The notes below the pieces were generated by a model. That model was given only the letters and a program-made list of their open reading frames with translations. It made no database searches and had not been told where the DNA came from. This document shows, one piece after another, positions 1 through 64,000 of a stretch of 64,000 bases of DNA. Both the position numbers and the translations under genes were made by a program. The stretch is from Rhodanobacter sp. L36 (GTDB taxonomy: Bacteria > Pseudomonadota > Gammaproteobacteria > Xanthomonadales > Rhodanobacteraceae): contig NZ_LMUV01000011.1 in NCBI RefSeq assembly GCF_009765755.1, positions 909,576-973,575 of the forward strand, given 5' to 3'. Numbering within the stretch: the first letter of the stretch is position 1; every line of letters begins with the position of its first letter.

Positions 1-2
1 GT

Positions 3-2723
3 TGGGTCGTTCAAGACACCAAGCAGGCCAATCTTGGTGCCGCGTCGGGTGTTGCGGTGCGCGAGTACCCCACTGATAGCGGCCCAGCCGATTACCTCCT
101 TTTTGTGGATCGCCAGCCACTCGGCGTCATCGAGGCGAAGCGCGATGAGGCCGGCGAGAATCTCACCTTCCACGAGGCCCAGACCGAGCGTTACGCCAGC
201 GCCAAACTCAAATGGCGCAAGGACAGTCCGCCGCTGCGTTTCCTGTACGAGAGCACCGGACAAATCATCCACTTCACCGATGGTGGCGATCCGCGCCCGC
301 GTGCCCGCGAAGTGTTCCAGTTCTTCCAGCCGCAGACGCTGGCCATGTGGGCGACGCAACCGGATACCCTGCATGGCCGCTTGGCTGAGCATATGCCGCC
401 ACTGCCCACGCAAAATCTCCGCGAGTGCCAGATCAGCGCTGTCACAGGCTTGGAAAAATCGCTCGCGATGGCCAAGCCGCGAGCGCTGATCCACATGGCG
501 ACGGGTGCCGGCAAGACGTTTACCGCAATCACATCGGTGTACCGCCTGCTGAAATTCGCCGGAGCCAAACGCATCCTGTTTCTGGTCGATACGCGCAACC
601 TGGGCAAGCAAGCGCATCAGGAGTTCATGGCCTACTCGCCGCCGGACGACGGTCGCAAATTCACCGAGTTGTACAACGTGCAGCGCCTATCCAGCAGTCG
701 CATCGACCCGCACGCGCAGGTGTGCATCTGCACTATCCAACGCATGTACTCGATCCTAAGTGGCGAGGAGATCGACGAATCAGCCGAAGACATTTCAGCC
801 GGCGAGGTGCCACAAGTGGGTGCCGGCAAGCTGGTGCGCTATAACCCGGCCGTGCCAGTCGAGGAATTCGATTTCATCGTCATCGACGAGTGTCATCGCA
901 GCATCTACAACCTTTGGAAACAGGTGCTGGATTACTTCGACGCGTTTTTGATCGGCCTCACCGCCACGCCGGACAACCGCACCTACGGTTTCTTCAAGGG
1001 CAACGTCGTGGCGGAGTACAGCTATGAACAGTCGGTGGTCGATGGCGTCAACGTGATGTACGACGTCTACGAGATCGAAACCGAGATCACCCGCGCGGGT
1101 GCCGAGCTGAAGGCAAAGGAATGGGTGGATCACCGCGAGCGTCAAACTCGCGCCAAGCGCTGGGCCGAGATTGAGGACGACACCACCTACAGCGGCAGAG
1201 AGCTGGACCGCTCGGTAGTCAACCCCGACCAGATTCGCCAAGTCATTCGTGCCATGAAAGCCGCCGTAGAAGGCACCATCTACCCCAACCGCAAGGAAGT
1301 GCCCAAGACGCTGATCTTTGCCAAGACTGATAGCCACGCCGACGACATCATCAAAGAAGTGCGCGAGGTCTACGGTGAAGGCAATGCATTCTGCAAGAAG
1401 GTCACGTACAAGGCCGACGAGGACCCGGACACCATCCTGTCCAACTTCCGCAATGAGTACTACCCGCGCATTGCCGTCACCGTGGACATGATCGCCACCG
1501 GTACCGATGTAAAGCCGCTGGAAGTATTGCTGTTCATGCGCGACGTGCGCAGCCGCGGTTACTACGAACAGATGAAGGGTCGCGGCGTGCGCAGCCTTGA
1601 TGGCGAATCATTGAAGAAGGTGAGCAACAGTGCAGACGGTGCCAAGACGCACTTCGTGCTCATCGATGCGGTCGGCGTGGAGAAGTCGTTGAAGACTGAA
1701 AGTCGCCCGCTGGAAAAGAAACCGGGCGTGAGTCTCGACAGCCTGCTCAAGGGAATCGCCTTCGGCAACCGCGACGACGACAGCGTGCTCAGCCTCGGCA
1801 GCCGGCTGGTGCGATTGGCGAAGCAACTCGACGACAAGGCGCTCACGCGAATCAAGCAAACCGCGGGTGGTCTCGCGCTCAACGACATCGCTCGTGGACT
1901 GGTCCAAGCGGTCGACCCTGACCGCATTGCCGCCGATGCACTGGAAACAGCAAAGACCGCAGGCATCACTCGCAACGCCGAAACGCTCACCATTGATGAA
2001 TTGACCAACGCTCGCCGGCAGCGCGTGAGCGCCGCCTGCAAGCCATTGGATGACAGCAAGCTGCGCGACCTGATCGAATCGGCACGGCGTGAACTTGAGC
2101 AGATCATCGATCACGTCAATCCGGACCAAGTTACCTTCAGCGGCTACAGCGCATTGGCGGAGAGTCAGGCGCAAGCCACCGTGCAGACGTTTGCCGATTA
2201 CCTCAAAACGCACCGCGACGAGATCGCTGCGCTGGATTTTTTCTATCAGCAGCCCTATCAGCGCCGTCCTCTCACGTTCGACATGATCGACAACCTGCAT
2301 GACGTGCTGTCGCGTCCGCCGCTGATGCTCACCACGGAACGGCTGTGGTCGGCCTATGCGCGTGTGCAGGCCAGCAAGGTCAGTGGCGCCAACGTGCGCC
2401 GTCAGCTCACCGACCTTGTTGCGCTGGTGCGTTTCGCACTTGGCATGGATGATGATCTGCGTCCGTTTGCCGACAGCGTGGACAAGCGATTCCAGGCGTG
2501 GATTTTCCGCCACAATGCGCAGCGCGCCACGTCCTTCACCGACGAACAGACTCAGTGGTTGCGATTGATCAAGGATCACATCGCCAGCAGCTGCTCCATC
2601 AGCCGCGAAGATTTCGACTATGCGCAGTTGGCGGACAAGGGCGGCTTGCAGAAGGCGTGGAATGTGTTCGGCGAGCAGCTCGATGGGCTGCTGCTGGAAA
2701 TGAATGAGGAGTTGGTAGCTTGA
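3..2723 (+). CDS. hsdR: Type I restriction enzyme R subunit (HsdR), 5'-truncated by the window
   Basis: This is the motor and nuclease subunit of a type I restriction enzyme. It translocates DNA with ATP and cleaves far from the recognition site. The frame is open to the left edge, and codons from base 3 read like family sequence before the first possible GTG at 57, so the true start lies outside the window and only a few tens of residues seem missing. A PD-(D/E)xK nuclease core (DYLLF then GVIEAK, nt 87-143) precedes a superfamily 2 helicase. That helicase has Walker A (ATGAGKT, nt about 499-519), a DECH box (nt about 886-897), the GLTATP motif III and a GRGVR motif VI. An alpha-helical C-terminal region of the EcoEI type follows. 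The stop overlaps the hsdS start (TTGA, 2720-2723). The EcoAI/EcoEI-like (IB) assignment is inferred from the domain layout. Confidence 0.95.
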   Translation, partial: WVVQDTKQANLGAASGVAVREYPTDSGPADYLLFVDRQPLGVIEAKRDEAGENLTFHEAQTERYASAKLKWRKDSPPLRFLYESTGQIIHFTDGGDPRPRAREVFQFFQPQTLAMWATQPDTLHGRLAEHMPPLPTQNLRECQISAVTGLEKSLAMAKPRALIHMATGAGKTFTAITSVYRLLKFAGAKRILFLVDTRNLGKQAHQEFMAYSPPDDGRKFTELYNVQRLSSSRIDPHAQVCICTIQRMYSILSGEEIDESAEDISAGEVPQVGAGKLVRYNPAVPVEEFDFIVIDECHRSIYNLWKQVLDYFDAFLIGLTATPDNRTYGFFKGNVVAEYSYEQSVVDGVNVMYDVYEIETEITRAGAELKAKEWVDHRERQTRAKRWAEIEDDTTYSGRELDRSVVNPDQIRQVIRAMKAAVEGTIYPNRKEVPKTLIFAKTDSHADDIIKEVREVYGEGNAFCKKVTYKADEDPDTILSNFRNEYYPRIAVTVDMIATGTDVKPLEVLLFMRDVRSRGYYEQMKGRGVRSLDGESLKKVSNSADGAKTHFVLIDAVGVEKSLKTESRPLEKKPGVSLDSLLKGIAFGNRDDDSVLSLGSRLVRLAKQLDDKALTRIKQTAGGLALNDIARGLVQAVDPDRIAADALETAKTAGITRNAETLTIDELTNARRQRVSAACKPLDDSKLRDLIESARRELEQIIDHVNPDQVTFSGYSALAESQAQATVQTFADYLKTHRDEIAALDFFYQQPYQRRPLTFDMIDNLHDVLSRPPLMLTTERLWSAYARVQASKVSGANVRRQLTDLVALVRFALGMDDDLRPFADSVDKRFQAWIFRHNAQRATSFTDEQTQWLRLIKDHIASSCSISREDFDYAQLADKGGLQKAWNVFGEQLDGLLLEMNEELVA

Positions 2724-4480
2724 GTTCCGTTGAAAGCGTTAAGAAGGTTGGCCCGGCAGGCTCATGCCTTGCGTCCATCGGAGACGTGATTGATCAGCGC
2801 ATTTCTCAGTCAGGACCAGATACAGACTTTCTGTACCTCGACATCGGCAGCGTAGACAGAGAGACGAAACAACTGGTCAACCTAAAAACGGTTGCACTTC
2901 AGGAGGCGCCAAGTCGGGCAAAGCAGGTAGTAGCGGAGGCTGACGTGCTGGTTTCTATGACTAGGCCCAATTTGAATGCAGTAGCGATAGTGCCGCATTC
3001 GGCTCAAGGGGCGATCGCATCCACTGGGTTCCACGTGCTTCGCTCGCGGTGGGTTGACACAAAACTCCTTTTCTACCTAGTTCAGACTGACGCATTCGTC
3101 GAAGCCATGTGTGCGGTCGTACAGGGTGCGCTTTACCCAGCCGTTAGACCAAAAGATATTGATGGCTTTGAATTCCACCTCCCGCCTGCCGCCGAACAAA
3201 CCCGTATAGTCGAAAAGCTCGAAGAGCTGCTGTCCGACCTCGATGCCGGCGTGGCCGAGTTGAAGGCAGCGCAGCGTAAGTTGGCGCAGTACCGCCAGTC
3301 GCTGTTGAAGGACGCGACGGAAGGCGCACTCACCGCCGACTGGCGCGCCGCTCGCGCGCAGATCGGCGAGTCGCAGGAAACCGGCACTGAACTGCTGAAA
3401 CACATCCTCACCCAACGCCGCACCCGCTGGGAGGCCAGCCAACTCGCCAACTTCGCCGAGGAAGGCAAGACCCCGCCCAAGGGCTGGCAGGTCAAGTACA
3501 GGGAGCCGGTGGCACCAGATGCAGTCGATCTGCCGTCACTGCCGGACGGATGGGCTTGGGCGAGCGTAGACCAACTCTCATTTGTTGTCCGCGGCGCGTC
3601 GCCTAGGCCGGCGGGAGATCCGCGTTATTTTGGGGGCGCTATTCCCTGGATCACCGTTGGCTCACTCACAGCCGATGAGGGCATGTATCTCGATCAAGTT
3701 GATCAGTTCGTCACGTCTGCCGGAAGGGACGCCAGCAGATATATAGAGCCCGGCACGCTCCTCCTTACAAATAGCGGAGCAACACTTGGTGTACCTAAGA
3801 TCACACGGATCGGTGGTTGCATCAACGACGGCTTGGTCGCGCTTCTTGATGTTTGTGATCCATTCAAAATCTATCTCTACTGGTACCTGCGCACGCAAAC
3901 CAAACGACTGCGCGCGTTGAATCAAGGTGCCGCACAACCGAATCTCAACACCGCTATCGTCAAGAAGATCTGCGTGCCGATCTGCGGTAACGTGGAAATG
4001 GCGCTCATCAATTCTCTCTTGGATGCGACTGTCGAGGCCGTTGAATTACAGAGAGTGTCGATAGAAGGTGGCATCTCCCGATCCAACGCCCAACGCAAAA
4101 ACATCCTGAAGGCCGCATTCGCCGGCCAGCTGGTGCCGCAAGATCCCGGCGACGAACCGGCCAGCGTTCTACTGGAGCGCATCTGCGCCGATCGTGCAAC
4201 GTGGAGGAATCAGCCAAAGGCGCCCAAGATAAAGAAGCAAAAGGAGATCGCTAACGTTATGAGCAAGCTGATTGATGTGCTCGCCGAAGCGGATGATTGG
4301 CTTCGAGCACAGGAAGCATTTCGCCGCTGTGGTGCAGCTGATGGGGCGCAGACTTCGCAGATCGAGCCTCTATACGCAGAACTGCGTGACCTCCATAAAG
4401 CAGGGCGCTTGGAGGTCAAGTCAGAAGAAGATGCTGAAGGCCGAAAGTTAGGAGACCTGCTTAAACTGCGGACAATCTGA
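2720..4480 (+). CDS. hsdS: Type I restriction-modification specificity subunit (HsdS) with C-terminal extension
   Basis: This 586-residue subunit recognises the bipartite DNA target and bridges two HsdM and two HsdR subunits. The start is a TTG overlapping the hsdR stop, which implies translational coupling. Target-recognition domain 1 spans roughly residues 10-150. A conserved coiled-coil spacer follows (about 155-210, rich in E, L, K and Q around EKLEELLSDLDAG). Domain 2 spans about 270-430, and a second conserved helix ends in AAFAGQLVPQDP. About 110 further residues follow this usual HsdS end; they are Lys-rich and then helical, and I do not recognise them. The two recognition domains are visibly less G+C-rich than the conserved spacer, as expected of exchangeable domains. 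The next gene starts 2 nt after the stop. Confidence 0.93.
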   Translation: MSSVESVKKVGPAGSCLASIGDVIDQRISQSGPDTDFLYLDIGSVDRETKQLVNLKTVALQEAPSRAKQVVAEADVLVSMTRPNLNAVAIVPHSAQGAIASTGFHVLRSRWVDTKLLFYLVQTDAFVEAMCAVVQGALYPAVRPKDIDGFEFHLPPAAEQTRIVEKLEELLSDLDAGVAELKAAQRKLAQYRQSLLKDATEGALTADWRAARAQIGESQETGTELLKHILTQRRTRWEASQLANFAEEGKTPPKGWQVKYREPVAPDAVDLPSLPDGWAWASVDQLSFVVRGASPRPAGDPRYFGGAIPWITVGSLTADEGMYLDQVDQFVTSAGRDASRYIEPGTLLLTNSGATLGVPKITRIGGCINDGLVALLDVCDPFKIYLYWYLRTQTKRLRALNQGAAQPNLNTAIVKKICVPICGNVEMALINSLLDATVEAVELQRVSIEGGISRSNAQRKNILKAAFAGQLVPQDPGDEPASVLLERICADRATWRNQPKAPKIKKQKEIANVMSKLIDVLAEADDWLRAQEAFRRCGAADGAQTSQIEPLYAELRDLHKAGRLEVKSEEDAEGRKLGDLLKLRTI

Positions 4481-4482
4481 CG

Positions 4483-6177
4483 ATGAAACTTGACAAGCTC
4501 ACTATAGGAAGCTTGACCGATAGCCCCAAGCATCAGTTCAAGAACCTAAAGAACGTCACCATAGACTTCGACCAAGGCCATTGGGTGACGGTGGTTATCG
4601 GATGGAATGGCACGGGCAAGTCGAACGTGCTTGAGGCGTTGGCCATCATCTTCCGCGACCTAATCGCTGAGCAGCCGATACCAGAGTTCGCGTTCCAACT
4701 CGCTTATCGCATGGGCAGCGGCGACACCACCCTGCACATTCATATTGATGCCGATCCCGATCGTGAAAGCGAGCGTTACATCATTCACGTCGCCACAAAT
4801 GAACAAGTTCAAGAAGCTAAGCGTAATCACGCGGTAGACCATGGGAACTCGGTCGGGAAGCAGCCATTCGGTGAAAAGATCAAACTGAGTGTCTTTCTAA
4901 AAGCTGAGTCCGAGCATCTTCCACGCTACGTCTTTAGCTACTACTCGGGCGAGAGCACGCGTATGCGTGAGATCTTCCTCCCTTATCTGAAGGACTACTA
5001 CGAGGACCTGCTCAAGTCTAAGAAAGATCCGGCACCCAAGCGGTTGTTCTACGCGCTCCCGGTTCATAGTCAATTTGTACTTCTTGCATTCCTTATCAGA
5101 CCCGATCAAATGGTAAAAGACTTCCTTTTTGATCAACTAGGTATCGACCCCGAAGGAGGGGTCGAGTCCGTCTTGTTCGTACTTCGCAAACCACCGTGGA
5201 AGTCTACCGACGGGGACCCCCGCTTCTGGTTTGCACGAGGATTGGTACAGCGATTCTTGGACCGATTGATGCGGGTCGCGCTAGCACCGATCTCAATCAA
5301 ACGAGCTGCGCCAAAGTCTATTTGGAACAAGAACGGGAGCAGGCACGAATACAAATACCTCTACGTGAAGGACATCGACTCGCTGAGAGATCTTGTTGGT
5401 GATCAGAGCCCTAATGAATTCTTTCGCGATTTAGAGAGCACCTACGTATCTGAACTTATCGAGGAAGTTCGAATTCATGTGCGTCTGAACAAAAATGATG
5501 GGAGCGTGACATTTCGGGAATTAAGCGAGGGCGAACAGCAATTGCTCACAGTGCTTGGCTTGTTGCGGTTCACTGCCAAAGAAGAAAGTCTCTTCTTACT
5601 CGATGAGCCGGACACCCATCTCAATCCCCGTTGGTGCGTCAATTTTCTAAGCTATCTGAGTACTTTTGTAGGCCAGAGTGGGGACGCGAAACAGAATAGT
5701 CATATTTTGCTGACTACTCACAATCCACTGGCCATTGCGGAGCTTGAGAAGGAACAAGTCCAGATTCTTTATCGCAATGTTGACACTGGCACTGTGCACG
5801 CCGAGAACCCATCATTAGATCCTAAAGGAATGGGCTTTGCGGGCATCGTGACAAGTGACATGTTTGGTCTTGGCTCGAGTCTGGACAAAGCAACTAATGA
5901 CGAGTTGCTCGAACTGCATGAACTATCTACAAAGAAGCAGACATCGCTAGATGAAACTGATCGAGCTCGGCTCGTAGAAATTCGTGAGCGTTTGGAAGGG
6001 CTGGACTTTAATTTCGCATCCCGCGATCGACTGGAACAAGAATATTTGAGGGCAAGATTCGACCTGGCGGCGGATGATCCGTTTGATGAAGCGATTCTTA
6101 CGCCCGAAAATAAGCAAAAGGCCCTTGACGCCTTAGTGCTTAGCCTTCTTGGAAATTTGCGGGAGCGGGAACGTTGA
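4483..6177 (+). CDS. ABC-type AAA family ATPase, PtuA-like (Septu), embedded in hsd operon
   Basis: This 564-residue protein belongs to the SMC/RecF/OLD-like ATPases of defence systems. Walker A GWNGTGKS is at residues 40-47. An ABC signature (LSEGEQQ, about 347-353) precedes Walker B LLDEPDTHL with D374 and E375. The switch histidine in TTHNP is H413. There is no TOPRIM domain, so it is not a classical OLD nuclease. The C-terminal 110 residues are charged and helical. Base composition is clearly lower in G+C than flanking hsdM. The next gene encodes an HNH nuclease and overlaps its stop by 4 nt. An ATPase followed by a TIGR02646-like HNH partner is the PtuA-PtuB arrangement of Septu and of some retron effectors. 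No reverse transcriptase or retron RNA is visible here. Partnership with the HNH protein is inferred. A RloC/PrrC-like anticodon nuclease is less likely because the nuclease is a separate HNH protein. Confidence 0.85.
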   Translation: MKLDKLTIGSLTDSPKHQFKNLKNVTIDFDQGHWVTVVIGWNGTGKSNVLEALAIIFRDLIAEQPIPEFAFQLAYRMGSGDTTLHIHIDADPDRESERYIIHVATNEQVQEAKRNHAVDHGNSVGKQPFGEKIKLSVFLKAESEHLPRYVFSYYSGESTRMREIFLPYLKDYYEDLLKSKKDPAPKRLFYALPVHSQFVLLAFLIRPDQMVKDFLFDQLGIDPEGGVESVLFVLRKPPWKSTDGDPRFWFARGLVQRFLDRLMRVALAPISIKRAAPKSIWNKNGSRHEYKYLYVKDIDSLRDLVGDQSPNEFFRDLESTYVSELIEEVRIHVRLNKNDGSVTFRELSEGEQQLLTVLGLLRFTAKEESLFLLDEPDTHLNPRWCVNFLSYLSTFVGQSGDAKQNSHILLTTHNPLAIAELEKEQVQILYRNVDTGTVHAENPSLDPKGMGFAGIVTSDMFGLGSSLDKATNDELLELHELSTKKQTSLDETDRARLVEIRERLEGLDFNFASRDRLEQEYLRARFDLAADDPFDEAILTPENKQKALDALVLSLLGNLRERER

Positions 6178-6968
6178 GACTTATTGCTATTCCACTACCG
6201 CCAAATCTACCAGTAAGGTGGACAAAAATTCATACAAAAAGGGTTGCAGCCTTAGGCGCAATGACCACACAAAAGCAGCGATCAAGCTATCTGAAGAAAC
6301 ACGGTAGTTGGGGACGACTCAAGAAATGGCTATCGAATGCCAGCGGATACAAGTGTTGGTATTGCGAAGCAAAAAGCACACGCGCCTCGTTCGACGTCGA
6401 CCACTTTCGACCCAAGCTTGGGGTTACAGTAAACGGCGTCCTTTTAGAGGGGCATGCGGGTTACTACTGGCTTGCCTACGAATGGTCGAATTTTCGTCTT
6501 GCTTGCCAACGGTGCAATCGTCCAGAGAACAGCGAAACAGACAATTTGCACGGCAAGGCCAACGAATTCCCAATTCAAGATGAAGCTCACCGATGCAAGA
6601 GTTCAGCGGGGCTTCTTGCCTCCGAGTTACCCAAGCTATTGGACCCTTGTCTGCAGGCGGACTGTGCCTTGTTGGCGGACGGCATTGATGGAGAGGTGAA
6701 GCCTGCAGCCTCGATTGGCACTTGGGAGTTCGAACGCGCGAAATACACGATCGAGCGCCTTGGTTTTAATGAGTGGAATACGCCGGAGAGCAAGCGAAGT
6801 GCGTGGCAAACACTAGCTCTTTTGATTGCCGCTGTTGGGATGAACACCAATCAAGATGTCATTGATGAGCTAAAAAAGTACCTTTCTAACGATCACGAGT
6901 ACTCAAGTTTCTATCGGTCGGCTATTGGCACGCACCGAGACAAAGCTTGGGTGGAGGCTCTTCTGTGA
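6174..6968 (+). CDS. HNH endonuclease, PtuB-like (Septu effector), embedded in hsd operon
   Basis: This 264-residue protein carries an HNH/TIGR02646-type zinc-finger nuclease. It starts with TTG inside the stop of the ATPase gene (TTGA overlap), so the two are probably made together. Zinc-binding pairs C61-W-Y-C64 and C111-x-x-C114 frame the core. The catalytic-looking D76-H77 lies in DVDHFRPK, followed by YYWLAYEW, N106 and CxxCN. These match PtuB-type nucleases, which act with an ATPase partner on nucleic acid. The C-terminal 100 residues are not recognised. Its stop overlaps the hsdM GTG start (GTGA, 6965-6968). A nuclease gene locked between hsdS and hsdM suggests either joint regulation with the restriction enzyme or a second line of defence. 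The sequence does not show what activates it. Confidence 0.87.
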   Translation: MRLIAIPLPPNLPVRWTKIHTKRVAALGAMTTQKQRSSYLKKHGSWGRLKKWLSNASGYKCWYCEAKSTRASFDVDHFRPKLGVTVNGVLLEGHAGYYWLAYEWSNFRLACQRCNRPENSETDNLHGKANEFPIQDEAHRCKSSAGLLASELPKLLDPCLQADCALLADGIDGEVKPAASIGTWEFERAKYTIERLGFNEWNTPESKRSAWQTLALLIAAVGMNTNQDVIDELKKYLSNDHEYSSFYRSAIGTHRDKAWVEALL

Positions 6969-8437
6969 ACTCAAGCGTCCTTGTCCAGAAGCTCTGGAAT
7001 TTCTGCAATACCTTGCGCGACGACGGCGTGGGTTATGGCGACTATCTGGAACAGCTGACCTACCTGCTGTTCCTGAAGCTGGCGCACGAGTACGCGCAGC
7101 CTCCGCACAGCCGCGACACGCACGTTCCACGCAGCTGCGACTGGAACAGCCTGAAGGCCAAGACCGGCGAGCCGCTGGAAGCGCACTACCTGACCGTATT
7201 GCGCAAGCTCGGCGAGGAGCCGGGCATGCTAGGCGCGATCTTCTTCAAGGCGCAGAACAAGATCCAGGACCCGGCCAAGCTGGCGCGTCTGGTGCAGATG
7301 ATTGATGCGGAAAACTGGCTGAGCCTGGAGACCGACGTCAAGGGCGACCTGTACGAAGGCTTGCTGCAGAAGAATGCCGAGGACACCAAGAGCGGCGCCG
7401 GCCAGTACTTCACCCCGCGCGCGCTGATCCAGGCGATGGTGGAGTGCGTGCAGCCGGAGCCGATGAAAACAGTGGCCGATCCCGCATGCGGTACTGGCGG
7501 CTTCTTTCTTGGCGTGCACGAGTGGCTGACCCGCGACGGCGTCACCTTGAACAAAGCGCAGGCGAAGTTCCTGCGGCATGAGGCCTTCTACGGCAATGAA
7601 ATTGTCGCCAGCACGCGCCGCATGTGCCTGATGAATCTGTTCCTGCACAACATCGGCGAGCTCGACGGCGCGCCCACGGTGGATCGCGCCGACGCTCTGA
7701 TCAGCGAGCCCATAAAAACCTTCGATTACGTGCTGGCCAACCCGCCCTTCGGCAAGAAGAGCAGCATGACCATCACCAACGAAGACGGCGAGGACAACCG
7801 CGACGCACTGACCTACGAGCGTCAAGACTTCTGGCAGACCACGTCCAATAAGCAGCTCAACTTCCTGCAGCACATCGTCGCGATGCTCAAGACGACTGGC
7901 CAGGCTGCGGTAGTGCTTCCCGACAACGTGCTGTTCGAAGGCGGCGCCGGCGAAAAGATTAGGCGCAAGCTGCTGGAAACCTGTGACGTGCACACCCTGC
8001 TGCGCCTTCCCACCGGCATTTTCTACGCGCAAGGCGTGAAGGCGAACGTGGTGTTCTTCGATGCCAAACCGAAAGACGGCAAGGTGCACACCAAGGGTGT
8101 GTGGATCTATGACCTGCGTACCAATAAACACTTCACTCTGAAAACTCGCACGCTGAAGCGTGACGATCTGCAGGACTTCATCGATTGCTACCGGCCCGCC
8201 AATCGAAACAAGCGCAAGGAGTCGGAGCGATTCAAATATTTCGACTACAAAACACTGACCGCCCGCGACAAAGCCAGCCTCGACATCTTCTGGCTCAAAG
8301 ACGACAGCCTCGACAATCTCGATGACTTGCCTCCACCGGATGTATTGGCGCAGGAGATCGTCGACCATTTGGAAGCTGCACTCGCTTCGTTCCGAGATGT
8401 CGCTGCTGCGCTACCCCGGTCTGCAGAAATAGAATGA
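6965..8437 (+). CDS. hsdM: Type I restriction-modification DNA methyltransferase subunit (HsdM)
   Basis: This N6-adenine methyltransferase of 490 residues, with HsdS, protects host sites and is required for restriction. The AdoMet-binding motif I is DPACGTGG beginning at D172. Catalytic motif IV is NPPF at N259-F262. A helical HsdM N-terminal domain (about 1-140) precedes them, and length fits type IB HsdM. I chose GTG 6965, which overlaps the ptuB-like stop, over an in-frame TTG 18 nt upstream that lies inside the upstream gene. Being last in the operon, after R, S and two effector-like genes, is unusual, since most type I loci encode M before or next to S. A separate downstream gene starts 41 nt after the stop. 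Confidence 0.95.
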   Translation: MNSSVLVQKLWNFCNTLRDDGVGYGDYLEQLTYLLFLKLAHEYAQPPHSRDTHVPRSCDWNSLKAKTGEPLEAHYLTVLRKLGEEPGMLGAIFFKAQNKIQDPAKLARLVQMIDAENWLSLETDVKGDLYEGLLQKNAEDTKSGAGQYFTPRALIQAMVECVQPEPMKTVADPACGTGGFFLGVHEWLTRDGVTLNKAQAKFLRHEAFYGNEIVASTRRMCLMNLFLHNIGELDGAPTVDRADALISEPIKTFDYVLANPPFGKKSSMTITNEDGEDNRDALTYERQDFWQTTSNKQLNFLQHIVAMLKTTGQAAVVLPDNVLFEGGAGEKIRRKLLETCDVHTLLRLPTGIFYAQGVKANVVFFDAKPKDGKVHTKGVWIYDLRTNKHFTLKTRTLKRDDLQDFIDCYRPANRNKRKESERFKYFDYKTLTARDKASLDIFWLKDDSLDNLDDLPPPDVLAQEIVDHLEAALASFRDVAAALPRSAEIE

Positions 8438-8478
8438 AATGATTTTTCGAAAACCGTCAGCGACGAAGGGTGCCGAGC

Positions 8479-9509
8479 ATGAGTGATATCCAGCTTTTTC
8501 AGCTTGACGCGGGTAAGGCCAGCGAGTTGAAGGGTTATGCGTCCGATCTAGAAAGACCGCTGCAGACGCTGATCGAAATCAATCTGGATACCCTGCTTGG
8601 CATTCGCTTCCTCGCCAGCGAATACTCCACTGGCAAGACTCACGGCGGTCGCATCGATTCGCTAGGACTGGATGAAAACCATTGCCCGGTAATCCTGGAA
8701 TACAAACGCTCCACTGGTGAGAACGTGATCAACCAGGGCTTGTATTATCTCGACTGGCTGATGGATCACCAAGCTGAGTTCAAGCTTCTGGTGATGAAAC
8801 ATCTTGGCGATATTGCGGCGGATCTGATTGACTGGAGCGCTCCACGCTTGGTCTGCATCGCTGCGGATTTCACCCGCTACGACGGTCACGCTGTGCAGCA
8901 AATCAGCAGGAATATCGAGTTAGTCCGCTACCGTCGTTTTGGCGATGCGTTGCTGTTGCTTGAACTTGTCAACGCAAGCAGCAGTCCGACGAAAGCCGCA
9001 GCCAGACCAACAAAAACGGCTGCCCCTCCTCCTACCACCGGCGTTGCTTCAGTCAAGAGCGGAGGCGATAAAAGTTACGCCGAGTGGTTGATCAGCCTGC
9101 CGCCGAACTTAAAAGATCTGTTGACGTCCATGGAGGATCACATCGGTTCACTGGGCGATGATGTGCAGCGAAATGAGCTGAAGCTATATGTAGCCTTCAG
9201 CGCTTGAAAAATTTCGCCACGATAGTGCCGCAGAAAAGTCGATTGCTACTCTTTCTCCATCTGAACCCAGACAAGCTCGCTCCGCTTCCATCTAACGCAC
9301 GTGATGCGCGAACGTTCGGTCATTGGGGTACGGGTGATCTAGAACTTGCCATAGCTACTTCGGCTGATTTCGACGCAATCAAAGCGTTGATCCTCGATGC
9401 CTATGAGGGACGTAGCTCCTCACTCTTACATCGCATACTTCCTACTGCGCCGGCTGCCCGTTCGAAGCCGACACGCCGCCATCGACGGCGACCATCGCGC
9501 CGGTCATGA
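8479..9509 (+). pseudogene. NucS/DUF5655-type predicted nuclease, broken by a one-base frameshift
   Basis: The gene starts at ATG 8479 with GAAGGG 8 nt upstream and reads 242 codons to a stop at 9205-9207. The first part resembles RecB/NucS-like nuclease domains: a basic and acidic core with GRIDSLGLDENH and VILEYKRS (D...ExK), near residues 60-80. A low-complexity Ala/Thr/Pro linker follows, then the beginning of a DUF5655 domain ending KLYVAF. The rest of that domain (LKNFATIV, LLLFLHLNPDKL, GHWGTGDLEL, AYEG) continues in another frame from 9204 to about 9410. Adding one base near 9199 restores a continuous protein. After AYEG the frame has no early stop and runs into the 3' end of the convergent SDR gene, so the native end also seems lost. 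Such genes are often neighbours of type I systems. A sequencing error is the simplest alternative to a true mutation. Confidence 0.75.
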
Positions 9510-10197
9510 AGCTGGCGTCGGCGCTGGCGAGGAAGGCGACAACGGCGGCGACTTCTTCGGGTTCGCAGACGCGGCCGAGGGGGATGCGTTCGACGAATTT
9601 GGCGACGAGGTCTTTGTCCTTGAGCATTTCTTCGGTCATGCCGGTGCGGGTGAGGCTGGGGCAGACGGCGTTGACGCGCACGCCTTTCTTGCCGAGGTCG
9701 AGTGCGAGCGAGCGCGTGAGGTTGACCACGCCACCCTTGGCTGCGTTGTACGGGCTCATGCCCCAGTCGCCGCCGGTGCCAGAGACGGACGCGGTGTTGA
9801 CGATGCAGCCTTTGGTCTTGATGAGATGGGGGATGGCGGCGCGGCTACCGAAGAACACGCCGTTGAGGTCGGTGCCGATGACTTTGTTCCAGGCCTCGTC
9901 GTCGATCTCGGTGGGGTCGCCCTGCTCCACCACGCCGGCGTTGTTGATCATCACGTCGAGCCGTTCGAAGTACTCGATGGTGGTCGCCACGGCGTGGCTG
10001 ATGTCGGAGGAGTCGGAGACGTCGGCCTGGATCACCAGCGTGCGATCGGCCGGAAGATCGGCCGCGGTGTTGTCCGGCCGCTTGCGATCGACCAGCACCA
10101 CGTTGGCGCCCTCTTTCGAAAACCGCCGCGCCATCGCCGCACCCATGCCGGATGCCGCGCCGGTGATCAGCACCACTTTGTCTTTGAACCGCTCCAT
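9442..10197 (-). CDS. SDR family NAD(P)-dependent oxidoreductase (glucose dehydrogenase/FabG-like)
   Basis: This 251-residue classical short-chain dehydrogenase probably oxidises an alcohol or reduces a ketone with NAD(P). The nucleotide-binding TGAASGMG is near residues 12-19, NNAG is in the middle, and the active site is a Ser in NTASVSG followed by YNAAK. The C-terminus ends in a VDGG motif typical of the family. The start ATG 10197 is preceded by AAAGGGG; the longer frame upstream shows no family sequence. A CRP/Clp-like site lies about 50 nt upstream. Its 3' end meets the frameshifted nuclease gene of the defence island. The substrate cannot be told. Confidence 0.88.
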   Translation of the reverse strand: MERFKDKVVLITGAASGMGAAMARRFSKEGANVVLVDRKRPDNTAADLPADRTLVIQADVSDSSDISHAVATTIEYFERLDVMINNAGVVEQGDPTEIDDEAWNKVIGTDLNGVFFGSRAAIPHLIKTKGCIVNTASVSGTGGDWGMSPYNAAKGGVVNLTRSLALDLGKKGVRVNAVCPSLTRTGMTEEMLKDKDLVAKFVERIPLGRVCEPEEVAAVVAFLASADASFMTGAMVAVDGGVSASNGQPAQ

Positions 10198-10245
10198 GTG
10201 CACCCCTTTCGCTATGCACCCCAATGGCGCACTTGCGCGAAAAAC

Positions 10246-10261
10246 TGTGACAGCGGTCACG
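10246..10261 (-). promoter_or_regulatory. CRP/Clp-like binding site upstream of the SDR gene
   Basis: TGTGACAGCGGTCACG matches the consensus TGTGA-N6-TCACA with one mismatch. It lies 49-64 bases upstream of the SDR start codon on the minus strand. Xanthomonads use the CRP homologue Clp at such sites. Function is inferred from the sequence alone. Confidence 0.4.
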
Positions 10262-10362
10262 TGGAGTGGTCGTGGATGAAAGGTTGGAAAATTGCGGGAT
10301 TTCGTGTGGATTGGATGAAGGGCGCGTGTGGTGAATGTCGACGTGCGCGTTGATCGATGTAA

Positions 10363-10386
10363 CAAAAAAGCCCCGCATGGCGGGGC
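10363..10386 (-). terminator. Rho-independent terminator of purA
   Basis: A perfect 7-bp stem GCCCCGC/GCGGGGC (10370-10376 with 10380-10386, 3-nt loop) is followed on the minus strand by a run of six T. It lies 47 nt after the purA stop. Confidence 0.85.
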
Positions 10387-10432
10387 TCTTCTTGATTGCG
10401 GCGACGATAAAGTTCTTCGTTCCTTCGCCTTA

Positions 10433-11806
<1,374 letters not shown>

Positions 11807-12679
11807 TCAGCGTTTGGGTGCAGCGGGGTCGCTGAAGTAACGCAGGAATTCGGAATCGGGTTTGAGTACCAGCACACCCTTGCCGTCTTTGAACGACTTG
11901 GCGTACGCGGCCATGCTGCGATAGAACGCGAAGAACTCCGGATCCTGTCCGTACGACTGCGCGTAAATCGCGGCAGCCTGCGCGTCGCCATCGCCGCGAA
12001 TCTTTGCGGCATCGCGATTGGCATCGGCCTTCAGCACCAGCGCCTGTCGATCGGCATCGGCCTGAATTTTCGCCGCGGCTTCCTGGCCGGTGTAGCGCAG
12101 TTCGTTGGCCAGCTGCAGGCGCTCGGCCTTCATCCGCTTGTAGACCGATTCGCTGACTTCGTCCGGCAGATCGATGCGCTTGATGCGCACGTCGACGATC
12201 GCGATGCCGAGGTTCTTGCGCGCGGACGCGTCGGTCTGCTGGCGCACGCGCTCGGTGATGTCCTTGCGGCCGCCGGAGATCAGTTCTTCCAGCGTGCGTG
12301 CGTTGAACTCGAAACGCAGTGCGTCCTTGATCACCGGCGTGAGGCGTTGCTCCGCCTGCAGCTGGTCGCCGCCGGTGGCGCGATAGAACGCGGCGTTGTC
12401 GGCGATGCGCCACTTGGCATAGAAATCGACGTTGACGCTTTTCTTCTCGGAGGTGAAGTAACGCTCCGGCGGTGCGTCGAGCGACAGGATGCGGTTGTCG
12501 AACAGCATGACCTGCTGCAGCAACGGCACCTTGAAATGCAGGCCGGGACGGTAGTCGGTGCGCACGATGCGGCCGAACTGCAGCAGCAGTGCGTTCTCAC
12601 CTTCGCCCACGACGAACAGGCTGTTGAGGCCGAGCAGTATCAGCAACACGACAACGATGGCGGGAACGATGCGCTTCAT
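11807..12679 (-). CDS. hflC: HflC, membrane-bound modulator of FtsH protease
   Basis: HflC is an SPFH/prohibitin-family protein of 290 residues anchored by one N-terminal membrane helix (about residues 5-22). With HflK it forms a large periplasmic cage around the FtsH protease and limits its access to membrane substrates. The SPFH domain covers about 22-190, followed by an Ala/Arg/Glu-rich coiled coil. The ATG overlaps the hflK stop by 4 nt (12676-12679), consistent with equimolar synthesis. PurA follows after a gap of 81 nt. Confidence 0.96.
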   Translation of the reverse strand: MKRIVPAIVVVLLILLGLNSLFVVGEGENALLLQFGRIVRTDYRPGLHFKVPLLQQVMLFDNRILSLDAPPERYFTSEKKSVNVDFYAKWRIADNAAFYRATGGDQLQAEQRLTPVIKDALRFEFNARTLEELISGGRKDITERVRQQTDASARKNLGIAIVDVRIKRIDLPDEVSESVYKRMKAERLQLANELRYTGQEAAAKIQADADRQALVLKADANRDAAKIRGDGDAQAAAIYAQSYGQDPEFFAFYRSMAAYAKSFKDGKGVLVLKPDSEFLRYFSDPAAPKR

Positions 12680-13743
12680 GGCTGGCTCCCGTTCTTCGCG
12701 TCGTTGCTGGCAGCGTCGCCGGCACTCGGAACCACGGCGTTCACCGTGCCCATCTCGCTGATCGGCTCGCGGCCGACCGGCAGGTTGATGATGTTGCGGC
12801 CGCTGGTGGTGTCGATCACTTTGGCGTTGTCGGCCATCACCTGCTCCATCGTTTCCAGATACAGGCGGCGGCGGGTGACTTCCGGCGCGGCCTTGTACTC
12901 CTTGAGGATGAGGCTGAAGTAGGTAGCGTCACCCTGCGCACGCGCGATGCGTTCGGCCTTGTAGCCGTCAGCCTGCTGCGCGATGGCGGCAGCATCGCCG
13001 CGAGCCACCGGCACGACCTTGTTGGCGTAGGCCAGTGCACCGTTCTCGATGCCCTGCTTGTCTTCACGCGCCTTGTTGACGTCGTCGAAGGCTTCTTTCA
13101 CTTCCTTCGGCGGCGACACGTTCTGGAAGCTCACTTCGGTCACGCGCAGGCCGGAGTCGTAACCGTCAAGGGTTTTCTGCAAGGTCTGCTGCGACTCGCT
13201 GACCAGGTTGGCGCCGGCGGCGGAGAGAATCTGGTCCATGTCGCTGCCGCCGATCACGCCACGCACGGCGGCTTCGGCTGCAGCCTGGATGCTGCCGTCG
13301 GGGTCGTTGAGCGAGAACAGATATTTGCGCGCGTCATCCACCTGGTATTGCACGGTGAAATCGACGGTGATGATGTTTTCGTCGCGGGTAAGCATGCTCA
13401 CGGTGTCATTGACCGAACGCACACGCGTGGCCTCGACCTTGGTCACCGCTTCGATCGGCTGCGGGAGCTTGAAGTGGAAGCCGGGGCTCAGATTGCGCGA
13501 GTACTGGCCGAAGCGCAGCACCACGCCGACCTGGCGCGCGTCGATCACCGTGTAGCTGCTGAGCAGCAAGCCGACGATCAGCAGCACGATGACGCCGGTC
13601 AGCAGGCTGCCGGGACCCTGGCCGAATTTGCCGAGGCCGGATTTCAGGTTCTTGAGCAAACCATCCAGCGGCGACTTGCTGCCGGACTGGCGGTTTTTGC
13701 CCCAAGGATCACGTTGCCCGTTTCCGGGTTCATTCCACGCCAC
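12676..13743 (-). CDS. hflK: HflK, membrane-bound modulator of FtsH protease
   Basis: This 355-residue SPFH-domain partner of HflC has the characteristic polar, Gly/Lys/Ser-rich cytoplasmic N-terminus (about 1-45), a membrane segment at about 47-65 and the SPFH domain from about 67. A helical region ends in the Ala-rich C-terminus. The start is GTG 13743, supported by AAGGAG 7-8 nt upstream and by the family-like N-terminus MAWNEPGNG. It is translationally coupled to hflC. A 168-nt gap separates it from hflX, long enough for a promoter, although I see no clear -35/-10 pair. Confidence 0.96.
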   Translation of the reverse strand: MAWNEPGNGQRDPWGKNRQSGSKSPLDGLLKNLKSGLGKFGQGPGSLLTGVIVLLIVGLLLSSYTVIDARQVGVVLRFGQYSRNLSPGFHFKLPQPIEAVTKVEATRVRSVNDTVSMLTRDENIITVDFTVQYQVDDARKYLFSLNDPDGSIQAAAEAAVRGVIGGSDMDQILSAAGANLVSESQQTLQKTLDGYDSGLRVTEVSFQNVSPPKEVKEAFDDVNKAREDKQGIENGALAYANKVVPVARGDAAAIAQQADGYKAERIARAQGDATYFSLILKEYKAAPEVTRRRLYLETMEQVMADNAKVIDTTSGRNIINLPVGREPISEMGTVNAVVPSAGDAASNDAKNGSQP

Positions 13744-13911
13744 TGTCAGTCTCCTTGAGACGGCCGGGAGGCCGGCAATCGCGGCCGGAATTTACGTTGG
13801 GATCACGCATCGGAATGGCCGCGCCGGTGAAGTGTTGCAATGCCCGGCTTGAGGCCGCGCAAACGTCGGGGATTCTAGCAGAGGGAGGCCAAGTCGTCCG
13901 CAGCACCGGCA

Positions 13912-15213
13912 CTATTCGACCGTCGCGAGCAGCTCACGCAGCAGCAGCGTTTCAGTCGCATCACCACCGCTGAGTGGCGCAATCACGCTGCGCGGCGCAT
14001 CGATGTGCAGCTGCCAGCCGTGTTCATCCACTGTCTCGCCGGTGATCGCACCGGCTGCCTTGAGTCGGGCATGCAGGCGCCCCGCCGACAGGGGCAACAG
14101 CAATTCCGATTGCACGCGTTCGCCACCGAGCAACTCGCCCAGTGCCTGGCGCAACAAATCGATACCGGCGCCGGTCGCCGCCGACAACCAGACGCGAACC
14201 GGTTTGCCGGCCGCATCTCGATCGATGCGCGGCTCGGCGCCGGCAAGATCGATCTTGTTCATCACGTGCAATTGCGGCACGTCGCCGGAATCGATTTCTT
14301 CCAGCACGTTGTCCACCACGCGATGCAGGCGCTCGCGCTCCTCGTCGGCCGCGTCGCTGACGTGCAGCAGCAGATCTGCATCGCGCGCTTCGGCGAGCGT
14401 GGCGCGAAAAGCCGCGACCAGATCGTGCGGCAGCTCGCGGATGAAACCGACGGTGTCGGCCAGCACGGCTGGACCGCAGCTGAGGTTCTCGAGCTTGCGC
14501 ACGGTCGGGTCTAGCGTGGCGAACAACAGATCGGCGGCGAACACATCACCCGTGGTCAGCGCGTTGAACAAGGTCGACTTGCCGGCGTTGGTGTAACCGA
14601 CGAGTGCCACGCGCGGCACAATATTGCGCAGTCGCGCACGGCGTTGCTGGCCGCGCTGGGTCTGCACTTTCTGCAGGCGTTTGGTCAGCATCTTGACGCG
14701 CTCGGCGAGCAGCCGGCGATCGAGTTCGAGCTGGGTTTCACCGGGACCGCGGTTGCCGATCATGCCGCCGCGCTGGGCGTCCAGATGGGTCCAGCCGCGC
14801 ACGAGTCGCGTGGCGATGTGCTTGAGCTGCGCCAGCTCCACCTCCAGCTTGCCTTCGTGCGAACGCGCACGCTGGGCGAAGATGTCCAGGATCAGGCCGG
14901 CGCGATCGACCACGCGCACGCCGACGTGTTTCTCGAGGTTTCGTTCCTGCACTGGCGTCAGCACGTGATCAACCAGCACGAGGTCGGCTTCCAGCGCGCG
15001 CACGGCTTCGGCCACTTCGTCGGCCTTGCCGCTGCCGACGTAATAACGCGGGTTGGGATCTTCGACGCGGGCGGCGATGACGCCGAGCACTTCGGCGCCG
15101 GCGGACTTCACCAGTTCGGCGAATTCCTCACCACGGCGAATGGTGTCGCCTTCGCCCCGCGAGTGAGGAAGCAGGAGCAGCGCACGGTCGCCTTTCTTTT
15201 CTCTATCGAACAC
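13912..15213 (-). CDS. hflX: GTPase HflX (ribosome rescue/splitting factor)
   Basis: HflX is a 433-residue OBG-HflX GTPase that binds the 50S subunit and splits stalled ribosomes under stress. The N-terminal HflX domain contains YYVGSGKADE and the glycine-rich GNRGPGETQLE loop. A helical linker precedes the G domain with G1 GYTNAGKST, G3 DTVGFI and G4 NKID. The start is GTG 15213 giving MFDREKKG, which resembles the E. coli HflX N-terminus. It lies 57 nt downstream of hfq and is likely cotranscribed with it. Confidence 0.95.
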   Translation of the reverse strand: MFDREKKGDRALLLLPHSRGEGDTIRRGEEFAELVKSAGAEVLGVIAARVEDPNPRYYVGSGKADEVAEAVRALEADLVLVDHVLTPVQERNLEKHVGVRVVDRAGLILDIFAQRARSHEGKLEVELAQLKHIATRLVRGWTHLDAQRGGMIGNRGPGETQLELDRRLLAERVKMLTKRLQKVQTQRGQQRRARLRNIVPRVALVGYTNAGKSTLFNALTTGDVFAADLLFATLDPTVRKLENLSCGPAVLADTVGFIRELPHDLVAAFRATLAEARDADLLLHVSDAADEERERLHRVVDNVLEEIDSGDVPQLHVMNKIDLAGAEPRIDRDAAGKPVRVWLSAATGAGIDLLRQALGELLGGERVQSELLLPLSAGRLHARLKAAGAITGETVDEHGWQLHIDAPRSVIAPLSGGDATETLLLRELLATVE

Positions 15214-15270
15214 GAGTGGGTGTGGTCCTCACAGAACAGACCCACTTCATGCGGGCGCGCACGCTGTCTA

Positions 15271-15555
15271 TCAAGCGTCCGCGTCGCCGGAACCGGACGG
15301 TGCATCGCCGGGACCATCGTGGTCGGGGCCGTCGTGGCCATTGCCCATGCGCACATTGCGACTGGGCACCACGGTGGAAATGGCGTGCTTGTAGACCATC
15401 TGGCTGACCTGGTTGCGCAACAGCACCACAAACTGGTCGAACGATTCGACCGTGCCCTGCAACTTGATGCCGTTGACCAGATAGATGGCGACGGGCACGC
15501 GCTCGCGCCGTAATGCATTCAGAAACGGATCCTGCAACGATTGTCCCTTGGACAT
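15271..15555 (-). CDS. hfq: RNA chaperone Hfq
   Basis: Hfq is the hexameric Sm-like RNA chaperone that pairs small RNAs with mRNAs. The 94-residue protein starts at ATG 15555 after a strong AAGGGGAG site. It has the Sm1 motif around [13 protein letters not shown] and the Sm2 motif with YKHAIST. The C-terminal tail of about 25 residues is rich in Asp, Gly and His instead of the long tail of enterobacterial Hfq. It lies between miaA and hflX, the usual order. Confidence 0.97.
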
Positions 15556-15710
15556 TTCTTCTTCTCCCCTTGCCACGGACAGGTCCGGAAAAAACGCCAA
15601 GCGGCGCCCCGACCCAACATGACTGGATGTTAACTGTTTTCAAAAGCTTGGTGAAAGGGGCTTTGCGGAACGGGTGCCCGATTTGATGGCGAAACTGCGC
15701 TTTTAACCGG

Positions 15711-16658
15711 TCAATGGGCGCGATCGATAAACAAGTCCAGAGCGAGGCTCGCGCGTTTCAACACGTCGGGCCGATCGGGATCGATCAGTTTTGCCCCGAC
15801 GTCGCTACGCAGCCAGGTGATCTGTCGCTTGGCCAGCTGGCGCGTGGCGAAGATGCCGCGATCGCGGAATTCGGCGGTATCCGTCGCGCCGCCAAGATGT
15901 TCCAGGGCTTGTCGATAACCCACGGCGCGCATCGACGGCAGGTCAGGATGTAGATCACCCCGCGCGCGCAGTGTGCGCACTTCGTCCAGAAACCCCGCTG
16001 CGAGCATGGCGTCAAAACGTTGCGCGATCCGTTCGTGCAGCGTGGACCGATGTTCCGGCAGCAACGCCAGCTTCAGCACGCGCCATGGAAACGAGATCGA
16101 CGCAGCTTGCTGTAGCTCGGACAGTGGACGACCGGTGAGTTCGATGACTTCCAGCGCGCGCTGCAGCCGTTGTGCATCGTTGCTGCCGATGCGTGCGGCG
16201 GCTTGGGGATCCAACCTCGCCAGTCGTGCATGCATGGCCAGCCAGCCGATGCGCTGCGCTTCCTCCGACAGACGTCCACGCAGTTCGGGATCGGCTTCGG
16301 GCAAGTCGGAAAGACCTTGCTGCAAGGCGCGGAAGTAAAGTCCCGTGCCGCCGACCAGCAGTGGCACTTTTCCGCGTGCGCCGATGCGATGCATCGCGGC
16401 GATGGCGTCTTCGCGGAAATCGGCGGCCGAATATGGCTGCGCCGGGTCGCGGATATCGATGAGGTCGTGTGGATAGCGCGCAAGCGTCGCAGCGTCCGGC
16501 TTGGCGGTGCCGATATCCATGCCGCGATAGACCAGCGCCGAATCCACACTGACGAGTTCCAGCGGAAACCGCTCGCTCAACTCGCAGGCCAGCGCGGTCT
16601 TGCCCGAGGCCGTGGGGCCCATCAGAAAGATGGCGAGGGGGCGCGAATCGAAAGGCAT
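15711..16658 (-). CDS. miaA: tRNA dimethylallyltransferase
   Basis: MiaA adds a dimethylallyl group to A37 of tRNAs reading UNN codons. The 315-residue protein has the P-loop GPTASGKT (about 13-20), the [18 protein letters not shown] substrate motif, DIRDP and GGTGLY. The C-terminal region contains the conserved [10 protein letters not shown] helix. It opens the hfq-hflX-hflK-hflC-purA series; mutL, which often precedes miaA, is not upstream here. Instead an unrelated gene diverges from it, with 125 nt between the two starts. Confidence 0.96.
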
Positions 16659-16783
16659 CGCCGCATTGTAGGAGGTTGCGCGTGCGGCGACGGCGAGATA
16701 AACCGCGCGAGGAACAGGTCAACGATGCCGACACGAAACGCGTTGGATCACCTTGCGCGTCGTTTCGTGCGAACAGGGAATCG

Positions 16784-17548
16784 ATGGTGAAGACTCAACG
16801 TGGTAAAGCCGAAGCACGATCCGACTTTCGACATCCCCAATGTGCCGTGCCTTATTTGAGATCGTTCCGACCGGTAGCTGTGCTGATCACCATATCGCTG
16901 TCCTTTGGCGTTGCGACCGTGATTCATGCGGCCAGCACCTCGATGGCGGATTTCACCGGCATCTGGCGACTGGACGATCAGCACAGCGATAGTCCGTCGG
17001 ATATTGCCACGCGGTTGCACCTGGAAGAAAAAGCCGAGAAACCGGCGCAACTATCCACAGGCGCCGCAACGGGAACATCGAGCAGTGGCCCGTCCGCGAA
17101 CCACAAGGGTGGGCGCGGTGGGCACGGCGGCGGCCTGGGTGGCGGGCATGGGCGCGGCGGAAATCACAGCCAGAACAAGACCGACGACAGCGACGGCAAC
17201 GGTGCGCCCAAGGCCGACGATCCACCGCCGCTGCTCGCCGAGGATTCAATCATGAATGTGCAGCAGGACACGAAGGCCATTCATGTGGTGTTCGACGGCA
17301 AGGATCAACTCGACGGCCGGCTCGACGGCATCGTGCGGCAGTCGCTCAATGGCAATGCGATGGTGCAATCCCAACTGGGCGCGGATGGTCTGGAGATTTC
17401 CATGCAATTCGACGGCGAAGTGAGGCTGCTGCAGCGCTGGGCGAGGTCGACCGACGGCCATCATTTGATCGTGACGGAATCCTGGACCACGCCGGCGGTG
17501 AAGCAGCCGATCGTTTTCAAGCGCACTTACGACCGTCTCGATATCTGA
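16784..17548 (+). CDS. Secreted Gly/His-rich protein of unknown function
   Basis: I do not recognise this 254-residue protein. The start at ATG 16784 (AGGGAA just upstream) gives a basic N-terminus of about 25 residues and then a hydrophobic stretch (about 28-45) ending in HAAS, which looks like a signal peptide or anchor. Residues about 85-130 are a low-complexity segment rich in Gly, His, Arg and Asn (GGHGGGLGGGHGRGG). The C-terminal half is an ordered-looking, beta-rich domain with IHVVFDGKDQLDG and HHLIVTESW. The segment from TGIWRLDDQHSD resembles lipocalin-like export proteins only loosely. The His/Gly segment could bind metal, which is speculation. Confidence 0.7.
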   Translation: MVKTQRGKAEARSDFRHPQCAVPYLRSFRPVAVLITISLSFGVATVIHAASTSMADFTGIWRLDDQHSDSPSDIATRLHLEEKAEKPAQLSTGAATGTSSSGPSANHKGGRGGHGGGLGGGHGRGGNHSQNKTDDSDGNGAPKADDPPPLLAEDSIMNVQQDTKAIHVVFDGKDQLDGRLDGIVRQSLNGNAMVQSQLGADGLEISMQFDGEVRLLQRWARSTDGHHLIVTESWTTPAVKQPIVFKRTYDRLDI

Positions 17549-17610
17549 ACCTCACAGGTGTCGGCAGCGGATGTCGCGTCGCGTCAAGGCATGCGGCGCA
17601 TCGAACGACC

Positions 17611-17616
17611 TATAAT
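17611..17616 (+). promoter_or_regulatory. Consensus -10 element upstream of tdh
   Basis: A perfect TATAAT lies 68 nt upstream of the tdh start codon. No good -35 is seen at the expected distance, so an activator or an unusual -35 would be needed. Confidence 0.4.
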
Positions 17617-17683
17617 TGCCGATTGGTTTCCCACCCTGCCCACGTTTCGGGCCCGCACTGGATTTCCCATGCAGCAGCAGACG

Positions 17684-18703
17684 ATGAAAGCCTTGGTCAA
17701 GCGCAAACCCGAACAGGGCATCTGGCTGGAAGAAGTGCCGGTGCCGCAGGTTGGCCCGAACGAGGTGCTGATCAAGATCGAGAAAACCGCGATTTGCGGC
17801 ACCGACCTGCATATCTACAAGTGGGACGAATGGTCACAGCGCACGATCACGCCGGGCCTAACCATCGGTCACGAGTTTGTCGGACGCATCGTGGAAATCG
17901 GCCCGGGCGTCACCGGCTACAAAATCGGTGACCGTGTCTCCGCCGAAGGCCACATCGTCTGTGGCCACTGCCGCAATTGCCGCGCCGGCCGCCAGCATCT
18001 GTGTCCGAACACCATCGGCATTGGCGTGAATCGCAACGGTGCCTTCGCCGAATACATGACGATGCCGGCCTCGAACCTGTGGCCGATCCCCGACCAGATT
18101 CCGTCCGAGCTGGCCGCGTTCTTCGACCCTTATGGCAATGCCGCGCATTGCGCGCTGGAGTTCGACCTGATCGGCGAGGACGTGCTGATCACCGGCGCCG
18201 GTCCGATCGGCATCATTGCCGCGGGCATCTGCAAGCACATCGGTGCGCGCAATGTGGTGGTCACCGACGTCAACGATTACCGACTCAAGCTCGCTGCCGA
18301 CATGGGCGCTACGCGCGTCGTGAACGTGTCCAAGCAGTCGCTGAAGGAAACCGTGGCCGACCTGCACATCGAGGGTTTCGACGTGGGCCTTGAGATGAGC
18401 GGCAATCCGCGCGCGTTCTCCGACATGCTCGACTGCATGTACCACGGCGGCAAGATCGCGATGCTGGGCATCATGCCGCGCGGCGCCGGCATCGACTGGG
18501 ACAAGGTGATTTTCAAGGGCCTCACGTTGCAGGGCATTTACGGCCGGCGCATGTACGAGACCTGGTACAAGATGACCCAGATGGTGCTGACCGGTTTTCC
18601 GCTGCAGAAAGTACTGACCCATCAGATTGCCATCGACGATTTCCAGCGCGGCTTCGACCTGATGGATGCAGGCAACTGCGGCAAGGTCGTCTGCACCTGG
18701 TAA
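17684..18703 (+). CDS. tdh: L-threonine 3-dehydrogenase
   Basis: Tdh oxidises L-threonine with NAD+ to 2-amino-3-ketobutyrate, which Kbl then cleaves to glycine and acetyl-CoA. This 339-residue medium-chain zinc dehydrogenase aligns along its length with E. coli Tdh: [21 protein letters not shown], the structural-zinc cysteines in [15 protein letters not shown], the Rossmann motif GAGPIG and DVGLEMSG. I chose ATG 17684 (MKALVKRK) to match E. coli; ATG 17669 would add five residues. Its partner kbl is 3.9 kb downstream, beyond a DUF748 gene on the same strand. Confidence 0.96.
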
Positions 18704-18850
18704 GCAAAACCGGCACCCGCGCTCATCGAACACGGTGAGCGCGTTGTACACTCCGACGCGCACGAAATTGCTACGGCTTGATCGGATCGAAAGGGGTTTC
18801 GAACTGATCCGATCTCGCCTTCGTTCATGGCGTCATCGGAGCATGTCGGT

Positions 18851-21800
18851 ATGGCTGAGCGCAGTGCTTCGCAACCCCAACGCCTTGCGGCGAGCCGCGA
18901 CAAAATGGTCGCCCTGTCGCGTTCACGACGCCTGCGCAAGATCACTGTTGTTCTGTTCGCGCTGATACTTCTGTTCGGGTTGTTCGGCTTTCTTGCAGCG
19001 CCTTCGCTCTTCAAGAGCCAGTTGCAGGCGCGACTCGGCGCGATGCTCCATCGCCCGGTCACGGTGGAAGCGGTGCACTTCAATCCGTTCACGCTGAAAC
19101 TGGAACTGGATCATCTGCACATCGGAGATCGCGACGGCATCACATCGTTCGTCGATGTCGATGCGTTGACCATCAATGCCTCGTGGAGCTCGCTGTTTCG
19201 CTTGGCGCCGGTGCTCGATGCGCTCACTGTCACGCATCCGCAGTTGCACATCGTGCGCACGGCGCCGCAGCAGTTCAACTTCTCCGACCTGATCGAACAA
19301 TTCGCCGGCAAGCCCGCTGCGCCCGGTGACAAGCCGGCGCGCTTTTCGCTGTCCAACATCAGCCTGCATGACGGCGACATCCTGCTCGATGACAAGGTGC
19401 AAGGGACAACGCATCACGTCGACCGGCTGGAGCTCGGCCTTCCCTTCATTGCCAACCTGCCGCACGACACCGATGTCTTCGTGAAACCTTTGCTGGCGAT
19501 GCGCGTGGACGGTAGCGCGATGCATGTGGAAGGCCAAACCAAACCATTTGCCGACAGCCTCGAATCGGTGATGAGCTTCGCGCTCGATCATCTCGATCTC
19601 TCGCGCTATCTGGCGTATTCGCCCGTGCCGCTTCCGGTGGTCATACCGCGCGGGCAGTTGTCCGGGCAGTTCGACCTGCACTTCATTTCCACCAAGCCTT
19701 CGCCGCAACTGCGACTCGGCGGAAAACTGCAGCTGGACAACTTCGCTATGACTGCCCGCAACGGCGCACCGATCGTCGAACTCGGCCACGCGGACGTTGC
19801 ACTGGATGATGTCGAGCCGTTGCTGTCGCGTTACCGGATCGGTGCCATGCAGCTCAACCAGCTTGCGTTGCACTACGCGCGACTTGCCGGTGGCCACAGC
19901 AGCATTGATGCATTGATGCCCGAAACGCCCACGCCGAAATCGTCCGAGCCTTCAGCGCACCCGACCGATATGCGCATTGCCGTGCTCACTTTGCAGGATG
20001 CACGCGTCGACTACGCGGACCAGAGCGGACCGAAACCAGCGAGTCTCGCACTCGACCATCTGCATGGCAGCGTGCGAGGCCTTTCCACTCTGGCAGCGCC
20101 CGCGTCAATCATCGATCTGACCACGCAACTTGCAGGCGGAACAGTCACGCTCGGCGGCAAACTCGATATGGCAGCGAGCCGTTATGTCGGCCCGGTGAAT
20201 ATCAAAGGCGTTTCGATTGCGCCGCTGTTGGCACTTGCGCCGCCGATGCTCGATGCCGAAATGACCAGCGGGAATGTGGATGCCAACGTCGCGCTGCAAG
20301 CGCACTGGGGCAAGACATTCAATGTGCAAGTTGCCCCGACAACCATCACTGTCAACAACCTTGCCTTGGTCCGTCGTGGACGCACGCCGGTCGCCTGGCA
20401 AACGCTCGGCGTCAACATTGCGAGCGTCGATCTGGCCACCAGCACAGCGCAGATCGATAGTGTCTCGTTGCATGGCATGAAGCTTGATGCACAACGTTCG
20501 CGCGAAGGCCGCATTGATCTGACCGAGCTGATGGCGAAGTCGCCCTCGACATCGCCTGCGCGCCGCGGCAACGCTCGCCATCCCGCGACGACATCACCGG
20601 CGTGGCACTGGAACATCCATCACTTCAACGTTGACGCAAGCACCATCGCCTTCAAGGACATGAGCGCCGCCGGCAAACCCGCGAGCTTCACCATCAAGGC
20701 CGACAAGTTCAGCGTCGATGGTCTGTCGGACAACATGCGGCTGCCGCTGAAGATCGACCTCGGCGGCGGCATCGGCCGCGGTAGTTATCGCGTGATCGGC
20801 ACGCTGAAACCGCAGCCGCTCGATGCGGATGTGCGCATCAACACCACGCGACTCGATGTGGCTTCGCTGCAATCGCTGATCACGGTGCCATTGAACGTAC
20901 GCATCTCGAGCGCGCTGGTCAGCGTTAACGGCCGTGTGCAATATCGCGATCACAAGCCAGCCGCGCTGATCAGTTATCACGGCCAGCTGACGTTGGGTCG
21001 GGTACGCGTGCAGGACAAACTCAGCGATAACGATTTCCTGCGTTGGAACGCGCTCACGGCACGAGGCCTCGATGTGCGGGTGGGCGAGAACACGCCAAAG
21101 GTATCGATTGCCGGATTGTCGCTCGACGACTTCTACGCGCGCGTGATTGTCAACGCCAACGGCCGGCTGAATCTGCAGGACGTGGTGAGCAATCCATCCA
21201 CGGCGCCGGTGTCAGTGACCGCCGTGCAGACGCCAGCTGTCGCTGCGTCGGTTGCACAGGCAAACGCTGCGGCTGCCACGTCGTCGGCCACGCCTGCCGC
21301 AGACGTCCAGATCGGACGGGTCGCGCTTGCTCGCGGCCAGCTCAACTACACCGATAATTTCATCAAGCCCAACTACACCGCGAACATCACCCAGCTCAAC
21401 GGAACCATTGGCGCCTTCGGAACAAAGGCCGGCGGCCCGCCTGCCGAATTGACCCTGCAAGGCAAGCTCGATGACGACGCGCCGGTGGATATCGGCGGAA
21501 CCATCAACCCGCTGGCACCCGTAGCTTTCCTCGATGTCAAAGCGAAAGCCGACGGCGTGGAGTTGACGCATCTTTCGCCGTATTCGGGTAAATACGCCGG
21601 TTACCCGATCACCAAGGGCCGGCTCACGATGGACGTCCATTACCTGCTCGACCAAGGCAAGCTCACGGCGGATAACCACATCTTCATCGATCAATTGACC
21701 TTCGGCGATCGCATCGACGGACCGGGAATCAGCCATCTTCCGGTGAAGCTGGCGGTCGCCTTGCTGAAAGATGCGCAAGGCCGCATCGACGTGCATGTGC

Positions 21801-22474
21801 CGGTATCGGGCTCCTTGAGCGATCCTCATTTCAGCGTCGGTGGCTTGATCTGGCACGCGTTCGTCAATCTCATCGGCCGCGCCATCACCTCGCCTTTCCG
21901 TTTGCTCGCTTCGGCCATGGGCGGCCACCAGCAGGACCTCGGTTATGTCGAATTCGCGCCGGGTTCGAGCGGAATCGATGCGCAAGCGCAATCGCGGCTT
22001 GGCGGAATCGTGAAAATTCTCAACGAAAAACCGTCGCTGAAGCTGGACGTAACCGGGCGTGTCGATCGCAAGGTCGACGAAGCCGGTTTGCGCAAGGTTA
22101 CGGTGGACGATCTGATTCAGGCGGAAGCTTCCGATCATGCGGATGACGACGCGCCCAAAGGCAAGCTGAGCGCCGACGATGTCGACAAAAATCTCAAGCG
22201 TGCCTACAAACATGCAAAGTTCAAAAAAGAACGCGATCTCATTGGGCTGACCAAATCGCAACCACCCGAGGTGATGCGAAAGATGCTCGAGGAAAACGTG
22301 GCGGTTGATGACGATGCCATGCGACACCTGGCGGAGCGTCGCGCGAGTGCGGTTCGTCAATGGCTGCACGGCAAGGTCGACGACAAGCGCTTGTTCGAAC
22401 TGGCACCGAAGCTGGACAGCAAGAGTATCGACGACAATGGCAAGACCACACGCGTGGATTTCGGACTGCACTGA
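18851..22474 (+). CDS. DUF748/AsmA-like giant envelope protein
   Basis: This protein of about 1,207 residues has a short basic N-terminus, one membrane helix (about 30-50, LFGLFGFLA) and a very long periplasmic part. That part has repeated beta-rich units typical of DUF748 and AsmA/YhdP-like proteins, which are thought to form lipid-conducting grooves between the membranes. The region from about residue 1030 (YVEFAPGSSGIDAQAQSRL) resembles the OmpA-like end common in DUF748 proteins. The last 120 residues are highly charged. ATG 18851 has GGAG 9 nt upstream; ATGs at 18827 and 18905 are alternatives. It is flanked by tdh and kbl, all on the plus strand. Phospholipid transport is a family-level inference. 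Confidence 0.88.
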   Translation: MAERSASQPQRLAASRDKMVALSRSRRLRKITVVLFALILLFGLFGFLAAPSLFKSQLQARLGAMLHRPVTVEAVHFNPFTLKLELDHLHIGDRDGITSFVDVDALTINASWSSLFRLAPVLDALTVTHPQLHIVRTAPQQFNFSDLIEQFAGKPAAPGDKPARFSLSNISLHDGDILLDDKVQGTTHHVDRLELGLPFIANLPHDTDVFVKPLLAMRVDGSAMHVEGQTKPFADSLESVMSFALDHLDLSRYLAYSPVPLPVVIPRGQLSGQFDLHFISTKPSPQLRLGGKLQLDNFAMTARNGAPIVELGHADVALDDVEPLLSRYRIGAMQLNQLALHYARLAGGHSSIDALMPETPTPKSSEPSAHPTDMRIAVLTLQDARVDYADQSGPKPASLALDHLHGSVRGLSTLAAPASIIDLTTQLAGGTVTLGGKLDMAASRYVGPVNIKGVSIAPLLALAPPMLDAEMTSGNVDANVALQAHWGKTFNVQVAPTTITVNNLALVRRGRTPVAWQTLGVNIASVDLATSTAQIDSVSLHGMKLDAQRSREGRIDLTELMAKSPSTSPARRGNARHPATTSPAWHWNIHHFNVDASTIAFKDMSAAGKPASFTIKADKFSVDGLSDNMRLPLKIDLGGGIGRGSYRVIGTLKPQPLDADVRINTTRLDVASLQSLITVPLNVRISSALVSVNGRVQYRDHKPAALISYHGQLTLGRVRVQDKLSDNDFLRWNALTARGLDVRVGENTPKVSIAGLSLDDFYARVIVNANGRLNLQDVVSNPSTAPVSVTAVQTPAVAASVAQANAAAATSSATPAADVQIGRVALARGQLNYTDNFIKPNYTANITQLNGTIGAFGTKAGGPPAELTLQGKLDDDAPVDIGGTINPLAPVAFLDVKAKADGVELTHLSPYSGKYAGYPITKGRLTMDVHYLLDQGKLTADNHIFIDQLTFGDRIDGPGISHLPVKLAVALLKDAQGRIDVHVPVSGSLSDPHFSVGGLIWHAFVNLIGRAITSPFRLLASAMGGHQQDLGYVEFAPGSSGIDAQAQSRLGGIVKILNEKPSLKLDVTGRVDRKVDEAGLRKVTVDDLIQAEASDHADDDAPKGKLSADDVDKNLKRAYKHAKFKKERDLIGLTKSQPPEVMRKMLEENVAVDDDAMRHLAERRASAVRQWLHGKVDDKRLFELAPKLDSKSIDDNGKTTRVDFGLH

Positions 22475-22528
22475 GCGCCTGGAACGGCGTCATGCAAATC
22501 GATGATGCCGTCGACGGTTTTCCACGGC

Positions 22529-22559
22529 TGGAGAAAGGCTCACAATCAGCCTTTCTCCA
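22529..22559 (+). promoter_or_regulatory. Perfect 12-bp hairpin in the kbl leader
   Basis: TGGAGAAAGGCT pairs exactly with AGCCTTTCTCCA around a 7-nt loop, ending 15 nt before the kbl ATG. There is no T run. It may end DUF748 transcripts or act in the kbl leader by influencing ribosome access; both are inferences. Confidence 0.55.
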
Positions 22560-22574
22560 CCACGCGGATCAACC

Positions 22575-23774
22575 ATGAGCTACCCGGGCCAGACACGTTT
22601 CAGCAGTGAACTCGATGCGATCCGCGAGCAAGGCCTGTTCAAGGCCGAACGCGTCATCATTTCGCCGCAGTCCGCCGAAATCGAACTGGAAGGCGGCCGC
22701 AAGGTGCTCAACTTTTGCGCCAACAACTATCTCGGGCTGGCCGACAATGCCGAGGTGATCCAGGCCGCCAAGGACGCGCTGGATTCCCACGGATTCGGCA
22801 TGGCGTCGGTACGTTTCATCTGCGGCACGCAGGATCTGCACAAGCAACTGGAGGCGCAGATTGCGAAGTTCTTCGGCACCGAGGAAACGATTCTCTACGC
22901 GGCCTGTTTCGACGCCAACGGCGGTTTGTTCGAACCATTGCTCGGCGAAGAGGACGCCGTCATTTCCGACGCACTGAACCATGCATCGATCATCGACGGC
23001 ATTCGTCTATGCAAGGCAAAACGATTCCGTTACGCCAACAGCGACATGGCCGATCTCGAGGCGCAGCTGAAGGCCGCCGATGCAGCGGGGGCGCGCACCA
23101 AGCTGATTACCACCGATGGCACATTTTCCATGGACGGTTTTATCGCGCCGCTGGATCAGATCACCGCGCTTGCGAAGAAATATAACGCCCTCGTGCACAT
23201 CGACGAATGTCATTGCACTGGTTTTCTTGGTGATACCGGACGTGGCTCGGCCGAAGTGCACGACGTCATGGACAAGATAGACATCTTCACCGGCACGCTG
23301 GGTAAAGCGCTTGGCGGAGCGCTTGGCGGCTTTACCACCGGGCGCAAGGAAGTCGTGGAAATGCTTCGCCAGCGATCGCGCCCCTATCTGTTTTCCAACT
23401 CCTTGCCGCCGCATGTCGTCGCGGCAGGGATCAAGGTATTCGACATGCTGGAGTCGGCAGGCGACCTGCGCGAAAAGCTCAAACAGAACACCAGTTATTT
23501 CCGCGAGCGGATGACGGCCGCAGGATTCGATATCAAGCCGGGCGTGCACCCGATCGTGCCGGTGATGATGTACGACGCGAAGAAAGCGCAGGCGATGGCT
23601 GCAGGACTGCTGGAAGAAGGGATTTACGTCACGGGATTCTTTTTCCCGGTGGTTCCACAAGGTCAGGCACGTATTCGCACGCAGATGAGCGCCGCACATA
23701 CACAAGCCCATCTTGACCAAGCCATCGCGGCGTTTACCAAGGTCGGCCGCGCCTTGGGCGTGATCAGCGACTGA
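22575..23774 (+). CDS. kbl: 2-amino-3-ketobutyrate CoA ligase (glycine C-acetyltransferase)
   Basis: Kbl is a PLP enzyme of the alpha-oxoamine synthase family that cleaves 2-amino-3-ketobutyrate with CoA to glycine and acetyl-CoA, completing the Tdh route of threonine degradation. The 399-residue length is typical. Visible motifs are [13 protein letters not shown] near the N-terminus, [22 protein letters not shown], and the PLP-lysine region [14 protein letters not shown]. No good Shine-Dalgarno is visible; a strong hairpin sits just upstream. Confidence 0.97.
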
Positions 23775-23810
23775 CCGCAGCCACATTTCCGATGCAAGCG
23801 TCGCGGAGAG

Positions 23811-24584
23811 TCAAACCGTGGCGCGCGTGTCCAGTGCCACGATTTCGTCGGGACTCAGTCGTCGCCATTGTCCTTTTCCCAGTTCACCCAGCGTCAGCGG
23901 GCCGACGGCCACACGGATCAGCCTGAGAACCTCGAAATCTAGGGCTGCAAGCAATCGCCTTATATGGCGGTTGCGACCCTCGTCGAGCACGATTTCCAGC
24001 CACGCGTTTTTCTCTCCGACGCGGAGCAGCTTCACTTGTTTGGCGCTCAGAAAATCTTCTGCGTCGCTTACTCCCTCGCGCATCGCGTGGAGATCAGAAG
24101 CATTCGGAAGGCCCACTATCTGTACGTGATAGGTCTTGTCCAAGTGAGTTGCCGGATCAGTGACTCCGGCTGACCACACCGTATCGTTGCTCAGCAGCAA
24201 CAGCCCTTCACTGGCCTTGTCCAGTCGCCCCACCGGCCCCAGCCATGGCAAACCGGCATCCGCGAGGCTCGTATAAACCGTGTCCCGGCTTTGTTCGTCG
24301 GACGCGCTCACGATCAACCCACGCGGCTTGTTGAACATGACGTGGATTCGTTCGACCGATGCCACCGGTTTGCCGTCGACACTGACTGCCTGGCGATGCA
24401 TCTGTGTGGGGTGCTGGGGATCGCGGACGATACGGCCATTCAAAGCTACCCTGCCCTCGCGTACCCATTGTTCGGCCTGACTGCGCGAGCAGATACCCAG
24501 CTTGGACAGTACACGCGCCAGACCATGGTTTGCCTGTCGTTGGCTGGACTGCGCTGCGGGAGAAAGTGGACGGGGCATCGCCAT
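23811..24584 (-). CDS. RsuA/RluE-family rRNA pseudouridine synthase
   Basis: This 257-residue protein has an N-terminal S4 RNA-binding domain (about 22-70, [20 protein letters not shown]) and a pseudouridine synthase domain with the catalytic-aspartate motif [14 protein letters not shown]. The C-terminal [13 protein letters not shown] is the usual family signature. It isomerises a uridine in rRNA; which one (RsuA, RluB, RluE or RluF position) cannot be told. A second pseudouridine synthase, rluB, is at 52.1 kb. Two in-frame ATGs (24584 and 24578) are possible starts. It converges on kbl with 36 nt between stops. Confidence 0.88.
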
Positions 24585-24675
24585 AGCCTATCGAAAGTCG
24601 GAGTGGCGCACGATTCCTTCCTTGGTTAACTACTTCAGCGAGGTGCCTCACGATCTTCTCGCGCCAAAAACAAGC

Positions 24676-24709
24676 AAAAAAAAACCCGGCCGGAGCCGGG
24701 TTCTTTTTT
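24676..24709 (-). terminator. Rho-independent terminator of the OmpA-type porin gene
   Basis: An 8-bp stem AACCCGGC/GCCGGGTT (24683-24690 with 24695-24702) is flanked by A9 on the left and CT6 on the right, so it could work in both directions. It lies 30 nt past the minus-strand porin stop. Confidence 0.88.
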
Positions 24710-24731
24710 ACTTCAGATCACTCAGGTTCGA

Positions 24732-25868
24732 TTACTGCTGAACCTGCAGTTCCGTGCGACGGTTCTGAGCGCGACCGCTATCCGTGGCGTTGTCACCGAT
24801 CGGATTGTTCTCACCGTGCCCGATTGGACCTTCCAGACGGCTGGCATCGATGCCGTGGCCAGTCAGGTAGTCGTACACGATCTTGGCGCGACGCTCGGAG
24901 AGGCTCTGGTTATATGCGTCGGAGCCCTTCGAGTCGGTGTAACCAGCAACGGTCACGTGCACCTGCGGGTAACGCTGCAGGGTATCGACAGCCTGGTTCA
25001 GAACCGCGATCGAATCGGCGCTCGGCTCAGCCAGCGACTTGGCGATGTTGGTCTCACCCTTCTTCGGGCGATCGAACTTGAAGTTCACGCCGCGCAGGTC
25101 GATGACGACCTTCTGCGGGCAACCGTCAGGACCAACGATCGTGCCGGCAGCGGTACCCGGGCACTTGTCGTCGCAGTTGTTCACGCCGTCCTTGTCGTCG
25201 TCCATGGTCGAGCAATCAGGCGGGGGCGGAGTCGCGGCGACCGGAGCAGCGGGAGCTGCAGCCGGGGCGCCGAAACGCGAAACAATGCTCAAGCCCAGGA
25301 ACCAGTCGCCGTAGCCATTCTCGCGCGGCTGGGTCTTGTCGTCCCAGTCGTAGCGATAGCCGGCTTCAACGCGGAAGTCGGAGCTGTCGGTGATGGTCTT
25401 CGACAGACCGGCGCCCAGTTCAGCGGCCGGGGACCAACCGCTGTCGCCAGCGGAGTGGTGCTGGCTGCCCATGACGGCTGCCAGGACGTATGGACGCCAA
25501 GCAGTCCAGCTACCCGCGTAGAAGCGGGCAGCAACGCCGTAGTTGTTGTTGGACCACTTGCCGTTGCCGGCATCGACATCACGGCTGGTGCGGTCGGCGA
25601 ACAAATCGAGCGACACGTTGTTACCGATGAAGCGACCCACGCCCAAGCCGTAATAGACCTGGCGGCTGTTGGTGTTGCGATCGGTATCGTTGTAGTAGCC
25701 ACCAACGGTCGGAGCAATGTACCAACGACCGTCGTAGCTGGACGTGGCCATATCCGAAGATGCGCTATCGGCAGCCGGAGCTGCTGGAGCGGTGGTGTCC
25801 TGCGCATGAACGGCACCTACGCCGCCCAGGGCCAGCGCGATCAGAAAATACAAGCCCTTACGTTTCAT
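24732..25868 (-). CDS. OmpA family outer-membrane porin
   Basis: This 378-residue outer-membrane protein starts at ATG 25868 after AGGAGA. A signal peptide ends at AVHAQ (about residue 23). An Ala/Pro/Ser-rich stretch is followed by an eight-strand-like beta-barrel (about 45-210). A calcium-binding thrombospondin-3-like segment (DDDKDGVNNCDDKCPG) comes next, then a C-terminal OmpA peptidoglycan-binding domain with GYTDSKGSDAYNQSLSERRA. It anchors the outer membrane to the cell wall. A 301-nt leader and promoter region upstream suggests substantial regulation of an abundant protein. Confidence 0.93.
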   Translation of the reverse strand: MKRKGLYFLIALALGGVGAVHAQDTTAPAAPAADSASSDMATSSYDGRWYIAPTVGGYYNDTDRNTNSRQVYYGLGVGRFIGNNVSLDLFADRTSRDVDAGNGKWSNNNYGVAARFYAGSWTAWRPYVLAAVMGSQHHSAGDSGWSPAAELGAGLSKTITDSSDFRVEAGYRYDWDDKTQPRENGYGDWFLGLSIVSRFGAPAAAPAAPVAATPPPPDCSTMDDDKDGVNNCDDKCPGTAAGTIVGPDGCPQKVVIDLRGVNFKFDRPKKGETNIAKSLAEPSADSIAVLNQAVDTLQRYPQVHVTVAGYTDSKGSDAYNQSLSERRAKIVYDYLTGHGIDASRLEGPIGHGENNPIGDNATDSGRAQNRRTELQVQQ

Positions 25869-26169
25869 CAGGTGTCTCCTCAATTATTAGGTTTTCGCGT
25901 CCGTTCAACCCCAACCGGAAATCGCGCGTCAGAACTGAACTTACGTCATTCAGAGCTTTTATAAGCCCCTGCTTGGCGTCTCTGCCAGAAGCGGGGAGAG
26001 TGTAGCAAAATCGTTAAGTAGATGGCGCTTTAACATCTTATCAACTATTTCTCGGTGAGAGTTCATTCAGGAACTTCAGTCAGGAAATCGCTGCAACCAG
26101 TTTCGTACTAAAGCGTGACCGAGCCGTATACAAATCCCCGTCGTGTTTAATTTTCCACTCACACCGTCT
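25869..26169. other. Intergenic leader and promoter region of the OmpA-type gene
   Basis: These 301 bases have no supportable gene. They are AT-rich relative to the flanks, with several -10-like hexamers on the minus strand (for example TATAAA near 25960), but none has a convincing -35. A long 5' untranslated region for the porin mRNA, possibly targeted by small RNAs with Hfq, is plausible but unproven. Confidence 0.5.
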
Positions 26170-27627
26170 TTACAGCGTGAAAAGGCTCAGGAACTGATGA
26201 AGAGGCATATCGTCGAGATGCTTTGAATCCCGAGTTACGTCAAGGATCGCTTTCGCGCGATGGCTCGGAAGATGTCCGCGAATAGCCGCCTCGAATTTCT
26301 GCAGCAGCACGGGGATGCCTTCGGCTCGGCGCTTGCGATGCCCGATGGGATAGTCGATCGACACCCTGTTCGTGCTGCTCCCATCCTTGAAAAACACCTG
26401 CACCGAGTTGCCGATGTAACGTTTTTGAGGATCGAAATAATCCTTGGTGAATTGAGCGTTCTCGCTGACGACCATCTTTTCGCGCAGCGCATCGATCCGA
26501 GGGTCGAATGCAATGTCGTCGTTGTAGTCATCCGCCTGGAGCCGGCCAAAGATCAGTGGCACGGCGACCATGTACTGGATGCAGTGATCGCGATCCGCAT
26601 AGTTCGCCAGCGGACCGGTCTTGTCGATGATGCGGCAACCCGCCTCCTGGGTTTCGATCACGATCTTCTCGATCTGGTCGATCCTTCCGGCTACCTGCGA
26701 GTGAAGCTGCATGGCGCACTCGACGGCCGTTTGCGCGTGGAACTCGGCCGGATAGCTGATCTTGAACAGCACGTTTTCCATGACATAGCTGCCGAACGGG
26801 CGTTCGAATTCGAACGACTTGCCTTTGAACGCCACGTCATAGAAGCCCCAGGTTTTGGCACTGAGCGCGGACGGATACCCGACCGCCCCACGATAGACCG
26901 CGTTGATCGCGTGAGTGACAGCGCGCCGACAGGCATCGCCGGCTGCCCAGCTCTTGCGTGGTCCGGTGTTCGGTGCGTGGCGATAGGTCCGCAAAGCGCC
27001 ATTGTCGATCCAGCTGTGCGAAACCGCGGTGGTGATCTGTTCCTTGTCGCCACCGAGCATCGCCGTCGCAACGGCGGTAGAGGCAAGCCGCACCAGAATG
27101 ACGTGGTCCTGTCCTACCCGGTTGAAACTGTTGAGCAACGCATAGCAGCCTTGGATTTCATGAGCCTTGATCGCGTAGCCCAGCACGTCACGAACCGTCA
27201 GCGGCTGCCCTCCTTCGCGTTCGGCCTTGCGGCTGAGGTAATCGCCCACCGCGAGAATGGCGCCGAGATTGTCCGAAGGATGGCCCCACTCCGCCGCCAG
27301 CCACGTGTCGTTGAAATCGAGCCAGCGAATCTGCGTTCCGATCGCGAATGCTGCCTGTGCAGGATCCAGCTCATGGCTGGTTCCCGGCACGCGTGCGCCG
27401 CCTGACATGGTTGCGCCCGGCACGATCGGGCCCAGATGCTTCACACACTCGGGAAACTTCATCGCCAGCATCGCGGTCGACAGCGAATCAAGCAGCATGT
27501 AGCGCGCGGTGTCATAGGCTTCCGTCGAATCGATCTGGTAGTCGGCAACGTAATTGGCGATATCGACCAGAGGTTGATCGGGATCGGGACGGACAGCGGA
27601 ACGGATGTCGTGCGCACTCATGGACAT
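26170..27627 (-). CDS. prpD: 2-methylcitrate dehydratase (MmgE/PrpD family)
   Basis: PrpD dehydrates 2-methylcitrate in the methylcitrate cycle that turns propionyl-CoA into pyruvate and succinate. The 485-residue length and family segments fit: LLDSLSTAMLA, IRWLDFNDTWLAAEWGHPSDN, and the C-terminal KRRAEGIP region. It is an iron-free dehydratase, unlike AcnD. It lies close to prpC and prpB but is separated from them by the riboswitch-controlled TerC gene on the opposite strand. ATG 27627 and ATG 27621 are both possible starts. The prpF and acnD genes are not in this window. Confidence 0.92.
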   Translation of the reverse strand: MSMSAHDIRSAVRPDPDQPLVDIANYVADYQIDSTEAYDTARYMLLDSLSTAMLAMKFPECVKHLGPIVPGATMSGGARVPGTSHELDPAQAAFAIGTQIRWLDFNDTWLAAEWGHPSDNLGAILAVGDYLSRKAEREGGQPLTVRDVLGYAIKAHEIQGCYALLNSFNRVGQDHVILVRLASTAVATAMLGGDKEQITTAVSHSWIDNGALRTYRHAPNTGPRKSWAAGDACRRAVTHAINAVYRGAVGYPSALSAKTWGFYDVAFKGKSFEFERPFGSYVMENVLFKISYPAEFHAQTAVECAMQLHSQVAGRIDQIEKIVIETQEAGCRIIDKTGPLANYADRDHCIQYMVAVPLIFGRLQADDYNDDIAFDPRIDALREKMVVSENAQFTKDYFDPQKRYIGNSVQVFFKDGSSTNRVSIDYPIGHRKRRAEGIPVLLQKFEAAIRGHLPSHRAKAILDVTRDSKHLDDMPLHQFLSLFTL

Positions 27628-27732
27628 ATCTCGATGCGGAAAACCGCCATTTTAGCCGACACGCACATCGAGGATGCACTGCGGTGAACCTTGACCGCAC
27701 CGATATCCACCGCAACAATCGGGACAACCATC

Positions 27733-27850
27733 CCAAAGGGGAGTAGTTCCCTGCGCAATACAACGTGCAGGTGCGATGACCGTCAACACGGGCGACGCCT
27801 CGCTCCGGTCATCGCGGTAGCCAAGCTGCGAACGAGACTTTTGTGGTGAG
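27733..27850 (+). ncRNA. yybP-ykoY (manganese) riboswitch upstream of the TerC gene
   Basis: The leader holds the conserved parts of this class in order: AAAGGGGAGTAG (27735-27746), GTCAACACGGGC (27782-27793) and GAACGAGACTTTTG (27830-27843). Helix-forming segments lie between them. In this class the first and last blocks form the Mn2+-binding loops. It ends about 55-60 nt before the TerC start. These riboswitches commonly control TerC/Alx-type manganese exporters and switch genes on when Mn2+ is high. The match is by eye to the known consensus. Confidence 0.85.
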
Positions 27851-27904
27851 CACGGACCGCGCGCGTTCGTGTTCACTGCATTGTCCGCCGCGCATGGAAC
27901 GCTC

Positions 27905-28588
27905 ATGAACCTCATCGTCAGCGACTTTCTCTCCGGCCTCCTGGCCATCATCCTGCTCGATCTGGTGCTTGCCGGCGACAACGCCATTGTCATCGCCATG
28001 GCCGCCAGTCGACTGCCGAAGGCATTGCAGAAAAAGGCCATTTTCTGGGGCACGTTCGGCGCCATCGCCGTGCGCTTCGCATTGACGGCCGTGGTCGTCT
28101 ATCTATTGAAGCTGCCTGGTTTGATGCTGGCGGGCGGGCTGGTGCTGCTGCCGATCGCCTGGAAACTGCTTCGTCATGATGATGAGGCGGATCCCGTAGT
28201 CGACACGGCCAGCTCTTTCTGGAGTGCACTGCGAACGATCGTCGTCGCTGACGCCTTGATGGGCCTGGATAACGTGCTCGCCATCGCTGGCGCCTCCAAA
28301 GGACACTTGAATCTGGTCATCATCGGATTGCTCATCAGCGTGCCGCTGATCGTGTGGGGTTCGACGCTGATACTGAAATTGATGGGACGTTTTCCCATCA
28401 TCATGTATATCGGCGCCGGCGCGATCGCTTTCACTGCTGCGCGAATGATCACGCACGATCATTTGCTGATCGGCTGGTTTAGCGCCCATGCACCGCTCAA
28501 GTACGTACTGGATGTCGTGCTCGTTGCGGTCATCTGCGGCAGCGGCTGGTGGAGACAGCACCAACGCAAACCATCGACGCATAGCTGA
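27905..28588 (+). CDS. TerC/Alx family integral membrane protein (probable Mn2+ exporter)
   Basis: This 227-residue protein has about seven membrane helices and the TerC signature acidic pairs within helices: LAGDNAIVIAMA near the start and MGLDNVLAIAG mid-protein. Members export or handle manganese, often with metalation of secreted proteins. I chose ATG 27905 (GGAA 6 nt upstream) over the GTG at 27869, which lies nearer the riboswitch. The yybP-ykoY riboswitch upstream supports a role in manganese homeostasis. It converges on prpC. Confidence 0.92.
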   Translation: MNLIVSDFLSGLLAIILLDLVLAGDNAIVIAMAASRLPKALQKKAIFWGTFGAIAVRFALTAVVVYLLKLPGLMLAGGLVLLPIAWKLLRHDDEADPVVDTASSFWSALRTIVVADALMGLDNVLAIAGASKGHLNLVIIGLLISVPLIVWGSTLILKLMGRFPIIMYIGAGAIAFTAARMITHDHLLIGWFSAHAPLKYVLDVVLVAVICGSGWWRQHQRKPSTHS

Positions 28589-28610
28589 CACCTTTCCGAT
28601 GGCAGGAATG

Positions 28611-28636
28611 AAAACGGGAAGCCGAGGCTTCCCGTT
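28611..28636. terminator. Bidirectional hairpin between the TerC gene and prpC
   Basis: A perfect 11-bp palindromic stem AACGGGAAGCC/GGCTTCCCGTT with a 2-base centre (28613-28636) lies between two convergent stop codons. T runs are short, so termination strength is uncertain. Confidence 0.6.
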
Positions 28637-28652
28637 CTGCAAGCAAGCGTGA

Positions 28653-29810
28653 TTATCGCTTGTCGATGGGCACGTAGGCCTGATCTTCCGGGCCGGTGTA
28701 ATTGGCGCTGGGACGAATGATCTTGCCGTCTTCGCGCTGCTCGATCACATGCGCGCTCCAGCCGGATGTGCGCGAGATGACGAACAGCGGCGTGAACATC
28801 TCCGTCGGCACGCCCATCATGTGATAAGCGCTGGCAGAGAACCAGTCGAGGTTGGGAAACATCTTCTTGACCTCGCTCATCACCTTTTCGATGCGCTCGG
28901 AAACTTCAAACAACGTCGGGTTACCGCCATCAGTGCAGAGCTTGCGCGACACATCCTTGATGATCTCGTTGCGCGGATCGGACACCGTATACACGGGATG
29001 GCCGAAGCCGATGATGATTTCCTTTCTCTCCACGCGAGCACGGATATCCGCCTCGGCATCGTTTGCACTGCGATAGCGCGCGATGATTTCCATCGCCACT
29101 TCGTTCGCGCCGCCGTGCTTCGGACCACGCAGTGCGCCAATCGCGCCGGTCAACGCCGAATACATGTCCGAGCCTGTGCCTGCGATGACTCGCGCTGCGA
29201 ATGTCGATGCATTGAATTCGTGTTCCGCGTAAAGAACGAGTGACTTGTCCAGCGCATGTGCGTGCAGGTCGCTCGGCTTTTTTCCATGCAGCAGATGCAG
29301 AAAGTGCGCGGCGATCGACTCGTCGTCGGTCTGTGTCTCGATGCGTTTGCCGTTGTGGCTGAAGTGATACCAGTACAACAGCATCGAACCGAAGCTTGCC
29401 ATCAGGCGATCCGCGATATCGCGCGCGCCTGTGACGTTGTGATCGTCTTTTTCCGGCAGCACCGTGCCAAGCACGGAACAACCGGTGCGCATCACGTCCA
29501 TCGGATGCGTGGCTGCCGGCAGCAGTTCAAGCGCTGCCTTCACCGGCGCCGGCAATCCGCGCAGGCGCTTGAGCCGTGCGCGATAGTTGTTGAGCTCGGT
29601 CCATGTTGGCAGCACGCCGTGCACCAATAGATACGCGACTTCCTCGAAGCAGCCCTTGGCCGCCAGATCGTGGATGTCGTAACCGCGATAATGAAGATCG
29701 TTTCCGCTGCGACCGACGGTGCAGAGAGCCGTGTTGCCTGCCGCCACGCCGGACAAGGCGACGGATTTCTTGGGCTTGGGCAAGCCTTGCTGGGAAGATT
29801 GATCGCTCAC
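28653..29810 (-). CDS. prpC: 2-methylcitrate synthase
   Basis: PrpC condenses propionyl-CoA with oxaloacetate to 2-methylcitrate. The 385-residue length is that of the short citrate-synthase-type PrpC, not the longer TCA citrate synthase (GltA). Catalytic-site segments are visible: H in [27 protein letters not shown] and [11 protein letters not shown]. It lies 64 nt downstream of an unknown membrane-protein gene, which in turn directly follows prpB, so the three look cotranscribed. Some residual citrate synthase activity is usual in the family. Confidence 0.95.
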
Positions 29811-29874
29811 TGGTTTCTCCGTATCTCGATAGTCATTTGCAGGCGCAGGTGAAACCCTTCGCCCATCATTTCAT

Positions 29875-30477
29875 TCAATCGGTGAATGTATCGGCAGTCG
29901 CCAGCCGCGGGCACTTGGCGATCGCTTGCACGTCGGGCTCGCCTTGCTGTTTCTGATCCGCGAGCATCCAGCATTCACCCAGGGTCGAGCAGTAGCAGAT
30001 GTGCATCGTTACACGCATTTTCATTGCCTGACGGAAGCGCGAGACTTCTGCGGCATCGTGAAATACCTGGATCGGCAACGTCTCACCCGGGCTGAGCACA
30101 TTTCCGTCGAGTGACGAAAATTCCATTTTGCCGGACGGCAGCCCCAGCACATCGAAGACGCTCTTCCACGTCGTCTGCGACTTGCCGTCGACCGACACCT
30201 GCACGCTTTGAACGATGGCGGGGCCCACGCCTTTGTTGAAGATAGCCAGCGTATAAGGTTTGTCTTCAACTTCCGTCGGACTCACGTACGCCTTGCTCAG
30301 ATACGGCCACACCTGTGCACGCACCTGCTGGCGCTGGATATACGCCGTGTAACCCGACACCAGCAATGCAAGCAAGCCGATCATGGAAGCGATGCCGACA
30401 CCGAGCGCATCGCCACGACTGCGCCGGTTGTATGTTGCAACCGGCGATGCATCCTCGATCGATGACGTCTCGGTCAT
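29875..30477 (-). CDS. Single-pass membrane protein of unknown function within the prpB-prpC operon
   Basis: This 200-residue protein is not recognised. Residues 1-24 are polar, one hydrophobic helix covers about 27-46 (LGVGIASMIGLLALLVSGY), and the rest appears extracytoplasmic with a beta-rich look (YTLAIFNKGVGPAIVQSVQVSVDG). It contains four cysteines in its last third. It begins 5 nt after the prpB stop and ends 64 nt before prpC. Such proteins are sometimes called DUF-type immunoglobulin-like periplasmic domains, but I cannot name a family. Its presence between two methylcitrate genes is unexplained. Confidence 0.75.
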   Translation of the reverse strand: MTETSSIEDASPVATYNRRSRGDALGVGIASMIGLLALLVSGYTAYIQRQQVRAQVWPYLSKAYVSPTEVEDKPYTLAIFNKGVGPAIVQSVQVSVDGKSQTTWKSVFDVLGLPSGKMEFSSLDGNVLSPGETLPIQVFHDAAEVSRFRQAMKMRVTMHICYCSTLGECWMLADQKQQGEPDVQAIAKCPRLATADTFTD

Positions 30478-30482
30478 GGCGC

Positions 30483-31370
30483 TCAGCCTTCCTTGCCGCC
30501 GCCGAACAATGCATCCAGCTTCTGCTCGTAGGCGTGGTAATCGAGAAAACCGTAGAGCTCCTCGCGCGTCTGCATGCTCGGCACTGCGGCCTTCTGCGTA
30601 CCATCGCGGCGCACGGTTTCATAGAAGTTCAACGCGGCCTTGTTCATCGCGCGGTACGCGCCGCAGCAATAAAGGATGATGTCGACGTTCGCATCCGCCA
30701 ATTCTTCGCGCGTGAACAATGGCGTTTGGCCGAACTCGGTGATGTTGGCGAGGATTGGAACCTTCACCGCAGCTTTGAACTCGCGATACTGGTCGAGCGT
30801 GTAGATCGCTTCGGGAAAAATCATGTCGGCACCTGCCTCCACACACGCTTGTGCGCGCTCGATGGCAGATGCCAGGCCTTCCACGGCAATCGAATCAGTA
30901 CGCGCCATGATCACGAACTGATCGTCGCTGCGCGCATCGACCGCCGCCTTCACGCGATCGACCATTTCCTCTTTCGATACGATCGCCTTGCCCGGCCGAT
31001 GGCCGCAGCGCTTGGCTGCAACCTGGTCTTCGATATGCAGTGCGCCCGCGCCAGCCTTGATCAACGAGCGCACCGTGCGCGCAATGTTGAACGCCCCGCC
31101 CCAACCCGTGTCGACATCCACCAGAAGCGGCAGATTGCACACATCGGTGATGCGACGAATGTCGGTGAGCACATCTTCCATCGTGCTGATGCCGAGGTCC
31201 GGCATGCCCAGCGAATTGGCGGCAACGCCGCCGCCGGAAAGATAGATCGCCTTGAAGCCTGTGCGTTGCGCCATGCGCGCGGCATACGCGGTGATGGCGC
31301 CGACGACTTGCAACGGTTGTTCTTCGGCGACGGCTGCGCGAAAGCGCGCGCCGGCAGATGCAATCGTCAT
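30483..31370 (-). CDS. prpB: 2-methylisocitrate lyase
   Basis: PrpB cleaves 2-methylisocitrate to pyruvate and succinate, the last step of the methylcitrate cycle. The 295-residue protein of the isocitrate lyase/PEP mutase superfamily has VDVDTGWGG and the catalytic loop KRCGH (within [11 protein letters not shown]), plus ARTDS. It opens the prpB-unknown-prpC unit; the neighbouring gene follows 5 nt later. No PrpR-type regulator is seen nearby. Confidence 0.95.
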
Positions 31371-31445
31371 GGCCTACTCCAGCGAAAACGGCAATTTTAG
31401 CGCAGCACGAAGCGTCTCGCGTCAACCGCACTTTTCACACGCGAA

Positions 31446-31473
31446 ACGAAACGGGCCGACGTATGCCGGCCCG
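31446..31473 (-). terminator. Probable terminator of mdh
   Basis: A 7-bp stem CGGGCCG/CGGCCCG (31452-31458 with 31467-31473) lies 24 nt past the mdh stop. It is followed on the minus strand by the T-rich TTTCGTTTCG. Confidence 0.6.
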
Positions 31474-31496
31474 CTGGTCTTACGACAACGTCCGAA

Positions 31497-32483
31497 TCAC
31501 TTCTTTGCGAACAGATGCTCGACGCCCGCGCGTTCTTCGCGCAGTTCCTTGTCGGTGGCATCCATGCGGCCGCGCGAAAAATCGTTGACGGCGAGATCCT
31601 GCACGATGGTGTACTTGCCGTTCTTCACAGTGACCGGATAGCCGTAGATCACACCCGGCGCGATGCCATACGAACCATCCGAAGGAATGCCCATCGACAC
31701 CCAGTCGCCCTCGGCCGTACCCTGAGCCCAGAAACGCATGTGATCGATGGCGGCCGATGCGGCGGACGCAGCCGACGATGCACCACGCGCCTTGATGATT
31801 GCCGCGCCACGCTGCTGCACGGTCGGGATGAAGTCGGATTCGTACCACGTCTGATCGATCAGCGACATCGCCGGCTTGCCGCCGACGGTGGCGTGATGGA
31901 TATCCGGATACTGCGTGGAGCTGTGGTTGCCCCAGATCGTCATGCGGCGAATATCGGTGGTGTGCGCGCCGGTTTTTTCAGCCAGTTGCGACAGCGCGCG
32001 GTTGTGGTCGAGGCGCACCATCGCGGTGAAGCACGCCGGATCCAGATCGGGCGCGTTCTGCTGGGCGATCAGCGCATTCGTATTGGCCGGATTGCCGACC
32101 ACCAGCACACGCACGTCACGCTTGGCGTGATCGTTGAGGGCCTTGCCCTGCGGACCGAAGATCGCCCCGTTCGCTTCCAGCAGATCCTTGCGCTCCATGC
32201 CCGGGCCGCGCGGACGCGCACCCACCAGCAAGGCGTAGTCGACATCCTTAAATGCAACGTTGACGTCGTCGGTAGCGACAACGCCCGCGAGCGTCGGGAA
32301 TGCGCAGTCATTCAATTCCATGACCACGCCCTGCAGCGATGGCAGCGCCGGCGTGATTTCCAGCAGGTGCAGGATCACCGGCTGATCGGCACCCAGCATG
32401 TCGCCGGCGGCGATGCGGAACAACAACGCATAACCGATCTGGCCGGCAGCGCCGGTAACGGCAACTCGTACGGGGGATTTCAT
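31497..32483 (-). CDS. mdh: Malate dehydrogenase
   Basis: Mdh interconverts malate and oxaloacetate with NAD+. The 328-residue protein is of the type 2 (cytosolic-like) bacterial group with a [13 protein letters not shown] Rossmann start, [12 protein letters not shown] mobile loop, NPANTNA, and the catalytic histidine in [12 protein letters not shown] 32483 is preceded by GAGGAG, so I rejected a longer in-frame start. It lies 58 nt downstream of an aminotransferase gene on the same strand. Oxaloacetate made here feeds PrpC and aspartate synthesis. Confidence 0.97.
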
Positions 32484-32541
32484 GGAATGGCTCCTCGGGT
32501 GGGTATGTGCTTCGCGCGGCACGGATGTCGCGATCGATGGA

Positions 32542-33741
32542 TCAACTCAGTTCGGCAAAGAATTCCGCGATGCGCGCAAGCCCTGGCGCGAGTTGCACCG
32601 TTGGGCAGGTGTAGGAAATCCGCAACGCGCGCGGCTCGCCGAACGCGGAACCCGGCACGCATGCGACGCCCTTGGATTCCAGCAAGGCCGCGCAGAACTG
32701 CACATCGTTCTCGATGACGGCACCGTTGTGGCTTTTGCCGAACGCCACCGAAACGTCAGGGAACGCATAGAACGCACCTTGCGGTCGCGGACAAATCACG
32801 CCCGGAATCGCCCTGAGTGCGGCGACGACGATGTCGCGCTTGTCGGCGAACTCGGCGCACTTGGCGACGGGAATATCCTGCGGGCCGCTCAATGCCGCCA
32901 CGGCGGCAGCGGTGATCACTTCAGGCAGGCTGGTGATGTGGTTGGAATTGAGCGTGGTGATCGCCTTCGCCACAACTTCCGGGCCGGCGATCAAACCCAC
33001 GCGCCATCCGGGCATGCCGTAGGTTTTGGAAATCGAATCGACGAAGATCACGCGATCGCGCAATTCGGGTTTTGCAAAAACGAAGTTGTGATAACCAATC
33101 TCGTCGAACACCATCGAGTTGTAGATGTCGTCGGTGATCACCCAGGTATCGGGATGCCGTGCAAGCACGTCGGCCAGCGCGGCGATTTCATCGCCGGTGT
33201 AGACCATGCCGGTCGGGTTCGACGGATTGTTGAACAGGAACACCTTCGGCTTGCGCGCGAGCGCCGCGTCGAGTTGCGCTGGTGTCAGCTTGTAATTCTG
33301 ATCCGATCCGCAGTGAAGCACGTTGCTCTTCGCACCGACGATGTCCGCGATGTCGCGATACGTTGTCCAGTAGGGTGCGGCGTAGCAGATCTCGTCACCC
33401 TCATCGAGCAGCGCTTCGGCGAGGTTGTACAACACCTGTTTCGCGCCGATGCCGATCGACAGGTTGGCGCGTGTGTAACCGCTGAAGCCGAGCGCTTCGA
33501 TGTGTTTCAAAAAGGCGTCGAGCAAGATATCCGCGCCGCGATTGCTGCCGTACTGGCCCGAGTCGTGCGACAGGGAATCGCGCGCCGCGGCGTAGACATG
33601 CTCGCCGGGCAGAAAGTTGGGTACGCCGATGGAGAAACTGATGATGTCGCGACCGGCCGCCTTGAGCTGCATGGCCTTTTGGGCAATCAGCATGATGGCG
33701 CTGGGCTTGGCGCGGCCGATGCGTCGTGCGAGTGGTGGCAT
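32542..33741 (-). CDS. Class I pyridoxal-phosphate aminotransferase (aspartate-type)
   Basis: This 399-residue fold-type I aminotransferase has the substrate-binding [13 protein letters not shown] (cofactor aspartate region), and [14 protein letters not shown] with the PLP lysine. It most likely exchanges amino groups between aspartate or another amino acid and 2-oxoglutarate. ATG 33741 follows GAGGAAC and gives the family-like MPPLARRI start. Cotranscription with mdh (58-nt gap) would couple oxaloacetate and aspartate. Substrate specificity is not certain. Confidence 0.9.
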
Positions 33742-33950
33742 GGGTTCCTCATCACGGGAAGTGAAATCAGCAAACCCGATGATTTTAGCACGCAGCAATG
33801 GGCGATCCGGCAGGGTGCATTCCGCCATGGCCCGATGCATCATGCGCAAGCCATCCCGATGAATGTCATGACGCGATGGGCGACACGAGCGTGCCGGATG
33901 CGTGCTCAAGCAAGAATCAGGGGCCTCCACTCACTCAAGGACATACGCAT

Positions 33951-34208
33951 ATGCTGCATTTGATCTGGTCAATCATCGTTGGCTTTTTCGTCGGCTGGAT
34001 CGCGCGGGCCATCCTGCCTGGCGCCGATCACATGGGCTTCTGGATGACTGCCGGCGTCGGCATCGTCGGCTCGCTGATCGGCGGTCTGATCGGCAACGCC
34101 ATCAGCCGTCCGCCGCCGGGATCGAAGTTCCACGCTGCCGGCTTTTTCATGTCGATCATCGGCGCGGTCGTGCTTCTGCTGGTGTTGCGTTACGTGCTCA
34201 AGATGTAA
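33951..34208 (+). CDS. GlsB/YeaQ/YmgE family small stress membrane protein
   Basis: This 85-residue protein has three membrane helices with repeated glycine zippers (FFVGWIARAILPG, GIVGSLIGGLIGNAI). The ARAILPG motif is characteristic of the transglycosylase-associated/YeaQ family, usually induced by stress. AAGGA lies 9 nt before ATG 33951. A strong shared terminator follows. The gene diverges from the aminotransferase gene across about 210 nt. Confidence 0.88.
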   Translation: MLHLIWSIIVGFFVGWIARAILPGADHMGFWMTAGVGIVGSLIGGLIGNAISRPPPGSKFHAAGFFMSIIGAVVLLLVLRYVLKM

Positions 34209-34226
34209 CAGCCATCTTTCATCGAT

Positions 34227-34262
34227 AAAAAAAGCGGCGGGATTTCTCCTGCCGCTTTTTTT
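34227..34262. terminator. Strong bidirectional terminator between the GlsB-like and YidB-like genes
   Basis: A 12-bp stem A7GCGGC/GCCGCT7 extended by inner GGA/TCC pairs is flanked by A and T runs, so it can stop transcripts from both convergent genes. Confidence 0.92.
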
Positions 34263-34283
34263 GTATCGAAAACAGATACAACG

Positions 34284-34715
34284 TCAGGCCGGCTGACCAC
34301 CACCGAGCAGCTTGCCGGCCAGGCCTTCCAGCATGCCGAGATTGAAGCCACCGCCCTGCCCGTCTGCCGGCACCTGGCCATCGGGGGTCAGATGATCCAC
34401 CGCGTGCGGCAAGACCTGGGAGAGTTTGCCGAGCAACTCGTTCTGATCGACGCCCAACGAACCGGCCGCCTGTTGCAGCAACGAACCGAGGCCGCCATTC
34501 TGCAAGGCCTGCCCGAGTTGATCGCCTGAAACCGGCTGGTTCGTCCCCGTACCAACCCACGATTGCACGGCGCCGCCCAACCCATGCTGTTGCAGCATGT
34601 TGATGAGTCCCTGCACGCCGCCGGCCTTCTCGATCAATTGCCCTGCAACGCCGATCAGCGAACCACTGCCTGCCTGTTGTCCTTGTCCACCGAGCAAATC
34701 ATTGAGGAATGACAT
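34284..34715 (-). CDS. YidB family protein (DUF937)
   Basis: This 143-residue protein is Gly/Gln/Leu-rich with amphipathic helices (SLLQQAAGSLG, LLGKLSQVLPHAVDHLTPDG). The segment from LSQVLPHAVDHLTP is the YidB/DUF937 signature. Function is unknown in this family. ATG 34715 follows AGGAGA; the longer upstream frame is low-complexity and not supported. Confidence 0.87.
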   Translation of the reverse strand: MSFLNDLLGGQGQQAGSGSLIGVAGQLIEKAGGVQGLINMLQQHGLGGAVQSWVGTGTNQPVSGDQLGQALQNGGLGSLLQQAAGSLGVDQNELLGKLSQVLPHAVDHLTPDGQVPADGQGGGFNLGMLEGLAGKLLGGGQPA

Positions 34716-34793
34716 GTCGTTTCTCCTGTTGAATGAATGGAAGATGCTTGACGCCTTCCGATCATAGGCCGGCCGCACGATGCTTTCCATGAC

Positions 34794-34817
34794 AAAAAGC
34801 CGGCCGAAGCCGGCTTT
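34794..34817 (-). terminator. Rho-independent terminator of the cyclophilin gene
   Basis: A 9-bp stem AAAGCCGGC/GCCGGCTTT with a 4-nt loop (34796-34817) lies 20 nt past the minus-strand stop and is followed there by further T residues. Confidence 0.82.
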
Positions 34818-34837
34818 CCTCGTGGTTGCGCCAGGAC

Positions 34838-35347
34838 TCAGCCGCGTTGGTCGAGCACCGAATTCCAGTCTTTCACACGATCGGACTGCGCCGTGAGGAG
34901 CGCATCCACGTCGCCGTCGACCGTGACCTTTTCGATGGTGTCGCCCTGCTGGATCGTGTTGACGACATTCATGTCCGCGGCATCGACCACTTCGCCGAAC
35001 ACGCTGTGCTTGCCATCCAGCCACGGCGTCGCACCATGCGTGATGAAGAACTGGCTGCCGTTCGTGCGCGGGCCGGCGTTCGCCATCGACAGCACGCCTG
35101 GCTTGTCATGACGCAGCGATGCGTTGAATTCATCTTCGAATTTGTAACCCGGGCCGCCGCGACCACTGCCTTCGGGGCAACCGCCCTGAACCATGAAGTC
35201 GGCGATCACACGATGGAACGACAAGCCATCGTAATAACCACGTTTGGCAAGGTTGACGAAATTGGCAACCGTGACCGGAGCCTTGTCTTCATGCAGGCGC
35301 AGATGGATCGGGCCGCGATTGGTGGTGAAGGTCACTTGGATGGTCAT
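34838..35347 (-). CDS. Peptidyl-prolyl cis-trans isomerase, cyclophilin type
   Basis: This 169-residue single-domain cyclophilin catalyses proline isomerisation in the cytosol (no signal peptide, PpiB-like). Active-site segments are visible: [13 protein letters not shown], and [15 protein letters not shown] with the conserved Arg/Asn/Gln and Phe residues, and [15 protein letters not shown] 35347 has AAGGAT upstream. It is followed by a terminator. Confidence 0.93.
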
Positions 35348-35465
35348 CGCAAATCCTTGGGTTCGAAAGCTGAAATACGCCGTGGCGCGGCGCAAGGGTC
35401 GCACAGAATAACGCAGGGTTACTCACGCTGCAGACGACCGCCGTCATGACACGATCGAGTCCCGT

Positions 35466-37220
35466 TCAAAGCAGCCCGAGCGCCTGCCGATCAAGCGCAC
35501 CATGACCACGTGGATGTGATGGCGGTGTCGGCATATCGGCAGGCCACGCCTCGTGCTCATGCAGATGTCGCCACAGCTGGTCGAGCGCGGCATATCCATA
35601 GGGCAACAGCGGCACATGGCGAGCACCGAAACCCGTTAACGACAGGAAGGCATCGAAGTGCTGCGCGTGCGCAATTTTCCAGTACAGAGGTTGACGGCCG
35701 TTCTCGCGCAGCCAGTTCACGTAAGGCTCGGAACTGAAAGCCGCCGGCAGCAATCCGTCGCTGGCACCGTGCACGATCCACAGCGGCAGATCCTTGCGCG
35801 GCAATTGCACCGCTGTTTCTGCGACAGCCTTATGCAAGATGCGCGCGTCTGTCGCATCGCCGTTCCAGAGTCTTCGCAAATCTTCGCTGCCACACAGGGT
35901 CGGATCCGCCGACTCATCCCTGCCGCCCAGCAAGCCGATGCCGTGACCGGGTGGAATGCCCGAGCCATCGGCCCACCAGGCTGCGCGCATCGCGGAACTG
36001 ACAGGTGCCGCAACGCCACGAGCGTCAACGGTCGCGTAGCGAAATCCGCAAGGCATGTTGATGGCGCGGCTTCGCAGATAGGACGACGCGTAGCCGGCCG
36101 TGATCACGCGCCAAAGATCGAACACCGTGCTGCTGGCCGCGGTGGCCATCGCCGCATCAGTCCAGCCGGCGTCCCGCAATTTTTCATGGGCGTGTTCGCC
36201 TTGCGCAGACGTCTTTACGCCGGCGATGAGGCCGCGCTCGCGCAGACTCGTGCAACGTGCGATCCAATCCGCTGGCGTCGTGCCTCCCGGCTCGCGAACG
36301 AGCGGCGCGTCCGCGAATCGCTCGGCGACCAATGCACAAGGCAACCAGATTGCTGCTTCGGTAGCGTAGTCGTAGAGCGCACGTCCACGTTCCGGTGAGA
36401 AGACGTTGGGTTCGAGTGCGATCACGCCCGAGAAGAAATTCTCTTGATCGAGACCTGCCGCCTGCAATACCGCGCCGCCGCCGTTGGAAAGACCTGTCGC
36501 GATGATGCGCGTGTTCTGCGACGTGAACGGTGCATCCGCCGGATACGCGCGATCCAGCATCGCCAGACCGAACTGCGCGGCCTGGATCACGTGGTGACCC
36601 CAATGCGCTTCCGGGTTGTCGCCCGAATGCATGTGTTTGATGTCGACGCCTGCTGTCGTCGTCGACGCAGGCGGTTCGAACTCCAGTTCGACATCGCCAC
36701 GCCGTGCGCGGCAACCATCAAGCGCGACGCCGGTGTCGTCGGCATAGTCAAAGTAGCCAGCGCCGCCGCCCTTGTCGGTGTACGCGACAGCGCAACCTCG
36801 CGGCAAACCCCAAGCGCCGGCCAGCGCCATGGCGCCATAGATGCCGCGTGACCCGGACGAAGCGGTGACGACCAGACATCGTTTCCGCCGATCGAAATGG
36901 TCCGGCAGTTGCAGCAGCACGCGGTGCGACGCGTTTGCACCGGCGATGCGCGCGAACGACTGATATTCGCGGCCAGGCACGTCGGGTACGGCACCGTAAA
37001 CCTGACCGTAGCCGCCCAGCGGACCGAGATCGGCGATGCCTTTCCAGCTGGACTGAATGGCTCGCCGGCGCAACTCGCCCGGCGTCGGTTGCGATGGATC
37101 GGCAAACGTTCGCACGAAGCCGGACAGCCCGCGCAGACCGACGCCCGCGCTCAGCAGATCGTCGTCACCGCGATGCTCGGTAACGCGTACTTGGCCGAAT
37201 TCAACATCAGGAAAAGGCAT
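35466..37220 (-). CDS. 3-hydroxybutyrate-oligomer hydrolase family protein
   Basis: This 584-residue protein resembles D-(-)-3-hydroxybutyrate oligomer hydrolases, which cut short PHB oligomers. The nucleophile motif GLSNGGGA lies near residue 245, VTASSGSRG forms an oxyanion-like segment, and a catalytic-type His is in IAHAQHFDAF. Family members are usually exported and near 700 residues; this one starts at ATG 37220 with no signal peptide and about 100 residues shorter. No other PHB gene is in the window. It could act in the cytoplasm or on another ester. Confidence 0.8.
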   Translation of the reverse strand: MPFPDVEFGQVRVTEHRGDDDLLSAGVGLRGLSGFVRTFADPSQPTPGELRRRAIQSSWKGIADLGPLGGYGQVYGAVPDVPGREYQSFARIAGANASHRVLLQLPDHFDRRKRCLVVTASSGSRGIYGAMALAGAWGLPRGCAVAYTDKGGGAGYFDYADDTGVALDGCRARRGDVELEFEPPASTTTAGVDIKHMHSGDNPEAHWGHHVIQAAQFGLAMLDRAYPADAPFTSQNTRIIATGLSNGGGAVLQAAGLDQENFFSGVIALEPNVFSPERGRALYDYATEAAIWLPCALVAERFADAPLVREPGGTTPADWIARCTSLRERGLIAGVKTSAQGEHAHEKLRDAGWTDAAMATAASSTVFDLWRVITAGYASSYLRSRAINMPCGFRYATVDARGVAAPVSSAMRAAWWADGSGIPPGHGIGLLGGRDESADPTLCGSEDLRRLWNGDATDARILHKAVAETAVQLPRKDLPLWIVHGASDGLLPAAFSSEPYVNWLRENGRQPLYWKIAHAQHFDAFLSLTGFGARHVPLLPYGYAALDQLWRHLHEHEAWPADMPTPPSHPRGHGALDRQALGLL

Positions 37221-37415
37221 GGTGCATTTCCGCTGCGATCCGGAATTGGAACGCGTTCGCGCATCGCCGAGGCTAACTCAACAGTCGACGCCATCGCATT
37301 ACGCCGCTACAAAAGTCGGGCGCCGAATACGTCTGATAAGCTGCTGCTTCGCGCGTCAGGGAGGATGTCGACACGACTCGTTCCGATGCCTCTCAGGGAT
37401 TCAAGGGGATCTGAA

Positions 37416-39584
37416 ATGCTCGTATCGCGCTGCACGACTTTGGCCGCCGTTCTCGCAGCCAGTTTCTGCGTAACGGCCTGCCATCGGGATTCATCGCCAG
37501 CGCCGACTGCCGCATCGTTGCAACGCGCGCAGGACGAACTTTCGCAACCGGCCTGGCTTCATGACCACCTCCCCGCGACTACCGTCGGATACATCCGCCT
37601 TGCATCGCCGTGGGGTTTGCTTGGCGCGGCACAAACGGGGCGTCCGCTCGATGCAGTGATGGCCAGTGAGCAAAACCTCAAGGCAATTGCCTCATTGCGC
37701 AGCGCCATCGCCAGCGACAAGACACTGTCCGATGCCGGTGCCACGCCTTACCTCCTTCCGCTGCTCGCCGACCTGCGTTCGCCGATCGAACTGGCGCTGA
37801 TCGATCCGATCGGAACGCCCTCGCCAAATACGCAGGTGCTCGTGTCGATGCGCATGGCGCAAAAGAGTGTTGATGAAATGAACGCGCGCCTTGCACAGAT
37901 CGGCGCAGCGGCATTGAAGCTTGCCGCACCGCTGGATTCTCACGGCGACGGGAAATTGGCGAACGGTACGCCGCTGCACTTCGATGCGGCCAGCGGCAGG
38001 TTGTTCGCGTTGGCGAGTCGCCTTCCCGCAGATCCTGCGAAGCTCAACGCGCTGCTCGGCGATCTTGCGGGTGCCAAAGCCGACAGCGAAGTGGCCAAAG
38101 CCATTTCGATCCAGGAACAACAGATCGACCAGTCCGGCCAAGGCACGTTCGGGTGGATCAGTCTGCGCGGACTCGGCGGCCTGGCCGCCGGTGCCATTCC
38201 ATCACCGACCGTAGGCACGCTGCCCGGCGACCTGACTTCGAAGACGGAAAGCGTGTCGTTCGGCGCGGGTACGGTTGATGGACATGGACGACTGCGCATC
38301 GTGGTGCACACGCCGCAATCGCGATTGCTCGGCTATCTCGCGCCGGGCCGGTTTGCGCCTGATTTCAAGGTTGCCGGCACGCCACGCTGGGTCTTCAATA
38401 TCGCACTGCCCGGTGGCGAGCAGTTCAAGAATTTCGAGAACAACCTCTCGCTCGACTTCGGTGCCGAACACGCCGCCAGCGTGCGCAATGTCGAAAACAT
38501 GATCCAGCAGAAAGCCGGATTCAGCATCGCTGATCTCACGCAATGGATCGGTCCTGAACTGATCGGGTTCGAGGACGATGCAGGCGTCTATAGCGCCGTA
38601 CGCGTCAACGACAAGCAGGCCTTGTACGACCATCTGCAGGCGCTGGTGCATCGCCAGGGCGGCAGCTTCAAGACGCAGACGATCGATGGCGTCGATATCC
38701 ACTCGCTCACCATGAGTCACGCTGCCGCACCGGCTGCGGACGCGAATCCACAGCAGCGTGCATGGGCAACCATCGGATCGCGTTTCTCGACGCATCTGTA
38801 CTGGATCGAAGACGGCCATTTCCTGATCTTCGCCAGGGTTCCGCAGGCGCTGGCCGATCGCGGCGCGGCAAAGCTGGACACGTCGCTCGATGCATGGCTG
38901 AAGACGCAGGCATGGCACGGCAACGAAAGCCTGTTCGGTTTCACCACCGTATCGCACGATGCCCAGCGCGACGCGTACTACGGTTACCTGCAGGTGCTGC
39001 AGTTGCTTGGCGATCTCAGTGGAGAACCCACCGACCTGGCCAGTATGCCCGCCGCGCATTCTCTCAACCTGCCGCGGCAGGGCGTGATCGGCATGGACCT
39101 GGGCGCCACCACCGACGATCTCTCGCTCAACATCACTTACGAGCAACAGCCGCTCGAAATGCTGACCGGCAGCAGCGGCAGCGGATCGATGACCACGATC
39201 GCGGCCGTTGCCATTGTCGCCGCCGTGGCGATTCCGGCTTATCAGGACTACGTGATCAAGGCGCAGGTCAACGAAGGCGTCGCGCTTGCCGGCGCCGCGA
39301 AGACCGCACTCACCGCCTATCACCAGCAGCATGGGCACTGGCCGAAGGACAATCAGCAAGCTGGGCTTTCGTCGCCGACCGACATCAAGGGGCGCTACGT
39401 CGACAGCATCACCGCCGAAAGCGAGGGCGATATCCGCGTCCATTTCAGCGCGGTGCCGCCATCGCAGGCAAACGCGCAACTCGGCGGCAAGACGCTGATC
39501 TTCACGCCCGACGGCGACGCGTGGCATTGCCATTCCGACGATATCGTCGACAAGAACCTGCCGGCGGATTGCCGCAAACCCTGA
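37416..39584 (+). CDS. Lipoprotein fused to a type IV pilin-like C-terminal domain
   Basis: The 722-residue protein starts at ATG 37416 with a strong AAGGGGAT. Its N-terminus is a lipoprotein signal with lipobox VTAC (Cys22). Residues about 30-585 form a soluble domain I do not recognise, only loosely like DUF3352 proteins. At 592-610 a short hydrophobic stretch (TTIAAVAIVAAVAIPAYQDY) begins a clear pilin N-terminal helix, followed by VNEGVALAGAAKTAL and a pilin head with a C-terminal Cys705-Cys719 loop. The prepilin cleavage motif GFTLIE is missing, so processing by the prepilin peptidase looks unlikely. If the hydrophobic stretch spans a membrane, head and lipoprotein part fall on opposite sides. 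No other pilus genes are nearby. Confidence 0.85.
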   Translation: MLVSRCTTLAAVLAASFCVTACHRDSSPAPTAASLQRAQDELSQPAWLHDHLPATTVGYIRLASPWGLLGAAQTGRPLDAVMASEQNLKAIASLRSAIASDKTLSDAGATPYLLPLLADLRSPIELALIDPIGTPSPNTQVLVSMRMAQKSVDEMNARLAQIGAAALKLAAPLDSHGDGKLANGTPLHFDAASGRLFALASRLPADPAKLNALLGDLAGAKADSEVAKAISIQEQQIDQSGQGTFGWISLRGLGGLAAGAIPSPTVGTLPGDLTSKTESVSFGAGTVDGHGRLRIVVHTPQSRLLGYLAPGRFAPDFKVAGTPRWVFNIALPGGEQFKNFENNLSLDFGAEHAASVRNVENMIQQKAGFSIADLTQWIGPELIGFEDDAGVYSAVRVNDKQALYDHLQALVHRQGGSFKTQTIDGVDIHSLTMSHAAAPAADANPQQRAWATIGSRFSTHLYWIEDGHFLIFARVPQALADRGAAKLDTSLDAWLKTQAWHGNESLFGFTTVSHDAQRDAYYGYLQVLQLLGDLSGEPTDLASMPAAHSLNLPRQGVIGMDLGATTDDLSLNITYEQQPLEMLTGSSGSGSMTTIAAVAIVAAVAIPAYQDYVIKAQVNEGVALAGAAKTALTAYHQQHGHWPKDNQQAGLSSPTDIKGRYVDSITAESEGDIRVHFSAVPPSQANAQLGGKTLIFTPDGDAWHCHSDDIVDKNLPADCRKP

Positions 39585-39590
39585 TGCGAG

Positions 39591-39620
39591 TGCGGCACCG
39601 CCGAAGTGCGCGGTGCCGCA
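39591..39620 (+). terminator. 11-bp hairpin after the lipoprotein-pilin gene
   Basis: TGCGGCACCGC pairs perfectly with GCGGTGCCGCA around an 8-nt loop, 6 nt after the stop. No T run follows, so it may be a weak or factor-dependent terminator. Confidence 0.5.
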
Positions 39621-39671
39621 GGATCGACCGGGCGTTCGTCGAAACCACGGGCAAGTTGTCACACAACTCCG

Positions 39672-39677
39672 TATAAT
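39672..39677 (+). promoter_or_regulatory. Consensus -10 element upstream of typA
   Basis: TATAAT lies 62 nt before the typA start. The best -35-like hexamer, TTGTCA at 39656, is only 10 nt away and so too close; the true -35 must be weak. Confidence 0.45.
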
Positions 39678-39738
39678 CAGTGGATTCACCCCTCAAGAAA
39701 CCTGCGCGACGGCCTGTGCGCCGCTCCGAGTCGATCCC

Positions 39739-41565
39739 ATGTCTATCGAAAATCTGCGCAACATCGCCATCGTCGCCCACGTCGATCACGGCAAAACCAC
39801 CCTCGTCGATTGCCTGCTCAAGCAGTCCGGCACGCTCAACGAGCGCACCGTGCTCGCCGAGCGCGTGATGGATTCGAACGACCAGGAAAAGGAGCGCGGC
39901 ATCACGATCCTGGCGAAGAACACCGCCATTACATGGAAAGGCAACCGCATCAACATCGTCGACACGCCGGGACATGCGGATTTCGGTGGCGAAGTGGAGC
40001 GCGTGCTGTCGATGGTCGACTCCGTACTGATCCTGGTCGATGCGATGGACGGCCCGATGCCGCAGACGCGCTTCGTGACGCAGAAAGCATTCGCGATGGG
40101 CTTCAAGCCGATCGTGGTGATCAACAAAGTCGACCGTCCCGGTTCGCGCCCCGAGTGGGTTGTCGAGCAGGTCTGGGATCTGTTCGATCGCCTTGGCGCC
40201 ACGCCGGAGCAGATGGATTTCCCGATCGTTTACGCCTCGGCGTTGAACGGCTACGCCGGCCTCAATGACGACGTGCGCGAAGGCGACATGACGCCGCTGT
40301 ACGAAGCGATCATGCAACACGTGAGCAAGCCGGACGTGGATCCTGACGGCCCGTTCCAGATGCGCATCAGCCAGCTCGACTACAACAGCTTCGTCGGCGT
40401 GATCGGCATTGGCCGCATTCAGCGCGGCGCACTGAAGAAAGGCATGGCGGTGGCCGTCATCGATCGCCATGGAAAGAAGCGCCAGGGCAAAGTGATGCAG
40501 GTGCTGGGCTTCCTTGGCCTGGAGCGTATCGAGCAGGACGGCGCCGAGGCTGGCGACATCGTCGCGATCTCGGGTATCGCCGACCTGACCATCTCGGACA
40601 CCATCTGCGCGCTGGATACGCCCGAGGCGTTGCCGGCGCTGACCGTGGACGAGCCGACGATCTCGATGACCTTCCAGGTCAACAACTCGCCGTTTGCCGG
40701 CAACAAGGATCTTTCCGGCGGCAAGTTCCTGACCAGCCGCCAGTTGCGCGAGCGACTGGATCGCGAACAGGTTCACAACGTGGCGCTGAAAGTCGAGGAA
40801 GGCTCCGACGCCGACAAGTTCCTGGTCTCCGGCCGCGGCGAACTGCATCTGTCGGTGCTGATCGAGAACATGCGTCGCGAAGGCTACGAGCTGGCCGTGT
40901 CGCGTGCGGAAGTGATCATCAAGGAAATCGACGGCCAGAAGATGGAGCCGATCGAGCAACTGGTGGTCGACGTGGAGGAAGTGCACCAGGGCGCCGTGAT
41001 GGAACGGCTTGGCGTGCGCAAAGGCCAGCTGAAGAACATGGAATCCGACGGCAAGGGACGCGTGCGTCTCGATTACGAGATTCCGGCACGCGGCCTGATC
41101 GGCTTCCAGAACCAGTTCAAGACCTTGACCCAGGGTTCCGGCCTGCTGTTCCACGTGTTCGACCATTACGGCCCGAAGGAAGACGGCCAGATCGCCAAGC
41201 GCCTCAACGGCGTGATGATCGCCAATGCCGGCGGCACCACCCCTGCCTACTCGCTCGGGCCGCTGCAGGATCGCGGCAAGCTGTTCGCCGCCGAAGGCGA
41301 CTCGGTGTACGAGGGTCAGCTGGTCGGTATCCACGCGAAGGACAACGACCTCACCGTCAACGTGATCAAGCCCAAGCCGCTCACCAACATGCGTGCGTCC
41401 GGCAAGGACGATGCGATCCAGCTGACGCCGGCGATCAAGTTCACGCTGGAACAGGCGCTGGATTTCATCGACGACGACGAGCTGGTCGAAATCACGCCGA
41501 AAGAAATCCGCCTGCGCAAGAAGAACCTCACCGAGAACGATCGCAAGCGCGCATCGCGCAACTGA
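39739..41565 (+). CDS. typA: Translational GTPase TypA/BipA
   Basis: TypA is a 608-residue ribosome-associated GTPase helping 50S assembly and stress adaptation. G1 is AHVDHGKTT at about residues 13-21, with RGITI (switch I), [11 protein letters not shown] (G3) and NKVDRPG (G4). Elongation-factor-like domains II, III and V follow, then the BipA-specific C-terminal domain (from about residue 485). ATG 39739 gives the family start [12 protein letters not shown] 10-bp terminator follows the stop. Confidence 0.98.
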
Positions 41566-41587
41566 TCGCATCGACACGTGTTGAAAC

Positions 41588-41618
41588 AGAGGCCGCCGCA
41601 AGGCGGCCTCTTTCATTT
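41588..41618 (+). terminator. Rho-independent terminator of typA
   Basis: A 10-bp stem AGAGGCCGCC/GGCGGCCTCT with loop GCAA is followed by TTTCATTT, 22 nt past the stop. Confidence 0.9.
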
Positions 41619-41665
41619 AAAAATGGAGCCGTGGCAAGGCGACGTTTTGCCCGTGAGTTTCGTGA

Positions 41666-42616
41666 TCAACCCGAAGTCGTCTTTGGCTTCGCGTCGATGA
41701 CGCTCAAACCTGGTCGTTGACGTGCCAGCTTGCGCAGCAGCTCGGCAAACGCGCGCAGTTCGTCGTGCCACGGCGACGCGTCGCGCCAGTACAGCGCGAT
41801 CTCCCTGCCCGACGCCTGGCCTTTCAGCTTGGCAAGCACGATGTTAGGCATTGAAGCCAATCTTTCATGCGCCAGCGCCGGAACCAGCGCGTAACCACCG
41901 CGCAGGCTGACCAGTGCGGCGAGGCTTTCCAGGCTCACGTCCTGCACGTGACCGTGTCCGCCGCCATCGACATCGAGCCCGTCGGCGTGGCTTTCCGCCA
42001 TCAATGTCGCTTCGGCAGGATCCAGTTGATCGAGCGCAATGCCGGACTTGTCTGCCAGCGGATGATCGGCGCGCAACATCAATTCCCACGGCTCGAAGAA
42101 CAACGGACGTCCGGCGATGCCACTCATCGTCCCAATCGGTGGCGCCAGCACGGCATCGAGTTCGCCTTCGTGCAATCGACGCAACAGACCGCGTGGTTTG
42201 CCTTCGGACAGGCTCAGTTGCGCGCCCGGAAAATGTTGCGGAAAAGGCGCAATCAGATGCGGCAGGAGGTACGGCCCAAGCGACGCGGGAACGCCAAGAC
42301 GCAGTTCACCACCGAACGCCACCGCGCCTGCACGCGCCACTTGCTGCAGGTGTTCGCCGGCGGCGAGCACGGCATCGATCTGCTGCAACAGTCGTTGACC
42401 GCCGGCCGTCGGCACGATGCGTCGGCCACCACGTTCGAACAATGGCGCACCGAGCGCCTGCTCCACTTTCTGCACTTGATGGGAAAGCCCGGACGCGCTG
42501 ATATGCATGGCGCGCGCCGCGCTGTTGAAACTGCCATGTCGATGCACCGCCTGCACCAGCGCAAGATCGCGCAGGGACACTGCTGCCAGGGCCATCGAAA
42601 TCATCGAATGCTGCAT
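41666..42616 (-). CDS. LysR family regulator, OxyR-like but without redox cysteines
   Basis: This LysR-type regulator of about 316 residues has an N-terminal winged-helix domain ([27 protein letters not shown]) and a substrate domain whose C-terminal half resembles OxyR ([43 protein letters not shown]). In the segment matching the peroxide-sensing disulfide loop of OxyR there are no cysteines; a His-rich GGGHGH sits nearby. It may thus sense something other than peroxide. It diverges from acnA with about 250 nt between them, a common place for a regulator acting on the neighbour. Several in-frame ATGs near 42595-42616 make the exact start uncertain. Confidence 0.87.
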
Positions 42617-42865
42617 GTCATGAAAGGCGTTTGTGTGTGTCGGACATCGGGCTCATCCTGTGCGGCGAAGTCGGCCTGTAACGATTCGCTCAGTTTACCG
42701 CTGCATGGAACGGATCACCTCGCAACATGTTTCGGCGTCATCCGTTGGTCGTCGATCGGATCGCGGCAGTGTCGACTTTTGAGCGATAATTATTGTTTGC
42801 CAGGCCGGCAATCCGCCACACACACGTTCGAACATCCCAGCCGCAGGATTCAGCCAGGAGCTCCC

Positions 42866-45616
<2,751 letters not shown>

Positions 45617-45637
45617 GCAACGCCGCATGCTGAATTG

Positions 45638-45667
45638 AAAACGCCCCGATGACGGGGCGTTTTTTTT
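45638..45667 (+). terminator. Rho-independent terminator of acnA
   Basis: An 11-bp stem AAAACGCCCCG/CGGGGCGTTTT with loop ATGA continues into a run of T. Confidence 0.93.
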
Positions 45668-45781
45668 GCGAAGTATGCAGCCAAAGCCTTGCGATTCTTG
45701 CGGGTCAGCGATGATCCGTTTTCCATTTCCGACGAAACGCGACATGCTCTTCCTCGTTGAACATTGATCAAGGATATGCGG

Positions 45782-46486
45782 ATGCCAGCTCTTTCTTCGA
45801 ACAAAAAACTTCTACTCATCGGCGCATCGCGCGGACTCGGCCTTGCCTTGGCAGAGGAATACCTCAAGCGCGGATGGGACGTTGTCGCCACCGAACGCGC
45901 CGGGAGCAAATCCGGATTGCACGACTTGGCGCAGTCTCATGGCGAACGACTCGAGATCGAGAAAGTCGATATCGTCGACCCGGAACAGGTGGCTGCATTA
46001 CACGCTCGTCTTGCGTCGAGAAAATTCGACATGCTGTTTGTCAACGCAGGCGTCAAGAACGGTGACGGCGAAACGATCGCGAACGTAACGACCGACGAGT
46101 TTGTGCGCGTGATGGTCACCAACGCGCTGAGCCCGATGCGCGTCATCGAAACGTTTCAGGACGTCGTACTTCCCCGGGGCACGATCGGCATCATGTCTTC
46201 CGGGTTGGGAAGCGTCGCCAACAACGAGAACGGCGGCTATGAGGTCTATCGCGGCAGCAAGGCAGCACTCAACACTTTCATGCGCAGTTTCGCCGCTCGT
46301 AGCGCGGATGATTCGAGGACGTTACTGCTTATGGCGCCAGGCTGGGTGCGAACCGACATGGGCGGTCCTCAAGGCCGCCTGAGTATCGAAGAAAGCATTC
46401 CGAACCTCGCAAACACGATGGACGCGCAGGCCGGAAAAGCAGGCCTCCAATATCTGGATTATCTGGGTCGCCAGATTCCGTGGTGA
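45782..46486 (+). CDS. SDR family oxidoreductase
   Basis: This 234-residue short-chain dehydrogenase starts MPALSSNKK at ATG 45782, 7 nt after AAGGA; ATG 45776 is another option. The nucleotide-binding GASRGLGLALA and the VNAGVKNG motif are clear. The active site is Ser in MSSGLGS and YEVYRGSKAAL with Tyr/Lys spaced as YxxxK (Y-R-G-S-K). The final part is related to C-factor-like SDRs. The substrate is unknown. Confidence 0.85.
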   Translation: MPALSSNKKLLLIGASRGLGLALAEEYLKRGWDVVATERAGSKSGLHDLAQSHGERLEIEKVDIVDPEQVAALHARLASRKFDMLFVNAGVKNGDGETIANVTTDEFVRVMVTNALSPMRVIETFQDVVLPRGTIGIMSSGLGSVANNENGGYEVYRGSKAALNTFMRSFAARSADDSRTLLLMAPGWVRTDMGGPQGRLSIEESIPNLANTMDAQAGKAGLQYLDYLGRQIPW

Positions 46487-46517
46487 ATACGGTGCCGCGC
46501 CGTCGCGTATAGCGGTT

Positions 46518-46952
46518 TCAGTTGGAATGCGTCCACGTCGCGGTGTAGCAAAGCCAGTGACGACCGTCCTTTCGCCACGCCGATTCCACGTGATAAACGC
46601 CGAGTTGATCCGGCAGCCACTTGCCGCCGCTGGTCAGTGTGACGGTGAACGTCGCGACGATTCGTTCGCCGCGAGGTTCGATCGTTATTGGCCCTGTCGC
46701 CACACCGATGTGGTCACCGCGCAGCGCCACAAGTCGGATCGTGTTCGCGAGCGATCGTCGATCGAGCTCGCCGCTATTGCCGTCGAAATCGTCGCTGAGC
46801 GACGCGGTGACGTCACTCGCCGAACCAGCTTCGGCAGCCTTGGCAACCGAGGCGATTGACTCGCGTACCTGCACATCGTCGGGCGTGTGGTGACAGCCCG
46901 CAAGGGCCGTGATGCCGAGCAACAGAAGCAGGGATAGCATGGCGATTTTCAT
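46518..46952 (-). CDS. Small lipoprotein, NTF2-like fold likely
   Basis: The 144-residue product has a lipoprotein signal with lipobox LAGC (Cys20). The rest is short and soluble, with helices then a curved beta-rich part (VRESIASVAKAAEAG, IVATFTVTLTSGGKW, VYHVESAWRKDGRHW), resembling NTF2-like/SnoaL-type proteins. I chose ATG 46952, since the upstream frame shows no pattern. It diverges from fadD across about 170 nt. Role unknown. Confidence 0.75.
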   Translation of the reverse strand: MKIAMLSLLLLLGITALAGCHHTPDDVQVRESIASVAKAAEAGSASDVTASLSDDFDGNSGELDRRSLANTIRLVALRGDHIGVATGPITIEPRGERIVATFTVTLTSGGKWLPDQLGVYHVESAWRKDGRHWLCYTATWTHSN

Positions 46953-47121
46953 CAGCCCGATGATAGCCAGATCACGACGCACTGCGTCTTGCTGCCGTGC
47001 GCGGACGCATGCTCCAATGCCTCGACGCATGGTTCGCAAAGGACATGCGCATGGTGACGATCCGTCAAACGGTCGTTGACCATTCGGCACAACATCGACA
47101 TCAGCGTGAAGGACCCCGAGC

Positions 47122-48801
47122 ATGAGCAATGAACGTCCGTGGCTGGATCACTATCCCGAGGGCGTGCCCGCTCAGATCGATGTTCATGCGTATGCGTCGG
47201 TGGCGGCGGTACTCGAAGAATCCTTTGGACGCTTCAGCGAAAGGCCGGCGTTCTCCAGCTTCGATCGCAGGCTCACTTACGGTCAGATCGAGGAGATGAG
47301 CCGACACTTTGCCGGATATCTCACCGGTGAGCTGAAGCTGGTCAAGGGCGACCGCATCGCGATCATGATGCCCAACGTCTTGCAGTACCCGATCGCACTT
47401 TATGGCGCGTTGCGCGCCGGCCTTGTGGTGGTCAACACCAACCCGCTTTACACGGCGCGCGAGTTGCAACATCAACTTGAAGACGCTGGCGCGAAAGCGA
47501 TCGTCGTTCTCGATAACTTCGCCGCGACGCTGCAGCAGGTGGTGGCACACACGCAGGTCAAGCACATCGTCACCACCGGCATCGGCGATCTGCTCGGCGC
47601 GAAGGGTGTGCTGATCAATTTCGTGCTCAAGCGTGTCAAGAAAATGGTGCCTTCGTTCCAGCTTTCGCAGGCAGTGCGCTTCCGCGATGCGTTGACTCGC
47701 GGCGCGGCACACCCGATGCCGAAAGTGGAATTGGCCCACGAAGACATCGCCTTTCTCCAATACACCGGCGGCACCACCGGCGTGGCCAAGGGTGCGATGC
47801 TCACGCACGGCAACATGGTGGCGAACATGCTGCAGGCCGATGCATGGATCGGCAAGAACATGAAGTCGGGCCAGGAAGTGGTGATCACTGCGCTGCCGCT
47901 GTATCACATCTTTTCGCTATGCGCGAACGGACTGGTGTTCAGCCGTCTGGGCGGCTTGAACTGGTTGATCACTAACCCGCGCGACATGCCTGCGTTCGTC
48001 AAGGAACTGAAGAAATCCGGCTTCACTGCGCTTACCGGCGTCAATACGCTGTTCAACGGATTGCTCAATACACCCGGCTTTGCCGAACTTGATTTCTCGA
48101 AGCTGCACCTGTCGCTCGGCGGCGGCATGGCCGTCCAGCGTGCCGTGGCCGACCGTTGGAAAAAGGTCACCGGCTGCACGCTGGCCGAAGCCTACGGGCT
48201 TACCGAAACCTCACCCGCGGTCTGCATCAACCCGCTCGATCTGAAGGAATACAACGGCTCCATCGGCCTGCCGATTCCGTCCACGGATGTCGCGATCTGG
48301 TCGGAGGACGGCAAGCGGCTTCCGGTTGGTGAGGCCGGCGAACTCATGGTAAGCGGGCCGCAGGTGATGAAGGGTTACTGGCAGCGCGACGACGAGACGA
48401 TCAAGGTGCTTGGCAGCGATGGCTGGCTGCACACCGGCGACATCGCGAAGATGGACGAGAACGGCTACTTCTATATCGTCGACCGCAAGAAAGACATGAT
48501 CCTCGTATCGGGTTTCAACGTGTACCCGAACGAGGTCGAGGACATCGTGATGCAGCATCCTGGTGTGCTCGAAGTCGCGGCCGTGGGCGTGCCGGACGAG
48601 CACTCCGGCGAAGTGGTGAAGCTGTTCGTCGTGCGCAAGGATCCCAACCTCACCGAGGAAACGCTCAGGCAGTTCTGCCGCGAAAACCTGACCGGCTACA
48701 AGCGGCCCAAGGCGATCGAGTTTCGCGATGCCTTGCCCAAGACCAATGTCGGCAAGATTCTTCGTCGCGAACTGCGTGACGGGACGAAAGCCGCCACCTG
48801 A
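47122..48801 (+). CDS. fadD: Long-chain fatty-acyl-CoA ligase
   Basis: This 559-residue ANL-superfamily enzyme activates fatty acids with ATP and CoA. The AMP-binding signature [18 protein letters not shown] (about 213-230), [27 protein letters not shown] and the C-terminal domain lysine in [14 protein letters not shown] are all present. AAGGAC lies upstream of ATG 47122. It is monocistronic, with a hairpin just after the stop, and most resembles FadD. Confidence 0.94.
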
Positions 48802-48805
48802 AACG

Positions 48806-48830
48806 AAGGCGCCCGCGCAATGCGGGCGTC
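48806..48830 (+). terminator. Hairpin after fadD
   Basis: CGCCCGC/GCGGGCG (48810-48816 with 48822-48828) forms a 7-bp stem with a 5-nt loop. The T run is poor (GTCGTTCTC). Confidence 0.5.
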
Positions 48831-48856
48831 GTTCTCGGTGAAACAGGCAGTGCGCG

Positions 48857-49225
48857 TCAGCTGTCTTTCCAGTACTCCAGAATATCCGCGTATCCGCCAA
48901 GCAGATTCCATAGCGGCACCTGTTTGTCTTCCGGGATACGGCTGTAGGAAAAACCGATGTGATGATCGGAAACACGCGCCACCATCGCCTCCAGATGGAT
49001 GTGCAGATCGTGTCCGAAAATCATGTCGAGTATCCAGCTCTGCCCCGGCTCGCCGGACCACCCAAGCGGGCGTCGCAACAGCGCACCGGTCGCTGAAATA
49101 TCCACCAGCTCGGTCGGATGAGACTCACCGTGGCGGCTCATCAATACGGTCGTCTCGATTTGCATGCGCGCGGGCCGCAGCTGCTCCGGATCGTCGCCAC
49201 CTTGTCCATTTTTTTCGTTCATCAT
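48857..49225 (-). CDS. PilZ domain protein (c-di-GMP-responsive)
   Basis: This 122-residue single PilZ domain protein has the motif ELVDISATGALLRRP and the upstream arginine in LRPARMQIETTVLM, so it may bind c-di-GMP, although the usual RxxxR is not clear. The end (DKQVPLWNLLGGYADILEYW) is amphipathic. AAGGAAAACG precedes ATG 49225 (the next ATG is 49222). It lies alone between fadD and an intergenic region. Confidence 0.8.
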   Translation of the reverse strand: MMNEKNGQGGDDPEQLRPARMQIETTVLMSRHGESHPTELVDISATGALLRRPLGWSGEPGQSWILDMIFGHDLHIHLEAMVARVSDHHIGFSYSRIPEDKQVPLWNLLGGYADILEYWKDS

Positions 49226-50311
49226 CGTCGTACGTTTTCCTTTGTACTTGCAGTTGCCATCGGCAGACTGCATTTCCGATCATCGTGCATCGTATCGTCG
49301 CGCCAATTTTTCGCGTCGGTCCGATCCAGCGCCCTCTTCACCCCTGAATGATCCAGACCAGCTCCAGCCAGTCCCGGACACGGCCCCTACCGCGTTCGAC
49401 ACGGCAGGTAATGCAATCGACATGCCAGCCATGCAAAATTTCGCACTCGTGCGACAGGCACACGCGATGACGCGCCTGTTATTTGGACAGCGAGCGCATC
49501 GCAAATGCTGTGTGTCGGTATCGGATAACGCGCGCACCGCAGCGCGCATCACTACGCGACGCTTGGGAGTCGCATGACACCCCGGCACGGAAAGCGCGCG
49601 CAGCGCACGACGATCACATCGGTCGACAACTGAATGCGCCCCGGTCCAGCCGGCGAAAGCGTTTCTCCCCTTCTCCATCAGCACGCTCCGCCTCATGCCA
49701 GCGGCCCCCGTCGCGATCTGTAGCGGACGCATTGGGTCACATACGGCCCATGATCCGGTTGACCGGCCTGTCGATGGATCCATTCCTTCGGCGCCGGCTT
49801 TTTCATTGTGCCCGCGCCGACGCCGGAGATAAACCTGTCAGTGACAGGATCAGCTCGGGAATCAAGCCAAATGGCGATCGCTGGACTTGTATCCGGCCAG
49901 CCATTACTCTTCGCCAACGCGTGGCTCCCCGGACAGCCTTTTGCCGATACCTTCGGCGAAACCAGTGGATTCCACCGATAGCTCTCGAACCGAACGATTG
50001 AACCGTCAGTGGCGTCGCTATTCGCCACCTTGACGACCCGCGTCCTTTGCCGTGGCTAACAACCCGGATCTCGGCACGAATGGGTCGTTTGCGATCCGCC
50101 TGATCGAACCACCAGCGAGTGGCTTCGTCATGCCTTCGTGACGCAGGCGCGGAATGCGCCCGGTTGAAGATGATGTTGAACACTGCAATACCCGGGGGCG
50201 CCGCCGTTAGGCCGTGTTCCGAGCACGGAGCTTCCCGCGCGCTGCTGGAATGAATCCGATCACCACAGAACGCACTGCCAGCCGCTGAAGGCGGCCCAAC
50301 GACATGCATCG
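49226..50311. other. 1.1-kb region without a supported gene
   Basis: No frame here shows codon bias, family motifs or a good start. The minus-strand frame 50028-49693 and the Arg-rich plus frame 49483-50001 look like chance openings. A small palindrome CCTGTCA-G-TGACAGG is at 49834-49848. The region sits directly upstream of scpA and may hold its promoter. It could be a decayed gene; I see no tRNA and no mobile-element ends. Confidence 0.5.
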
Positions 50312-51244
50312 ATGACCACTGAGCCAGTCGAGCCACAGAGCCTGGTCCCCGCACCGGAAGATGCTTTTGCGTCGGTACCGCAGCAGCAGGAAATGCCTCT
50401 GGCCATCGTGCGCGGCCAACCGCTGCTGCAGATGCCGCAGGACCTGTACATTCCGCCGGATGCACTGGAAGTCATTCTCGAAGCATTCGAGGGGCCACTT
50501 GATCTGCTGCTGTATCTGATCCGCCGGCAGAACCTGGACATCCTGGATATCCCGGTCGCCGAGATCACCCGGCAATACATGACCTACATCGAGCTGATGC
50601 GCGATGTGATGCGGCTGGAGCTGGCCGCCGAATACCTGCTGATGGCCGCGATCCTGGCCGAGATCAAGTCGCGGCTGCTGCTGCCGCGACCGCCAGCCGA
50701 AGAAGGGCTGGAGGACGATCCGCGAGCCGAGCTGGTGCGACGCCTGCAGGAGTACGAGCGCTTCAAGCGTGCGGCCGAGGACATCGAGGAAATGCCGCGG
50801 CTGGAACGCGACACGGTGGTGGCGCACGCCGAAGTGGGCGAACGCAACGTGATCAAGTTGCCGCCACCACTTGAATTGAACGAAATGCTTTTGGCGCTGA
50901 AAGATGTGATGCATCGCGCCGAGTTGTTTGGGCACCACGCGATCCGGCGCGAGGCGCTCAGCGTTCGCCAGCGCATGGGCGATCTGCTGAGCCGGCTGGG
51001 CGACGACAGTTTTCATCGCTTCGAGAGCCTGTTCGACGTCAGCGAAGGACGCCTCGGCATCGTGGTCACTTTCCTGGCCATGCTCGAACTTGCGAAGGAA
51101 ATGCTGATCGAGATCATCCAGGAAGCACCGCTGGAAGCGATCTATGTAAAGGCCAAGGTAGGCCACGCGGAAGAACAAACCGGGCCGGATTCCGACGACG
51201 ACCGCAGCGACGAACCGGCACACATCGAATCGATTTCGAAATGA
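50312..51244 (+). CDS. scpA: Segregation and condensation protein A
   Basis: ScpA is the kleisin that links the ScpB dimer and the SMC ATPase into the condensin ring for chromosome segregation. The 310-residue protein has the kleisin N-terminal motif (FEGPLDLLLYLI, DILDIPVAEIT) from about residue 60 and the C-terminal winged helix (RLGIVVTFLAMLELAKEML). The first 50 residues are an extra acidic and Pro-rich stretch not usual in the family, so a later start is possible. ScpB follows 33 nt downstream. No SMC gene is nearby. Confidence 0.94.
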   Translation: MTTEPVEPQSLVPAPEDAFASVPQQQEMPLAIVRGQPLLQMPQDLYIPPDALEVILEAFEGPLDLLLYLIRRQNLDILDIPVAEITRQYMTYIELMRDVMRLELAAEYLLMAAILAEIKSRLLLPRPPAEEGLEDDPRAELVRRLQEYERFKRAAEDIEEMPRLERDTVVAHAEVGERNVIKLPPPLELNEMLLALKDVMHRAELFGHHAIRREALSVRQRMGDLLSRLGDDSFHRFESLFDVSEGRLGIVVTFLAMLELAKEMLIEIIQEAPLEAIYVKAKVGHAEEQTGPDSDDDRSDEPAHIESISK

Positions 51245-51277
51245 ACCATTCATTGAATCGGCATACGACCTAGGCCC

Positions 51278-52120
51278 ATGCAGATCGAGCAACTCAAACC
51301 CGTGATCGAGGCCGCTTTGTTGGCCTCCAGTCAGCCGATGACGATTCATCAGCTGGGCGATCTGTTCAACGAAGCCGACGATGTGGTTCAGGAGCAGATC
51401 GCCAAGGCGCTCGAAGCGCTGGCCGAAGACTGCAACGGCCGCGGCGTCGAGCTGAAGGAAGTCGCATCCGGTTTCCGTTATCAGGTGCGCCAGGAAGTGC
51501 ATCCGTGGATCTCGCGGATGTGGACCGAAAAGCCCAGCCGCTATTCACGCGCGTTGCTGGAAACGCTGGCGCTGATCGCCTATCGCCAGCCGATCACCCG
51601 GCCGGAAATCGAACAGATCCGCGGCGTGGTGGTGTCCTCCAACATCATCAAGACCATGGAGGAGCGCGAATGGATTCGCGTCGTCGGCTATCGCGACGTG
51701 CCCGGCAAACCGGCGCTGTTCGGAACCACCCGCGCCTTTCTCGACTACTTCAACCTGAAGTCGCTCGATCAGTTGCCACCGCTCTCCGAAATCCGCGACA
51801 TGGAAGATCCGCAGATGCGCTTCGAACAGGATCCCCTGCCCGTCCGTGTTGCACGTGATCTGCCGATCGATCCGGACGAGGAAACGCCCAACGAAACGCA
51901 CGAAGAAACCACGACGGATCAGACAACCGAAGCGCATGCGCATGCCACGCATGCCGACGACACCATGACCGACGCCGATGCACCTGCCGCCGATGGCGAA
52001 ACAGACACCGACAGCGATCCGGAACACGAAACCCCACACGACACTGCCGACGAGGCAGCGAACCCTGCCGATGCCGAACCCGGTACCGACGAGCAAGACA
52101 CCGAGGAGTACCGCGCATGA
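51278..52120 (+). CDS. scpB: Segregation and condensation protein B with long acidic tail
   Basis: ScpB is a dimeric winged-helix partner of ScpA. The folded part (about 1-190) includes ETLALIAYRQPITRPEIEQIRG and GKPALFGTTRAFLDYF. From about residue 195 to 280 a low-complexity tail of Asp, Glu, Thr, Ala and His follows, which is long for the family. Its stop overlaps the rluB start (ATGA, 52117-52120), coupling the two. Confidence 0.94.
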   Translation: MQIEQLKPVIEAALLASSQPMTIHQLGDLFNEADDVVQEQIAKALEALAEDCNGRGVELKEVASGFRYQVRQEVHPWISRMWTEKPSRYSRALLETLALIAYRQPITRPEIEQIRGVVVSSNIIKTMEEREWIRVVGYRDVPGKPALFGTTRAFLDYFNLKSLDQLPPLSEIRDMEDPQMRFEQDPLPVRVARDLPIDPDEETPNETHEETTTDQTTEAHAHATHADDTMTDADAPAADGETDTDSDPEHETPHDTADEAANPADAEPGTDEQDTEEYRA

Positions 52121-53709
52121 CTGCGCCGCAAAAAACCGTTTTATCCCTGAAGCGTGGCACCCAGGCCGACCCGAATGCTCCCGCCATCGAAGAGCGCCTG
52201 CACAAGGTGCTCGCGAACGCTGGGCTCGGTTCGCGTCGCATGCTGGAGGTCCGCATCCAGTCCGGTGAAGTCGAACTCAACGGCGCTCCCGCAAGCATCG
52301 GCACCAGCGTGCATGCCGGTGATCGCGTCGTGCTGGACGGCAAGCAGTTCGTCGTCGCCACCGACAGTCGCGACGACACCGAAGTGCTGATCTATCACAA
52401 GCCCGAAGGCGTGCTGACCACCCGTGACGATCCTGAAGGCCGCCCCACCGTTTTCGAACAGCTGCCGCGACTGAAAGGCGCGCGCTGGGTTGCGGTCGGA
52501 CGACTCGACATCAACACCACTGGCCTGTTGCTGCTGACGACCGATGGCGAACTCGCCAACGCTTTGATGCATCCCAAGAGCGGTCTCGAGCGTGAATACC
52601 TGTGCCGTGTGCATGGTGAAGTGCCGGATGAAATCATCGAACGCCTGAAGGCCGGCGTGGAACTCGACGACGGCCCGGCGCGTTTCGACGAAATCGCCAT
52701 CATCAGTCGCGGCGGTAGCCATAGCTGGTTCCGCGTGGTGATCCGCGAAGGCCGCAATCGTGAGGTCCGTCGCCTGTGGGATTCACAGGGTTTCCTGGTC
52801 AGCCGCCTCAAACGCATTCGCTACGGCAAGATCGAACTTCCGCGCGGCCTGCGTCGCGGCGATTGCGAATCGCTCGACGCCGAAAGCGTCAAGCAGTTGC
52901 GCGAACAGACCGGCCTCGGTGCGCCACAACCCGTGCTTACACTGAGCCCGGTGTTGCATCAACGCCGCGCCAATCGCAGCGTGACTGAATATCGTCCCGA
53001 GCGTGGCGCCGGCACGGCATGGACCGGCGGTCAGGATGAAGCGCGCGAACTGCGTGCGTTCGATCGCATCCGCGACGAACCGACGCGCGGTCGCAAACCG
53101 CCTGCACGACGCGATGGCAAGGAAGTGAACGGCAACGTCGCGCGCCCCGAACGTGGCGCGGGCGGCAACCGCGCCGCCGGCAAGGGACGACGCGTCGCAC
53201 CGGGCCAGGAATTGCCAGCGGTACGCAGCTGGTTCGCAGGCGAAACACGCGATGGCAGCGGCGCACGTCCCGGTGGCGCGCCGCGCGGCAATACGAGCGC
53301 GGCGGCCGGACAACGTCGCCCCGCCGGCAAGCCCTTCGGTGCCCGCACAGGCGGCGGTGAAAATCGAGGCAGCGGCAATCCCTACAGTGGCTTTGGCGGC
53401 GGTGGCGAAGCGCGCGGCAATGGCAATCGTCCGAGCGCTGGCCGTCCGCAGAGCCAAGGCAATAGCGCCAGTCGTCCGCAGGGCCAAGGCAATCGCGCCA
53501 ACGCCAATGGCAACAGCTACGGAAATGGAAACGGCAACGCACGTCCGCAAGGTCAAGGTGCGGGACGGCCACAAGGTCAAGGCGCCGGTCGTCCGCAAGG
53601 CCAAGGTGGCAATCGCTCGCAAGGTGGTCCGCGACCGCAAGGCCATGGCGGCGCGCCGTCCGGTGGCCGTCCTCCGGGCCGTGGCGGAAATCGCTCGGGC
53701 AATCGCTGA
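52117..53709 (+). CDS. rluB: 23S rRNA pseudouridine synthase RluB with long basic repeat tail
   Basis: RluB makes a pseudouridine in domain V of 23S rRNA. The 530-residue protein has an N-terminal S4 domain (about 25-75, HKVLANAGLGSRRMLEV) and a catalytic domain with GRLDINTTGLLLLTTDG and REGRNREVRRLWDSQG. This ends near residue 270. The remaining 260 residues are a basic, Gly/Arg/Asn/Gln-rich low-complexity tail, in the end made of imperfect RPQGQG-type repeats (about 440-525). Such tails bind RNA or cause condensation in other proteins; that is not shown here. It overlaps scpB, the usual order scpA-scpB-rluB. Confidence 0.94.
   Translation: MTAPQKTVLSLKRGTQADPNAPAIEERLHKVLANAGLGSRRMLEVRIQSGEVELNGAPASIGTSVHAGDRVVLDGKQFVVATDSRDDTEVLIYHKPEGVLTTRDDPEGRPTVFEQLPRLKGARWVAVGRLDINTTGLLLLTTDGELANALMHPKSGLEREYLCRVHGEVPDEIIERLKAGVELDDGPARFDEIAIISRGGSHSWFRVVIREGRNREVRRLWDSQGFLVSRLKRIRYGKIELPRGLRRGDCESLDAESVKQLREQTGLGAPQPVLTLSPVLHQRRANRSVTEYRPERGAGTAWTGGQDEARELRAFDRIRDEPTRGRKPPARRDGKEVNGNVARPERGAGGNRAAGKGRRVAPGQELPAVRSWFAGETRDGSGARPGGAPRGNTSAAAGQRRPAGKPFGARTGGGENRGSGNPYSGFGGGGEARGNGNRPSAGRPQSQGNSASRPQGQGNRANANGNSYGNGNGNARPQGQGAGRPQGQGAGRPQGQGGNRSQGGPRPQGHGGAPSGGRPPGRGGNRSGNR
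53386..53706 (+). repeat. Imperfect coding repeats of the RPQGQG type in the rluB tail
   Basis: Repeated units of about 18-24 nt encode variants of RPQGQG and NGNGN, for example around 53540-53610. They probably vary in number between strains and may be assembled wrongly with short reads. Confidence 0.75.
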
Positions 53710-53747
53710 TCGCTGACAGGCGAACCACGACGAAGACTGCAGCAACG

Positions 53748-54089
53748 GTGCGCGTTTACCACAACAGCCGTTGCTCCAAGTCGCGCGCCACGCTGGCCTT
53801 GCTGGAGCAGCGCGGCGTGGCGTTCGAGGTGGTGAATTATCTCGACCATCCACCTTCGCAGCCCGAACTCATCGTCCTGCTCGACCAGCTCGGCATGTCG
53901 CCGCGCGAATTGCTACGCACAGGCGAATCGGAATACCGAACGCTCGGACTGGATAACCCCGCACTCGATGACGCAACGCTGATGGCCGCGATGGTCACTC
54001 ATCCGATCTTGATCGAGCGACCGATCGTCGTTGCCAATGGCAAGGCGGCCATCGGCCGTCCTCCGGAATCGGTGCTGGCGATACTCTGA
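53748..54089 (+). CDS. ArsC family thioredoxin-fold protein (YfgD-like)
   Basis: The 113-residue ArsC-family protein has the N-terminal CSKS motif with Cys9 (NSRCSKSRATLALLE), YLDHPPSQPEL, and the ArsC family C-terminal RPIVVANGKAAIGRPPE. In arsenate reductases this single-Cys form uses glutaredoxin. Chromosomal copies without an ars operon, like this one, are often called YfgD or Spx-like and may not reduce arsenate. Start is GTG 53748, 38 nt after rluB. Confidence 0.87.
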   Translation: MRVYHNSRCSKSRATLALLEQRGVAFEVVNYLDHPPSQPELIVLLDQLGMSPRELLRTGESEYRTLGLDNPALDDATLMAAMVTHPILIERPIVVANGKAAIGRPPESVLAIL

Positions 54090-54119
54090 AGCTGCAAATC
54101 GTTTTCGCTGAAGAACGAC

Positions 54120-54845
54120 TCACTGCAGATCGAGCACCTTGCGATCGTTGTCGCGACGGCGCTGTTCTTTCTGATTGAAACTGGCCATGCAGCTGTCGCG
54201 CTTGACCATCACGCAGTCGAGATAATCCGTCGCCTCGACAATCGCGCCTCGCACGGCCTTGCCGGCGGGCGTGTTTTTCTTCTGGCTGAACGTGCTGCCC
54301 AGACCGTTTCGAAAATAACCGCCGACATCGACGCTGCTGTTGGTGGTGTTGCCTTCGACCGTGCGCGAATAGAGAACTTCGCTGGTTTCCGAATCGATCA
54401 CGCGGAGATCGATCGCGACATACGCCTGACTCTTGTTGCCGCCGAACGACATGCCGTGAAAGCTCAGGCCACCGCCGGTGTTGCTGGTGTCTTCGGTGTA
54501 TGCGCTCACCGATCCGGTGATGAGATAGCGCGCACCCGTGATATTGCCGGTGCGTGGGCCAGTGCCCTGTCGTACACGTCCGGAGCTGGCCAGATCCTGT
54601 TCGCCGATCACCGCGTCGAGCTTCTGTCGCTCGACGATGTTGAAGTCGCCGGTAGAGCTCAGTTCGTTACTCAATACATCGCCGAGCTGACGACCGACAT
54701 CGCCGTTCCACCAGTAGGCCGAGTTGGTCTGGTTGGTGAATTCCGCAACGGCGATGGTCGGGCGGCCAGACTGCGCTGCGGCGGCACCGGACAGCGCGCA
54801 CAGACCGATTGCGCAACCGAAATTCAGGATCGGCTTCAGCTTCAT
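54120..54845 (-). CDS. CsgG/HfaB family secreted protein
   Basis: This 241-residue protein has a signal peptide (MKLKPIL...GAAAAQ). Its body resembles CsgG/HfaB: IAVAEFTNQT near the start, QLGDVLSNELSSTGDFNIVERQ, GARYLITGSVSAY and AIDLRVIDSETSEVLYSRTVEG. CsgG proteins form outer-membrane secretion pores and are lipoproteins, but no lipobox is visible, so it may be a soluble periplasmic relative. No curli genes are nearby. Confidence 0.83.
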   Translation of the reverse strand: MKLKPILNFGCAIGLCALSGAAAAQSGRPTIAVAEFTNQTNSAYWWNGDVGRQLGDVLSNELSSTGDFNIVERQKLDAVIGEQDLASSGRVRQGTGPRTGNITGARYLITGSVSAYTEDTSNTGGGLSFHGMSFGGNKSQAYVAIDLRVIDSETSEVLYSRTVEGNTTNSSVDVGGYFRNGLGSTFSQKKNTPAGKAVRGAIVEATDYLDCVMVKRDSCMASFNQKEQRRRDNDRKVLDLQ

Positions 54846-54962
54846 GGATTTCCCCGTTGAGCGGCCGCGCCCATCGCGCGCCGGCTATGTGCGGCGAATC
54901 TTAGAGCGATGGTTTGGACGTCCGATATCGACCGGCCGATGTATGTCCGACGACCGAGAACA

Positions 54963-55793
54963 TCAATCCGCGTGCAGCGTGAACTCGTCCGAATCCATCC
55001 ACGCCGGAAAACGTTCCCTGTGTGTGAGCAGCGGCGCAGGATCAAGCACGACCGTGATGACCTGTTCCAGTGCACCGAGTTCGACCAGCGTTTCGCCCAC
55101 TGGATCGATCACGGCGCTGTCGCCGGCATACGGCAGGTCGTTGCCGTCCACGCCGACGCGATTGACGCCGATCACGTAACTCAGGTTCTCCATCGCGCGG
55201 GCGCGCAACAGCGTGCGCCATGGATGGCGTCGCGGTGCTGGCCAGTTGGCGACGAACAACACGAGGTCGTAGTCCATGCCTCCTGTGGCTTCGGCCAACC
55301 GTCGGTTGCGCAGCCAGACCGGAAAACGCAGGTCGTAGCAGACCTGCGGCAGGATGCGCCAGCCTTTCAGTTCGACGATCAGCCGCTCGCTTCCGCCGCC
55401 ATAACGCGTGTGTTCTCCGGCCATGCGGAACAGATGCCGCTTGTCGTACTGTGCGAAGTTGCCGTCGGGTCGCATCCACAACAAACGGTTGTAGACCGTG
55501 CCGTTTTCGCGAATCGCCAGGCTGCCGCAAATCACCGAACCGGTTTCGATGGCCAGCGCACGCAGCCACTCCACTCCTTCGCCGTCCATGGTGTCGGCGC
55601 TGAGTGCGGTGTCGTTGCTGAAGCCGGACAAAAACGTTTCCGGCAACACGATCAAGTCACTGCCTTTGACCGTGCGAACCAGCGCGCCGTAGTACTCACG
55701 ATTGGCCGCAGGGTCGTGCCACCGCGTGGCGCCCTGCACCAGCGAGACCGTCAACGGCGACATGACATGCTGTGACGCGTTCACAACTGACAT
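54963..55793 (-). CDS. Omega-amidase (YafV/NIT2-like nitrilase family)
   Basis: This 276-residue nitrilase-superfamily amidase hydrolyses alpha-ketoglutaramate and similar omega-amides. Catalytic triad: Glu52 (LPETFLSG), Lys118 (YDKRHLF) and Cys152 (PQVCYDLRFPVW). ATG 55793 overlaps the upstream aminotransferase by 13 nt and has a GGAA site; ATG 55763 is a shorter option. The pairing with a glutamine-using transaminase (next gene) is the known transaminase-omega-amidase partnership, here in one transcription unit. Confidence 0.9.
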   Translation of the reverse strand: MSVVNASQHVMSPLTVSLVQGATRWHDPAANREYYGALVRTVKGSDLIVLPETFLSGFSNDTALSADTMDGEGVEWLRALAIETGSVICGSLAIRENGTVYNRLLWMRPDGNFAQYDKRHLFRMAGEHTRYGGGSERLIVELKGWRILPQVCYDLRFPVWLRNRRLAEATGGMDYDLVLFVANWPAPRRHPWRTLLRARAMENLSYVIGVNRVGVDGNDLPYAGDSAVIDPVGETLVELGALEQVITVVLDPAPLLTHRERFPAWMDSDEFTLHAD

Positions 55794-56923
55794 AGCCGTT
55801 CCGCCGCTGCGTCCATCGTCGCGTCGCTCTTGGCAAAACACAGTCGCAGCAACCGCGTGTCCGGTGGACTTTCGTAAAACGGCGCCAGCGGAATCGCCGC
55901 AACGCCACCTTTTTCCACCATCCATTTGCTGAAGGCGAGATCGCCCTCATCGCGAATGGCCGAGTAGTCGACCAGCTGAAAGTAACCGCCGGGAACATCG
56001 AGCAGCTTGAATCGCGACGGCTCAATCAACGCGCGAAAGCGATCGCGCTTGGCCTGATAGAACGCCGGCAATTCCAGATAGTGCTCCGGATGCGACGCCA
56101 TGAATTCGGCGAACGCGACCTGCGCGGGATGAAACGTGCAGAACGTGAGGTACTGGTGCACCTTGCGGAATTCGGCCGACAACGCCGCGGGCGCCACGGC
56201 ATATCCCACCTTCCATCCCGTGCAGTGATACGTCTTGCCGAACGAGGACACCACGATGCTGCGCGCTGCCAGCTCCGGATGACGCAAGACGCTTTCATGC
56301 TGCGCGCCGTCGTACACGATGTGTTCGTAAACTTCATCGGACAGCACGACGATCGAGGTGTCGCGCACGATCGACGCCAGTTCTTCCAAATCGTTAGCAG
56401 ACAGCACGGCGCCGGTCGGGTTGTGCGGGCTGTTGATCAGGATCATCCGCGTCTTCGGCGTGATCGCATCACGCACGCGTTGCCAGTCGATCGCGAATGT
56501 CGGCACGGTCAGCGGAATGTGCACCGCACGCGCGCCCTGCAGTTCGATCGCCGGTTCATAGCTGTCGTACGCGGGGTCGAACACGATCACTTCCTCACCT
56601 GCGCGCACGACTGCCGCGATTGCGGAGAACAATGCCTCGGTAGCACCGGAAGTGACTGTGATCTCGCTGTCCGCGTTCACCTTGCGGCCGTAAAGGCGCT
56701 CTGTCTTCAGCGCGATCTGCTCGCGCAACGGTGCGATGCCATGCAGCGGCGCGTATTGATTGCGGCCTTCGTTCATCGCGCGGCTCAGCGCATCGCGCAG
56801 CGCTTGCGGCGGTTCGAAATCGGGAAAGCCCTGCCCCAGGTTGACCGCCTTGTGCTCCACGGCGAGCTGGCTCATCACGCTGAAGATGGTGGTTCCGACT
56901 TTAGGCAGCTTGGTATCGATCAT
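55781..56923 (-). CDS. ybdL: Methionine aminotransferase, YbdL-like
   Basis: This 380-residue PLP aminotransferase aligns throughout with E. coli YbdL: KLPKVGTTIFSVMS at the start, NLGQGFPDF, GATEALFSAI, NSPHNPTG, SDEVYEHIVYDG, the PLP lysine in SSFGKTYHCTGWKVG and RLCFAKSDATMDAAAERL. It uses glutamine, methionine and similar amino acids. It shares overlapping ends with the omega-amidase gene, and both follow the LysR gene, so they probably form one unit. Confidence 0.93.
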   Translation of the reverse strand: MIDTKLPKVGTTIFSVMSQLAVEHKAVNLGQGFPDFEPPQALRDALSRAMNEGRNQYAPLHGIAPLREQIALKTERLYGRKVNADSEITVTSGATEALFSAIAAVVRAGEEVIVFDPAYDSYEPAIELQGARAVHIPLTVPTFAIDWQRVRDAITPKTRMILINSPHNPTGAVLSANDLEELASIVRDTSIVVLSDEVYEHIVYDGAQHESVLRHPELAARSIVVSSFGKTYHCTGWKVGYAVAPAALSAEFRKVHQYLTFCTFHPAQVAFAEFMASHPEHYLELPAFYQAKRDRFRALIEPSRFKLLDVPGGYFQLVDYSAIRDEGDLAFSKWMVEKGGVAAIPLAPFYESPPDTRLLRLCFAKSDATMDAAAERLCQL

Positions 56924-56984
56924 CGTTCGGCCGTATGGATGTCCATAAAAAACGCAGCGTACCGCATGGCTGACACTTCACGCA

Positions 56985-57959
56985 TCAAGTCGCCGGCAGA
57001 TCGTCCAGCGGGCGTGTCTTGCACTGCTCGTGCCTTTGCGCGGTGGTGGCGGGCAGACGCTCTGCAAGAAAGTCGACCAGCGCGCGCACGCCCGGCAACA
57101 TGCCGCGTCGGCTCGGATACACGAAGTGCATCATGCCTTCGGGCGCACTCCAGCCTGGCAACACCACTTCGAGCTCACCACGCGTGATCGCCGACGCGCA
57201 GACGAACTCAGGCAGCAGCGTCACGCCCATACCGCGGCGCGCCGATTCCAGCAGCACCGCGAAATCGCCGCTGATCAATCGCGCGTGCATCTCGACGTTG
57301 ACCTGCGCGCCCTGTGCATCGATGAGATCCCAGATTTGCGCGCCTTCGTGCTCGCGCATCGAAAGAGCCGGCAAGCCCGACAGTTCGTCCGGCGTGGTGG
57401 GACGTCCGTGCGCGTTCAACAGGATCGGGCTGGCCACCAACAACGGCCGCGCCTGACCGAAGCTGCGCACCACCAGGTTGGCGTCCGTATCGAGCTTGGT
57501 GCGCACGCGGATGGCGAGATCGAAACCTTCGCCGATCACATCGACCCTGCGATCGCTCGAGAGCAGCCGCACCTGCATCTTGGGATACAGGGCGAGAAAT
57601 TCGGGCATCAAATACGCGAGTACCGTCTGTGCCAGCGACACCGGACAGCTCAGACGCACCACGCCGCGAGGTTCGGCGCGCAATTCGTCTACTGCATCCT
57701 GGGCTGCCTGCGCTTCCTCGAGTACCGCGCGGCAGTGCGCGTAGAAACGTTCGCCGACATCGGTGACCACAAACCGACGCGTGGTCCGCTGGAGCAGACG
57801 CACGCCGAGACGTTCTTCGAGCTGCGCCACGCGTTTGCTCAATCGCGACTTGGGCACGCCCAGCGCGCGTCCGGCCGCGGAGAAGCCGCCGTGTTCGACG
57901 ACCGCCGCAAAGAAATACAGGTCGTTGAGATCCTGCAGTGCTCCACCAAGTACCGTCAT
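56985..57959 (-). CDS. LysR family transcriptional regulator (divergent from azoR)
   Basis: This 324-residue LysR regulator has the N-terminal helix-turn-helix (GGFSAAGRALGVPKSRLSKRVAQLEERL) and the CrgA-type substrate domain (GFDLAIRVR, GVTLLPEFV). It sits head to head with an azoreductase gene, with a 7-bp inverted repeat between the two, the classic arrangement for control of the neighbour. Quinones or aromatic electrophiles are likely signals, from the family context. Confidence 0.93.
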   Translation of the reverse strand: MTVLGGALQDLNDLYFFAAVVEHGGFSAAGRALGVPKSRLSKRVAQLEERLGVRLLQRTTRRFVVTDVGERFYAHCRAVLEEAQAAQDAVDELRAEPRGVVRLSCPVSLAQTVLAYLMPEFLALYPKMQVRLLSSDRRVDVIGEGFDLAIRVRTKLDTDANLVVRSFGQARPLLVASPILLNAHGRPTTPDELSGLPALSMREHEGAQIWDLIDAQGAQVNVEMHARLISGDFAVLLESARRGMGVTLLPEFVCASAITRGELEVVLPGWSAPEGMMHFVYPSRRGMLPGVRALVDFLAERLPATTAQRHEQCKTRPLDDLPAT

Positions 57960-57978
57960 GGCTGTTTCTCTCGCGAAA

Positions 57979-58007
57979 CGATAAGTCCGTAAACTACCAT
58001 CTTATCG
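57979..58007. promoter_or_regulatory. Inverted repeat between the LysR and azoR genes, putative operator
   Basis: CGATAAG (57979-57985) and CTTATCG (58001-58007) form a perfect 7-bp inverted repeat with a 15-nt spacer, in the 113-nt divergent region. The arms and spacing suit a LysR dimer. Confidence 0.6.
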
Positions 58008-58072
58008 ATTGATTGTTCGGGATGTAGCTTGAACGAGTCGCCGTTTCGACGGCTCTGATCAGGACACGCCAC

Positions 58073-58663
58073 ATGAAACTGCTGCATATCGATTCAAGCG
58101 CGCTGGGCGGCTATTCGGTGTCGCGCCAGCTCAGTTCGGAAATCGTAGCCGAGCTCACGAGGAACAACCCCGATATCGAAGTGACCTACCGCGACCTTGC
58201 CGCCCAGTCACTGCCGCACTGGACGCCTGTGCCCGACGCCGCGCATCCGGATGCCGTGCTCGGCAACGAGGTGCTGGAAGAATTCCTCGCCGCCGATGTC
58301 GTCGTGATCGGCGCGCCGATGTACAACTTCGGAATCTCCAGCCAACTCAAATCCTGGATCGACCGCATCCTCATCGCAGGCAAGACATTTCGTTACTCGG
58401 CCAGCGGCGCCGAAGGCTTGGCCGGAGGCAAGCAGGTGATCATCGCTTCGAGCCGAGGCGGCAGCTACGGTAGCGCTCCTTATGCGGCGATGGACTTTCA
58501 GGAACCCTATCTGCGTACTGTGCTGGGCTTTATCGGTATTGATGCACTTCAGTTCGTACGCGCCGAAGGCCTTGCCCATGGCGACGAGCACAAGGCGCAG
58601 GCGATCGCCGCAGCGAAGGCATCGATCGGCGGGCTTTCGATCGAACTGGCGCAAGCTGCCTGA
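58073..58663 (+). CDS. azoR: FMN-dependent NADH azoreductase / quinone reductase
   Basis: AzoR is a flavodoxin-fold enzyme reducing quinones and azo dyes. The 196-residue length fits. FMN-contact segments are visible: IDSSALGGYSVSRQL near the start, APMYNFGISSQLKSWIDRI (about 82-100) and SSRGGSYG. The C-terminal LGFIGIDALQFVRAEGLA is typical. A terminator follows. Confidence 0.95.
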   Translation: MKLLHIDSSALGGYSVSRQLSSEIVAELTRNNPDIEVTYRDLAAQSLPHWTPVPDAAHPDAVLGNEVLEEFLAADVVVIGAPMYNFGISSQLKSWIDRILIAGKTFRYSASGAEGLAGGKQVIIASSRGGSYGSAPYAAMDFQEPYLRTVLGFIGIDALQFVRAEGLAHGDEHKAQAIAAAKASIGGLSIELAQAA

Positions 58664-58689
58664 TCGTCCTTCGAGGCTGAATGTGTGCA

Positions 58690-58713
58690 ACGGCCCTGCG
58701 GGGCCGTTTTTCT
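58690..58713 (+). terminator. Rho-independent terminator of azoR
   Basis: A 7-bp stem ACGGCCC/GGGCCGT with a 4-nt loop is followed by TTTTTCTTT, 27 nt past the stop. Confidence 0.85.
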
Positions 58714-58787
58714 TTGCAGCAACCGATCGGTGGAAATCGGCGCAGCAGCACGACACACTGCGGGCTGGTCCATTCGGGGTGTGGCGC

Positions 58788-61109
58788 ATGCGTTCTTTCC
58801 TGTGTCGTTCAATGCTGGCCTGCCCGACGCCGGTCGGCGTTACGTTCAACCCGCGTGCGGCTGATCCGCTGTTCAAGAACTTCCATCGAGCGATTCGCGC
58901 TGTGCTCGCGCTGGGTTTGATGCTCGGTGCATCGAGCGTGCTTGCTGCATCGGTCGTCACGATCATCCCCAAGCCGCAGCAGATGTCGGTAAGCGATGGC
59001 CATTTCGTGCTCGATGCGCGCACGCGCATCCGCGCGCCGCACGACAAGCGCGGTATCGAGATCGCGAACTTTCTGCGCGCGCAAATCCTGCAGCAGAACG
59101 GCATCCGGTTGCGCGACAGTGCGACGGGCGATGACCATCGCATCGTGCTGCAGATCGATCCGGCGATCACTGGAGATGAGGCCTACCGTCTGCAGATCAC
59201 GACTCAGGGCATTCGCATCACCGCTGCGCAGGATCGCGGACTTTTCTGGGGCGTGCAGAGCCTGCGTCAGTTGCTGCCGCTGAAGTCTGCCGCGCAGGTC
59301 GAATTGCCGCTGGTGGATATTCACGACCAACCGGCATTCGGCTATCGCGGCACGATGCTCGATGTCAGTCGGCACTTTTATCCGGTCGCCTTCGTGAAGA
59401 AACAGCTCGACCTGTTGAGCTACTACAAGATCAACACATTCCACTGGCATCTCACCGACGACCAAGGCTGGCGGATAGAGATAAAAAAATATCCGCGGCT
59501 GACCCAGGTCGGCGCGTGGCGTACCGAAGCGGATGGCCGTCGCTACGGCGGTTTTTACACGCAGGCCCAGATTCGCGATGTGGTCGATTACGCGCGTCAG
59601 CGCAACATCATGATCATTCCCGAAATCGAAATGCCCGGCCACAGCACCGCTGCGCTGGCGGCATATCCCGAACTTTCCTGCACGCGCCAGCCGTTGAAAG
59701 TCTCTACGACGTGGGGCGTGCTGAAAGACATTTATTGCGTCGGCGACGATTCGACGTTCACTTTTCTGCAGAACGTGATCGACGAAGTGATCGTGCTGTT
59801 CCCTTCCCCCTACGTGCATATCGGTGGCGACGAGGTGCCGAAGGATCGCTGGAAGGTATGCGCGTCGTGTCAGGCGCTGATGCACGCGCAAGGCTTGAAG
59901 GATGAAGAAGGATTGCAGAGCTACTTCATCAAGCGCATGCACCGCTATCTGGAAAGCAGAGGGAAAACCTTGATCGGCTGGGACGAGATTCTCGAAGGCG
60001 GCGCCGATAAAACCGCGGTGATCGAGGTCTGGCGTGGCGATGCCGAGGGCAACAAGGCGCTGGCCAACGGCAATCGCATCATCAACGCCAGCCCGTATTA
60101 CCTCGACACGGCGATGGCGAAGCTCGGTACCGCGACAATGTATCGACTCGACCCCGCCGCCAGTTTTGCAGCGCATCGTGACCAGGTGCTTGGTGCGGAA
60201 GCGCCGCTATGGAGCGAATACGCCGACCCGCTCAACGCGGAAACCAGACTCTATCCGCGGCTGCAGGCCTTTGCCGAAAGTCTGTGGACGGCCGGCCAGC
60301 GTGACGACGCGAACTACGCGGATTTCCAGCGCCGCTTGCAGGCGCACTATCCGCAACTCGACAAATTGCGCGTGGCCTATGGCGCCGCCGAAAGCAACGT
60401 CGTCGATTACACCGTTGCCTTGAATGCGCAGAGAAACGGTTGGCAACTTCGTGCGCGCCACGGCCTCGACGGGATAAGCAATCACTACACGGTCAATGGC
60501 GGTGAACCCGATGCCCGATCGCCAGGTTTTCTCGACAGCGTCGATATCCGGCGGCCGGGCATCGTGAAAGTGGCGCCCTATCGCGACGGTCGCGCTTACG
60601 ATCATCCACAGACTTTCACCCTGATCGGACAACTGGCGCTGGGCAAGCCGATTCGATTGGGCGCACCTCCGAAAGCGCCCTACAACGTAGCCACCGATCA
60701 GGCGTTGCTCGATGGCGTGCTCGGCGGAACGGATGCCGAAGGCGGCGCATGGCTCGGCTGGCAAGGCACCGACATGGACGCGACCATCGACCTGGGCCAA
60801 CCCACATCTATTCACTCCATCGACGCACGCTTTCTGCAGGACAGCGAATCGTGGATTCTCCTGCCGAAACGGGTGTTGTTCTCCGTGTCGGACGACGGCC
60901 AGCACTGGACCACCTGGCATGACGGGAAACTGACCGCCGATCCGGAAGACATCCACGCTTCCGTGCGCACCGTGCATTTCGCCAATCCACGATCGGCCAA
61001 GGCGCGCTACGTGCGCATCGATGCCGTTCGCTACGGCGCGCTGCCACCGCAGCATCCCGGTGTCGGACATGAGGCCTGGCTGTTTGCCGACGAGATCCTG
61101 ATTCACTGA
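58788..61109 (+). CDS. Secreted beta-N-acetylhexosaminidase (GH20)
   Basis: This 773-residue GH20 enzyme removes terminal N-acetylhexosamines from chitin fragments or glycans. After a long N-region, a signal peptide (AVLALGLMLGASSVLAAS) ends near residue 57. The N-terminal GH20b domain is followed by the catalytic barrel with HWHLTDDQGWRIEIKKYP, EIEMPGHSTA, and catalytic pair D348-E349 in HIGGDEVPKD. The C-terminal 150 residues look like a discoidin-type/F5-8 carbohydrate-binding domain, with a chitobiase-type linker before it. ATG 58788 is the first possible start; ATG 58812 is an alternative. Confidence 0.94.
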   Translation: MRSFLCRSMLACPTPVGVTFNPRAADPLFKNFHRAIRAVLALGLMLGASSVLAASVVTIIPKPQQMSVSDGHFVLDARTRIRAPHDKRGIEIANFLRAQILQQNGIRLRDSATGDDHRIVLQIDPAITGDEAYRLQITTQGIRITAAQDRGLFWGVQSLRQLLPLKSAAQVELPLVDIHDQPAFGYRGTMLDVSRHFYPVAFVKKQLDLLSYYKINTFHWHLTDDQGWRIEIKKYPRLTQVGAWRTEADGRRYGGFYTQAQIRDVVDYARQRNIMIIPEIEMPGHSTAALAAYPELSCTRQPLKVSTTWGVLKDIYCVGDDSTFTFLQNVIDEVIVLFPSPYVHIGGDEVPKDRWKVCASCQALMHAQGLKDEEGLQSYFIKRMHRYLESRGKTLIGWDEILEGGADKTAVIEVWRGDAEGNKALANGNRIINASPYYLDTAMAKLGTATMYRLDPAASFAAHRDQVLGAEAPLWSEYADPLNAETRLYPRLQAFAESLWTAGQRDDANYADFQRRLQAHYPQLDKLRVAYGAAESNVVDYTVALNAQRNGWQLRARHGLDGISNHYTVNGGEPDARSPGFLDSVDIRRPGIVKVAPYRDGRAYDHPQTFTLIGQLALGKPIRLGAPPKAPYNVATDQALLDGVLGGTDAEGGAWLGWQGTDMDATIDLGQPTSIHSIDARFLQDSESWILLPKRVLFSVSDDGQHWTTWHDGKLTADPEDIHASVRTVHFANPRSAKARYVRIDAVRYGALPPQHPGVGHEAWLFADEILIH

Positions 61110-61296
61110 CGCGGTTGCTCCCACGAGCCCGATTTCGAGCCTGCCGACCTGATTCGGTAGTCCGGCGCGACAGGTCACGCCCATTGAAAATCGATTCGTC
61201 GTCATCTGAAACGCGTGCCGTCCGCGCTGGGGCAGCTTGCTGCCTCGATTCCCGCCGTATAGCCCATCAGTCATGCCGCGAATTTCGATATTTTTC

Positions 61297-61324
61297 TTGA
61301 CGGTCTGAAACATGGTGTTATAGT
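61297..61324 (+). promoter_or_regulatory. Sigma70-type promoter of the GntR/ABC operon
   Basis: TTGACG (61297-61302) and TATAGT (61319-61324) are spaced by 16 nt. The -10 lies inside the palindrome 61314-61337, which suits repression. Confidence 0.75.
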
Positions 61325-61337
61325 TCACTACAACACC
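61314..61337. promoter_or_regulatory. YtrA/GntR-type operator GGTG-N16-CACC
   Basis: The 24-bp site begins GGTGTT and ends AACACC with an internal TAGT/ACTA symmetry; only two pairs of positions break the palindrome. It matches the GGTG-N16-CACC form described for YtrA-type GntR repressors of xanthomonads and covers the -10 of the operon that encodes one. Confidence 0.8.
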
Positions 61338-61366
61338 GGACAACGAGGTCACTAAGGAGGCCTGTC

Positions 61367-61702
61367 ATGAAAACGCATACCCTGCTCGCCAGCGTCGCCG
61401 CCGCACTGATAACCAGCGCCACACTGGCCACGGTCAGCAAGAACTACACCGATCTGAGCCACATGCCTGCCGCCCAGATTCATGGCACCAAGGTCACCAA
61501 CCTGGCGCCGATCAATGTCTCTCCCTCGGCCGACGAACAGCGTGCCGCAAGCATGTTGACCGACGTCGTGACCACGCCGGTGCCGGTGTTCGCACAGGCC
61601 GGAGGTTTGAGTAATCCCGTGCAATTCAGCCTGGTCGGGTCGCAATTGGCCATGCCCTACTATTCGTTTGGCAACAAGTTCGGCCGTATCAGCAAGGAAT
61701 AA
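61367..61702 (+). CDS. Small secreted protein of unknown function, first gene of the GntR/ABC operon
   Basis: This 111-residue product has a signal peptide (LLASVAAALITSATLA) and no recognised domain. After the signal it is polar and Pro/Ala/Val-rich. ATG 61367 is preceded by a near-perfect AGGAGG. It begins the operon 4 nt before the GntR gene and just after the operator, so it is made when the repressor lets go. It could be a target or partner of the ABC transporter; that is inference. Confidence 0.8.
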   Translation: MKTHTLLASVAAALITSATLATVSKNYTDLSHMPAAQIHGTKVTNLAPINVSPSADEQRAASMLTDVVTTPVPVFAQAGGLSNPVQFSLVGSQLAMPYYSFGNKFGRISKE

Positions 61703-61705
61703 AAC

Positions 61706-62092
61706 ATGACCATTACCTGGAACGACAGCGTCCCGATCTACCGCCAACTGCACCAGCGTGTCGTGGCGATGATCTTGGACGGCGCCTTGAACGAGGGCGA
61801 CCCGCTGCCGTCGGTACGTCAAGTGGCAGCGGATTACCAGATCAACCCGCTGACCGTCTCCAAGGCGTACCAGGAACTGGTCGATGAACAATTGGTGGAA
61901 AAACGGAGGGGACTGGGCATGTTCGTCATCGAAGGTGCGCGCGACGCACTGTTGAAATCGGAACGCGAGCGTTTTCTGCGCGAAGAATGGCCGATGTTGT
62001 TCCTGCGGCTACAGCGCCTGGGGCTCGATCTCAAGACGCTGATGCGCGAAGCCGACGCCGAACATCCGGCCTCCAAGGGAGATCAGCAATGA
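61706..62092 (+). CDS. GntR family repressor, YtrA subfamily
   Basis: The 128-residue regulator has the GntR winged helix (DSVPIYRQLHQRVVAMILDG; SVRQVAADYQINPLTVSKAYQEL) and only a short C-terminal helical dimerisation part, as in the YtrA subfamily. These repress their own operon with an ABC transporter. A GGTG-N16-CACC operator lies upstream. Its stop overlaps the ABC ATPase start (ATGA). Confidence 0.93.
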   Translation: MTITWNDSVPIYRQLHQRVVAMILDGALNEGDPLPSVRQVAADYQINPLTVSKAYQELVDEQLVEKRRGLGMFVIEGARDALLKSERERFLREEWPMLFLRLQRLGLDLKTLMREADAEHPASKGDQQ

Positions 62093-62946
62093 GCACGGTG
62101 ATCACGGCCAGCGGCCTGACCAAGCAGTACAAGACCTCGATGGCGCTGGACCACGCAAGCTTCCAGGTGGAATCGGGCCGTATCGTCGGCCTGATCGGCC
62201 CCAACGGGGCCGGCAAGACCACGGCATTGAAAGCCATCCTGGGCCTCACCGATTTCACCGGTGACCTCAACGTGCTGGGTTTCGATCCGCGCAAGCAGCG
62301 AGACAAGCTGATGGAACACGTCTGCTTCATCGCCGACGTCGCGGTGCTTCCGCGATGGCTGCGCGTTCGCGAGGCGGTCGATTTCGTCGCCAACGTGCAT
62401 CCGCGCTTCAATCGCGCCAAGTGCGAGGCGTTTCTGGCGCGCACCAAGCTGCAACCGAATCAGCGCGTCCGCCAGATGTCCAAGGGCATGATCGTGCAAC
62501 TGCATCTCGCACTGGTCATGGCGATCGACGCGCGCTTGCTGATCCTGGACGAGCCGACCCTCGGCCTGGACATTCTCTATCGCAAGCAGTTCTACCAGAA
62601 CCTGCTGGAAGACTATTTCGACGAGAACAAGACGATCATCGTCACCACGCATCAGGTCGAAGAAGTCGAACACATCCTTACCGACCTGATGTTCATCCGC
62701 GACGGAAAGATCGTGCTCGACGCCGACATGGATGCCATCGGCGAACGCTTCATCGAAGTGATGGTGAACGCCGACAAGGCCGATGCCGCGCGCGCGCTCA
62801 AGCCCATCGACGAGCGCCAGGTCTTCGGCAAAAGCATTTTCCTGTTCGACGGCGCCAGTCGCGCGCAGCTGGAGACGTTCGGCGAAATCCGCCGACCTTC
62901 GGTCAGCGACCTGTTCGTCGCAACCATGAAAGGAACCTACGCATGA
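62089..62946 (+). CDS. ABC transporter ATP-binding protein, YtrB-like
   Basis: The 285-residue ABC ATPase has Walker A GPNGAGKTT, Walker B LLILDEPTLGLD and the H-loop TTHQVEEVEH. Its signature is MSKGM instead of LSGGQ, as is common in the YtrB group. It pairs with the next gene product, the permease. Export of a peptide antibiotic, lipid or envelope precursor is likely from family context. ATG 62089 overlaps the GntR stop. Confidence 0.94.
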   Translation: MSTVITASGLTKQYKTSMALDHASFQVESGRIVGLIGPNGAGKTTALKAILGLTDFTGDLNVLGFDPRKQRDKLMEHVCFIADVAVLPRWLRVREAVDFVANVHPRFNRAKCEAFLARTKLQPNQRVRQMSKGMIVQLHLALVMAIDARLLILDEPTLGLDILYRKQFYQNLLEDYFDENKTIIVTTHQVEEVEHILTDLMFIRDGKIVLDADMDAIGERFIEVMVNADKADAARALKPIDERQVFGKSIFLFDGASRAQLETFGEIRRPSVSDLFVATMKGTYA

Positions 62947-63905
62947 AAACGTTCTATTGGCTGGTCAAGCGCGAGTTCTGGGAACACAAGGGCGGGTTCC
63001 TGTGGGCGCCGGTGATTACCGGCGGCATCTTCCTGCTGCTCAACATCATGACCATCATCACCGCCGAGGTCCTTGGTGCGCAGCACGGCATCAACTTCGG
63101 TGCGAGCGGAAACCTGCGTCATGTCATCGACAACATGGATGCGGGCGACATGAGTCACGTCGGCATGGCGCTGGATCTGGCCATGTATTCGGCGATGGGA
63201 TTGATCGTGACGGTGTTGGGCTTCGTGATCTTCTTCTACTGCCTGGGCTCGCTTTACGACGATCGTCGCGACCGCAGCATCCTGTTCTGGAAGTCGTTGC
63301 CGATCTCCGACACGGGCACGGTGCTCGCCAAGCTGGCCAGCGCGACCTTGCTCGCTCCGATGATCGCGGTCGTGGTCGGTATTGTGGTCGGCATGCTGCA
63401 GCTGATCATTCTCGCGATCGTGTTGTCCTTCCACGGCATCAACGTGTGGCAATTGCTGGTGCTGGCGCATCCATTCCGCGTGATGGCGAATCTTGTCGGT
63501 TACATCCCGATCTATCTGTTGTGGGCGCTGCCGTCAGCCGGCTGGTTGATGCTCTGCTCCGCCTGGGCTCGCGGCAAGCCGTTCCTCTGGGCCATCGCTC
63601 TGCCGATCGCTTCCGGCCTGCTGGTCACGTGGTTCGATGTCATGGGTTTGTTCCATCTGCCCACTGGCTGGTTCTGGAGCAACATCGTGGGACGCGGCCT
63701 CCTGAGCGTCTTCCCCGGCACCAACATCGCACTGTCGGCTAGTCACTTCATGGAGAACCACGGCGGCGAGCCGAGCCTGGACATCATGAATCTGAGTCAG
63801 ACCTACTCGACCCTGGCACTGCCGCAGATGTGGATCGGGATCATCGTCGGCGTCGCACTGATTGCAGCAGCCATCTGGTTCCGCCGCTGGCGCGACGACA
63901 GCTGA
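62943..63905 (+). CDS. ABC transporter permease
   Basis: This 320-residue protein has about six membrane helices (for example 22-42, 85-105 and 132-160) and an N-terminal cytoplasmic WLVKREFWEHKG characteristic of ABC-2 type permeases. It overlaps the ATPase stop (ATGA), so the two are made together. Substrate unknown. Confidence 0.92.
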   Translation: MKTFYWLVKREFWEHKGGFLWAPVITGGIFLLLNIMTIITAEVLGAQHGINFGASGNLRHVIDNMDAGDMSHVGMALDLAMYSAMGLIVTVLGFVIFFYCLGSLYDDRRDRSILFWKSLPISDTGTVLAKLASATLLAPMIAVVVGIVVGMLQLIILAIVLSFHGINVWQLLVLAHPFRVMANLVGYIPIYLLWALPSAGWLMLCSAWARGKPFLWAIALPIASGLLVTWFDVMGLFHLPTGWFWSNIVGRGLLSVFPGTNIALSASHFMENHGGEPSLDIMNLSQTYSTLALPQMWIGIIVGVALIAAAIWFRRWRDDS

Positions 63906-63913
63906 CTGATTGA

Positions 63914-63940
63914 ACGGATGGGCCGCTGAGGCCCATCCGT
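63914..63940 (+). terminator. 11-bp hairpin after the ABC permease gene
   Basis: ACGGATGGGCC pairs with GGCCCATCCGT around a 5-nt loop, directly after the permease stop. There is no T run, so it may be a weak terminator or an mRNA-stabilising stem before the next gene. Confidence 0.55.
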
Positions 63941-63992
63941 CCTTCCATACGTCATCTCCGCCTCAATCCATCTTTGCCTTGAAGGAAATCCC

Positions 63993-64000
63993 ATGTCCCC
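63993..64000 (+). CDS. Start of a further gene, cut by the right edge
   Basis: ATG 63993 follows AAGGAA 5-6 nt upstream, a good ribosome-binding site, and lies on the same strand as the GntR/ABC operon. Only Met-Ser-Pro can be read, so nothing can be said about function. It may belong to the same operon. Confidence 0.45.

What the first reader, a model, noticed from the sequence alone, without database searches (positions are those of the whole stretch)
2720..8437. PtuA/PtuB-like ATPase-HNH pair nested inside a type I restriction operon
The order hsdR-hsdS-ATPase-HNH-hsdM is joined by TTGA, 2-nt, TTGA and GTGA junctions, so the pair is translated with the RM enzyme. Septu normally stands alone. 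The nearest known parallel is PrrC, an anticodon nuclease nested in an hsd operon that fires when phage disarms the enzyme. The ATPase-HNH pair could similarly be a second layer triggered when HsdR/S/M is inhibited. Its lower G+C suggests separate acquisition.
Basis: partly seen in the sequence, partly recalled or inferred. Interest (0 to 1): 0.85.

Follow-up and report, generated by a model that had tools for sequence, protein, structure and literature searches.

The report
Septu pair tethered to restriction methylase
A two-gene antiviral weapon (an ATPase plus a nuclease) sits inside a DNA restriction-modification operon, and in the relatives examined the DNA-recognition subunit next to it carries a matching extra domain, which suggests the weapon is wired to the DNA-reading machinery rather than merely parked beside it.

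Summary
In detail: hsdR-hsdS-ptuA-ptuB-hsdM, overlapping or abutting, genes open. The pair is Septu-like by PADLOC profiles and motifs, but it is not an odd insertion. Of 86 relatives' loci, all 83 with readable hsdS have it immediately upstream of ptuA; hsdM lies before or after, and hsdR is missing from 26 loci with at least 5 kb of flank on both sides. This tail tracks PtuA across hsd backbones (r = 0.86) while HsdM and the rest of HsdS hardly do (-0.22, 0.20). It comes and goes with PtuAB in 8 of 8 supported independent comparisons; in one allelic pair tail+ptuAB is replaced by a DUF4917 gene. Best reading: HsdS tethers PtuAB to the methylase, which gates it, HsdR being optional; a PrrC-like guard needing HsdR is less likely as the general rule. 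Tether about 0.6; trigger and target unknown. ABC-ATPase/RM coupling is in print; I found no report of the tail.

The parts
1..2723 (+). hsdR, all but its first 55 nt (whole gene 925 aa in L002)
   Evidence: EcoEI_R_C 8.7e-39, ResIII 2.4e-35
2720..4213 (+). hsdS, recognition core (two Methylase_S stretches), TTG start overlapping hsdR stop
4214..4480 (+). C-terminal winged-helix tail of HsdS with its linker, peculiar to PtuAB-linked HsdS
4483..6177 (+). ptuA-like ABC/AAA_21 ATPase, 564 aa; Walker A, LSEGEQQ signature and Walker B present
6174..6968 (+). ptuB-like HNH nuclease, 264 aa, TTG start overlapping ptuA stop; DHFRPK and C..CN motifs
6965..8437 (+). hsdM, 490 aa, GTG start overlapping ptuB stop; DPACGTGG and NPPF motifs

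Best explanation
A Septu-type effector (PtuA ATPase + PtuB HNH nuclease) is physically tethered to, and gated by, the type I methyltransferase HsdM-HsdS. The tether is the winged-helix tail at the C-terminus of HsdS, which I propose docks on PtuA. HsdMS would then do for PtuAB what the reverse transcriptase-msDNA complex does for PtuAB in type I-A retrons: hold it and tell it when to fire. Most likely trigger (inferred): HsdMS engaging unmodified invader DNA, or being captured by a phage anti-restriction protein; PtuB then cuts nucleic acid (DNA or tRNA, both reported for other PtuAB). HsdR is an optional second arm: present here, absent in many relatives. Shown: gene linkage, tail-PtuA co-inheritance, HsdR optionality, catalytic motifs. 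Inferred: contact, gating, trigger, target. Estimated probability: tether 0.6; given a tether, unmodified DNA as the trigger about 0.5, methylase inhibition about 0.4.
For: hsdS directly upstream of ptuA in 83 of 83 readable loci of 86 (gaps -71 to +142 nt), all 83 with a tail match. Tail absent from 21 of 21 HsdS of related loci without PtuAB; profiles trained on one architecture find the tail in 34 of 35 and 40 of 40 HsdS of the other, 0 of 21 without PtuAB. In the same 398 genomes, tail and PtuA profiles find the same 3, own included. Over 1400 cross-architecture pairs, identity of PtuA correlates with tail 0.86, PtuB 0.59, HsdS core 0.20, HsdM -0.22; no permutation of 999 exceeds 0.27 for the tail. 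On the HsdM tree PtuAB status changes at least 16 times, tail 15; 8 of 8 independent pairs on supported branches agree. Allelic pair L067/L120: HsdR 93%, HsdM 95% identical; DNA similarity stops 297 nt before the hsdS stop in L067 and resumes at hsdM, swapping tail+ptuAB for a DUF4917 gene. HsdR absent within at least 5 kb in 26 loci and undetected genome-wide by two models in 10 of 24 genomes and 2 of 2 plasmid records. SAM-binding motif in 80 of 82 and NPP[FY] in 82 of 82 HsdM. Tail model is a winged helix.
Confidence: 0.6

Rival explanations
1. PrrC-like guard: PtuAB is silent while bound to the intact RM enzyme and fires only when a phage protein such as Ocr inhibits it.
For: PrrC170 occupies the same slot, HsdR-HsdS-PrrC-HsdM (PMC11555353, passages); a review describes PrrC and PARIS as RM guardians (PMC12707154, passages). 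Other occupants of the slot belong to toxin or nuclease families: TIR, HEPN, RES, Schlafen, GmrSD. A tether would serve a guard equally well.
Against: HsdR is absent from 26 well-flanked loci and undetected in 10 of 24 such genomes, so there is often no restriction enzyme of this kind to guard; the guard would have to watch the methylase alone.
Confidence: 0.27
2. Passive cargo: tail-ptuA-ptuB is a mobile cassette that uses the hsd operon for expression and addiction; the tail is only the in-frame join, with no functional contact.
For: The S-M slot holds many unrelated genes; the cassette moves between hsd backbones.
Against: Tail is predicted to fold and keeps near-invariant positions (L23, G40, E51), and was found in 83 of 83 loci; other cargos sit in the slot without any tail (0 of 21 HsdS).
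Confidence: 0.1
3. The tail is a DNA-binding winged helix that widens HsdS target recognition, unrelated to PtuAB.
For: Fold matches include DNA-binding PadR/MarR and ZBP1-type winged helices.
Against: Tail tracks PtuA, hardly the HsdS core and not HsdM, and was absent in every related HsdS without PtuAB that was examined (21 of 21).
Confidence: 0.03

Closest known systems
Septu (ptuA-ptuB, Doron system)
   Same: ATPase + HNH pair; PADLOC PtuA and PtuB models hit over nearly full length; 26 of 26 PtuA rows scanned hit the same three PADLOC PtuA models
   Different: Not stand-alone in any of the 83 readable loci; directly downstream of a tailed hsdS
Type I-A retron (Ec78/Eco7: RT-msDNA + PtuAB)
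   Same: PtuAB effector under a dedicated partner; PtuA model's best solved matches are retron I-A and PtuA chains; PtuB profile's best hits are retron PtuB
   Different: The five genes of this operon include no reverse transcriptase; partner would be HsdMS; NCBIfam retron PtuA/PtuB cut-offs not reached
PrrC nested in type I RM
   Same: Effector with ABC ATPase inside an hsd operon, in PrrC170 in the identical S-X-M slot (PMC11555353, passages)
   Different: Two proteins with an HNH nuclease instead of one anticodon nuclease; HsdR optional; HsdS tail (whether PrrC-linked HsdS has one was not tested)
rptR-hsd-darTG2 island of EPEC and C. jejuni R-linked ORFs
   Same: Defence genes embedded between hsd genes (PMC12255303, passages; RloF in PMC4619093, passages)
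   Different: Slot between hsdS and hsdR; no matched change in HsdS was described in the passages I saw
[quoted passage not shown] 2020, cited in PMC12839542, passages) and NCBIfam TIGR04435 'restriction system-associated AAA family ATPase'
   Same: ABC ATPase, in print paired with various nucleases, associated with RM genes; TIGR04435 is the best NCBIfam hit (5.7e-46)
   Different: Below the TIGR04435 cut-off (157.4 of 300 bits); the 2020 paper was not held, so I cannot say whether the tail or the HsdR-less form is in it
MADS (methylation-associated defence system)
   Same: RM-like genes plus an ATPase; PADLOC mad2 5e-59 on HsdM, mad5 7.2e-28 on HsdS, mad3 4.7e-20 on PtuA
   Different: Each far behind MTase_I (5.1e-197), Specificity_I (2.7e-82) and PtuA (1.4e-223); NCBIfam MAD2, MAD3, MAD5 all far under cut-off; the other MADS genes were not searched for

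Membership tests
Septu (type I) | PtuA homologue with intact ATPase motifs | tested here: met
   PADLOC PtuA 1.4e-223; Walker A, signature, Walker B present
Septu (type I) | PtuB HNH homologue with catalytic motif, adjacent | tested here: met
   PADLOC PtuB 2.4e-58; DHFRPK motif; ptuB directly after ptuA
Septu (type I) | stand-alone two-gene locus | tested here: not met
   inside an hsd operon here and beside hsdS in all 83 readable relatives; so filed as a Septu-like module of a composite system, not as plain Septu
Septu (type I) | protects against phage | not testable with these tools
   no experiment possible
Retron type I-A / Septu type II | reverse transcriptase gene with PtuAB | tested here: not met
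   the operon genes are hsdR, hsdS, ptuA, ptuB, hsdM; reverse transcriptases elsewhere in the genome were not sought
NCBIfam TIGR02646 / NF041760 / NF041761 | score over curated cut-off | tested here: not met
   41.1 of 52.15, 48.6 of 500, 29.8 of 150 bits
NCBIfam TIGR04435 | score over curated cut-off | tested here: not met
   157.4 of 300 bits; six relatives 104.6-146.7
Type I restriction-modification | HsdR, HsdM and HsdS in one operon | tested here: met
Type I restriction-modification | HsdR present throughout the group | tested here: not met
   26 of 86 loci lack it with at least 5 kb flanks on both sides; 15 more lack it with shorter flanks
PrrC | single ABC-ATPase anticodon nuclease | tested here: not met
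   nuclease is a separate HNH-type protein
PrrC | fires when a phage protein inhibits the RM enzyme | not testable with these tools
   needs phage assays

The most novel reading that the evidence does not exclude
HsdM-HsdS plus PtuAB is a complete defence system of its own, a 'methylase-gated Septu': the recognition subunit of a type I methyltransferase has acquired a kleisin-like winged-helix arm that plugs an ABC ATPase-HNH effector into it, in place of or beside the HsdR translocase, so that sequence-specific self/non-self reading by methylation triggers a nuclease of a different class. The tail-ptuA-ptuB cassette spreads by grafting onto whatever hsdS it meets.
Probability: 0.4. Interest if true: 0.88.

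Novelty: new variant of a known kind. Interest (0 to 1): 0.74.

Why it matters
How embedded 'guest' defence genes talk to their host RM system is an open question; most nested cases that I know of rest on gene order. Here a discrete, deletable domain on HsdS marks the proposed contact, HsdR-less natural variants separate 'guard of restriction' from 'effector of the methylase', and a natural swap pair shows the unit of exchange. It also suggests that PtuAB is a general effector with exchangeable control modules (retron RT-msDNA in one case, HsdMS in another).

Tried and rejected
Low G+C as proof of separate recent acquisition: rejected, since it is a family trend. Tail as known domain: in Pfam the best E is 0.0018 and no family matches more than 4 of 28 tails; best PDB sequence E 0.012, to unrelated chains; the fold is a winged helix, with ties between ZBP1-type, PadR, MarR and kleisin domains, so the kleisin likeness is only suggestive. 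PtuA in phage records: none at 1e-20. Tail in plasmids: 0 and 2 records for two query tails; both of the 2 carry PtuAB. Hidden HsdR beside R-less loci: unassigned flanking ORFs of 500 aa or more listed, one DExH motif, in an ORF of L030 that looked spurious to me; no HsdR recognised by eye. Inactive methylase in R-less loci: my first SAM pattern was too strict; with a wider pattern 80 of 82 HsdM pass and all 82 have NPP[FY]; the two exceptions are a split gene (L072) and a DPACGTCG variant (L077). PtuA/PtuB motifs: Walker A 83 of 85, signature 83 of 85, Walker B 85 of 85, DHxxPK 82 of 85; misses are L003, L034, L037, L066, L072, L077.

Limits of counts: the genome scan kept the best 80 of 454 relatives, so more distant PtuA are under-sampled. 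HsdM-bait loci: 20 of 25 non-own genomes and 7 of 19 plasmid records were fetched (2 of the 19 are PtuAB plasmids already held, L006 and L007); 5 of these 27 loci had no readable hsdS. The 21 HsdS without PtuAB are those over 350 aa and not cut by a contig end; one of them, in L129, is the first of two pieces, and neither piece has a tail. PtuA tree: 79 rows, own included; loci without an uncut PtuA of 400 aa or an uncut HsdS were dropped. Correlations: 75 loci, own included, with all four genes long and uncut. The tail profile was trained on these same HsdS, which is why repeats the test with training and test sets apart. Viral loci L149 and L150 look like one and the same locus. The trees are quick ones, with long branches warned of.
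Full report
What is there. The window holds all but the first 55 nt of hsdR and then hsdS, an ATPase gene, an HNH gene and hsdM, joined by TTGA, 2 nt, TTGA and GTGA; hsdR is whole in the genome (925 aa). Profiles confirm HsdR, HsdS and HsdM. The ATPase matches PADLOC's PtuA models over nearly its whole length (1.4e-223) and the HNH protein PADLOC's PtuB (2.4e-58). In NCBIfam the best hits are TIGR04435 'restriction system-associated AAA family ATPase' (5.7e-46) and TIGR02646 (1.7e-10), both under their cut-offs. The predicted PtuA structure (mean pLDDT 77.9) has retron I-A and Septu PtuA chains as its best solved matches, at low TM-scores (0.27-0.46 in the 50 rows shown, which also hold AriA and Rad50 chains).

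How general it is. A plasmid search gave 5 records, all with an annotated hsdS next to the ATPase gene. A scan of 84,980 species genomes found 454 relatives, of which the best 80 were kept, from Proteobacteria, Bacteroidota, Cyanobacteria, Myxococcota, Chloroflexi and others by record title. Of 86 loci annotated (L003-L088), 83 have readable hsdS, and in all 83 it lies directly upstream of ptuA (gap -71 to +142 nt, 82 of 83 at most +25); the other three are cut by contig ends. hsdM is either after ptuB (R-S-A-B-M) or before hsdS (M-S-A-B). hsdR is found in 45 loci, not found in 26 with at least 5 kb on both sides of the block, and not found in 15 with shorter flanks.

HsdR is optional. On the PtuA tree (79 rows, 69 of them with a usable HsdR label) HsdR presence changes at least 16 times and hsdM position at least 6 times. 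A profile of the HsdRs of this group found a match at 1e-15 in 5 of 24 R-less genomes and 0 of 2 plasmid records; Pfam HSDR_N found some protein in 14 of these 26, none of which I could place inside the held flanks (judged from contig positions and the ORF list). Neither model finds anything in 10 of 24 genomes and 2 of 2 plasmid records. The SAM-binding motif is found in 80 of 82 HsdM and NPP[FY] in all 82, with or without HsdR. So an active-looking methylase plus PtuAB without HsdR is a recurrent natural form.

The HsdS tail. HsdS beside PtuAB has a median length of 575 aa (80 proteins) against 473 aa for 21 HsdS of related operons without PtuAB. The difference is a C-terminal domain of about 85 residues (window 4214-4480 with its linker). 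All 83 readable PtuAB-linked HsdS match it (profile trained on them). With training and test sets separated by architecture, it is found in 34 of 35 and 40 of 40 PtuAB-linked HsdS and in 0 of 21 others. Seven viral-contig relatives: four at 38-71% PtuA identity (two of them apparently the same locus) all have tailed HsdS; two at 33-38% have a C-terminus that looks similar by eye, found weakly by one of the two profiles in one of them and not at all in the other; one at 26% has none.

The tail belongs to PtuAB, not to the hsd backbone. Over 1400 pairs of loci that differ in architecture, identity of PtuA correlates with that of the tail at 0.86, with PtuB at 0.59, with the rest of HsdS at 0.20 and with HsdM at -0.22. 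No permutation within architectures reaches the values for tail (best 0.27), PtuB (0.18) or HsdS core (0.20), while 983 of 999 reach that of HsdM; so the core also follows a little. Leaving out the most distant rows gives 0.84, 0.58, 0.19, -0.16. On a tree of 105 HsdM, PtuAB status changes at least 16 times and tail status at least 15 times, and in 8 of 8 independent pairs on supported branches they go together (sign test 0.008). The clearest case is L067 against L120: HsdR 93% and HsdM 95% identical, DNA alike also upstream of hsdR; within hsdS similarity is lost over a stretch in the second half (L067 6857-7332), returns for 206 nt, then stops 297 nt before the end of hsdS in L067 and 54 nt before its end in L120, and resumes at hsdM; L067 has tail+ptuA+ptuB there, L120 a DUF4917 gene. 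The boundary of exchange therefore lies inside hsdS, near the core-tail junction.

The slot. Relatives of this HsdM without PtuAB carry other genes between hsdS and hsdM: Schlafen AlbA_2 (L118), DUF4917 (L120), HEPN (L127), TIR (L128), GmrSD (L138), DUF4357 with a sub-cut-off GIY-YIG match (L141), a RES-domain gene (L124), an Mrr_cat gene (L129), genes I could not name or did not scan (L117, L121, L126, L140), or nothing (L130, L139). PrrC170 lies in the same position (PMC11555353, passages). No HsdS in these loci has a tail (0 of 21).

Mechanism. Shown: linkage, the tail, its co-inheritance with PtuA, HsdR optionality, catalytic motifs. [quoted passage not shown] retron-Eco7's PtuAB degrades tRNA-Tyr, whereas an earlier PtuAB was reported to degrade DNA (PMC11555353, passages); retron RT, ncRNA and RT-DNA sequester the effector until triggered (PMC12548924, abstract in search listing). 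Inferred: HsdS tail docks PtuA, and HsdMS holds and triggers PtuAB. HsdR-less forms make a guard that needs inhibition of restriction unlikely as the general rule, but a guard watching the methylase remains possible (0.27).

Novelty. Defence genes nested in hsd operons are known (PMC12255303; PMC4619093; PMC12707154; passages of each), and coupling of ABC ATPases with nucleases in RM-like systems is attributed to Krishnan et al. 2020 and another reference in PMC12839542 (passages); I could not read the 2020 paper. My paper searches (titles, abstract starts and counts seen) listed nothing that I recognised as an HsdS tail tied to PtuAB or HsdR-less hsdMS-ptuAB. I class it as a new variant of a known kind.

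Noticed in passing
window 8470-9509: NucS-like gene after hsdM (PADLOC candidate PDC-S18, 3.7e-109) is shorter than its relatives (245 aa against 315-317 in L149 and L012), and the next overlapping ORF (9204-9509) resembles their C-terminus by eye: the gene looks split by a frame change.
   Followed up: partly
L118, L120, L124, L127, L128, L129, L138, L141: The hsdS-hsdM slot of R-S-X-M operons holds many unrelated effector-like genes (Schlafen, DUF4917, RES, HEPN, TIR, Mrr, GmrSD, DUF4357 with a weak GIY-YIG match): a cargo slot worth a systematic survey.
   Followed up: partly
L052, L066, L072: Decayed-looking copies: L052 has hsdR, hsdS, ptuB and hsdM in pieces; ptuA is split in L066 and L072, hsdM too in L072.
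   Followed up: no
L153, L154: PtuA relatives at 33-38% identity next to long HsdS (644-665 aa) whose C-termini look like a diverged tail, found weakly by one of two tail profiles in L153 only.
   Followed up: partly
L004 (plasmid NZ_CP032092.1) 145-438: A TnsA-domain gene is annotated about 0.7 kb before hsdM in the hsdM-hsdS-ptuA-ptuB locus of a Pseudoalteromonas plasmid; a Tn7-like carrier is possible.
   Followed up: no
L039 15788-16378 and neighbouring hsdM-like ORF on the minus strand: A second, tail-less hsdM-hsdS piece lies convergently next to the S-A-B-M locus.
   Followed up: no
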